Source of the DNA: Oscillospiraceae bacterium
GTDB taxonomy: Bacteria > Bacillota > Clostridia > Monoglobales > WRAG01
DNA length: 38,796 nt
Direction: 5' to 3'
Assembly: GCA_009780345.1 (NCBI GenBank)
Contig: WRAG01000023.1
Coordinates: forward strand, 1 to 38,796
The notes under the pieces are model-generated. The model did no database searches, was not told the origin of the DNA, and saw only the letters and a program-made list of their open reading frames with translations. This document shows, in pieces, positions 1-38,796 of the stretch (position 1 is its first letter; every line of letters starts with the position of its first letter). A program made the position numbers and the translations under genes.

Positions 1-125
1 ACCATCCAAGAACACGAGTTGTTTTTTAACGAAGTGTGATTGGATATGGTTGACGGCTCGCGGTACGCTCTCGAACGAGCACGGCGCTATATCTCGCTAA
101 TCTTTCCGCGAATGCGGTTCGCTTC
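1..125 (+). repeat. Mosaic hairpin repeat, copy R0 (partial at window edge)
   Basis: Two blocks are shared with other intergenic tracts of the window. Bases 5-55 match 33942-33995 (a block with AACACGAGT and GAAGTGTGATT around a small hairpin). Bases 88-121 match the core seen near 17095, 19010 and 21265 (TCTCGCTAATC then TTTCCGCGAATGCGG). The hairpin in the first block is TCGTC/GACGA in the 33950 copy and TTGTT/AACGA here, so one pair is changed compensatorily and one becomes a wobble. No credible gene lies here. The element probably continues left of the window. Confidence 0.75.
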
Positions 126-127
126 TA

Positions 128-176
128 TAAACACCCGCCCTATCGGGCACCCTCTTTGCAAAAGAGGGCTTTTTTG
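128..176 (+). repeat. Half of a Clostridia-type hairpin repeat ending in a terminator-like stem
   Basis: CGCCC-TATC-GGGC is followed by the stem CCCTCTTT (150-157), loop GCA, AAAGAGGG (161-168) and CTTTTTT. The same two-hairpin half, in the opposite orientation, forms part of the elements at 37407-37524 and 38454-38548. The T-run could make 150-175 an intrinsic terminator for transcription entering from the left. No gene for it to serve is visible in the window. Confidence 0.6.
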
Positions 177-319
177 ATTGCACGCACTTTGCCTTTTGCC
201 CTCTTGAGATATGAGGGTGGCACGCCGATTTTGCGTGACGGGTGTTTTGTTACGCCCGTCCCACACTTGGCGCACCGCTCCAATGTAGCGATGGTATTGC
301 GCCCATAGGGCGCAATACC
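177..319. repeat. Gene-free stretch with a perfect 12-bp hairpin
   Basis: No coding signal is seen. The only clear structure is GGTATTGCGCCC (293-304), loop ATA, GGGCGCAATACC (308-319), a perfect 12-bp stem. Its GCGCCC/GGGCGC core recurs near 17346, 17371, 18699 and 21007, so it belongs to the window's hairpin family. It lies immediately downstream of the rpsI terminator. Confidence 0.6.
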
Positions 320-347
320 AAAAATCCCCCGATTGTCGAGGGATTTT
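319..347 (-). terminator. Intrinsic terminator of the rplM-rpsI operon
   Basis: Read on the minus strand, AAATCCCTCGA, a 3-base loop and TCGGGGGATTT form an 11-bp stem with one G-T pair, followed by a T-run. It begins a few bases after the rpsI stop codon, where an operon terminator is expected. Confidence 0.8.
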
Positions 348-353
348 ATAATA

Positions 354-770
354 TTAACGTTTCGAGAACTGCGGAGCGCGTCTTGCGCCTCTTAATCCGT
401 ACTTCTTACGCTCTTTCATACGTGGGTCGCGCGTTAAGAATCCTGCTTTTTTAAGTATAGGCTTGAATTCCTCGTCAACTTTTACAAGCGCTCTTGAAAG
501 TCCGTGGCGAACTGCGCCCGCTTGCCCTGTAAATCCGCCGCCCACAACGCGGGTGATTATGTCGAATTTACCTAAAGTTCCGGTCGCAACCAACGGTTGG
601 CGAAGGATTGTTTTCAAAGTTTCAAGTCCGAAATAATCGTCGATATCTCTATTATTAATAGTGATTACGCCGGTTCCCGGAATCAAACGAACGCGCGCGA
701 CAGACTTTTTGCGTCGCCCTGTTCCGTAATATTGAACCGCCGATTTTGCTGTTTTATTAGTAGCTGGCAT
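354..770 (-). CDS. rpsI: 30S ribosomal protein S9
   Basis: Structural protein of the 30S subunit whose C-terminal tail reaches the P-site tRNA. The 138-residue product has the family hallmarks: [16 protein letters not shown] near residues 14-29, [19 protein letters not shown] in the middle, and the basic C-terminus ending QFSKR. An N-terminal extension of about eight residues relative to the usual ~130 is present. The start is supported by TAAGGAGG upstream. It lies 14 bases after rplM, the common bacterial pairing, and is followed by a strong terminator. Identification is secure. Confidence 0.98.
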
Positions 771-784
771 TTATATTTTCCTCC

Positions 785-1219
785 TTAAATCTCACGTGTC
801 CAAAGTTCCGGTTGTTGCGCTTCTTGCTTGTGGTTCGCGTCCGGATATACTTTCAGTTTCGTGTACATTTTACGTCCAAGTCTGTTATGCGGCAACATTC
901 CCCACACAGCAAGTTCCATAGCTCGTTCCGGACGTTTCGCCATCATAGATTTGTAAGAAATCTCTTTTAAGTTTCCGACATATCCGGTGTAGCGATAGTA
1001 CATTTTTTGATCAACCTTTTTACCGGTCAAAATCGCCTCTTTCGAGTTGATAATGATTACGAAATCTCCGCAATCAACGTGCGGCGTGTATTCCGGCTTG
1101 TGTTTCCCTTTAAGAATAGATGCGGCAACGGTTGCAACCCGACCAAGCGGTTTGCCCGCGGCGTCTATAATATACCATTTTTTGTTAAGCTCGTTAGCTT
1201 TCGCCATAAATGTTGACAT
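785..1219 (-). CDS. rplM: 50S ribosomal protein L13
   Basis: Early-assembling protein of the large subunit and first gene of the rplM-rpsI operon. Family motifs are present: [16 protein letters not shown] near the N-terminus, [23 protein letters not shown]-like text, and [19 protein letters not shown] chose the ATG at 1219 because GGGAGGAAATGCTAAA sits just before it. A longer in-frame version starting at a TTG (1237) would place that ribosome binding site inside the gene. The resulting 144 residues are the normal length. Confidence 0.97.
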
Positions 1220-1237
1220 TTTAGCATTTCCTCCCAA

Positions 1238-1266
1238 TTTTGCATTTACGCACCATTAGTGCAAAA
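1238..1266 (-). promoter_or_regulatory. Candidate L13 leader in the rplM 5' UTR
   Basis: The short untranslated leader between the promoter and the ribosome binding site contains TTTTGCA and TGCAAAA as a perfect 7-bp stem, and overlapping it GCAC/GTGC, a second pairing that cannot form at the same time. L13 leaders are known autoregulatory elements in low-GC Firmicutes. Position and size fit, but I cannot match the published consensus from memory, so the assignment is tentative. Confidence 0.45.
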
Positions 1267-1269
1267 GCT

Positions 1270-1298
1270 ATTCTACCATGGTTTTTCAAACTTGTCAA
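1270..1298 (-). promoter_or_regulatory. Sigma-A promoter of rplM-rpsI
   Basis: On the minus strand TTGACA (1293-1298), a 17-bp spacer and TAGAAT (1270-1275) match the housekeeping consensus at 11 of 12 positions. Transcription would start near 1263, giving a leader of about 45 bases. Confidence 0.85.
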
Positions 1299-1472
1299 GC
1301 TTTTTTTCAAATTTTTAATTTATTTTCGGAACAACTCTCGTTTTCGCCGATTTTCTCGCTTATACTCGCTTATGCTCAAAAACGAATTTTGATTTTCGTT
1401 TTCGTTATATAGATTTTACAAAGAAAACCAAAATGTTTGTGTAAAATGCTGTTGAAAATTCGGGTAAGCAGG

Positions 1473-1501
1473 TTGATTTTTAGGCAATTTTATAGTATAC
1501 T
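1473..1501 (+). promoter_or_regulatory. Possible promoter of the 1546 gene
   Basis: TTGATT (1473-1478), a 17-bp spacer and TATACT (1496-1501) form a reasonable sigma-A promoter. A TATAAT at 1512-1517 lacks a good -35. The rest of 1300-1545 is AT-rich and shows nothing else. Confidence 0.45.
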
Positions 1502-1545
1502 GCTATGTATGATATAATTGGCTATCGTTATAAACGGATGAGTTT

Positions 1546-1965
1546 ATGACTTTTGGCACAGGAATACTTAATTTAGACAATTATCCTCGTAACGTTAAAT
1601 CCGAAATAACAATAACTCCATCAAGTTTAACTTTTGATAGAACAACCTTTGTTTTAAACGGGCTTAATGTGACTGCAACAGGTTTGCTTCAAGGAATAAA
1701 TGTATATGTTGAAGTTAACAGATTTGATTCTCGCAGCGGTAGGCGATATACAGACAGAATACAAATAGACAATTTAACATCATCTTCAATATTGCCTGCT
1801 CAACTAACAAGAACAAACAGGTTAAATCCGGGCGATTATATGGAAATTTTAATATATGAATACGACAGATTTCAGCTTCGCCAAGAAATCAGAGCGCAAG
1901 GCAACCAAGATAACTTTGGGTTTATGCTTCGTCACGTTGTGCAACCTATTATTATGATTTTGTAG
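1546..1965 (+). CDS. Hypothetical protein, AT-rich orphan
   Basis: I do not recognise this 139-residue product. It has no signal peptide or membrane segment. Its alternating hydrophobic and polar stretches with many Thr, Asn and Ser residues (for example TFVLNGLNVTATGLLQG) suggest a beta-rich fold, ending in a hydrophobic VVQPIIMIL. The region is visibly richer in A and T than the flanking genes, which may mean transfer or decay. The ATG at 1546 has only a weak GATGAG upstream, and an in-frame stop at 1531 rules out a long extension. It could be a standalone protein or a broken piece of a larger surface protein. The downstream neighbour is a secreted SLH protein. Confidence 0.55.
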   Translation: MTFGTGILNLDNYPRNVKSEITITPSSLTFDRTTFVLNGLNVTATGLLQGINVYVEVNRFDSRSGRRYTDRIQIDNLTSSSILPAQLTRTNRLNPGDYMEILIYEYDRFQLRQEIRAQGNQDNFGFMLRHVVQPIIMIL

Positions 1966-2001
1966 CTTTAAGGGATTTTGTAAATAATTTCCTTTAAAAG
2001 G

Positions 2002-2030
2002 TTGGCTTTTTCTAAATTTTGGTATATTAT
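2002..2030 (+). promoter_or_regulatory. Probable promoter of the SLH protein gene
   Basis: TTGGCT (2002-2007), 17 bp and TATTAT (2025-2030) lie just upstream of AGGAGGA (2040-2046) and the ATG at 2053. The leader would be only about 15 bases long. Confidence 0.5.
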
Positions 2031-2052
2031 AAAAATATAAGGAGGAACAATT

Positions 2053-4362
2053 ATGAAACTTAAAAAACTTCTTTGTCTGATAATTATTTTTACTATGATA
2101 TTGGCACTTATGCCTGTAGTGGCTGATTGGTGGGATATGCCGGTTCCTAACGGGTTTGATGTTATACGCTTAACTCACGGGACATACGGGCGGATTTTTG
2201 ATACTAATGCTATTCCGCATCCGACAGGCATGTGGTTCGTCGACGGTCGTGTCGGTTTCGCGCAAAGAGAAACTTACCTGCGATTTGAGTTTGCCGATTA
2301 CGCCGAGCGTATTCTCAAGGGTGAAGAAGAACTTCGGTTGCAATTAACTATTAGCCATGTGATATTTCAATATCCGACGGGGGCATATATTCTTCCGCCG
2401 CATTTGGCTGAATTTGACCCTTTTACGCTTAGAGGGAGTAACGTTATAAATGAAACAAGACCACCAAGCAATACTTCCATGCGAAACGATTTCAGCCGTT
2501 TGGCAGTAACGTTCATGCCGGCTCAATCGGGTGTTTTGCTCACTGACGACTTCGCGCCGGTGGTTCGTGAATTTTTACTTGCATATCCTGACGAAACAGG
2601 AATAACTTTGCGAATCTCGTCCCTTTGCCTTGATCCGGGGCAAACAACCGACGGAAGTGCTATTTTTTCGTTCATCGGAAGGCGGGGGGCGCCAAGCGAT
2701 CCGAGGGAGCCGGTGTTGCTGATTGGCTCTGAACTGCCGCCGCCACCGCCGCCTGTTCCTGATGGATTTGATGCTATACGTATGGAATATGGGGCGCGAG
2801 CAACCATGGAGCATAATACACACCATGGAGCAGTGCCATTTTTCGTCGATGGCCGCCCAACCGGCGCGCATAGAGATACTTACTTGCGTTTTGAACTTGA
2901 CAATTACATCGAGCGTATTTTAGCAGGCGAGGAACTTAAGTTACAGTTAAATATTATGGAAGCTGTAAGTGTAGGACGTTACCCGGCGGGCGCATATATT
3001 CTTCCGCCACATTTGGCTGAGTTTGGTCATTTTTGGGGGTTTATACCTGTCGGAACCGTAACAGCTACAAGACCACCAAGTTATACTTCCATGCGAAATG
3101 ATTTCAGTCGTTTGGCAGCGACATTTACGCCGACTCAGACGGGCGCTTTGCTCACTGACGACTTCGCTCCTGCGGTTCGCGATTTTTTACTAACATATCC
3201 GGAGGAGACAGGTATAACTTTAAGAATATCTTCCCTCTGCCGCGACCCGGGGCATCCGACTGACGGAAGCGCGATTTTCTCGTTTAGTTTTGGTACATCA
3301 ATTGCCTTTCCGAGCGAGCCGGTATTGTTAATTGGCTTCAAGCCGCCACCCCCCGAACACTGCGATGAATGTGGCGAATACGACTGCGATGGAGATTGTG
3401 AAGTTGAACCACCGCCCGAACCCTGCGCCGACTGTGGTGAGTACGATTGTGACGGTGATTGCGGCGATGTTCCGTCACCACCTAACGCGCTGCAAATCAC
3501 GCCATCGCCAGTCAACTTCGGCACGATACAGCAAGGTCGCCCAAATCCCGGCGCGATACCGATTACAATTACAAACACTAGCGATGTTGAGCTGACCTTA
3601 AATCCGTTGCCATCTGTTATAGGCTTCACATTCGGAAATCTTCCGAATCCGGTTTTACAACCGGAACAAAGCCGCACGATTTCGGTCAACGTGAACGCTA
3701 ACCTGCCTGTTGGTACGCATAACACAACGGCTACAATTACTACCGTTGAAGGTGCGAGTGCGACTGTGGAATTGCGTTTTGTAGTGACTGCACCACAAAA
3801 CAATAATAACAACAATAACAATAATAATCAAGGAACTTGGAACAACAATCGCCCGAGTGGTAACATATTTACTCGTCCACCGTTGAGCAACAACCAAAAC
3901 AACAACGCTCCAACGCCTATGCCGCAACAATTCACTGACGTTTCGCCAAGCGATTGGTTTGCGCCGTATGTTTTGCAAGCTGTTTCGAGCGGCTTATTGA
4001 ACGGCGTTGGTAACGGCGAGTTCGCACCCAACGCGGCGACGACGCGAGCGATGTTTGTGACGGTCCTGTGGCGGTTAGCGGGAAGTCCGAATGGCTATAA
4101 CGGTGGTGATTTCAGCGATGTCGCCAACGATAGTTGGTACAGCCAAGCAATCGCGTGGGCGGCGGCTAACGGAATTGTCAGCGGGGTCGGAAACGGCTAC
4201 TTTGCACCAAATACAAATATCACTCGCGAACAAATGGGAATAATTTTGTATCGCTACATCGGCGATGCAGTTGACGCGGTGATGGATAGGAATTATGTCC
4301 CGCAGAACACGGCAACTCGCGCCGAAATGGCGGCGGTTATGTTGCGGTTGCTTGAGATATAA
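2053..4362 (+). CDS. Secreted S-layer-homology (SLH) surface protein with duplicated beta-sandwich-like domain
   Basis: A 769-residue exported protein. Residues 1-24 are a signal peptide (KLKK, hydrophobic core, VVADWW). Two related domains follow (about 33-228 and 235-430); each carries a TYLRFE-type strand, GAYILPPHLAEF, TSMRNDFSRLA, GITLRISSLC and a final EPVLLIG. This resembles the DNRLRE/CBM96 type of beta-sandwich, by pattern only. Residues 437-475 hold two copies of a CGEYDCDGDC unit. Residues 478-580 look Ig-like (ASPM/choice-of-anchor style), 582-625 form an Asn-rich linker, and 627-769 hold two full SLH motifs (FTDVSPSDWF, FSDVANDSWY) plus a degenerate third. SLH domains anchor proteins to pyruvylated wall polymers, so it should sit at the cell surface. 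A glycan-binding role is inference. Confidence 0.85.
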   Translation: MKLKKLLCLIIIFTMILALMPVVADWWDMPVPNGFDVIRLTHGTYGRIFDTNAIPHPTGMWFVDGRVGFAQRETYLRFEFADYAERILKGEEELRLQLTISHVIFQYPTGAYILPPHLAEFDPFTLRGSNVINETRPPSNTSMRNDFSRLAVTFMPAQSGVLLTDDFAPVVREFLLAYPDETGITLRISSLCLDPGQTTDGSAIFSFIGRRGAPSDPREPVLLIGSELPPPPPPVPDGFDAIRMEYGARATMEHNTHHGAVPFFVDGRPTGAHRDTYLRFELDNYIERILAGEELKLQLNIMEAVSVGRYPAGAYILPPHLAEFGHFWGFIPVGTVTATRPPSYTSMRNDFSRLAATFTPTQTGALLTDDFAPAVRDFLLTYPEETGITLRISSLCRDPGHPTDGSAIFSFSFGTSIAFPSEPVLLIGFKPPPPEHCDECGEYDCDGDCEVEPPPEPCADCGEYDCDGDCGDVPSPPNALQITPSPVNFGTIQQGRPNPGAIPITITNTSDVELTLNPLPSVIGFTFGNLPNPVLQPEQSRTISVNVNANLPVGTHNTTATITTVEGASATVELRFVVTAPQNNNNNNNNNNQGTWNNNRPSGNIFTRPPLSNNQNNNAPTPMPQQFTDVSPSDWFAPYVLQAVSSGLLNGVGNGEFAPNAATTRAMFVTVLWRLAGSPNGYNGGDFSDVANDSWYSQAIAWAAANGIVSGVGNGYFAPNTNITREQMGIILYRYIGDAVDAVMDRNYVPQNTATRAEMAAVMLRLLEI

Positions 4363-4374
4363 GTTTTTAAATTA

Positions 4375-4404
4375 TAAAAAAGCCCGTCGTCGTCGGGCTT
4401 TTTT
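4375..4404. terminator. Bidirectional intrinsic terminator
   Basis: AGCCCG, a 7-base loop and CGGGCT are flanked by A6 and T6, so the hairpin can end transcription from both sides. It separates the convergent SLH gene (+) and the metallophosphoesterase gene (-). Confidence 0.9.
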
Positions 4405-4409
4405 GTTGC

Positions 4410-5303
4410 CTAATCACCGATTATATCAATAACCACAATTTCCGGCGGGTTAAATATACGCGGCAGGCGCGGATGGTTTGTTGTTGCGCCGCGGCTTACG
4501 ATATGCGTTAAACTTCCATGATCATAGCGCCCGCCTGCATATGGCGGGAAGAATCCTTGATTCGGCGCGAAAATTCCGTTTATCAAAAACGGAATCCTAA
4601 CCTGTCCGCCGTGCGCGTGCCCCGAAACCGCCAAATCAAACGGAAATTGCTTATACTCATCGATTCGCTCCGGCCTGTGCGCTACAAGAATCTTAAACCG
4701 TCCGTAGTCAGCAGATAATCCCCCGAAAGCCTGCTGCATTATTGCCAAATCATAGCTGTCGCCGGCGGTGAATCCGTATAAAGCTTGCTGCAATCTTGTG
4801 CGGCCTCCTCTATTGCCGAACATCGAACATTCGGGGTCGCAAACCCCTGCGATTATTAGCGGAATATCATTAATCACAACCTCGACATACTCATCTTCCA
4901 AAACCGTGACGCCAAAACTGCGAAATAACTCCTTAACCGCCTCGATATCCCGCGTCCAGTATTCATGATTGCCGGTAACGTAAAATATCGGCGCGACATC
5001 ACGAATTCCATCGAGAAATAGCTCAATTCCGAGCCGAGGCGCAACATCATCGTACATATCGCCCGCAAGCAGGATAATATCGGGATTTTGCGCGGCAACG
5101 CGTCGGATAAGCGGGCTTTGGTCGTCGCCATGAACTTGACTGTGCAAATCAGAGATTAAAACCGCGCGAACGCTTTGTCCCGACTCGAATTTATCGGTGG
5201 AAACGCTGTGCCGTCGAACGACAAACCCGCTCCAAAATGCGGCGACAACGATAGCGATAACAATTATTGCAATAGTTAAAGGTATTATTATCATTTTCTT
5301 CAT
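4410..5303 (-). CDS. Membrane-anchored calcineurin-like metallophosphoesterase
   Basis: Member of the YkuE/YaeI-like metallophosphoesterases, 297 residues. Residues 4-24 form an N-terminal membrane anchor, so the catalytic domain should face outward. The dimetal centre is complete: D52-x-H54 (SDLH), GD82, GNHE (111-114), H209 in AHRPE, and H229-A-H231 in SGHAHGGQ. YaeI and YkuE relatives act on lipids such as lipid A-type or UDP-sugar lipids, but the substrate here cannot be read from the sequence. It starts 9 bases after the DUF4173 gene with GGAGGGCGG as ribosome binding site, and is the last gene of a four-gene operon ended by the terminator at 4375. Confidence 0.9.
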   Translation of the reverse strand: MKKMIIIPLTIAIIVIAIVVAAFWSGFVVRRHSVSTDKFESGQSVRAVLISDLHSQVHGDDQSPLIRRVAAQNPDIILLAGDMYDDVAPRLGIELFLDGIRDVAPIFYVTGNHEYWTRDIEAVKELFRSFGVTVLEDEYVEVVINDIPLIIAGVCDPECSMFGNRGGRTRLQQALYGFTAGDSYDLAIMQQAFGGLSADYGRFKILVAHRPERIDEYKQFPFDLAVSGHAHGGQVRIPFLINGIFAPNQGFFPPYAGGRYDHGSLTHIVSRGATTNHPRLPRIFNPPEIVVIDIIGD

Positions 5304-5312
5304 TCCGCCCTC

Positions 5313-7148
5313 CTAATCGCCCAAATCACGCAATCGGTTAACCGACCAATTCCATCGTTGCCAGCGCGGCGGGAAGCTATTGTAATATCTGCTATTCCGC
5401 GAAAAATAAAGGTTCGCCCGATTTTGCGTCTCAATATCGTCGCTCGCTTGCAACCTCGCGATTTCCGGCGCGGCGTCAACCGATAGTGTCAGCGTATACG
5501 CAATTCCGCCGCCGTTATCGTTGAAATATCTGTTGATTTGGTCGCGCGCGATGATTTGATCCATCGGAATAATGTTGAGCAGCAGATAATAGCTCAGCGC
5601 AACGCCTAAATATACAGCGACAATGTTAAATTTCGGCTTGATAATGTAGAAAAACGTAAACACAAGCCCGACTGCGTTAAAAATAAGGAATCCGAACACC
5701 AAAAATCTTAATCTTGTAAGTCCGTCGTCAGAACCGTATAACCACATACGATAGAATGATGAGGCAAGCAACACAACCGTAATCGCGCATAAATAACAGC
5801 ATAATATTTTGGTGAGCTTCGCCCATTTTCCCGTCTGTTCTTTGGTTAGCCGAACGGTGATAAGAATCAGCAAAATATTTATGCCTGTCAGTAGTAAAAG
5901 CTCGAAAAATCCCCGCCGCGCGTATTGAACGAAGTCCAGTCCATAAGGTAAGTTGTCGGAGCTTGCGAATAAATATCTAAACTGTATCGCTACGAATATC
6001 GTATAAATCGCGAGAATTGATACAAGCAGTATATTAAGCACAATCAAATCGCCGTGTTTGCGTGACGCGTTTGCGGCGGTTCGTTCGTTTTTAGGCTGAT
6101 AAGCCGAACAAATCAAGCCGAAAAGGTAAAATCCAGCCAAAACTCCGAAAAATATCTTCATAAGCATATTGAAATTTAAAGCGTCAATTATATTTCCTAA
6201 AACACTTGAAACACCGTGCGCGAATATTTGATCGGCAGAGGATAGCATAACAATCAAAAATATCAAAAACGGTACCGAAATTGCTACCCCTAACAGCACG
6301 CGTTTTATGGTTTTCGAGCTTTCTTTACTTGGCTTTCCGGGCCACTTAAAGGGCAGAGCGAAAAACCTAAACGGAGACAAAATATTTTCAAGTATGTTCG
6401 CGAGAAACTGAAATGTTGATTGCTTAATTGCCAAACTGTCGGTCATCCATAGAATCATAACGCTGTACAATACGATGATAACGAAGAAGTTAGACACGCG
6501 CCAGATAGTGTTCGCGCTTATAACCGAGTTAAGCGACAGTATAAAAATCGGGATAAACATCAAGAGAGGTTTCTTCTTCGGCGCAATAAAGCAGAGGAAC
6601 ACAAATTGAACGATTATAAAAATAGGCACGCTGATTCCCGCGTTTTGAGGCAGGATTAAGTAGGAAAATCCGATTGCCGAGATGATCAGATAGGATAACA
6701 GTTTCACTTTTAACGGTTTTTCCATAGCGACCGCCTCAATTTTTGAAAATATATTAAATTTCATGCCAAACTTTACTTTCAAAATCGTCAAAATAAGCGC
6801 GATAATCAATCCCGCCATCGAGCCGGCAAAGCCTATAAAATATATCAGTATATATTGGAAAGGGCGATTAATCATCCCAAACGAAAACACTCCGGAAAAC
6901 AACAACACAATTTCAAATATAAACAAAGCACCCATTCCGACTCCGGCGGTTATGAAAAAATTTGAAATCTTTTCGGTTTTCAAAAACAGCATAACGATAA
7001 TCGCAAAAGAACCGCCGATAATTAATATTTCCCATGCTACAAATCGTCCTCCGAGGAAGCTAAGGTTGAACAACAAAATGTTGTTCAGCACTACAAGCGC
7101 TGCCGCCAAGATTAAACCTTTTATCACGTATCTCACTCTTTCGTTCAT
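5313..7148 (-). CDS. DUF4173-type polytopic membrane protein
   Basis: About 611 residues with roughly a dozen hydrophobic segments and a C-terminal soluble tail (DIETQNRANLYFSRNSRYYN onwards, rich in Arg and Trp). It resembles the DUF4153/DUF4173 family of unknown function; I recognise the family by overall layout and by the YGLDFVQYARRGFFELL and YRMWLYGSDDGLTRLR segments. The start at 7148 is chosen because ATGA overlaps the stop of the XRE gene and GGAGGAACAG precedes it; a longer version to 7208 would overlap the regulator. The overlap suggests translational coupling, so membrane protein and regulator are made together. Confidence 0.8.
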   Translation of the reverse strand: MNERVRYVIKGLILAAALVVLNNILLFNLSFLGGRFVAWEILIIGGSFAIIVMLFLKTEKISNFFITAGVGMGALFIFEIVLLFSGVFSFGMINRPFQYILIYFIGFAGSMAGLIIALILTILKVKFGMKFNIFSKIEAVAMEKPLKVKLLSYLIISAIGFSYLILPQNAGISVPIFIIVQFVFLCFIAPKKKPLLMFIPIFILSLNSVISANTIWRVSNFFVIIVLYSVMILWMTDSLAIKQSTFQFLANILENILSPFRFFALPFKWPGKPSKESSKTIKRVLLGVAISVPFLIFLIVMLSSADQIFAHGVSSVLGNIIDALNFNMLMKIFFGVLAGFYLFGLICSAYQPKNERTAANASRKHGDLIVLNILLVSILAIYTIFVAIQFRYLFASSDNLPYGLDFVQYARRGFFELLLLTGINILLILITVRLTKEQTGKWAKLTKILCCYLCAITVVLLASSFYRMWLYGSDDGLTRLRFLVFGFLIFNAVGLVFTFFYIIKPKFNIVAVYLGVALSYYLLLNIIPMDQIIARDQINRYFNDNGGGIAYTLTLSVDAAPEIARLQASDDIETQNRANLYFSRNSRYYNSFPPRWQRWNWSVNRLRDLGD

Positions 7149-7360
7149 GTCTGTTCCTCCTCCGCAAATTCCAAAATGTCGCCAGGCTGGCAGTCGAGAA
7201 CTTTGCAAATTTCCTCTAAAGTCGAAAAGCGTATTGCTTTCGCCTTGCTGTTCTTCAGAATCGACAGGTTCGCCGGCGTTATATTCACCTTTTCGGCAAG
7301 CTCCATAAGCCCCATTTTCCGCTTTGCCATCATTACGTCTAAATTCACTATTATAGGCAT
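7145..7360 (-). CDS. Small XRE-family transcriptional regulator (YozG-like)
   Basis: A 71-residue helix-turn-helix protein of the Cro/CI type with no other domain. The HTH spans about residues 12-66 (MGLMELAEKVNITPANLSIL then FSTLEEICKVLDCQPGDIL), and the acidic tail ends EEEQT. Very short XRE proteins of this kind are known beside DUF2975 membrane proteins (YozG with YoaS in Bacillus subtilis), exactly the pairing seen here. It starts 11 bases after the DUF2975 gene with GGAGGG, and its stop overlaps the next start. It is the natural candidate to bind the palindrome at 7854-7890, but that is inference. Confidence 0.9.
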   Translation of the reverse strand: MPIIVNLDVMMAKRKMGLMELAEKVNITPANLSILKNSKAKAIRFSTLEEICKVLDCQPGDILEFAEEEQT

Positions 7361-7371
7361 ATTTTTCCCTC

Positions 7372-7851
7372 CTATACTGTCAAATCATTTTCTTGCTTAT
7401 GATCCACCGCCTGCTTGAATAAATCTTTCAACGTCAAGCAGAACAGCGTCGCAAGCGCGAAAATCACAACCACAACTGCCGACGCAAACGTGAAATATAT
7501 TATACATCTGATGGCGAAGAGAATGGCGATTATCAAGCTTGCCACGGCGATTTTACGAAAGCAATTTACATTCGCGGGAACGAACGGATTGCCGCCGAGC
7601 AGGGTTTTGAAAAGTTTCTTAAACTGCCATAGGATATAAACCCCGCAAACGCCGGAGAGGAAGAAGATTGCGGTAAGATGAATAAAAGTACTTGAAATTG
7701 CGAAAACACATCCTTGGGCAAGATATATTTCCGTCAGTCCGAACAGATGCACGACAATCCACGGCGTCGCCAAACACGCCAAAATCCCGCCGTAAAACAT
7801 GATATCCACCACAATTTTGGTAACGTAATGCACCCAACTGTTTTTATACAT
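7372..7851 (-). CDS. DUF2975 membrane protein
   Basis: First gene of the four-gene operon, 159 residues with four predicted membrane segments. A short cytoplasmic-looking loop holds FKKLFKTLLGGNPFVPANVNCFRKI, the typical DUF2975 signature between the second and third segments. Function is unknown, but the partnership with a YozG-like XRE protein is widespread in Firmicutes. The ATG at 7851 (MYKNSW) is chosen over an upstream ATG at 7866, because the GGAGGG ribosome binding site lies between them. That binding site is inside the right arm of the palindrome described next. Confidence 0.85.
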   Translation of the reverse strand: MYKNSWVHYVTKIVVDIMFYGGILACLATPWIVVHLFGLTEIYLAQGCVFAISSTFIHLTAIFFLSGVCGVYILWQFKKLFKTLLGGNPFVPANVNCFRKIAVASLIIAILFAIRCIIYFTFASAVVVVIFALATLFCLTLKDLFKQAVDHKQENDLTV

Positions 7852-7853
7852 AA

Positions 7854-7890
7854 AAAATCCCTCCATAAAATTACTTTATGGAGGGATTTT
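7854..7890. promoter_or_regulatory. Perfect 37-bp palindrome over the operon's start site and ribosome binding site
   Basis: Arms AAAATCCCTCCATAAA (7854-7869) and its exact complement (7875-7890) surround a 5-base centre. The palindrome overlaps the -10 box (7886-7891), covers the expected start of transcription (about 7879) and contains the GGAGGG used by the DUF2975 gene. As DNA it is a good operator candidate for the operon's own XRE regulator. In a longer transcript arriving from the OFA gene it would fold into a hairpin that hides the ribosome binding site. Confidence 0.75.
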
Positions 7891-7914
7891 ATCACAACAT
7901 TTTCTATTTGTCAA
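7886..7914 (-). promoter_or_regulatory. Promoter of the DUF2975-XRE-DUF4173-phosphoesterase operon
   Basis: On the minus strand TTGACA (7909-7914), a 17-bp spacer and TAAAAT (7886-7891) form a near-consensus sigma-A promoter, whose -10 end enters the palindrome at 7854-7890. Confidence 0.85.
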
Positions 7915-7963
7915 CAATTATTTATCGAAAAACGATAATTTTTTATCCCGCAACAACATATCA

Positions 7964-9331
7964 CTACGTCGTACTCGTTGCCAACTTGTCTTTTTTGCAG
8001 GTACGAGCGAAAAGGAGTAAGAATACAAGCTGAACCGTAAACATTCCCGCCAAAACGGCATAAAGCATATTTAAAGTACCCAAAACCGGCGCTGACTCAT
8101 ATGCTTTGGCAAACGCGTAAGCGCCCTCTAAATCGTTTACGGTTCCCAATACATAACTTCCCGCTTGATTGTAAATTCTAAACATGGCATAGCCACCCAC
8201 TACTATTCGCTCACCCAAATCTAATATAAACGCCGCGATTTGTGGTCCTACCAACGCCGCAAACGCCCAAGCGGTCAACATGTACCCCTGAATTGTCGCC
8301 AACTGTTTCATTCCGTATTGCTGGTTCAATATTTCGGGCAAGCAAGCAAATCCGGCGCCGAAGAAAAATTGGATTACAAATATTATTATAAACGCCGTCG
8401 AAAAATGGGTCGCCCCAATTACAATCGCAATCCCGCACATAACAATTGACCCAATCGACATCACATAGTAAGGCAAATGCTTTTTATTGGTTTTATCTTG
8501 CGAAGACGCCATTATTAGCCGCCCTACTAAATTTCCGCCGCCGGCGGTGAAAGTGCAAAACAGCACTATCATTGCTCTATTAAGCGTCGAGTCAAGCCCG
8601 AGCATAATATATATTTGCTGCTCGTGGCTCATAAGAGCCAAGCCCGCCGCTATGTTTAAAAACAGAACCATCCATAAAAACCAAAACTTTTTCTTCAGCA
8701 TAACCTCTTTTGCCGAAAGGGTTTTCATTGCCGCGTCAGCCGCTTTAAGTTCCGGTCTGTCGATTATTATGTAAGCGACAAGACATAGAACTCCGAACAG
8801 CGCCGTTAGAATAAAGAACGCTTGATACACCGTGAAGTTCTGCAATAAAAATCCGATAATCGGGTTTCCGATAAGTCCCGCAAGTCCGAATGCGGCAATC
8901 GCAAGACCCGCCGCGAAACCTTTTCGATCATCAAACCACATCATAAGCGTCTTAACAGGCGTAAGATAACCAAGCCCCAAGCCTATCCCTTGAATAGGCC
9001 CAAATCCAACCAATGCTAACACAACGCCTAAGGTGCCGCCAATATAAACTCCGATTCCGGTGATAAGCCAGCCTAATGTGAAAAATATAAACGTGTAAAG
9101 GGACGCTCGCTTAACCGATCGTTCGACAAGCTTTCCGCCGAACGCCGCAGTCATTCCTAAGAAAAATAACGCCAGCATAAAACACAACGTAAGTATTTGA
9201 TTAGTAAAAGCAGGGGCGTGCTCCATAATATCTTCCCTGAACAGCGTCCAGCAATATACCGAACCTGTCGAAAAACTCATGAAAATCATGGGCCAAAAGC
9301 CGCTTATCCACTTACCTTTCGGAATTTTCAT
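7964..9331 (-). CDS. OFA-family MFS transporter
   Basis: A 12-segment major facilitator of the oxalate/formate antiporter (OFA) family, about 455 residues. Signature text is present: an N-terminal SFSTGSVYCWTLFREDI segment, GLGLGYLTPVKTLMMWF followed by DDRKGFAAGLAIAAFGLAG, and LPEILNQQYGMKQLATIQG in the second half. Members move small carboxylates such as oxalate, formate or pyruvate in exchange for others; the substrate is not readable here. It follows an AEC permease by 44 bases, and pyruvate carboxylase is nearby, which points to C3/C4 acid traffic. A GTG three bases earlier is an alternative start; GAGGG serves either. Confidence 0.88.
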   Translation of the reverse strand: MKIPKGKWISGFWPMIFMSFSTGSVYCWTLFREDIMEHAPAFTNQILTLCFMLALFFLGMTAAFGGKLVERSVKRASLYTFIFFTLGWLITGIGVYIGGTLGVVLALVGFGPIQGIGLGLGYLTPVKTLMMWFDDRKGFAAGLAIAAFGLAGLIGNPIIGFLLQNFTVYQAFFILTALFGVLCLVAYIIIDRPELKAADAAMKTLSAKEVMLKKKFWFLWMVLFLNIAAGLALMSHEQQIYIMLGLDSTLNRAMIVLFCTFTAGGGNLVGRLIMASSQDKTNKKHLPYYVMSIGSIVMCGIAIVIGATHFSTAFIIIFVIQFFFGAGFACLPEILNQQYGMKQLATIQGYMLTAWAFAALVGPQIAAFILDLGERIVVGGYAMFRIYNQAGSYVLGTVNDLEGAYAFAKAYESAPVLGTLNMLYAVLAGMFTVQLVFLLLFARTCKKDKLATSTT

Positions 9332-9375
9332 CACAAAAACCCTCTTTCGCTAAAATATATAGTTTAAAACATCAT

Positions 9376-10407
9376 CTACACTAAAAATCCCATAACGCGG
9401 AACAAGAAAATAAACAGCGTAAGCGTAAACGCCGAAAGCACCATAGTAATCATCAAAGTTGACGCCCCTATGTATAAATCTCCGCCGCCAAGTTCCGCCT
9501 GCATAACATACGCGCCGACCGCCATAGGCAAAGCGCTTAAAATCATAATTATAGTTAAATCATTCCCGCGGAACCCGAAGAAAAACGACACAGCAACGGT
9601 AATTATCGGCATAATTAAAAGTTTTGTCACAACGGCAATGATAACATATTTAAATTTTTTGTCAAATCCGTGAAACTTAAGATTCGCGCCGACACAAATC
9701 ATAGCAAGCGGCATAACCAAACGCGCAAGCGCGTCCACCGTAGTTGCGGCAAACAAAAACGGATGCCCTGAGTCATAATTAAGAGCAAGCGTATTAGTGA
9801 CAGGAAGCCGCCAATCTAAAAAGTTGAAAATCAGTCCGACAAAAACAGCGATAACTATAGGATTTTTAATAATAGACAGAAGCACATCTTTAACTATCCC
9901 GAATCCGCTGAGTTTTTTTGATTTTGAATTATGCACGGCAAATAAAACAGATGCCGTCGCGTAAGATAAAACGAGCAAAACAGACATGGTTAAAAGCGCT
10001 TTTGGCAAATAAAAGTCCGCGAACGTGGCATTGGTATACGCCATTAACACAAACAGCGGCGGCGCAACAACCGAAAGACTGCTTCTATAAGCGCTGTTAA
10101 CAAACGACGATACAGAATCTTTGTCGCTCATAAGCTTCCACGCCAAAATCCAAGTAATCAAGAAAGCCCCGACAATCATTAAAGCGTTCCATCCCAAAAA
10201 TCCCCAATCAAGGATTTCAGACAAGTCCGCTCGGTGTATATGATTGAAAATCGTCATTGGAATTCCGACGTAAAACAGTACTTTGTTCCCTTGCCGAACA
10301 AACTTATCGCCAATAAAGCCCATTCGTCTGAGCAACACGCCCAACAGCGCAAGCGCGACGAACGGGAGCATAATATTTATACTTACGATAAAACTATCTA
10401 AAATCAT
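9376..10407 (-). CDS. AEC-family permease (auxin efflux carrier / malate permease type)
   Basis: Ten-segment membrane carrier of the AEC family, 343 residues and full length. The N-terminus NIMLPFVALALLGVLLRRMGFI and the segment LVMPLAMICVGANLKF are typical, as is GDLYIGASTLMITMVLSAFTL at the C-terminus. Bacterial members carry malate, malonate or related acids, or act as general efflux carriers; the sequence does not decide which. AGAGGTCACAT precedes the ATG. It lies between a decayed paralogue and an OFA transporter, so the three probably descend from one carboxylate-transport locus. Confidence 0.88.
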   Translation of the reverse strand: MILDSFIVSINIMLPFVALALLGVLLRRMGFIGDKFVRQGNKVLFYVGIPMTIFNHIHRADLSEILDWGFLGWNALMIVGAFLITWILAWKLMSDKDSVSSFVNSAYRSSLSVVAPPLFVLMAYTNATFADFYLPKALLTMSVLLVLSYATASVLFAVHNSKSKKLSGFGIVKDVLLSIIKNPIVIAVFVGLIFNFLDWRLPVTNTLALNYDSGHPFLFAATTVDALARLVMPLAMICVGANLKFHGFDKKFKYVIIAVVTKLLIMPIITVAVSFFFGFRGNDLTIIMILSALPMAVGAYVMQAELGGGDLYIGASTLMITMVLSAFTLTLFIFLFRVMGFLV

Positions 10408-10432
10408 ATGTGACCTCTTTCTCTATATAAAA

Positions 10433-11197
10433 TTAAATGGATATAAGGCTAAACAGCCACGGCAAGATCATCGGCAAAGCAAACCGAAATCGCATATGTT
10501 CGCCGGCCTTGAAACATCTGTTTAAACTTCATTCCCGCCAAAGTTGAACCCAATATAACCATAGCCATAGGCGATGTTCCCGCGCCCAAGCTTCCAAACA
10601 CACTACTGAAAACTGCTCCGCCGCGATAAAAGCTTTCGCCATACGCCGGTAATCGAAAATCAACAAGGAACAGTAAAACCGCAATCATAGCCGCGCACGC
10701 CACCGGGTTGAAAATCAGTTTTGGCGATACTTTCGCCTGTTTTCCGCCAATAAGTTTCATACCGACTGTAAATGTTATAAGAGTGAATATTAGGCTGTAC
10801 ATAGTTGCGAACACCATTACGTCCTGCCCTAAAAATGCGGCAACAAAAGGGAGTTCCATAAAGTTTACGTTACCCACAAGCCCCATCATGACATACGCGC
10901 CGCGCTCGTCTTTCTTTTTGACGCAGGTAAACGCGAATAGGGCGCAAATAATTCCTGTAATCACGAAAGATAAAATGATAATCGCGAAGAAAGTCGGAGT
11001 TTGCCCGCGGTCGATAGGCATTCAATCGCCCAAAACTGACGAAATAAGAAACACGGGAAGCGTTAACTTCAGCACAATTTTTGAGATTTGCGCGTTCGTT
11101 TCTGCGGTAAACACTTTGATTTTCCGCAAAAAAACGCCACAGCCATAATCAAGACGAAGATCATCATCTGCTGCATGATTGTTGCCACGTCTATCAT
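10433..11197 (-). pseudogene. AEC-family permease, decayed paralogue
   Basis: A second AEC carrier with several lesions. It starts with GAGGGGAAAAC and ATG at 11197 (MIDVATIMQQMMIFVLIM), then loses frame in a run of seven A on the plus strand (11128-11134); one more base would restore FFLRKIKVFTAETNAQ. An in-frame TGA at 11022-11024 follows SSVLGD, after which reading continues MPIDRGQTPTFFAII. Near 10475 the frame breaks again; the continuation RFALPMILPWLF ends at a stop (10433). About 70 C-terminal residues normally present are missing. Three lesions plus truncation argue for true decay rather than sequencing error. Confidence 0.88.
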
Positions 11198-11220
11198 GTT
11201 TTCCCCTCATTTCATAAAGC

Positions 11221-11242
11221 AGGGGCGACTTTTGTCGCCCCT
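11221..11242 (-). terminator. Hairpin after pyc, likely weak terminator
   Basis: AGGGGCGAC, loop TTTT and GTCGCCCCT form a perfect 9-bp stem just past the pyc stop codon. No strong T-run follows on the minus strand, so termination may be partial. It resembles the hairpins of the window's repeat tracts. Confidence 0.5.
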
Positions 11243-11263
11243 ATTCTAGAATTCGCGTCAAAT

Positions 11264-14200
11264 TTATTTCATACGAATTATCAACTCGCCGGCTTTTACG
11301 GGTTGCTTCTCTTTCACTAAGATGTCGTCAATAACGCCGTCGGTTTTGCTGACCACAGTAGTTTCCATCTTCATCGCCTCGATAACCGCGAGAACTTGGT
11401 TCTTTTGAACCTTCTCGCCTTTAGAAACGTTAAGTTTGCTAATCATTCCCGGGATACTCGCGCCGATTTCCATGATATTTTCGGGATCAGCCATAACAAC
11501 GGTTGCCGCAACCTCGCCGCCGGTGGTATCTTGCACCGTAATGCTTCGGCGCGAACCGTTAAGTTCGAACGCAACCGTGCGGAAGCCCTCTTTATCCTTA
11601 TCCGAGATGCTTACAAGCTTGATAAACAAAGTTTTCCCGTCCGCGATTTCAACCTCGGTGGTTTCGCCCGGCTTTAAGCCGTTAAAGAACGCAACCGTGT
11701 TCATATTCGACAAATCAGAATGTTCCGCCATACCTTGGAAGTAGTCTTTCAGCACTTTCGGATATAACGCGTATGAAACGACGTCTTGCATATTCGGATT
11801 CGGGCAGAACGGCTTCATTTCTTCTTTGATCGCGTCGAAGTTCGCCGGCTCTAAAAGCTCGCCCGGTCGGCAAGTGATAGGCTTTTCGCCTTTAAGCACG
11901 ATTTCTTGAATATCTTTCGGGAATCCGCCTTGCGGTTGCCCCATCATGCCTTTGAAATAACTTACAACCGAATCGGGGAAGGTAAGGTTCTCGCCTTTTT
12001 CCACAATGTTTTCAGCAGTTACGTCGTTTTGAACCATCAAAATCGCCATATCGCCAACCATCTTCGATGACGGCGTAACTTTTACGATATCACCTAACAT
12101 AGTATTAACTTCTTTATATTTTTCCTTAACTTCTTCGAATCTGTCGCCCAAACCAAGGCTTTGCACCTGCGCTCGCAGGTTAGTATACTGCCCGCCGGGG
12201 ATTTCGTATTTATAAATATCGGTCGCAGGCGAAGTTAAGCCCTCTTCAAAGCGGCAGTAATACTTACGCGCGCTTTCCCAATAGTTAGAAATGGGCAGCA
12301 ACTTATCGTCGCACAATCCGGTATCACGCTCGGTTCCGCCAAGCGCGGTAACAACAGCGTTCATAGACGGTTGCGACGTCAACGATGATAGTGACGAAAT
12401 CGCGGTGTCCACAATATCAACGCCCGCGTCAGACGCTTTAAGCAACGTCGAAACGGCGTTTCCGCTTGTGTCGTGCGTGTGCAGGTGAATCGGAAGTCCG
12501 ATTTCTTGTTTAAGCGTGCTAACCAACTTCTCCGCCGCGTAAGGCTTCAATAGACCGGACATATCTTTGATACCCAAAATATGCACGCCGCGCTTTTCAA
12601 GCTCTTTCGCCATGTTGACGTAGTAATTAAGGTTGTATTTATCCTTCGTCGGGTCAGAAATATCGCCGGTGTAGCAGATGTATCCTTCCGCAACTTTGTT
12701 TTGTTTAAGCACTTCCTCAATCGACAATTCCATATTCGGCAGCCAGTTCAGCGAGTCGAACACACGGAATACGTCGATTCCAGCCGTTGCGGCTTCTTTG
12801 ATAAATTCTTTGATAATGTTGTCGGGATAGCTTGTGTATCCGACCGCGTTTGCGCCGCGGAACAACATCATAAACGGAATGTTCGGAATTTTCTCGCGCA
12901 GGATCGCTAATCGCTCCCACGGAGACTCGTGCAGGAATCTGTACGCCACGTCGAACGTCGCTCCACCCCACATTTCCAAAGCGAAAGCGTCACTCATCGC
13001 ATGCGACATATATTCGGCGATCGCCGTCATATCTTTGGTTCGCACACGCGTTGCCAAAAGCGATTGATGCGCGTCACGCAATGTAGTGTCGGAAATCAGC
13101 AGCTTTTTCTCGTTCAAAATGAAATCTTTGAACGCGTTCGGACCTTTTTCGTCAAGCAATTGCTTAAGCCCGGCTTTCGGCGCGCCTTCCGGCAACGCAG
13201 GAAGCGGCGCCTCGTTATATTCGGTTGAACCGACGTTTTTATCGTTAACAACGATGTTCCCGATATATTTTAGGATTTTCGTCGCGCGGTCTTGCGGCTC
13301 TTTGATGTCATAAAGCTCGGGCGTGTCGTCGATAAAGGTCGTATGACAGTTATCCGCGATAAATTCCGGGTGAAGCATAATATTTTTCAAGAATTCAATA
13401 TTCGTTTTCACGCCGCGGATACGCATTTCCTTAATCGCGCGCAGCGCTTTTCGCGTCGCGCCCTCGTATGTACGGTCGGAAGTAATAACTTTCACCAAAA
13501 GGCTGTCGTAATACGGCGAAATTTCCGCGCCCGTAAACGCGTTGCCCGCGTCCAATCTAACGCCAAGCCCGCCCGGCGAGCGATACGCCGTAATCTTGCC
13601 TATGTCAGGCGAGAAATTGTTTTTCGGATCTTCGGTGGTAACACGGCACTGAATCGCGACGCCGTGCATTTGAATCGCGTCCTGGCTCGGCAAATTAATC
13701 TCCGGGTCGGAAAGTTTGTACCCTTCCGCAACCAAAATTTGCGCCTGAACGATGTCAACGCCTGTAATAACTTCGGTAATTGTATGTTCAACCTGAATTC
13801 GAGGGTTCATTTCGATAAAGTAATATTTTCCTTCCGAAACAAGGAATTCAACCGTTCCCGCGCTCACGTAATCAACCGCTTTCGCGATTTTCACCGCCGC
13901 GTCATAGATTTGCTCTTTCAACTCTTGCGGCAATGTTACGGCAGGCGCAACTTCGATAACCTTTTGGAATCGACGCTGAAGCGAACAATCACGCTCGAAA
14001 AGATGCACAACGTTGCCGTACTTATCGGCGAAAACTTGCATTTCGATATGTTTCGGACGAACAAGGAATTTTTCTATAAATATGTCGCCGTTGCCGAACG
14101 ATTTTAACGCCTCGCTTTGCACAAGCGGGAAAACGTTTCTAAGTTCTTCGTCATTATCAACGCGGCGCATACCTTTTCCGCCGCCGCCGGCAGCGGCTTT

Positions 14201-14686
14201 AAGCATTACGGGATAGCCGAATTCATTCGCGATTTTAACGCCTTCGTCAAGATCGGTAATCGGGCTTTCGGTTCCCGGAATCGTCGGAACGCCTACTTTT
14301 TTCGCAACTTCTTTCGCGCTCAGTTTGTCTCCCATTTTCGCCAAAACTGAAGACGGCGGACCGATAAAGATAATGTCATTATCTTCGCAAGCTTTCGCGA
14401 AATCAGCGTTTTCGGACAAAAATCCATATCCGGGGTGAATCGCGTCAACGCCTTTATCTTTCGCCAATTTAATAATTGACGGAATATCCAAATACGCGCC
14501 AAGCGGCGTGTTGTCTTTTCCAACCAAATAGGATTCGTCAGCCTTCGTTCGGAACAAATTATATGTATCTGCTTCCGAATAAATTGCAACCGTGCTGATT
14601 CCAAGCTCACTACAAGCGCGGAATACGCGGGTGGCGATTTCTCCTCTGTTCGCGGCTAAAACTTTCTTAATTTTTCTGATTTCCAT
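11264..14686 (-). CDS. pyc: Pyruvate carboxylase
   Basis: Single-chain biotin enzyme that makes oxaloacetate from pyruvate, bicarbonate and ATP; 1140 residues, the full family length. Order of domains: biotin carboxylase (1 to about 450; KVLAANRGEIATRVFRAC, GGGGKGMRRV, EMNPRIQVEHT), carboxyltransferase (from about 530; ISDTTLRDAHQSLLATR, HTHDTSGN), and a biotin carrier at the end with EAMKM and biotinyl lysine K1106. The ATG at 14686 is chosen because GGAG lies nine bases upstream; an ATG three codons earlier overlaps that site. It has its own promoter. BirA, encoded at 23447, would attach the biotin. Confidence 0.97.
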   Translation of the reverse strand: MEIRKIKKVLAANRGEIATRVFRACSELGISTVAIYSEADTYNLFRTKADESYLVGKDNTPLGAYLDIPSIIKLAKDKGVDAIHPGYGFLSENADFAKACEDNDIIFIGPPSSVLAKMGDKLSAKEVAKKVGVPTIPGTESPITDLDEGVKIANEFGYPVMLKAAAGGGGKGMRRVDNDEELRNVFPLVQSEALKSFGNGDIFIEKFLVRPKHIEMQVFADKYGNVVHLFERDCSLQRRFQKVIEVAPAVTLPQELKEQIYDAAVKIAKAVDYVSAGTVEFLVSEGKYYFIEMNPRIQVEHTITEVITGVDIVQAQILVAEGYKLSDPEINLPSQDAIQMHGVAIQCRVTTEDPKNNFSPDIGKITAYRSPGGLGVRLDAGNAFTGAEISPYYDSLLVKVITSDRTYEGATRKALRAIKEMRIRGVKTNIEFLKNIMLHPEFIADNCHTTFIDDTPELYDIKEPQDRATKILKYIGNIVVNDKNVGSTEYNEAPLPALPEGAPKAGLKQLLDEKGPNAFKDFILNEKKLLISDTTLRDAHQSLLATRVRTKDMTAIAEYMSHAMSDAFALEMWGGATFDVAYRFLHESPWERLAILREKIPNIPFMMLFRGANAVGYTSYPDNIIKEFIKEAATAGIDVFRVFDSLNWLPNMELSIEEVLKQNKVAEGYICYTGDISDPTKDKYNLNYYVNMAKELEKRGVHILGIKDMSGLLKPYAAEKLVSTLKQEIGLPIHLHTHDTSGNAVSTLLKASDAGVDIVDTAISSLSSLTSQPSMNAVVTALGGTERDTGLCDDKLLPISNYWESARKYYCRFEEGLTSPATDIYKYEIPGGQYTNLRAQVQSLGLGDRFEEVKEKYKEVNTMLGDIVKVTPSSKMVGDMAILMVQNDVTAENIVEKGENLTFPDSVVSYFKGMMGQPQGGFPKDIQEIVLKGEKPITCRPGELLEPANFDAIKEEMKPFCPNPNMQDVVSYALYPKVLKDYFQGMAEHSDLSNMNTVAFFNGLKPGETTEVEIADGKTLFIKLVSISDKDKEGFRTVAFELNGSRRSITVQDTTGGEVAATVVMADPENIMEIGASIPGMISKLNVSKGEKVQKNQVLAVIEAMKMETTVVSKTDGVIDDILVKEKQPVKAGELIIRMK

Positions 14687-14761
14687 GTACGTCATCTCCT
14701 TTTTTTCGAAACACCTTCCAAAACACGTTTAGTGCATAGGGGTTCAGATACATTTCCAGAT

Positions 14762-14790
14762 ATTATATCATACGGCGAAAATAAATGCAA
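14762..14790 (-). promoter_or_regulatory. Promoter of pyc
   Basis: On the minus strand TTGCAT (14785-14790), 17 bp and TATAAT (14762-14767). The leader to the pyc start would be about 70 bases; no riboswitch-like fold was recognised in it. Confidence 0.75.
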
Positions 14791-14819
14791 GAAAAAATTT
14801 CAAATTTTTGTTATGCCGT

Positions 14820-15467
14820 TTAAAGCCCTTGCCGGCTCGGGCAATATATCGCAATCGGACAGATATCACATTTCGGACGGCGCGCAATGCAATATTCCCG
14901 TCCGAACAGAACGAGTTGGTGGCAAAACTTGCCCCAATTCTCTTTCGGCACGACTTTTTGCAAGTCCAATTCAATTTTATACGGGTCTTTATTCGCCGTA
15001 AGCCCCAAAAGGTTGGAAATCCTTGTCGCATGCGTATCCACCACAATCCCGGGAATGCCAAAAATATCGCCCAACACTAAGTTTGCCGTCTTTCGCCCGA
15101 CGCCCGCCAAGGTTAGCATATCTTCCAAATTATTCGGAATTTCACCGTTATATTCAGACAAAATCCGCTTGCAGCAGGCGATAATATTCTTCGCCTTATT
15201 ACGATAAAACCCTGTGGATTTAATGTCCTGTTCAAGTTCAAGCAAATTCGCGTTGGCGAAATCTTCGACGGAAGTATATTTCTTAAACAAATCTTTCGTC
15301 ACGATATTCACTCGCGCGTCGGTGCATTGCGCCGCAAGCTGCGTCGCTATCAAAAGCTCAAGTGGCGTTCTAAAGTCAAGCGAACAATCCGCGCCGCCGT
15401 ATATTTCGTCAAATATTCCAATGATTTTCAATACCCGTTCCCGTTTTTTCGATAAATTTTCACGCAT
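14820..15467 (-). CDS. nth: Endonuclease III (DNA glycosylase/AP lyase)
   Basis: Base-excision repair enzyme that removes oxidised pyrimidines and cuts the abasic site. At 215 residues it is the usual size. The helix-hairpin-helix LTLAGVGRKTANLVL carries the catalytic lysine K126, the catalytic aspartate is D144 (VVDTH), and four cysteines for the 4Fe-4S cluster, C193-x6-C200-x2-C203-x5-C209, are all present. The promoter at 15503-15531 overlaps that of glyA on the other strand. The pyc gene downstream has its own promoter, so the two need not form an operon. Confidence 0.96.
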   Translation of the reverse strand: MRENLSKKRERVLKIIGIFDEIYGGADCSLDFRTPLELLIATQLAAQCTDARVNIVTKDLFKKYTSVEDFANANLLELEQDIKSTGFYRNKAKNIIACCKRILSEYNGEIPNNLEDMLTLAGVGRKTANLVLGDIFGIPGIVVDTHATRISNLLGLTANKDPYKIELDLQKVVPKENWGKFCHQLVLFGREYCIARRPKCDICPIAIYCPSRQGL

Positions 15468-15481
15468 TTTAATTTTCCCCC

Positions 15482-15510
15482 TTGAAAAATCTTCTATTTT
15501 ATATTATACT
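15482..15510 (+). promoter_or_regulatory. Promoter of glyA
   Basis: TTGAAA (15482-15487), 17 bp and TATACT (15505-15510). The -10 box shares bases with the -10 box of the opposite nth promoter, so RNA polymerase probably cannot occupy both at once. Confidence 0.75.
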
Positions 15511-15531
15511 ATTAAAAGAAGTTTTTCGCAA
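15503..15531 (-). promoter_or_regulatory. Promoter of nth
   Basis: On the minus strand TTGCGA (15526-15531), 17 bp and TATAAT (15503-15508). It lies face to face with the glyA promoter. Confidence 0.65.
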
Positions 15532-15583
15532 GGCGAAAAACAACAATAATTGTCAATTGTCAATTATCCATTGTCAATTGTTC
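15521..15583 (+). repeat. glyA leader: 9-bp hairpin and five 7-bp tandem units
   Basis: GTTTTTCGC (15521-15529) and GCGAAAAAC (15533-15541) form a perfect stem with a 3-base loop. Then come five 7-base units (15549-15583): ATTGTCA, ATTGTCA, ATTATCC, ATTGTCA, ATTGTTC. Both lie in the untranslated leader of glyA. Similar ATTGTCA arrays occur in other Firmicutes intergenic regions; their role is unknown to me. Confidence 0.7.
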
Positions 15584-15600
15584 ATATGGAGGGAATTATA

Positions 15601-16839
15601 ATGTATTCTACAAAAGAAATTCGTAAAATTGACCCGCAAATCGCTGACTTGATTGAACTTGAGGTTGGGCGTCAACGTAACAAAATCGAACTTATCGCAA
15701 GCGAAAATTTTGTGTCCGACGCTGTAATTGAGGCTATGGGAACGCCGCTTACCAACAAATATGCCGAGGGTTATCCCGGAAAGCGTTATTACGGCGGATG
15801 TGAGTACGTTGACGACGTGGAAACCATTGCGATTGAGCGCGCGAAAGAACTTTTCGGCGCGGAAGCGGCGAATGTTCAACCTCATTCGGGCGCAAGTGCG
15901 AATTTGGCGGTGTTTTTCGGCGCGTTGCAGCCCGGCGACACATATTTAGGCATGAGCCTTGCCGAAGGCGGGCATTTAAGCCACGGAAGTCCGGTTAATA
16001 TTTCCGGGAAATATTACAATGTTGTGGCGTACGGCGTTGACGAAGTTACGCATAAAATCGACTATGATAACGTACGCAAATTGGCGCTTGAACATAAGCC
16101 TAAGCTGATTCTTGCGGGCGCAAGCGCGTATGCGCGGGCGATTGACTTCAAGAAGTTTCGCGAAATTTGCGACGAAGTCGGCGCGTATCTGATGGTTGAC
16201 ATGGCACATATCGCGGGATTGGTCGCGGCGGGATTGCACGAAAGTCCTGTCCCGTACGCTGATTTCGTAACCTCAACGACCCACAAAACGTTGCGCGGAC
16301 CGCGCGGCGGTCTGATTTTGTGCAAAGAAGAGCATTTGCCGATGATAAATAAGGCAATTTTCCCCGGACTTCAAGGCGGGCCGCTTATGCACGTTATCGC
16401 GTCGAAAGCGGTTAGCTTCAAAGAGGCGATGAGCCCCGAATTTAAGAAGTATCAACAGCAAATTCACAGTAACGCACAAGCGTTGGCGAAAGCGCTGCAG
16501 GATAACGGAATTACGCTTGTTTCGGGCGGAACGGACACGCACTTGATGCTTATGGATTTGCGAAGTTTTGACCTTACCGGTAAAGTGGCGGAGAATATGC
16601 TTGACGATATAGGCATAACCGCTAATAAAAACACAATTCCGAACGACCCGCAAAGTCCGTTCGTAACTTCCGGCGTGCGTCTTGGAACGCCGGCGGTAAC
16701 TTCGCGCGGGTTTGTTGAGGAAGATATGGTTGAAATCGCCGCGATAATCAAAATGACGCTGTCTGATTTTGAGAATTCTAAAGATGAGGCGAGAGCTAGA
16801 GTTGCCGCGCTTTGCGCGAAGTATCCGTTGTATGAGTAA
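15601..16839 (+). CDS. glyA: Serine hydroxymethyltransferase
   Basis: PLP enzyme that converts serine and tetrahydrofolate to glycine and 5,10-methylene-tetrahydrofolate. The 412-residue product has the PLP-binding [13 protein letters not shown] with Schiff-base lysine K229, and the N-terminal [13 protein letters not shown] and [15 protein letters not shown] motifs. The start at 15601 follows GGAGGGAATTATA; an upstream ATG at 15550 would only translate the 7-bp repeat array. It supplies one-carbon units and links to the serine genes serC and serA further right. Repeat tract R1 follows the stop. Confidence 0.97.
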
Positions 16840-16849
16840 GGTTTGCGCC

Positions 16850-17395
16850 TGCCGGCGCGGACTGTCTTGCGCTGACAAGCGCATATGTGCGGCGGCTGCC
16901 GCAGAGCGACAAGGGCTAGTCGTAGCCCTTGTCAAGCCCCGAAAATTTTTTAACAAAAAATTTAGTAAAACTTGCGGCGCACACGCGCTATAGCGCTATT
17001 GTAAACGCGCCGCTTATTGAGGACTGCAAACAATATCCTCTTAGTTTAGTGACTACGGCGGCAAAAGCCGCATGCTCGAATGAAAGCAGTGATATATCTC
17101 GTTAGTCTTTCCGCGAATGCGGTTCGCAAACCCCGCTTTTCTGTCGCCGGCTTTGGCGCAAATCGCCGTTTTGTGGCATTTGCGACCATAGGCGACCGGG
17201 ATTGGCAAGGGCAGAGCCCTTGTCGACCGCCTGTCAAGGCATACGCCTTCGGGACGGACCCGAATAATGGATTTTTAGGGCAAAGCCCTAAAAGCTTGCC
17301 GCCATAGGCGGCAAAAATGGTCTAAGGCGCAACGCGCCTTAACCCTGCGCCCGTAGGGCGCAAAAACCAGCGCCCGCAGGGCGCTAAAAAGGAGG
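16850..17395 (+). repeat. Mosaic hairpin repeat tract R1
   Basis: No credible gene between glyA and rarA. The left block (about 16855-17080) matches 30200-30440 in reverse orientation over its whole length. The core (17090-17200: TCTTTCCGCGAATGCGG, CTGTCGCCGGCTT, GACCATAGGCGACCGGG) is shared with R2, R3 and R5. Perfect hairpins follow in a row: GGCAAGGGC/GCCCTTGTC (about 17203), TTTTAGGGC/GCCCTAAAA (17273-17293), GCCGCC/GGCGGC, TAAGGCGC/GCGCCTTA, GCGCCC/GGGCGC twice. The last hairpin ends a few bases before the rarA ribosome binding site. Confidence 0.85.
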
Positions 17396-17402
17396 TTCAT
17401 GT

Positions 17403-18677
17403 ATGACCTCACCATTGGCGGACAGGGTTCGCCCACAAAATTTGGACGAAATCGTCGGACAGGCACATATCTTAGGCGAAGGGAAAATCCTGCGCTCTAT
17501 TATCGAGAGCGGAAATATCCCGAATATGATATTTTACGGCCCTTCCGGCACCGGCAAGACGACGGTTGCGAACATCGCGGCGAAGTTGTCGGACAAGCGC
17601 CTGTATAAGCTTAACGCGACAAACGCCGGTGTTTCGGACATCAAGGATATTATCCGCGATTTGGACGGAATTTTCGGACAGAACGGCGTTTTGCTTTACC
17701 TCGACGAGATACAAAATTTCAATAAAAAGCAGCAGCAATCGTTGCTTGAATATACCGAAAACGGGCAAATTACCCTAATCGCAAGCACCACCGAAAATCC
17801 GTATTTTTATATTTATAACGCGATTTTAAGTCGTTCGACGGTGTTTGAGTTCAAACCGCTTACGCCCGACGATATTGAGGGCGCGCTTCGTCGCGCGGCG
17901 TTAATACTGCAAGCGGAAGATTTCGCGGGGCAGACGTTAGAGTTTGAACCCGACGCGATAACGCACATCGCGCAAATGTCGGGCGGAGACGTGCGCCGCG
18001 CGCTGAACGCGCTGGAAATCGCCGCGCTGTATTCGCCGCCTGACAAAAAGGGAAAAGTGTTGATAACAAAGGAAATCGCCGAGCAATGCACGCAAAAGCG
18101 GTCGCTTAGTTACGACAAAAAGGGCGATAGCCATTATGATATTTTAAGCGCGCTGCAAAAGTCCATTCGCGGTTCTGACCCCGACGCGGCGTTGCATTAT
18201 TTAGCGCGGCTAATATTGGCAGACGATATTGCGTCTATTTGCCGTCGCTTGATGGTAATTTCGTGCGAGGATATCGGGCTTGCGTATCCTATGGCGGTGA
18301 CCATTACGAAATCCTGCGTTGACTGCGCGTTGCAACTCGGGTTTCCCGAGGCGAGAATACCGTTGGCGCACGCGACCGTGTTGCTCGCAACCGCGCCGAA
18401 GTCAAATTCGACGTACGGCGCTATAGATGCGGCGATTCGGGATATCGAAAATATGGATACGGGAACCATTCCGCGGCAGTTGCAGAATAAACATTACGAC
18501 GGCGAGGGGAACGAGATTAAGGGGCAGAACTACATCTACCCCCACGATTACCCGAACCATTATACGTATCAGCAATATCTGCCCGACAATATTAAGGATA
18601 AAAAGTACTACATTTTTGGAGAGAACAAGTCGGAAACCGCGGCAAAGGAATATTGGGACAGGATTAAAAAGGGCTAA
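17403..18677 (+). CDS. rarA: Replication-associated recombination protein A (MgsA/RarA ATPase)
   Basis: AAA+ ATPase acting at stalled replication forks, related to clamp loaders and to eukaryotic WRNIP1. The 424-residue product opens with PLADRVRPQNLDEIVGQ, the family signature. Walker A is G46PSGTGKT53, Walker B LLYLDE with D101-E102, and sensor text STTENPYFYIYNAILSR follows. The C-terminal half (SCEDIGLAYP, PHDYPNHYTYQQYLPD) is the RarA-specific tetramerisation domain. The start follows GGAGG by seven bases; an overlapping ATG at 17399 is in another frame. It lies alone between repeat tracts R1 and R2. Confidence 0.96.
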   Translation: MTSPLADRVRPQNLDEIVGQAHILGEGKILRSIIESGNIPNMIFYGPSGTGKTTVANIAAKLSDKRLYKLNATNAGVSDIKDIIRDLDGIFGQNGVLLYLDEIQNFNKKQQQSLLEYTENGQITLIASTTENPYFYIYNAILSRSTVFEFKPLTPDDIEGALRRAALILQAEDFAGQTLEFEPDAITHIAQMSGGDVRRALNALEIAALYSPPDKKGKVLITKEIAEQCTQKRSLSYDKKGDSHYDILSALQKSIRGSDPDAALHYLARLILADDIASICRRLMVISCEDIGLAYPMAVTITKSCVDCALQLGFPEARIPLAHATVLLATAPKSNSTYGAIDAAIRDIENMDTGTIPRQLQNKHYDGEGNEIKGQNYIYPHDYPNHYTYQQYLPDNIKDKKYYIFGENKSETAAKEYWDRIKKG

Positions 18678-18689
18678 GCCATTGTGATC

Positions 18690-19205
18690 CCACTTTTTGC
18701 GCCCACGGGCGCGGGGCTTTTAGGGCATTCGCCCTAAAAACCATTTTACCGCTGCGGCGGCAGGCGTTGCGCGGGCGCGCGCGGCGCGTCAAGGACCGGT
18801 CCTTGACAATCCAGCAAGTTTTTGTGCGTCAAAAACTTGACTAAAACCGTCGCCCTCCCCGTCGCGACCCTCCCCGACAAAAAGCGTCGGGCGGGTGCCC
18901 CGCTGACGGAACCACGGGCGATAATTAGTGCAATCAACGCACTCTAGACAGATTAGATCTCGCGCTTTTAGGCGCGGGTCGGTCTCAAACGAAAGCAGTG
19001 TCCGTATACACTAATCTTTCCGCGAATGCGGTTCACTAACCCAGCTTTTCTGTCGCCGCTTGCGGCACAAATCGCGTTTTTTGCGTTTGTGATCGCCAGG
19101 CGACCGGGATTGATAAGGGCAGAGCCCTTATCGCCCGACCGGCAGGTCATAAGCTCGCCGCCTCAGCGGCAAAATGGGTTTTTAGGGCGAAGCCCTAAAA
19201 AATTT
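18690..19205 (+). repeat. Mosaic hairpin repeat tract R2
   Basis: Gene-free stretch between rarA and pta. It carries CTTTTAGGGC/GCCCTAAAA, an alternating GC tract (18767-18788), GTCAAGGACC/GGTCCTTGAC, AAGTTTTTG/CAAAAACTT, then a block (about 18860-19022) that matches the complement of 38627-38796. The core with CCGCGAATGCGG comes next, then GATAAGGGC/GCCCTTATC, GCCGC/GCGGC and TTTTTAGGGC/GCCCTAAAAA (to about 19201), the last within about 40 bases of the pta start. Confidence 0.85.
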
Positions 19206-19238
19206 GAAATCAAAACCCGAAAGGATTGATATATACAT

Positions 19239-20231
19239 ATGGATTTCATGACTAAAATCAAAGACCTCGCGCGAGGGGCGAATAAAACCATCGTTCTCGC
19301 CGAAGGTGAAGAAATCCGCACCGTCCAAGCGGCGGCAAAAATATTAAAAGAAGGGCTTGCAAACCTTATCCTACTCGGTAACGAGGCGAAAATTAAAGAA
19401 CTTGCAAACGGGCTTGACATTTCAAAAGCAACGATAATCAACCCTCTTTCGTCCGATAAATCGAAAGAATTCGCGAACACGCTGTTCGAACTGCGAAAAT
19501 CGAAAGACATGACCATCGAGCAAGCGCAAGAAGCGGTGAAAAACGTATTATACTTCGGCGTTTTACTTGTAAAATTAGGTTACGCCGACGGAATGGTCGC
19601 GGGCGCGGTGAATTCCACCGGCGACGTGCTTCGTCCATGCCTGCAAATCCTAAAAACCGCGCCGGGCGTAAGTTTGGTGTCATCTTTCTTCATAATGATC
19701 GTGCCGAATTGCGAATATGGACACAACGGAATGTTCCTATTTTCCGATTGCGGACTTGTGCAAAACCCGACCGCGGAAGAAGCCGCGCAAATCGCTATAC
19801 AAAGCGCGAAATCTTTCACAACACTTACCGGCGTGGAGGCGAAAGTCGGAATGTTATCATACTCGACATGTTGCAGCGCGAAGTCGGAACTTGTCGAAAA
19901 AATGCAAAAAGCCACTTTAATCGCCCAAAAACTCGCGCCGGAGATCAAAATTGATGGCGAGTTTCAGCTTGACGCGGCGATAGTTCCGGCAATCGGCAAG
20001 GCAAAAGCGCCGAACTGCGAAATCGCGGGGCAAGCGAACGTGTTGATTTTCCCCGATTTGAATTCGGGAAATATCGGATATAAATTGGTCGAGCGGCTCG
20101 CGAAAGCAGAGGCGTACGGGCCGATTACGCAAGGAATCGCGAAGCCGGTTAACGACCTATCCCGCGGTTGCAGCGCGGAGGATATCGTCGGCGTTACCGC
20201 ACTTACTGCAGTGCAGGCAATGGGGATGTAG
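19239..20231 (+). CDS. pta: Phosphate acetyltransferase
   Basis: Converts acetyl-CoA and phosphate to acetyl phosphate, the first step of acetate formation with ATP gain. The 330-residue product is the short Pta form. Characteristic segments are ADGMVAGAVNSTGDVLRP, FSDCGLVQNPTAEE-type text, GEFQLDAAIVP and ANVLIFPDLNSGNIGYKL. AAAGGAT lies about 13 bases ahead of the ATG at 19239; an ATG at 19248 is further away. Unusually, ackA does not follow directly: a CPBP protease and 0.7 kb of repeats intervene. Confidence 0.97.
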   Translation: MDFMTKIKDLARGANKTIVLAEGEEIRTVQAAAKILKEGLANLILLGNEAKIKELANGLDISKATIINPLSSDKSKEFANTLFELRKSKDMTIEQAQEAVKNVLYFGVLLVKLGYADGMVAGAVNSTGDVLRPCLQILKTAPGVSLVSSFFIMIVPNCEYGHNGMFLFSDCGLVQNPTAEEAAQIAIQSAKSFTTLTGVEAKVGMLSYSTCCSAKSELVEKMQKATLIAQKLAPEIKIDGEFQLDAAIVPAIGKAKAPNCEIAGQANVLIFPDLNSGNIGYKLVERLAKAEAYGPITQGIAKPVNDLSRGCSAEDIVGVTALTAVQAMGM

Positions 20232-20254
20232 ATTATTTTACGGGAGTGAAGCGG

Positions 20255-20947
20255 ATGAGACACAAAAATGTATGGCTGATTACTGCATTTTCGCTGATTG
20301 TTTGCGTTTTGCACGCCGTAATGCTGCAATCGCCCTTCAATAATTATGTGTACACATCTACTTTTAAGGTTATCGCGTTTCTTTTGTGTCCGCTGATTTA
20401 TTTTAAAATTTCGAAAGGAAGAACGGTCAAAGAGTTTTTCTCTTTGCTTTCAATGAACAAGGACAGAAAAAACATCAGATTTTCTTTCCTATTGGGATTC
20501 GGCGTATTCGCGGTGATTGTCGCGGCGTTTGTGATAGCGCAACCTTTTATTGACCAAGCAATGGTTGCTGAAGCACTGGATTCATACGGGATAACGCGAA
20601 ATAACGCCGTTTTTGTATTTTTTTACATAGTATTGATAAACGCCGCAGTGGAAGAGTTGTTTTTCAGAGGATTCATATTTATGTCGCTTTATAACATGAA
20701 TCTTAAACGTTACGCCCATATTTTTTCCTCTTTGCTTTTCGCGCTTTATCATGTAACAATTTTGAACGCCGCGCTTGCGCCGGGAATTTTTATTCTCAGT
20801 ATTGCGGGGCTTGTCGCCGCCGGACTTATCTTTAACGCGCTAGCTTTAAGGTGCAAAAGCATAGGCGGAAGCTTGATAGTACATATAAGCGCCAACTTTG
20901 CGCTTACTTTAATGATTGGGGCGTATTATGTGTTTTTTATATTTTGA
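20255..20947 (+). CDS. CPBP-family intramembrane metalloprotease
   Basis: A polytopic membrane protein of 230 residues with about seven hydrophobic segments. The three CPBP (Abi/CAAX protease-like) motifs are intact: E133-E134-x3-R138 in EELFFRGF, H166 in FALYHVT, and H210-x3-N214 in HISAN. Members cut peptides within the membrane; several process bacteriocins or act in immunity or surface-protein handling, but no substrate is encoded nearby. The ATG at 20255 follows GGGAGTGAAGCGG and lies 23 bases after pta, so cotranscription with pta is likely. Confidence 0.9.
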   Translation: MRHKNVWLITAFSLIVCVLHAVMLQSPFNNYVYTSTFKVIAFLLCPLIYFKISKGRTVKEFFSLLSMNKDRKNIRFSFLLGFGVFAVIVAAFVIAQPFIDQAMVAEALDSYGITRNNAVFVFFYIVLINAAVEELFFRGFIFMSLYNMNLKRYAHIFSSLLFALYHVTILNAALAPGIFILSIAGLVAAGLIFNALALRCKSIGGSLIVHISANFALTLMIGAYYVFFIF

Positions 20948-21605
20948 TTTTAGGGCTTTGCCCTAAAACCCTAAAAACTTTAAAAAAAAGTTTTATCAAA
21001 ATTTGCGCCCAACGGGCGCGGGGTTAAGGCGCGTTGCGCCTTAGACCGGTTTTGCGCGGGCGCGCGCGGCGCGTTAAGGACCAGTTCTTAACAATCCAGC
21101 AAGTTTTTGCGCGCCAAAAACTTGACTAAAAGCGTCGCCCTCCCCGACCACAACGAAAACCGTTGTGGCGGAACTGCGGGCGAAAGTTAATGCAATCAAC
21201 GCACCCTATCCAAATAATATCTCGCGCTTTTTGACGCGGGTCGCTATCGAACGGAGCGCAGTGCTATATCTCACTAATCTTTCCGCGAATGCGGTTCGCT
21301 AACCCCGTTTTTCTGTCGCCGGCTTGGCATAAAGATCTTAGCAGTTTACTGCTTAGAGATTTAGCCCTCCGAAGCGTCTTGTGCGAGGAGTTTCCTCTAT
21401 AATCGCCGCTTTTTGGCGTTTGCGACCATAGGCGACCGGGATTGGCAAGGGCAGAGCCCTTACCGCCCGTCCGGTAACGGCAGTCCGCGCTTTAGCGTGG
21501 ACAATTACCTTATGCAGTTTCCTCGGCGGTTTTCGCCGAATCAGTGACACAAGCCCTCGGGACGGACCCGAAAAAGAGGATTGTTAAGGACCGATCCTTA
21601 ACAAA
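20948..21605 (+). repeat. Mosaic hairpin repeat tract R3 (longest intact copy)
   Basis: Gene-free stretch that begins as the CPBP gene ends. In order: TTTTAGGGC/GCCCTAAAA, an A/T hairpin, GCGCCC/GGGCGC, TTAAGGCGC/GCGCCTTA, an alternating GC tract (21053-21073), GTTAAGGACC with a slightly mismatched partner, AAGTTTTTG/CAAAAACTT, CCACAACG/CGTTGTGG in the slot where R2 has CCCGAC/GTCGGG, the core with CCGCGAATGCGG, a nested ~75-bp block with TTTAGCCCTCCGAAGCG (also in R5), GGCAAGGGC/GCCCTTACC, and GTTAAGGA/TCCTTAAC ending about 40 bases ahead of ackA. Confidence 0.88.
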
Positions 21606-21642
21606 ACAAAATTTGATATTTAAACCAAAAAGGAGAAATCAT

Positions 21643-22842
21643 ATGAAAATCTTAGTAATCAACGCAGGAAGCTCGTCCCTTAAATACCAATTGTTTAGCA
21701 TGAAGTCGGAACTGGTCATGGCAAAAGGAATCTGTGAACGAATCGGAATTCCCGGCTCGGTTATCAAACATACGGCGGGCGAAAACGATCCGGTTATCAT
21801 TGAAAAAGAGATGAAAACGCACGCCGACGCGATACATTTGGTTCTTTCGGCTTTAACCGACAAAGATATCGGCGTAATCGCTGATATGAGCGAAATTCAA
21901 GCGGTTGGACATCGTGTCGTTCACGGCGGTGATTACTTTAGCAGTTCGGTCATTATCGACGCGGACGTAAAAAAGGCGATTGAAAAATGTATCGACCTCG
22001 CGCCGCTTCACAACCCGCCGAACCTTATCGGAATCAACGCTTGCGAGGCAATTATGCCGAACGTGCCGCAGGTTGCGGTATTCGACACGGCGTTCCACCA
22101 AACAATGCCGCCAAGCGCGTTTATGTACGCGATTCCGCACGAACTTTACACGAAATATAAAATCCGCAAATACGGATTCCACGGAACATCGCACAAATAT
22201 GTCGCATATCGTGCGGCGAAAATGCTTGGCAAGCCTATTCAAGAGCTGAAAATTATCACGCTTCACCTTGGAAACGGCTCATCGGTTGCGGCGGTGAAAC
22301 GCGGAAAATCGGTAGATACGTCAATGGGATTCACTCCGCTTGCCGGTGTTGTAATGGGTACTCGAAGCGGCGTTATTGACCCTGCAATTATCAAATTTTT
22401 GATGCAAAAGGAAAATATGACGGTTGACGAAGTGGATAACATGCTTAACAAAAAGTCGGGCGTTCTCGGCGTCTCCGGAATCTCAAGCGATTTCCGCGAC
22501 CTGTGCAAAGCGGCGGAAGATGGAAACGACCGCGCGAATTTGGCGCTTGACATGTTTGTCGCAAGCGTGAAAAAATATATCGGTGGTTACGCGATGATAA
22601 TGGGCGGCGTTGACGCGATTGTGTTTACCGCCGGAATCGGCGAAAATACGGCGTCAATTCGCGAGTCCATTACGAAAGACGCGGAATTTTTGGGAATTAT
22701 CATTGATAAGGATAAAAACAACTCGGCTCGCGGAATCGAAATGGATGTTTCGGGCGCAGGTGCGCGAGTTGCGACGTTGGTAATCCCGACGAACGAGGAA
22801 CTGATGATTGCTAAAGAAACGGAGTTTTTAACGAGGAAATAA
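21643..22842 (+). CDS. ackA: Acetate kinase
   Basis: Makes ATP and acetate from acetyl phosphate, completing the Pta pathway. The 400-residue product opens [17 protein letters not shown] and carries [40 protein letters not shown] and VFTAGIGEN, all hallmarks of the ASKHA acetate kinases. AAAGGAGAAATCAT precedes the ATG at 21643; an earlier in-frame ATG (21544) would run through repeat sequence. Its stop is two bases before the sigH start, an unusual partnership. Confidence 0.97.
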
Positions 22843-22844
22843 CT

Positions 22845-23447
22845 ATGAACTATTCAATTCTATCAGACGAAGAAATCGTAATACTGGGGCGCAGCGGCGA
22901 TAAGGCGGCGCTCGAGCATATTATGTCCGAATATAAGCACATTGTCCGTCAAAAAGCGAAGGATTATTTTATCGTGGGCGCGGACAGAGACGACATCGTC
23001 CAAGAAGGCATGATCGGGCTTTTTAAGGCAATCCGCGATTTTGATAACACGAAATTGTCGTCGTTTAAAACGTTCGCGCAAATGTGCATAAAACGTCAGA
23101 TTATCACCGCGATAAAAACTGCGACCAGGCAAAAGCATATGCCGCTCAATTCGTATGTTTCGCTCAGCAAAGCGGTGTTCGACGATGATACAACCGAGCG
23201 AAGTTTGCTTGACACCATCGCGGGCGCGGAAAGTTTGGATCCCGAGTATCGCGTAGTCGAAAAAGAAAGCTTCTTTATCACAAAAAATAAGATTGACGAA
23301 ATTTTATCCGAATTTGAAGTGCGCGTTCTGCAAATGTACGTCGACGGTAAAAGCTATCGCGACATTTCAGCGCAACTCGACCGCTCGCCAAAGTCAATAG
23401 ACAACGCATTGCAACGGGTAAAACGAAAAATAGCGGGGATTGCGTGA
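22845..23447 (+). CDS. sigH: RNA polymerase sigma factor SigH (Spo0H type)
   Basis: A 200-residue sigma-70 family protein closely like the Firmicutes sporulation and stationary-phase factor SigH. Region 2 has RDDIVQEGMIGLFKAIRDFD and SFKTFAQMCIKRQIITAIKT followed by ATRQKHMPLNSYVSL, diagnostic for SigH. Region 4 has EVRVLQMYVDGKSYRDIS and SPKSIDNALQRVKRK. In Bacillus it directs transition-state and early sporulation genes with Spo0A. Its gene usually lies near rpmG-secE; here it is squeezed between ackA (2-base gap) and birA (overlap). Confidence 0.95.
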   Translation: MNYSILSDEEIVILGRSGDKAALEHIMSEYKHIVRQKAKDYFIVGADRDDIVQEGMIGLFKAIRDFDNTKLSSFKTFAQMCIKRQIITAIKTATRQKHMPLNSYVSLSKAVFDDDTTERSLLDTIAGAESLDPEYRVVEKESFFITKNKIDEILSEFEVRVLQMYVDGKSYRDISAQLDRSPKSIDNALQRVKRKIAGIA

Positions 23448-24433
23448 TGAATACTAAAAACACAATCCTCGCATTACTTGAACAGAACCGCGGAAAGCCT
23501 ATCTCCGGCGCGAGAATCGCAGAGCAACTCAATATTTCCCGTAATGCCGTGTGGAAAGCGATAAATTCGCTAAAGGAAGATGGTTATGCAATCGAATCGG
23601 TAAGCAACCGAGGTTATACGCTTTTAACGAACAACAATATCTTGTCCGCCGCCGGCATTGTGCCGTATTTGACGAACAAGGAACACGAAGCGAACATTCA
23701 CATACTCAAATCGGTGGATTCGACCAATAACGCGGCGAAAGAAATGGCAATTGCCGGCGCGGCGCACGGAACCGTGATCATTGCCGAAACCCAAACTGCC
23801 GGCCGCGGACGGTATGGCAGGTCTTTTTATTCCCCGCCGCTTGGCGGACTTTATATGAGCATTATCCTGCGCACCAAATTTTTGGGTTTAACCGACACGA
23901 CGCACATCACCGCAAGCGCCGCGGTTGCCGTATGCCGCGCGATTGAGACGGTTACAGGCGTTGCGCCGAAAATAAAATGGGTTAACGACATATTTTTAGA
24001 CGATAAAAAAATTTGCGGCATTTTAACCGAAGCGGTTACCGATTTCGAAAGCGGCTCCATTGACTGGATTGTAATCGGTATGGGAATCAATGTTACCACC
24101 AACGATTTCCCCGACGATGTTCAAAACATCGCAACTTCGATTTTCGCCGTCGGTTCAAACGACGATAACGCAACGGTTAGAAGCCGAATCGCGGCGGAGC
24201 TGATAAATATTTTTCTCTCGCCCGACAGTCAAATTTTCGATCCGAAAATATATGCCGAATATAAAGAAAAGTCAATGTTGATCGGGCGTACAGTGACCGT
24301 CATCGGTTCAGACGAACCTTACGAGGCAACGGCGATAGACATCGACGAACAATGCCGACTAATCGTTAGGAAATCAAATAATTCAATCACCGCATTATCC
24401 ACCGGCGAGGTAAGCGTAAAATTATTCAACTAA
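23447..24433 (+). CDS. birA: Bifunctional biotin-protein ligase and biotin operon repressor
   Basis: Attaches biotin to carrier lysines (here surely that of Pyc) and represses biotin genes when loaded with biotinyl-AMP. The 328-residue product has an N-terminal winged HTH (about 1-60; ISGARIAEQLNISRNAVWKAI), the ligase loop GRGRYGR (119-125), KWVNDI, and the C-terminal SH3-like domain. Translation probably starts at the ATG overlapping the sigH stop (TGATG); a GTG three bases earlier is possible. A matching operator lies just downstream, before bioY. Confidence 0.96.
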   Translation: MNTKNTILALLEQNRGKPISGARIAEQLNISRNAVWKAINSLKEDGYAIESVSNRGYTLLTNNNILSAAGIVPYLTNKEHEANIHILKSVDSTNNAAKEMAIAGAAHGTVIIAETQTAGRGRYGRSFYSPPLGGLYMSIILRTKFLGLTDTTHITASAAVAVCRAIETVTGVAPKIKWVNDIFLDDKKICGILTEAVTDFESGSIDWIVIGMGINVTTNDFPDDVQNIATSIFAVGSNDDNATVRSRIAAELINIFLSPDSQIFDPKIYAEYKEKSMLIGRTVTVIGSDEPYEATAIDIDEQCRLIVRKSNNSITALSTGEVSVKLFN

Positions 24434-24444
24434 ATTCATGACTC

Positions 24445-24496
24445 AAAAGCGATTGTCAACCTAATTTTAAAATTAGGTTGACAATCGCTTTTTTTT
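24445..24496 (+). promoter_or_regulatory. BirA operator fused with the birA terminator
   Basis: A perfect 48-bp palindrome (24445-24492) contains TTGTCAACC (24453-24461), 14 bases, and GGTTGACAA (24476-24484). This matches the known Firmicutes BirA operator form, two inverted half sites about 14-16 bases apart. The right half site contains the -35 box of bioY, so bound BirA should block it. A T-run of eight follows the right arm, so the same sequence in the birA transcript is a strong intrinsic terminator. Confidence 0.92.
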
Positions 24497-24506
24497 GTGC
24501 TATAAT
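24478..24506 (+). promoter_or_regulatory. Promoter of bioY
   Basis: TTGACA (24478-24483), a 17-bp spacer and TATAAT (24501-24506): a perfect match to the sigma-A consensus, with the -35 inside the BirA operator. Confidence 0.92.
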
Positions 24507-24533
24507 CCCCCTTAGCGGTTAGGAGGACTACAT

Positions 24534-25088
24534 ATGACAAAAAAATTATCGGTTCAAGATTTATGCTTTATCGGAATCTCCGTCGCCGTAATCGCGGCGG
24601 CGGCGCAATTCGCAATCCCATTGCCCGGCGGAGTGCCATTTACGTTGCAAACCCTTGCCGTGCCTTTGTTAGCAATCATTCTCGGCGCGAAAAAAGGGTG
24701 CATTGCCGCGCTTGTATATTTGTTGCTCGGAGCGATAGGCGCGCCCGTATTCGCCGGCGCGATTATCGGAATTCCAAGCGGCGCGCATAGGCTAATCGGC
24801 CCATGGGGCGGCTTCCTGCTATCCTATCCTTTTATGATGCTGGCAATCGGTTGGGGCGCGGAAAGCGAGAACAAAATCGAACTTGCGATCACCCTTGTAA
24901 TCGGCTCGCTTACAAACCTCTTAATGGGAACGCTTCAACACTCGTTCTACCACGACGGTGGATTTATGGCGTCATTCGCTGTGGCGTTCGCGCCATTTGC
25001 GCCGCTCGAAGCGGCAAAGCTGGTGCTAGCGTTTATCGCCGGGCCGCAAATACGCAAAGCCGTCGCCAAAATCAGGAGGAAATCATGA
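24534..25088 (+). CDS. bioY: Biotin transporter BioY (ECF S component)
   Basis: Membrane biotin-binding subunit of an energy-coupling-factor transporter, 184 residues with about six segments. FAIPLPGGVPFTLQTLAVPL followed by LAIILGAKKG is the BioY signature; GAIGAPVFAG and GPWGGFLLSYPF also fit. The ECF ATPases and EcfT are not in the window, as is normal for group II systems. AGGAGG precedes the start. The operator upstream shows control by BirA. The stop overlaps the next start. Confidence 0.95.
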   Translation: MTKKLSVQDLCFIGISVAVIAAAAQFAIPLPGGVPFTLQTLAVPLLAIILGAKKGCIAALVYLLLGAIGAPVFAGAIIGIPSGAHRLIGPWGGFLLSYPFMMLAIGWGAESENKIELAITLVIGSLTNLLMGTLQHSFYHDGGFMASFAVAFAPFAPLEAAKLVLAFIAGPQIRKAVAKIRRKS

Positions 25089-25486
25089 TGGAAAAACTAC
25101 TTTTACGCCCGCACCACGGCTTGTGCGTTATCCTATTCGATGAAGAAGGACACAGCGCGCCGTACATCTCAATCATGCGGAAGATTATTGAAAATTTGCG
25201 CGATAACCCTAAAACCAAAGTGATTTTGTGCCGCGAACTTGACGTTATCTGCGGCAGCTGCTCGCACAATGCCGGCTCCAACTGCGGAAAAGCCGACGAA
25301 GTTATCCTTTCGGACGATAAAACATTATCCTATTGCGAATTAGAGTTCGGAAGCCGGCTCAATTGGGAAGATTTTCGCCAAACGCTGATTGACGAGATTA
25401 TCAGCAAGGATTTATTACTCGACGCCTGCGAAGGTTGCGACTATCTCAATCGGTGCAGGCAAGCCTGCGCCTTTTCCGCGCTGTAA
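25085..25486 (+). CDS. DUF1284 cysteine-rich protein
   Basis: A soluble protein of 133 residues with the DUF1284 opening LLLRPHHGLCVILFDEEGHS and many cysteines, among them CGSCSHNAGSNCG, YCELEF, and CEGCDYLNRC followed by RQAC. The cysteines could bind an iron-sulphur cluster or zinc; the function is not known to me. It overlaps the bioY stop (ATGA), with AGGAGGAAATC ahead, so it belongs to the BirA-controlled unit. That pairing hints at a biotin-related role, as inference only. A bidirectional terminator follows. Confidence 0.85.
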   Translation: MMEKLLLRPHHGLCVILFDEEGHSAPYISIMRKIIENLRDNPKTKVILCRELDVICGSCSHNAGSNCGKADEVILSDDKTLSYCELEFGSRLNWEDFRQTLIDEIISKDLLLDACEGCDYLNRCRQACAFSAL

Positions 25487-25543
25487 TATCTTCGAACAAT
25501 TTCCGCGAGACATCAAATTCTTATTGCAATTCCACATAAGCTA

Positions 25544-25578
25544 AAAACAGCCTTGAGTATAATACTCAAGGCTGTTTT
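25544..25578. terminator. Bidirectional intrinsic terminator
   Basis: AAAACAGCCTTGAGTAT and its exact complement are separated by a single base and flanked by A and T runs. It lies between the convergent DUF1284 (+) and membrane protein (-) genes. Confidence 0.9.
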
Positions 25579-25584
25579 GTAGTG

Positions 25585-26196
25585 TTAATACTGATTTTCA
25601 TCGTTTTGCTGATTTTCGTCGGTAGGAATTGCGGTAGCCTCCGCCTCGCCTGAAGCAATGTCGTTTAACGCAGTTTGCGTTTCAGTCGCCTCGGCCTCTT
25701 GCTTCGCGGCGTCTACCGCGGCTTGCACCTCCGCCGCCGGAATGCGCAACAATTTTCCCCAGGCGGCAGTGCCTATAATCAAGTAATATAAAATCCATCC
25801 GCTGAAAGCAAGATTAATTATTAAAGTTCCATCAAATCCGCCAAACAATATAAGAATCAAAAATACCAACGCGTCGATACCGAAAACGATCAACGATATT
25901 AGCATAAAAACTCGGAACCGCTTAGATAACAACCAAAACACAAAGTATAAAAGCGCGCCCCCAAAAGCCAAAATGATTCCGACAACGTAAATGGCATTCC
26001 CGTAATAGAATGAAAGCTCTTGAGTAAAATGAAGAATCAGCATCGGCACAGTTGCGGAAAAGAAGAAATGCCAATCAACGTTAAAAACAATAAGCAATAA
26101 ATTTACCAAGGTAAAAGCAACAACCGCTAGCAGATTCCCTCTTGCTCTGTAAAAATTCCGTGCATACTTTTTGATGTCTACATTATTATTCATCAT
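25585..26196 (-). CDS. Hypothetical membrane protein with acidic tail
   Basis: I do not recognise this 203-residue protein. Residues 1-18 are basic and Asn-rich, about five hydrophobic segments follow to residue 150, and the C-terminal 50 residues are soluble, Ala/Glu/Gln-rich and end DENQQNDENQY, probably a flexible cytoplasmic tail. The first ATG is chosen because GGAGG lies eight bases ahead. It starts 18 bases after aqpZ, so the two are probably one transcript, ended by the terminator at 25544. Confidence 0.75.
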   Translation of the reverse strand: MMNNNVDIKKYARNFYRARGNLLAVVAFTLVNLLLIVFNVDWHFFFSATVPMLILHFTQELSFYYGNAIYVVGIILAFGGALLYFVFWLLSKRFRVFMLISLIVFGIDALVFLILILFGGFDGTLIINLAFSGWILYYLIIGTAAWGKLLRIPAAEVQAAVDAAKQEAEATETQTALNDIASGEAEATAIPTDENQQNDENQY

Positions 26197-26214
26197 GTTA
26201 AAATCCTCCGGTTA

Positions 26215-26898
26215 TTATGCAATTTCTTCTTTTTTGCTTGAAATAAGCTTAAACAGGCAAACAGCGATAACCGCGCCAACAAGCGGCGCCGCGATAAACA
26301 CCCAAACGTTGCTTAAACTTTCGCCGCCCGCGAAAATCGCCGGACCAAGGCTTCGCGCGGGATTAACAGATGTTCCGGTCAGCGGAATTCCAACAATATG
26401 AACAAACGCAAGCGTCAAACCGATTACGATACCCGCAACATTCTTCTTGCCCGCGTCAGACGTAACCCCAAGAATCGCGAACACAAAAATCGCGGTCAGT
26501 ATAACTTCGACAACGAACGAACCGGTTATACCAATGTTTAGGGCGGTGTTCGCGCCCAGCGCGTGCGTTTGGTCAGCAACGCCAAGATGAACGATAAGCA
26601 TTAGCAAAGCCGCTCCCGCTATCGCTCCCGCAAACTGCGCCACGATGTAGCCGATAAAATCTTTCACGTCAATCTTTTTGTTGATAAGCATTGCAAGCGA
26701 AACCGCCGGATTGACATGACAACCGGAAATGTTTCCGATTACATACGCCGTTGCCACAATCGCAAGACCGAACGCCAACGCAACCGCCAAATGCCCACCG
26801 CCAACCGCGGCGCCCAATACAACCGCGCTTCCGCAACCCATAAATACGAGAATCATCGTGCCAATAAACTCCGCCGAGTATTTTTTAATACTTACCAT
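26215..26898 (-). CDS. aqpZ: Aquaporin Z-type water channel
   Basis: Six-segment MIP channel of 227 residues. Both pore motifs are intact: NPA at 63-65 (GCHVNPAVSLA) and NPA at 179-181 (GTSVNPARSLGPA). The selectivity filter residues H167 and R182, with a small residue before the second NPA, point to a water rather than glycerol channel. GGAGGGGTAAAC precedes the start. The membrane protein gene that follows is probably cotranscribed. Confidence 0.93.
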   Translation of the reverse strand: MVSIKKYSAEFIGTMILVFMGCGSAVVLGAAVGGGHLAVALAFGLAIVATAYVIGNISGCHVNPAVSLAMLINKKIDVKDFIGYIVAQFAGAIAGAALLMLIVHLGVADQTHALGANTALNIGITGSFVVEVILTAIFVFAILGVTSDAGKKNVAGIVIGLTLAFVHIVGIPLTGTSVNPARSLGPAIFAGGESLSNVWVFIAAPLVGAVIAVCLFKLISSKKEEIA

Positions 26899-26955
26899 GT
26901 TTACCCCTCCTATATTAGCAAATCATTTTATTAGTTGTCTCATTGTATTCTATAT

Positions 26956-27699
26956 TTACGCCCTGTTTTTTAAAGTATCAGTCCATTCATCATGATAAGT
27001 TGCGTCGCACCATATGTTTTCCATCAATGAATATATTTCTCTTCCGGCTCTTGTAAGCGTATAAATTTCAAGAGATACAAATTTATATATGGGCATATCA
27101 ATGGATGCAATAATATTCGTATTAGAACATACAAAATTTTCAATTATTCCGGTTTCTTTAGTTTTTAGGTCGCAAAACACGTTTGAAGTATAAGAAATCA
27201 GACCCGCTTCATTAAGTAAAAGCACATCATCCAAAGGGAAATATTTGCAAATAGCATTACTAGGCAAAAAATAGTCGTTGTTAGATTCTTGCACTATCAC
27301 ATAGTTTGCGGCTCTTTTAAAAACTTCTGCTTCTTTTTGAGTCATTTGTTTTAATATCGCAAGTGTTTTTAAAGAAAAAGATCCCGGCTTTTCGCTTTCT
27401 CCTGCTAAGGCTTTTGCCCAAATATTTTGGAAATCCTCATCTTCTTCAAGAGAAGCTCCATCCATAAACTCAACAAGAAACTTAGAAGGGATCACTTTTA
27501 ATGAAGCTTCAGCCCCATGTTTCTCTGCATATGCACGAGCTTTTCCAATCACTTTCGCTGCATTTGTCCAACGTCAATAAGCTATGCGATCACCTATAAG
27601 GCCGGGAAGATTATGTTTTGAAATTTTTGATATGAAATCGTAATCATCTTTATTGAGATCTACAGAAACAGCATTATCCGATAGAGACAGCTTGCCCAT
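26956..27699 (-). pseudogene. DUF2806 protein interrupted by an in-frame TGA
   Basis: Reading starts at 27699 (MGKLSLSDNAVSVDLN) after AGGAGGGAAAT. It reaches a TGA at codon 42 (27574-27576) in DRIAY-stop-RWTNAAKVIGKARA, then continues in the same frame to 26956, giving 239 residues if the stop is read through. The rest is typical of DUF2806: FMDGASLEEDEDFQNIWAKA, LKTLAILKQMTQKEAEVFKR and a C-terminal ALTRAG-like winged-helix stretch (LEIYTLTRAGREIYSLM). The TGA may derive from TGG (Trp). No other lesion is visible and the gene is AT-rich. It lies 40 bases downstream of tRNA-Ser. Possible readings are recent loss, sequencing error or readthrough. Confidence 0.8.
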
Positions 27700-27739
27700 A
27701 TTTCCCTCCTTAATTAATATGCTTTGTTTCAAGAAACTT

Positions 27740-27825
27740 TGGCGGAAATGAGAGGATTCGAACCTCCGGTGCTTTCGCACACACGCTTTCCAAGCGTGCA
27801 CCTTAAACCACTCGGACACATTTCC
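27740..27825 (-). tRNA. tRNA-Ser (anticodon GGA)
   Basis: An 86-base class II tRNA with encoded CCA. The acceptor GGAAATG pairs with CATTTCC, the anticodon stem-loop is GCACGC-TTGGAAA-GCGTGT, the long variable arm is GTGC-GAAA-GCAC, and the T arm is GGAGGTTCGAATCCTCT. The anticodon GGA reads UCC and UCU. Confidence 0.97.
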
Positions 27826-28004
27826 ACGTCGCGGCAAACTGCGCTCTGTTCATTTTCGAGCAAAAACCGCTCGAAAAGCTCACGCGCTTCGTTGCCGCTC
27901 CTCTTTCCCAAAACGTCCTCTGCGTTGGGACGTTTTGGGAGCCCTAAGTCTTGCCGCAAAGCGCGGCAAGTTTTATTTCAAAATCAATCTTACTTTATCA
28001 CCCA
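27826..28004. repeat. Cluster of three perfect hairpins upstream of tRNA-Ser
   Basis: No credible gene. Stems: TTTTCGAGC/GCTCGAAAA (27853-27877), CCCAAAACGTCC/GGACGTTTTGGG (27907-27939) and CTTGCCGC/GCGGCAAG (27950-27970). None is followed by a clear T-run, so they are not ordinary terminators. On the minus strand GCGGCAA and TTGCCGC near the ends of the first hairpin could form an outer stem around it. They resemble the hairpins of the repeat tracts but share no block with them that I can see. Confidence 0.6.
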
Positions 28005-28301
28005 TCAAATATCATCAAACATTGTTCGAAATTGCTCTGTCATTTTTTCTATTGCGTCGGGTATTTCGTTTGATACAGGTGCGGGCGAACCGCAATATTC
28101 ACACTGAGCGACGTTTTGGTTATTCCCTTGGCATCTCTCGCAAGCCCACGCTCTATTAAGCGGATTCATCGCTTCCATCATTTGGTTTTGTTGCACCTGA
28201 ATTGACTTGTGAAAACTTTTATACATAACAATTCCGGCAATAACGACACCGAAAGTGCAAATGACAGCCACAATTATCCATATAATGAAATTCATCCCCA
28301 T
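28005..28301 (-). CDS. Small membrane protein with C-terminal zinc ribbon
   Basis: About 98 residues. One N-terminal membrane segment (FIIWIIVAVICTFGVVIAGI) is followed by a Gln/Met-rich linker and a zinc-ribbon-like knuckle C-x2-C-x9-C-x2-C (CERC then CEYC), then an acidic tail. No family is recognised. The start is uncertain among three close codons (28310 GTG, 28301 ATG, 28295 ATG); 28301 has AGGCAGG at a fair distance. It lies just downstream of serA on the same strand and may be cotranscribed. Confidence 0.7.
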   Translation of the reverse strand: MGMNFIIWIIVAVICTFGVVIAGIVMYKSFHKSIQVQQNQMMEAMNPLNRAWACERCQGNNQNVAQCEYCGSPAPVSNEIPDAIEKMTEQFRTMFDDI

Positions 28302-28331
28302 GCCAAACACCTGCCTTTTTTATGGCTTCAC

Positions 28332-29498
28332 TTATTTTATCACCCTAACACGCACAATCCCGTCGATAGTTTCAAGTTCTTTCACAATATCGTCGCCCAC
28401 GTTACCATCAATAATATCAAGCACCGTGTATGCGTAATCTTTCTTACTTTTGTTCATCATATTTTCGATATTAACGCCCTTGCTCGCGAATTTGTCGGAA
28501 ATTTGCGTCAACAACCCCGGCGCGTTCTTGTGAATCACCGTCACCCGCGTGCCAATCACCTTTCCTAAATCACAATCGGGGAAATTCACCGAATTTTTGA
28601 TATTTCCGTTTTCGATGAAATCTTTAAGTTCCTGAACCGCCATAACCGCGCAGTTATCCTCGCTCTCCGGCGTTGACGCGCCAAGATGCGGAATCGCAAT
28701 GATTTTCTCGCAATTCAACATATCCTCGGTTGGAAAATCAGTTACGTAGCAGTCGATAATCCCGCTGTCTATCGCCGCTTTAAGGTCGGCATTGTCAACC
28801 AGCTCGCCACGCGAGAAGTTTAGCAAACGAACGCCTTTTTTCATTTGCGAAAACGCCTCGGAATTGAACATTCCTTTCGTTTCAGGCGTAAGCGGCATGT
28901 GAAGCGAAATGTAATCGCACTCTTCAAGCACGCTTTTTAAATCAGTAGCCTTTTTCACCGCGCGAGAGAGTTCCCACGCCGCGTCAACCGAAATATACGG
29001 ATCGTATCCGATAACGTTCATATGTAAGTTTCGCGCGACGTTCGCGACAAGTCTGCCAATCGCGCCAAGTCCGATAATTCCGATAGTTTTCCCTTGAATT
29101 TCCGGTCCCGCAAAATCTGATTTGCCTTTTTCAACAAGTTTCGGAACTTCATCGCCTTTGCCGTCCAAAGTTTTCGCCCATTCAATCGCCGGAGCGATTT
29201 TGCGTGACGACAGTAAAAGTCCCGCGATACAAAGCTCTTTCACCGCATTCGCGTTCGCGCCCGGAGTGTTAAACACAACGATTCCGGTTTCAGAACATTT
29301 GTCAATCGGGATATTGTTAACTCCCGCGCCCGCCCGCGCAACCGCAAGCACCGATTGCGGAATTTCCATATCGTGCATTGACGCGCTTCGCAGGATAATT
29401 CCGCACGGGTTCGCGACCTCGTCGCCGCAAGAGTAGTTGCCGCCGAATTCGTCAAGTCCAATTTTCGCGATTTTGTTAAGTGTTTGAATATTTTTCAT
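28332..29498 (-). CDS. serA: D-3-phosphoglycerate dehydrogenase
   Basis: First step of serine synthesis, oxidising 3-phosphoglycerate with NAD. The 388-residue product is the short ACT-containing form. ARAGAGVNNIPIDKCSETGI lies in the substrate domain, the NAD motif GLGAIG is at 143-148, catalytic R230 lies in NFSRGELVDNADL, E259 and H271 (HLGAST) complete the active site, and an ACT domain fills about 317-388, implying feedback control by serine. It follows the lipoprotein gene by 28 bases. The serC gene is upstream, separated by the lipoprotein and repeat tract R4. Confidence 0.96.
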   Translation of the reverse strand: MKNIQTLNKIAKIGLDEFGGNYSCGDEVANPCGIILRSASMHDMEIPQSVLAVARAGAGVNNIPIDKCSETGIVVFNTPGANANAVKELCIAGLLLSSRKIAPAIEWAKTLDGKGDEVPKLVEKGKSDFAGPEIQGKTIGIIGLGAIGRLVANVARNLHMNVIGYDPYISVDAAWELSRAVKKATDLKSVLEECDYISLHMPLTPETKGMFNSEAFSQMKKGVRLLNFSRGELVDNADLKAAIDSGIIDCYVTDFPTEDMLNCEKIIAIPHLGASTPESEDNCAVMAVQELKDFIENGNIKNSVNFPDCDLGKVIGTRVTVIHKNAPGLLTQISDKFASKGVNIENMMNKSKKDYAYTVLDIIDGNVGDDIVKELETIDGIVRVRVIK

Positions 29499-29526
29499 AA
29501 TATATCATTCCTTTTTCAAAGATTTT

Positions 29527-29994
29527 CTAATCATCTATCCGTGTCAAAGCCCACCAAATGTCTTCAAGCCCTGTGATTTCATATCTGATATAATCATCGT
29601 AGAATGTTAAAGTGATTTCTTGTCCAATCGGCTCGCCGGCATCAGACATTATCACGTTGGGAGCCGTAATTTGATTATTCACAATTTGCCTTGTAATTTC
29701 AGACGATGTGGTGTTAAATTCAGGGTCAATGCTTGAAATGTTTTCAAAATAGAACGAAATCACGTCGTTCTGAACATCGGTAATCACTACCGTTTGAGTA
29801 ACTGCAATCGCGTAACCCTGCCAAGTTCCGATAAGGTGCGAATAGTCAGCCGTTTCGCCATTGTCGATTTCGCCGTTTCCGTTCACATACTCGCCGTTCG
29901 GAACGTCAATCGGTTCGTCCGGCGCGCCGCCGCAGCCGATTACGAATACTGATAGCATAGCTATCACTAAAATTAATAGTAATATTTTTTTCAT
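29527..29994 (-). CDS. Hypothetical lipoprotein
   Basis: A 155-residue exported lipoprotein with signal peptide KKILLLILVIAMLSVFVIGC and lipobox VIGC (Cys21). An acidic Gly/Asn linker follows, then a compact domain starting HLIGTWQGYAIAVTQTVVI and ending WWALTRIDD. The GTW start and alternating strands look like a small beta-barrel of lipocalin type, by pattern only. AAAGGAACG precedes the ATG. It is inserted between the two serine genes, which suggests insertion into an operon rather than a serine role. Confidence 0.8.
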   Translation of the reverse strand: MKKILLLILVIAMLSVFVIGCGGAPDEPIDVPNGEYVNGNGEIDNGETADYSHLIGTWQGYAIAVTQTVVITDVQNDVISFYFENISSIDPEFNTTSSEITRQIVNNQITAPNVIMSDAGEPIGQEITLTFYDDYIRYEITGLEDIWWALTRIDD

Positions 29995-30000
29995 TATATC

Positions 30001-30445
30001 GTTCCTTTCTTTGCACTTGCAGTGCGGGCTTTGTTTGGGCTTCGAAGCCCGTTAGTTTGATAAGGGTCAATCGTGACCCTTATCAATCCCCGAAAAACTT
30101 TTTCAGAAAAAGTTTTACCAAAAACGTATATCACCGCCTGCGACCCACGCACAAAACGCGCGGGTACCCCGCTTGGCGGAAATGATACCAAGCAAAACCG
30201 CTGACTTCGTTAGAACATGCGGCTTTTGCCGCCGTAGGTATTTGACTGAAAGGATATTGTTCGCAGTCCTCAATTAGCGGCGCGCTTTTAATAGCGCCAT
30301 AGCGCGTTTGCGCCGCAAGTTTTACTAAATTTTTTGTGAAAAAATTTTCGTGGATTGACAAGGACTTCGACAAGTCCTTGTCGCTCTGCGGCAGCAGCCG
30401 CACATATGCGCTTGTCAGCGCAAGACAGCCCGCGTCCGCTGGACG
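30001..30445 (-). repeat. Mosaic hairpin repeat tract R4
   Basis: Gene-free stretch between serC and the lipoprotein gene. The right part (about 30200-30440) is R1's left block in inverted orientation, including GACAAGGACT/AGTCCTTGTC (30357-30382). The left part (30059-30185) holds GATAAGGGT/ACCCTTATC, an A/T hairpin and a GGGTACCCCGCTTGGCGGAA segment that parallels R2 in forward orientation. Two blocks of opposite orientation thus sit in one tract. Small stems GGGCTTC/GAAGCCC and GCACT/AGTGC precede the lipoprotein start. Confidence 0.85.
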
Positions 30446-31522
30446 CTAATTATCCGCCTCAAATTTCTTCATAAACTCAACCAACGCAACAACGCCCTCT
30501 TTCGGCATTGCGTTGTAAATGCTCGCTCTCATTCCGCCGACGCTACGGTGTCCTTTAAGGTTGATAAACCCTGCCGCTTGCGCTTCTTTAACGAAGGCTT
30601 TATCTAAATCTTCATTGCCGGTAACAAACGGAATGTTCATCAATGACCTTGACGCGCCTTCGACAGTCGCCGAGAACATTTTCGAACGATCCAAATAATC
30701 GTATAAAATTCCCGCTTTTTCTTCATTCATCTTCTGAATCGCGGCAACGCCGCCCAAATTTTTGATCCATTCAAACACAAGCTTGCACACATATATTGTA
30801 TATGTCGGCGGCGTGTTATACATCGAATCATTTTCGGCATGCGTTTTGTATTGCAGCATTGTCGGCGTTCCCTCGATCGCGTCGCCAATCAAATCTTCAC
30901 GCATAATCGCAATAGTAACGCCCGCAGGCCCCATATTCTTCTGCGCGCCGGCGTAAATCAAGCCAAATTGGCTCACGTCATACACTTCCGATAATATATT
31001 CGACGACATATCCGCGATAAGCGGCACGTTGCCTACATCGGGAATTTCAGCAAAACGCGTGCCGTAAATAGTGTTGTTTGTAGTAATGTGGAAATAGTCG
31101 GCGTTCGGATTAAACGTAGACTTATCAAGCGTCGGAATATAGTTGAACGTTTTATCCTCGCTTGACGCAACTTTATTCACCTCAAGGAATTTTGAAGCCT
31201 CTTGCGCTGCTTTTTTCGCCCACATTCCGGTGATAACGTAATCGGCTTTGCCCGATTTCTTCAAATTCATCGGAATCATCGCGAATTGCGTTGACGCGCC
31301 GCCTTGGATAAACATAACCTTATAATTATCCGGAATTTGCATTATCTCGCGCAAAAGCGCCTCCGCCTCTTGGATAATCGGCTCGTAATCTTTACTTCTA
31401 TGGCTCATTTCCATAACCGATTGCCCGGAATTTTTGTAGCACAGCATATCAGCTTTGGCTTTCTCCAAAACTTCCACCGGCAACATCGACGGTCCCGCCG
31501 AGAAATTGTAAACTCTATTCAT
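30446..31522 (-). CDS. serC: Phosphoserine aminotransferase
   Basis: PLP enzyme that turns 3-phosphohydroxypyruvate and glutamate into phosphoserine, the step after SerA. The 358-residue product opens RVYNFSAGPSMLPVEVLEKA and has FIQGGASTQFAMIPMNL and IYAGAQKNMGPAGVT with Schiff-base lysine K195. The C-terminus GHRSVGGMRASIYNAMP binds substrate. The ATG at 31522 follows CGGAGGTGTAGAG; an earlier in-frame start would include that site. It has its own promoter and is followed by repeat tract R4. Confidence 0.96.
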   Translation of the reverse strand: MNRVYNFSAGPSMLPVEVLEKAKADMLCYKNSGQSVMEMSHRSKDYEPIIQEAEALLREIMQIPDNYKVMFIQGGASTQFAMIPMNLKKSGKADYVITGMWAKKAAQEASKFLEVNKVASSEDKTFNYIPTLDKSTFNPNADYFHITTNNTIYGTRFAEIPDVGNVPLIADMSSNILSEVYDVSQFGLIYAGAQKNMGPAGVTIAIMREDLIGDAIEGTPTMLQYKTHAENDSMYNTPPTYTIYVCKLVFEWIKNLGGVAAIQKMNEEKAGILYDYLDRSKMFSATVEGASRSLMNIPFVTGNEDLDKAFVKEAQAAGFINLKGHRSVGGMRASIYNAMPKEGVVALVEFMKKFEADN

Positions 31523-31554
31523 CTCTACACCTCCGCAATTTTCGTTCAACATAC

Positions 31555-31583
31555 AGTATACAATATATTAAATTTCTAGTCAA
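31555..31583 (-). promoter_or_regulatory. Promoter of serC
   Basis: On the minus strand TTGACT (31578-31583), a 17-bp spacer and TATACT (31555-31560). No T-box or other riboswitch is visible in the short leader. Confidence 0.85.
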
Positions 31584-31620
31584 TAGATTTGGAGAAATTT
31601 TCAAAAAACATATTGACATT

Positions 31621-31650
31621 AAAAAAGAGTGCCTTTCGACACTCTTTTTT
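31621..31650. terminator. Terminator after the binding-protein gene
   Basis: AAAAAAGAGTG and CACTCTTTTTT pair around an 8-base loop, with an A-run and T-run on either side. It follows the stop of the substrate-binding protein gene and precedes the serC promoter. Confidence 0.88.
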
Positions 31651-31658
31651 ATTCCTAT

Positions 31659-33263
31659 TTATTCTCCAACCCACAAATTCCCCACACCGCCAAACGCGTT
31701 GTGGAACAACGGCGTAGGAATACCATTGACCCGTGGATTATACAACAAAGTGAAATTTTTATAATACAACCCGATAAACGGCAAAGTGTCATGTATATGT
31801 TGCTGCAACGCATTATACGCGGTTGCGATGTCAATTTCCTCAGTCGCCGTCTGCGCGTCAGACAAAAGCCGATTAAACTCCCAATCTTGCAATCCAAACG
31901 GATTCGAGTTCACATTCAGCATAAAATCGAAATTCAAATCCGCCAAAATATTATATTCGCCTAAAAACATATCAAACCTGCGATTCGCGATATTTGACGT
32001 ATACTCGCTAAACGGCACGCTTTGAACATTCACCAAAATTCCCGCCTCTGCAAGATTTCGCTGTATCGAAACCGCAATCTGCTCGCGAACCGGATTATCC
32101 TCGTTCACTAAAATATCGAACTGCAATCGGCGATTCACGCCGCCGATTCGTTTGGTGAACCCTTCGCCGTCAAATTCCCAACCATCGTCAATAAGAATTT
32201 GCCTCGCCCGCTGCGGGCTAAACTCCGGCACATCAATGCGTGAATCATGCAATTTCCAATTCGGATTTACAGGCGTAAACGACGGAACCGCGCGGGAAAG
32301 AAGCACGTTTCGTACTATCGCTTGATAGTTAATCGAATGCGCAATCGCTTGCCGCACAGGAAGTTCGCGCAACACCGGATTCGCATGGTTGAATCCTAAA
32401 AAATTAAACCGATTTGTGGGAATCTCAACATACCCAACCTGCGCCGTGCTAACCGTTCGCCCCCAATGAACATCGTGACTGACAAGCATATCGATTTCCA
32501 ACGCTGAAAACATAAACGGCGCGGCATTTTGGTCGGGCGGCAAAAGCGCGACACGAACGCGGTCAACGTATATATCCCCGCCATGCCAATTCGGATTTTT
32601 CGTCAAAATCAAAGTTTCGTAATCAAGCGGCGGATAATACGAAAACGCGCCGGTTCCAAGCGGCACATACGTTTGCGAGTTATGCCGCGCGGCATTGTGC
32701 CTAATAATCGGGAAATACAAAAGATTCACAAAGTTCGATCGTGCGTGGGATAGCCTAAACTCAACCGTATGCTCGTCCACCACCGTCACTCTTGAAATAT
32801 TTTCGATATTTTGATAATAAACGCCGTTCCTGCCGATCGCGCGAATGGAATTAACGGTAAACTCAACATCCCGAGCGATAAACGGCTCGCCGTCGTGCCA
32901 CGTTACGTTAGGGTTCAGCGTCAAAGTCCACGTTCGAGCGTCGCTTGACACGGTCCAACTTTCCGCAAGGTTCGGCGCGGGCGTCATATCCGCCTGAACA
33001 TTCACAAGCGAGTCGAAAATAAGGTTAAAAATCTGAATATGCGACTCATTCGTGGTGATAAGCGGACACCAAATATCGGTGCTACTCATAGACAACACAA
33101 TTTCGCCGCCGTGAACAGGGTCAAGCGGTTGCGCGGGCGTATCTGTGCCGCCGGTTTCGCCGTTTCCCGTTTCATCCCCGCCGCCAAACACGAAAACTGC
33201 AACAGCTACGCCCGCCGCAAGTATCGCGAGTATTAAGATTGTAATAAGAACTTTTTTTAGCAT
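31659..33263 (-). CDS. Extracellular substrate-binding protein, peptide/nickel ABC family (SBP_bac_5)
   Basis: A 534-residue family 5 binding protein. Residues 1-28 form an uncleaved-looking hydrophobic anchor without a lipobox cysteine, followed by an acidic Gly/Thr linker (GGGDETGNGETGGTDT). The binding domain has the family signature PNLAESWTVSSDARTWTLTL followed by NPNVTWHDGEPFIARDVEFT, then LVSHDVHWG and VRQAIAHSINYQAIV. It should capture peptides or a similar ligand outside the cell. No permease or ATPase genes are nearby, so it is an orphan that either serves a transporter elsewhere or has a sensing role. AAAGGTGAAATT precedes the ATG. Confidence 0.9.
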   Translation of the reverse strand: MLKKVLITILILAILAAGVAVAVFVFGGGDETGNGETGGTDTPAQPLDPVHGGEIVLSMSSTDIWCPLITTNESHIQIFNLIFDSLVNVQADMTPAPNLAESWTVSSDARTWTLTLNPNVTWHDGEPFIARDVEFTVNSIRAIGRNGVYYQNIENISRVTVVDEHTVEFRLSHARSNFVNLLYFPIIRHNAARHNSQTYVPLGTGAFSYYPPLDYETLILTKNPNWHGGDIYVDRVRVALLPPDQNAAPFMFSALEIDMLVSHDVHWGRTVSTAQVGYVEIPTNRFNFLGFNHANPVLRELPVRQAIAHSINYQAIVRNVLLSRAVPSFTPVNPNWKLHDSRIDVPEFSPQRARQILIDDGWEFDGEGFTKRIGGVNRRLQFDILVNEDNPVREQIAVSIQRNLAEAGILVNVQSVPFSEYTSNIANRRFDMFLGEYNILADLNFDFMLNVNSNPFGLQDWEFNRLLSDAQTATEEIDIATAYNALQQHIHDTLPFIGLYYKNFTLLYNPRVNGIPTPLFHNAFGGVGNLWVGE

Positions 33264-33269
33264 AATTTC

Positions 33270-34017
33270 ACCTTTGTAGTGCCGCCTACGGGCGTGGGGT
33301 TTGCTATAGTGGAGTGGAGCGCCAAGGGTTGGGTGGGGGGTATTTAAAAAATTTTGTCACATTCGTTTTCGTTCCAAAAATTTTTTCAAGGGCTGACGAA
33401 AATCAGGCGGTCGGCAATCTGCCGCCCTTCCCTAACCACGTAATTATGGTCGATAGCGGCGGTACATCTCGCTAGTCTTTCACGACTCGCTTACGCTTAC
33501 TTTAGCCGTCAATTGCAACGAAATCAAGATTTCGGCAATTTTGACACAGGTGTCGTTAGCAAAATCAAAGATTTTAACTCCGCCGCGTAATTCGGCTACA
33601 GCTTGCAAAATACGCAAGCTAAGTCTCATTTACAGCGTATGCGGCTCGCTAACCCCATTTTTCTGTCGCCGGCTATAAGTATCTTAGCAATTTATTGCTT
33701 AGAGATTTAGCCCTCCGAAGCGTCTTGTGCGAGGAGTTTCATCTGTTATCGCGGTTTGTGCGTTTGCGACCATAGGCGACCGGGATTGGGGCTGAACCAT
33801 CGAAATCTTGATTTCGCTAATGGTTCGTCCTTGCAGATGGCTGTGGATTCTTGCAAAAAACGCAAGAACCTTACGCCCCTGCACTTTTCGGCTACCGCTT
33901 GCGAAATTTCACGCAAGCGAAGTCTCAAACGAAGGGTTTCCAAAGAACACGAGTCGTCTTTTGACGAAGTGTGATTTGTTGCAGTTGACCGCCAAAAATT
34001 TTTCAGTCTAAGGCGTG
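33270..34017 (+). repeat. Mosaic hairpin repeat tract R5
   Basis: Gene-free stretch of 0.75 kb. The core sequence appears split: CTCGCTAGTCTTTC (33467-33480) is followed by about 150 bases before GCGTATGCGGCTCGCTAACCCC (from about 33637) resumes. That insert ends in a block with CTACAGCTTG and CAAGCTAAGTCTC, also found in R6. The R3-type nested block (33677-33760) with TTTAGCCCTCCGAAGCG follows, then GACCATAGGCGACCGGG. The stem CGAAATC/GATTTCG occurs at 33519-33536 and again near 33802. The end (33942-33995) matches R0. Confidence 0.85.
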
Positions 34018-34857
34018 TCACGCCTTCAAAAACAATCGCTCAATCCCATTAATCGCACCGGTTTTCACGTCAACATCAAACACGCAGCCATTAAACCAAA
34101 CTTCGCCCAACGCCTTTTCATACCGTTGTCGTCGCCGCGTAATATAATTCTTGATTATAATTTCCTTTTTAACGCCCAAAACCGAATCGTGAACACCGGT
34201 CATTCCAAGGTCGGTAATATACGCAGTTCCGCCGGGAAGCACTCGCTCGTCAGCGGTTTGAACATGCGTATGCGTACCGAAAACGATATTCACCCGTCCG
34301 TCAAAGTAGTTCGCGAACGCGATTTTCTCGCTTGTCGTCTCCGCGTGGAAATCGACAATTATTATAGGTTTCGAGCCGCGCGCCGCCATGTTTGAATGTT
34401 TACCAAGTTTGAGCGCGGGAAAAGGTGCAGACTTTGTCTGCCCAATCTCATTCAAAATCCTGTCAACCGCCCGAAACGGGCAATCCAACGGATCCATATT
34501 CACGCGTCCCATCGCGTTGATTACCGCAACCTTCGCATAGCCCAAATCCTGTATGGTATACCCCATTCCCGCCGTTTCGGGCGGATAATTTGCCGGACGA
34601 ATAAGCCGCGAATCCTCCTCCAAAACCGAAACAACCTGGTTGTTGGCAAACGAATGATTCCCAAGGGTTACAACGTCCGCGCCGCGGTCAATCAACATGT
34701 CGAAATATTCCTTGTTTATCCCGTTGTTCGAGCAAACATTTTCGCCGTTTACGATACAAAAATCGATGGAATATTCCGCCCTTATTTTGTTCAAATTCTG
34801 AAAAATATATTCCCGTCCGGGAAGTGCCACAACATCCCCAACCGTAAGAATTCTCAT
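34018..34857 (-). CDS. ymdB: YmdB-family metallophosphoesterase
   Basis: Member of the TIGR00282/YmdB family, 279 residues, with cyclic-nucleotide phosphodiesterase activity described in Bacillus subtilis, where it affects biofilm and motility decisions. Motifs: MRILTVGDVVALPGREY with metal ligand D8, IVNGENVCSNNG, TLGNHSFAN, IIVDFHAETTSEK and FGTHTHVQTADE. The rny gene lies upstream on the same strand, as in Bacillus, but a DUF6194 gene stands between them here. The stop borders directly on repeat tract R5. Confidence 0.95.
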   Translation of the reverse strand: MRILTVGDVVALPGREYIFQNLNKIRAEYSIDFCIVNGENVCSNNGINKEYFDMLIDRGADVVTLGNHSFANNQVVSVLEEDSRLIRPANYPPETAGMGYTIQDLGYAKVAVINAMGRVNMDPLDCPFRAVDRILNEIGQTKSAPFPALKLGKHSNMAARGSKPIIIVDFHAETTSEKIAFANYFDGRVNIVFGTHTHVQTADERVLPGGTAYITDLGMTGVHDSVLGVKKEIIIKNYITRRRQRYEKALGEVWFNGCVFDVDVKTGAINGIERLFLKA

Positions 34858-34866
34858 AAAGTTACC

Positions 34867-35313
34867 TCATTTTCGCCTTTGGGATTTTTCTCGCGCGAAA
34901 TCGTAGGATTCCAGGATTAGCGGTTTTAGCTTTTCGAACGTTTCACGCGACGGATTCAGAACGCAAACCCAGCCCATCCAAGCGTATACAGGATGCGGCA
35001 TTAGCCGGTCCAATTCTGTAAAGTCAAAGTCCATTTCGACAACGCCGCCCGCCGCGGGGCGTTTCGGTATGAACGAAAACATTTCCTTGAAAGTGTCTTT
35101 TCGCAAACCTAAGTTCACTCGAAAAACGCCATCCCTGTCTAGGTTTGACGCGCTATCATTCGCGCCGTCATTTTCCTTAACCGTCAGAATATAAACCCCT
35201 TTCGGCAAAGCATTGCCGGGGTTGTAAAAAATTCCGCGTTCTCCCCAATTTCGGGCAAGAACTGTGCCGTCCAAATTGTCCAAACAGTAATCAAATATCA
35301 TATTCGCAAGCAT
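34867..35313 (-). CDS. DUF6194 family protein
   Basis: A soluble protein of 148 residues that I recognise as DUF6194 by NWGERGIFYNPGNALPKGVY, ASNLDRDGVFRVNLGL and MPHPVYAWMGWVCVLNPS. No catalytic motif or function is known to me. AGGATTTAGT precedes the ATG, and it ends 9 bases before ymdB starts, so the two are surely cotranscribed. Whether rny reads through to it depends on the hairpin at 35339. Confidence 0.82.
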   Translation of the reverse strand: MLANMIFDYCLDNLDGTVLARNWGERGIFYNPGNALPKGVYILTVKENDGANDSASNLDRDGVFRVNLGLRKDTFKEMFSFIPKRPAAGGVVEMDFDFTELDRLMPHPVYAWMGWVCVLNPSRETFEKLKPLILESYDFAREKSQRRK

Positions 35314-35338
35314 ACTAAATCCTCACATTGTACAACAA

Positions 35339-35358
35339 AGGGCTGCAATCACAGCCCT
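35339..35358 (-). terminator. Weak terminator after rny
   Basis: AGGGCTG and CAGCCCT pair around a 6-base loop; TTTGTTGT follows on the minus strand. The short stem and broken T-run suggest partial read-through into DUF6194 and ymdB. Confidence 0.55.
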
Positions 35359-35366
35359 ACTGTCAA

Positions 35367-36929
35367 TTATTTTGCGTAATCAATTGCGCGCAACTCTCGT
35401 ATAACATTAACCTTAATTTGTCCCGGATACTCAAGCTCTTTCTCGATTTTCTTCACAATATCCCGCGCAATAATGATTGTGTTATCGTCGTTAACCTCTT
35501 CCGGTTTAACCATAATTCGAATCTCGCGACCCGCTTGAATCGCGAACGTACGGTCAACACCTTCAAATGATGACGCGATTTCCTCAAGTTTTTGCAATCG
35601 TTTGATGTAAGTTTCCAAATTCTCGCGCCGCGCGCCCGGTCGTGCCGCGGAAATAGCGTCCGCCGCCTGCACAAGGCACGCAATCAAAGTTGTCGCCTCA
35701 ATATCGCCGTGATGCGCCAAAATCGCGTGAACAACTTCGTTGTTTTCCTTATATTTCTTCGCAACCTCCGCGCCAAGCGCGATGTGCGAACCTTCCATTT
35801 CATGGTCAAGCGCTTTTCCGATGTCATGCAAAAGCCCCGCGCGTTTCGCAAGCGTCACGTCCGCACCCAACTCCGCCGCCATAAGCCCCGCAAGATGCGC
35901 AACTTCCAGCGAATGTTTAAGTACATTTTGCCCGTAACTCGTCCTGTAACGCAATCTTCCAAGCAACTTAACAAGCTCAGGATGAACGCCGACAACGCCG
36001 GTATCCAAAACGGCTTGCTCGCCCTCTTGTTTGATAATCGCCTCGATTTCCTTACGTGATTTTTCAACCGTTTCCTCAATCCGCGTCGGATGGATTCGCC
36101 CGTCGGTAATCAGCTTTTCAAGCGACATTCTCGCAATCTCACGGCGAATCGGATCAAATCCCGACAAAATAACCGCCTCCGGCGTGTCATCAATAATCAA
36201 ATCAATCCCCGTAAGAGTCTCCAACGCGCGGATATTACGTCCTTCACGTCCGATAATCCGCCCTTTCATATCATCGCTCGGCAGGTTAACAACCGAAACG
36301 GTAGTCTCCGCGCTATGATCCGCCGCGCAACGCTGAATCGCGCCCGCAACGATATATTTCGCTCGCTTTTCGCCCTCTTCTTTTGCCTCAGACTCGATGT
36401 TTTTGATAAGCATAGCGGCGTCGTGTCGAATCTCGCCTTCAAGCTCTTTAAGCATAAGGGTTTTCGCTTCTTCCGCCGTAAGTGACGCAATTTTCTCAAG
36501 CTGCGTCAACTGCATTTTTTTAAGGCGATCAACTTCCTCCTGCACAAGTGCGGCGTCTGCCATTTTTTGTTGTATTTGTTCTTCTTTTTTCTCCAATCCT
36601 TCAATTTTCTTCTCAAGTGTTTCATCTTTTTGCATAACGCGCCGCTCTTGTTTCGAAAGCTCCGCGCGCCTCTCTTTTATCTCACGTTCAAGTTCGGTTC
36701 TCTCTTTGTGCATTTCGTCCCGCGCTTCAACGATGGCGATTTTCTTCCGTGCTTCAACGTCTTTTTCCGCTTGGACCAAGATTCTTTGCGCTTCGTCCTC
36801 CGCGCTTTTTATTTTTGTTTCAGCAACCTTTTTTCTATACGAAAAGCCGAATTTAAATCCGACTCCGATCCCTAGTATACCTGCTGCAACTGATATTAAT
36901 GTTACTATTAACGGTGTAATTTCTTCCAC
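35367..36929 (-). CDS. rny: Ribonuclease Y
   Basis: Membrane-bound endoribonuclease that starts mRNA decay in Firmicutes. The 520-residue product has an N-terminal membrane segment ([21 protein letters not shown]), a long coiled coil (about 30-200, Lys/Glu-rich), a KH RNA-binding domain (about 211-275; [16 protein letters not shown]) and an HD domain with H368-D369 in [19 protein letters not shown] chose the GTG at 36929, which gives the family-like start MEEITPLIV after AAAGGCGG; a TTG at 36956 is a less likely alternative. It heads a unit with DUF6194 and ymdB. Confidence 0.95.
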
Positions 36930-37011
36930 CCGCCTTTCTAAATTTTTTATGTACAACTACCTAATCTATCTTGAGAAATTTAAGAACTTAATCTAAAAAA
37001 GAACATATACC

Positions 37012-37045
37012 ATTATAGTTTACCAGTTTTTAGAAAGGTTGTCAA
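37012..37045 (-). promoter_or_regulatory. Promoter of rny
   Basis: On the minus strand TTGACA (37040-37045), 17 bp and TAAACT (37017-37022). A TATAAT at 37012-37017 would leave a 22-bp spacer and is less likely to be the -10. Confidence 0.75.
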
Positions 37046-37078
37046 GATAATTTTTAGTCAAATAATATCGATTTTTTA

Positions 37079-37107
37079 TTGATTTTTTTCTCACGTAGAT
37101 GTATAAT
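37079..37107 (+). promoter_or_regulatory. Promoter of the 37154 gene
   Basis: TTGATT (37079-37084), a 17-bp spacer and TATAAT (37102-37107). It diverges from the rny promoter about 35 bases away. Confidence 0.8.
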
Positions 37108-37153
37108 GAAATATGTGGAAAGCGTGAATGGATAAATAAAGGAAGTGAATGGG

Positions 37154-37384
37154 ATGAAAAAAGAGAAAAAAATTGACAATTTTGACGAAATTGTGCGGTT
37201 GTGCAGAACGTGCGAAAAGGCGTCGGTACTTAAAGTTACCGGCGATTGCCTGTGCCGCAAATACGGCGTTGTAAAAAACGATTACGTTTGCCGAAAATAT
37301 AAGCTGAACGAATTCCTGCCCCGTCCGCCGATAAAGCGAATAATGGACACGACGCAGTTCAACATAAACGATTTCCAAGTTTAA
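37154..37384 (+). CDS. Small cysteine-rich protein
   Basis: A 76-residue basic protein with five cysteines (LCRTCEKAS, GDCLCRKYG, YVCRKYKL), spaced so that they could bind zinc or a cluster. There is no signal peptide. Similar short Cys-rich proteins are common in Clostridia and uncharacterised; I cannot name a family. GGAAGTG precedes the ATG at 37154, and the promoter at 37079 serves it alone. An in-frame GTG at 37145 overlaps the ribosome binding site. Confidence 0.8.
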   Translation: MKKEKKIDNFDEIVRLCRTCEKASVLKVTGDCLCRKYGVVKNDYVCRKYKLNEFLPRPPIKRIMDTTQFNINDFQV

Positions 37385-37406
37385 TTTGCGTAAATTTGCG
37401 TAATAT

Positions 37407-37524
37407 AAAAAGCCCCCTTAGGTAAAGGGGGTGCCCCGCAGGGGCGGGGGATTGTCCGGCTTGTTATGAAACAATCCTCAGTCAGCAGAGCTGACAGCTC
37501 CTTTGCCAAAGGAGCCTTAAAAGC
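37407..37524 (+). repeat. MITE-like hairpin element, two halves head to head
   Basis: The first half holds CCCCCTT/AAGGGGG, GCCCC-GCA-GGGGC and ends GGATTGT (37449-37455). The second begins ACAATCC (37470-37476), then GTCAGC/GCTGAC and GCTCCTTT/AAAGGAGC. The copy at 38454-38548 has the same halves in the opposite order. This type of element is frequent in Clostridia intergenic DNA. It lies between the small Cys-rich gene and tcdA. Confidence 0.75.
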
Positions 37525-37546
37525 CTTTTAGGAGAGATAAAAATTT

Positions 37547-38299
37547 ATGGACAAATTCAGTAGGACCGAGATGTTACTCGGCAAATCCGCGATGGACAAG
37601 CTTAAATCCGCAAGCGTCGCGGTGTTCGGAATCGGCGGCGTCGGCGGATACGCGGTTGAAGCACTTGCGCGCAGCAACATCGGACGAATCGACCTATTTG
37701 ACGATGACAAAATCTGCCTCACCAACATAAACCGTCAACTTCACGCAACGAGCAAAACCGTCGGAGCCTACAAAGTTGACGCCGCGCTTGAGCGCATACT
37801 TGAAATCAACCCCGATTGTGAAGTTAACACTTACAAAATGTTCTACCTTCCCGAAAACGCGGCGGAGATTGACTTATCGCAATACGATTACATCATCGAC
37901 GCAATCGACACGGTGTCGGGCAAACTCGAACTGATCATGCAAGCGAACAAGCACAACGTTCCGATCATTTGCTCAATGGGCGCGGGAAACAAGCTTGACC
38001 CGACCGCGTTCGAAGTTGCCGATATATACGACACTTCAATTTGCCCGCTCGCGAAAGTAATGCGCAACGAACTTCGCAAACGCGACATTCCAAAGCTGAA
38101 AGTGGTATATTCTAAGGAAGAATCCGTAACGCCGAAGATTGATATGCTGTCCAATTGCAAGACAAATTGCGTATGCCCGCCCGGTGTGGCGCGAAACTGC
38201 ACACATCGCCGCCAAATCCCGGGCAGCATTGCGTTCGTCCCCTCGGTGGTAGGACTGATTATCGCCGGCGAGGTAATAAAGGATTTAATCCGTCTCTGA
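37547..38299 (+). CDS. tcdA: tRNA threonylcarbamoyladenosine dehydratase (TcdA/CsdL)
   Basis: E1-like enzyme of the ThiF/MoeB fold that cyclises t6A at tRNA position 37 to ct6A with ATP. The 250-residue product has the nucleotide-binding FGIGGVGGYAVEALARSNIG, the DDDKICLTNINRQLHA segment with its catalytic-site Asp and Arg, IIDAIDTVSGKLELI, and the C-terminal PGSIAFVPSVVGLIIAGEVI. The GNKLDPTAFEVADIYDTSICPLA region is typical of TcdA rather than ThiF. AGGAGAGAT precedes the ATG. No cysteine desulphurase partner is adjacent. Confidence 0.94.
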   Translation: MDKFSRTEMLLGKSAMDKLKSASVAVFGIGGVGGYAVEALARSNIGRIDLFDDDKICLTNINRQLHATSKTVGAYKVDAALERILEINPDCEVNTYKMFYLPENAAEIDLSQYDYIIDAIDTVSGKLELIMQANKHNVPIICSMGAGNKLDPTAFEVADIYDTSICPLAKVMRNELRKRDIPKLKVVYSKEESVTPKIDMLSNCKTNCVCPPGVARNCTHRRQIPGSIAFVPSVVGLIIAGEVIKDLIRL

Positions 38300-38310
38300 C
38301 GGATTTGCGA

Positions 38311-38453
38311 CCAATGGGCGCTAGTTTTTAGGGCGTTGCCCTAAAAACCCATATTCAGAGCGAGGCCCTGTGGGCATTTGCGCGGGCGCGCGTGGTTCCA
38401 AAATCCAAACTGCACGCAATTTGACGCAAACTGGGGTTGTGTTCTTATTAACT
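38311..38453 (+). repeat. Start of repeat tract R6: TTTTTAGGGC hairpin and GC tract
   Basis: GTTTTTAGGGC (38324-38334), loop GTT and GCCCTAAAAAC (38338-38348) follow the tcdA stop and could end its transcript weakly. A short alternating GC tract (38379-38394) matches those in R2 and R3. No gene is seen. Confidence 0.75.
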
Positions 38454-38548
38454 ACAATCCTCAGTCAGCATAGCTGGCCACAACTTTGCCAAAGGAGCCA
38501 CAAAAGCCCCCTGAGGCAAAGGGGGTGCCCGATAGGGCGGGGGATTGT
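38454..38548 (+). repeat. MITE-like hairpin element with inverted ends
   Basis: A 95-base unit bounded by ACAATCC and GGATTGT, containing TTTGCC-AAAGGAGCC, CCCCCTGAGGCAAAGGGGG and GCCCGATAGGGC. Its halves are in the opposite order to those at 37407-37524, and its second half is the complement of 128-172. Confidence 0.75.
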
Positions 38549-38796
38549 CGGTTATCCGCGTTCGCGGTAAACGAGACTTAGCTTGTGTGTTTTACAAGCT
38601 GTAGTCGAATTATCCGGCGACCAACGGGAGTCGGGAAAGATTAGCGAGATGAAACGCCGATTTCGGTCGAGAGCGACCCGCGCCTAAAAGCGCGAGATCT
38701 AATTTGATTAGGGTGCATTGATTGCACTAATTATCGCCCGCGGTTCCGTCAGCGGGGCACCCGTCCGACGCCTTTTGTCGGGGAGGGTCGCAACGG
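38549..38796 (-). repeat. Mosaic hairpin repeat tract R6, main block (continues past the window)
   Basis: Read on the minus strand, 38796-38627 matches R2 from about 18860 to 19020 closely, including CCCCGAC/GTCGG and ATCTCGCGCTTTTAGGCGCGGGTC. The core then breaks after CTAATCTTTC and a block with CTACAGCTTG/CAAGCTAAGTCTCG intervenes before CGCGAACGCGG, as in R5. No gene is seen. Confidence 0.85.

Follow-up and report, generated by a model that had tools for sequence, protein, structure and literature searches.

The transposase genes of IS10, IS50 and IS200 are protected against read-through: transcripts that enter from outside fold and hide the ribosome binding site of the transposase. In the IS10/IS50 type, the element's own promoter starts transcription within one of the two arms of an inverted repeat, and only outside transcripts carry both arms. 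We analysed a stretch of 38,796 nucleotides (contig WRAG01000023.1 of an Oscillospiraceae bacterium; "the window") in which a palindrome of similar layout lies in front of an operon for a DUF2975 membrane protein and a small XRE protein. DUF2975, which we take to be identical with YoaS, is present in B. subtilis as well. Pairs of an Xre protein and a YoaS-like membrane protein were listed by Makarova et al. 2009 (PMC2701414; 32 cases) and set aside as not being toxin-antitoxin systems because of the membrane component; the sections of that paper that treat the pairs give no operator for them. The genes, promoter elements and palindrome of the locus are as follows:

7964-9334, minus strand: MFS transporter gene of the oxalate-formate/L-lactate type, co-directional with DUF2975 and upstream of it
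7909-7914, minus strand: -35 element TTGACA
7886-7891, minus strand: -10 element TAAAAT with TG before it (extended -10), overlapping the 5' arm of the palindrome
7880-7885, minus strand: anti-Shine-Dalgarno (anti-SD) sequence CCCTCC, in the gap that separates the -10 from the predicted +1
7859-7864, minus strand: Shine-Dalgarno (SD) sequence of DUF2975, GGAGGG, part of the palindrome's 3' arm
7854-7890, minus strand: perfect palindrome; as RNA, a 16-bp stem with a 5-nt loop, AAAAUCCCUCCAUAAA-GUAAU-UUUAUGGAGGGAUUUU
7852-7857, minus strand: terminator-like U-tract TTTTTT, which follows the G+C part of the stem and doubles as the spacer between SD and ATG
7372-7851, minus strand: gene of the DUF2975 membrane protein (PF11188), which opens the operon; start set by alignment
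7145-7360, minus strand: 71-aa XRE/Cro-C1 HTH_26 protein (PF13443)
5313-7148, minus strand: DUF4153 membrane protein (PF13687), overlapping the XRE stop codon

The start codon of DUF2975 was placed at 7849-7851, because the proteins of relatives also begin with MYKNS; the ATG that lies further upstream within the palindrome, at 7866, was ruled out on the same grounds. The best NCBIfam matches of the transporter were L-lactate and oxalate/formate transporters, both below the cut-off. Comparison of the XRE protein with the PDB gave no match, an Rfam search of the sequence matched only a tRNA, and a single-protein scan of the genome contigs produced no matches.

The initial annotation had described an exact palindrome with 16-bp arms over a near-consensus promoter and the ribosome binding site of DUF2975, and this anatomy was borne out. 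The arms (7854-7869 and 7875-7890) are complementary at 16 of 16 positions (100%) with a spacer of 5 nt, and a search allowing up to three mismatches found a single copy in the 2.05-Mb genome. When the whole window was shuffled 20 times with dinucleotides preserved, the longest perfect hairpin had a mean of 10 bp and never exceeded 12 bp, so that a palindrome of 16 bp is far beyond chance. The promoter, TTGACA-17-TAAAAT, matches the consensus at 11 of 12 positions. Its transcription start was predicted as 7 nt past the -10; since these seven bases end at 7879, the predicted start (about 7879) falls in the 5' arm, and the palindrome thus overlaps the -10, holds the predicted start and contains the SD. 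The anti-SD lies between the -10 and this predicted start and should therefore be missing from the operon's own transcript.

Long perfect hairpins are in themselves normal for this genome, because two more of such length, both intergenic, occur in the window. The one at 25544-25578, a perfect hairpin of 16 bp with the form A4...T4, separates convergent genes and is likely a bidirectional terminator. The other, at 24445-24492, is a perfect palindrome with 22-bp arms. It is flanked by birA, which is of the bifunctional ligase/repressor type, and by the neighbouring gene at 24534-25088, which is BioY-like by eye. The palindrome holds TTGTCAACC-N14-GGTTGACAA, by eye a BirA-type operator; its 3' arm has the -35 of a TTGACA-17-TATAAT promoter, and a T8 tail is present, so that one element unites an overlapping terminator, operator and promoter.

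As the anti-SD is upstream of the predicted +1, only read-through RNA could form the hairpin at the DUF2975 promoter, and folding gave clearly different results for the two transcripts. The read-through RNA folds with -21.3 kcal/mol (z -6.4), which none of 200 shuffles equalled, whereas the RNA from the predicted start reaches -1.7 kcal/mol and lacks a stable structure. The probability that the SD is unpaired was calculated as 0.00 in the read-through RNA and 0.61 in the operon's own RNA. These values suggest the following mechanism. A transcript begun at the operon's promoter would start inside the 5' arm, without CCCTCC, and its SD would stay open. A transcript arriving from the co-directional transporter gene would have both arms, and the 16-bp hairpin would bury GGAGGG. 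Since the read-through RNA folds and the operon's own RNA does not, the hairpin would insulate DUF2975-XRE-DUF4153 from read-through, and expression would follow the operon's own promoter. We consider it somewhat probable that the palindrome works in this way, as RNA and solely in transcripts entering from upstream. The earlier suggestion that the SD is hidden in transcripts from the OFA-type gene thus gains support from anatomy, folding and, as described below, covariation in two relatives.

DUF2975 loci were gathered from whole genomes and GTDB contigs, and 91 were left once duplicates had been removed; in each of the 91, DUF2975 is followed by an XRE gene. Two relatives, L057 (TATAATGCCTCCATAAATCATTTATGGAGGCATT) and L089 (TATAATGCCTCCTAAGAGAAAATTATGGGAGGTATT), have the same architecture as the window (-10, anti-SD, loop, SD, ATG). 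Their read-through RNAs fold with -20.1 and -14.6 kcal/mol, respectively, and the RNAs from the predicted starts of the three loci reach about -1.7 to -1.9 kcal/mol. In L089 the SD is only 0.25 unpaired even in the operon's own RNA when a longer downstream stretch is included. In an alignment of the three loci 93.6% of the cells are paired, compared with about 43-55% when the partners are slid. Three pairs are altered on both sides, one of them being C-G, G-C and G-U across the three species. The covariation was matched in 19 of 500 shuffles and comes from three related sequences only; we regard these compensatory changes as suggestive only. Pairing of the SD with the -10 region at this strength was observed at 3 loci, with 0.25 expected when arms were swapped between loci.

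The strong hairpin is limited to these 3 of about 85 scorable loci, all within one clade of seven, of which the other four lack it. This narrow distribution, together with the finding that the family as a whole has no excess pairing of the -10 region with the SD, would fit a palindrome without a selected role, produced by mutation when template switching perfected a quasi-palindrome around the SD. Such a neutral origin is nevertheless highly improbable in our judgement, as the pairing is kept in the three relatives through changes on both sides, and all three place their arms exactly on the gap between -10 and +1 and on the SD. A possible fourth case, L005/L063, was rejected: its fold is stable, but its pairing does not stand out from that of swapped arms (p 0.02, with 69 loci compared). 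A genome search for CCTCC-N-GGAGG-N-ATG gave 4 matches, equal to the reversed control, and the device is therefore not genome-wide. Elsewhere in the same genome (L142, G000:C14:25997-26038), the SD of a carboxypeptidase-like gene is covered by a 9-bp stem, CCTCCGAAT/ATTCGGAGG, whose loop has a -10-like sequence.

The palindrome might instead serve the transporter gene as its intrinsic terminator, overlapped by the promoter and SD of the next gene because of tight packing, with the pairing of the SD as a by-product. It has an A-tract, a 16-bp stem and a U6 tail, the G+C-containing stem directly preceding the U-tract as in intrinsic terminators, and no other terminator-like hairpin is listed on the minus strand from the transporter stop to DUF2975. 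The window also has the A4-stem-T4 hairpin between convergent gene ends and, at the birA/bioY junction, another promoter that overlaps a terminator-like palindrome. However, the hairpin of L057 is present without a U-tract, T-rich spacers between SD and ATG are also found in relatives that have no hairpin, and L089 has no gene running in from upstream. The first two observations make hiding of the SD the trait that is common to all three loci, and we consider it rather unlikely that termination explains the palindrome. The divergent orientation of the upstream gene in L089 also means that read-through from that gene is not expected there, which counts against insulation from this neighbour. 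A terminator would have an insulating role as well and differs solely in the step that is blocked. Termination and SD hiding would both insulate the operon and can coexist; in the window, read-through transcription may additionally end at the U-tract, immediately ahead of the ATG.

The initial annotation had proposed that the XRE protein of the operon might use the palindrome as its DNA operator. In this role, for that or another dimeric regulator, it would block the promoter at -10/+1; a perfect dyad in the classic position of a repressor site would suit it, and the inner arms, CCTCCATAAA/TTTATGGAGG, are kept exactly in L057. This proposal did not hold up when the same palindrome was sought upstream of the DUF2975-XRE pairs: it was absent from nearly all of the 91 loci, including loci that have an almost identical XRE protein, and its strong form (3 of about 85) thus does not accompany the XRE gene (91/91). 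A different dyad occupies the operator position at the -35 in all but a few loci (88/91), and its half-sites, TTTATYG-N5-CRATAAA, are reversed relative to those of the palindrome, CATAAA-N5-TTTATG. The spacing of the arms also varies among the relatives, the loop of L057 being 2 nt shorter, and the G-U pairs of L089 break the symmetry of the DNA. Both features suit an RNA better than a rigid DNA operator, and we judge the palindrome improbable as an operator. The sites to which this comparison refers are the following:

7922-7938, minus strand: conserved dyad TTATCG-TTTTT-CGATAA (TTATCGTTTTTCGATAA), probable XRE operator
7901-7917, minus strand: position of a second, weaker dyad, which overlaps the -35 in relatives (TATTGACAAACRAT) and is degenerate in the window (TGTTGACAAATAG), according to column counts

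Within 200 nt upstream of DUF2975, TTATYG-N5-CRATAA with at most one mismatch was found in 88 of the 91 loci, compared with 0.8% of shuffles. The dyad lies 5' of the -35, at a distance of 7 nt from TTGACA in 82 of 87 loci, and weaker dyads recur at 21-bp intervals on both sides of it, one of which contains the -35. As the pattern had been derived from the 91 loci, 30 phylum-wide loci fetched afterwards served as an independent check; 27 of them have the dyad with at most one mismatch. The dyad at 7922-7938 thus accompanies the XRE gene and keeps its place in the promoter, and it is this site, rather than the palindrome, that probably serves the XRE protein as operator. About 26 bp separate it from the transporter stop in the window; neither this dyad nor the terminator-like U-tract after the stem had been noted in the initial annotation. 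The exact dyad occurs only twice elsewhere in the genome, both times inside genes; regulation therefore looks local, and an XRE regulon extending beyond the operon is disfavoured. As far as the position and conservation of this separate dyad beside the -35 indicate, the XRE protein probably uses it to autoregulate the operon's promoter. A published operator for the DUF2975-XRE pair or a description of the dyad was not found in the literature searched, and the literature on DUF2975/YozG did not cover regulation.

In some loci (L051, L058/L003, L084/L010 and L089), the XRE dyad is extended into near-perfect palindromes with arms of 21-29 bp, which join two or three dyads around the -35. In the Bacilli-type DUF2975 loci of the phylum-wide set (L145-L163) it mostly reads TTTATTG-TAAAA-CGATAAA, about 64 nt before the start codon and apparently closer to the -10 than in the Clostridia set.

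Most bacterial genes follow closely on another gene, and there is seldom an explanation of how an operon under tight regulation escapes the effects of read-through. With one arm placed upstream of the operon's own start, a hairpin would mark the origin of each transcript at no extra cost. More tentatively, we propose that an anti-SD in the gap between -10 and +1 silences translation of foreign read-through transcripts only, here at a chromosomal regulator operon, and that the same promoter carries a so far undescribed, Bacillota-wide DUF2975-XRE operator. The conserved dyad is an immediately testable candidate operator for a large, uncharacterised family of membrane protein-XRE regulators.

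The locus combines features of several known systems. It shares with the YoaS-like + Xre pairs the position of DUF2975 beside a small Xre protein. With its A-tract, strong stem and U6 tail behind the upstream gene, the palindrome looks like an intrinsic (Rho-independent) terminator; unlike such a terminator, it overlaps the -10 and SD of the next gene, and one relative lacks the U-tract. It is the neighbouring dyad that is like the operators of Cro/C1-type (XRE) proteins in form and position, whereas the palindrome differs in sequence, has reversed half-sites and is not conserved with the XRE gene. By analogy, the locus resembles the read-through protection of IS10/IS50: in the calculated folds the read-through RNA hides the SD and the operon's own RNA does not (0.00 versus 0.61 unpaired). 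The +1, as predicted from the promoter, would fall within the 5' arm. In contrast to IS10/IS50, what is guarded is a chromosomal regulator operon, DUF2975-XRE-DUF4153, with no mobile element evident at the locus. Because the protected gene is not a transposase gene, the palindrome is no member of the IS10/IS50 type, but would work like one.
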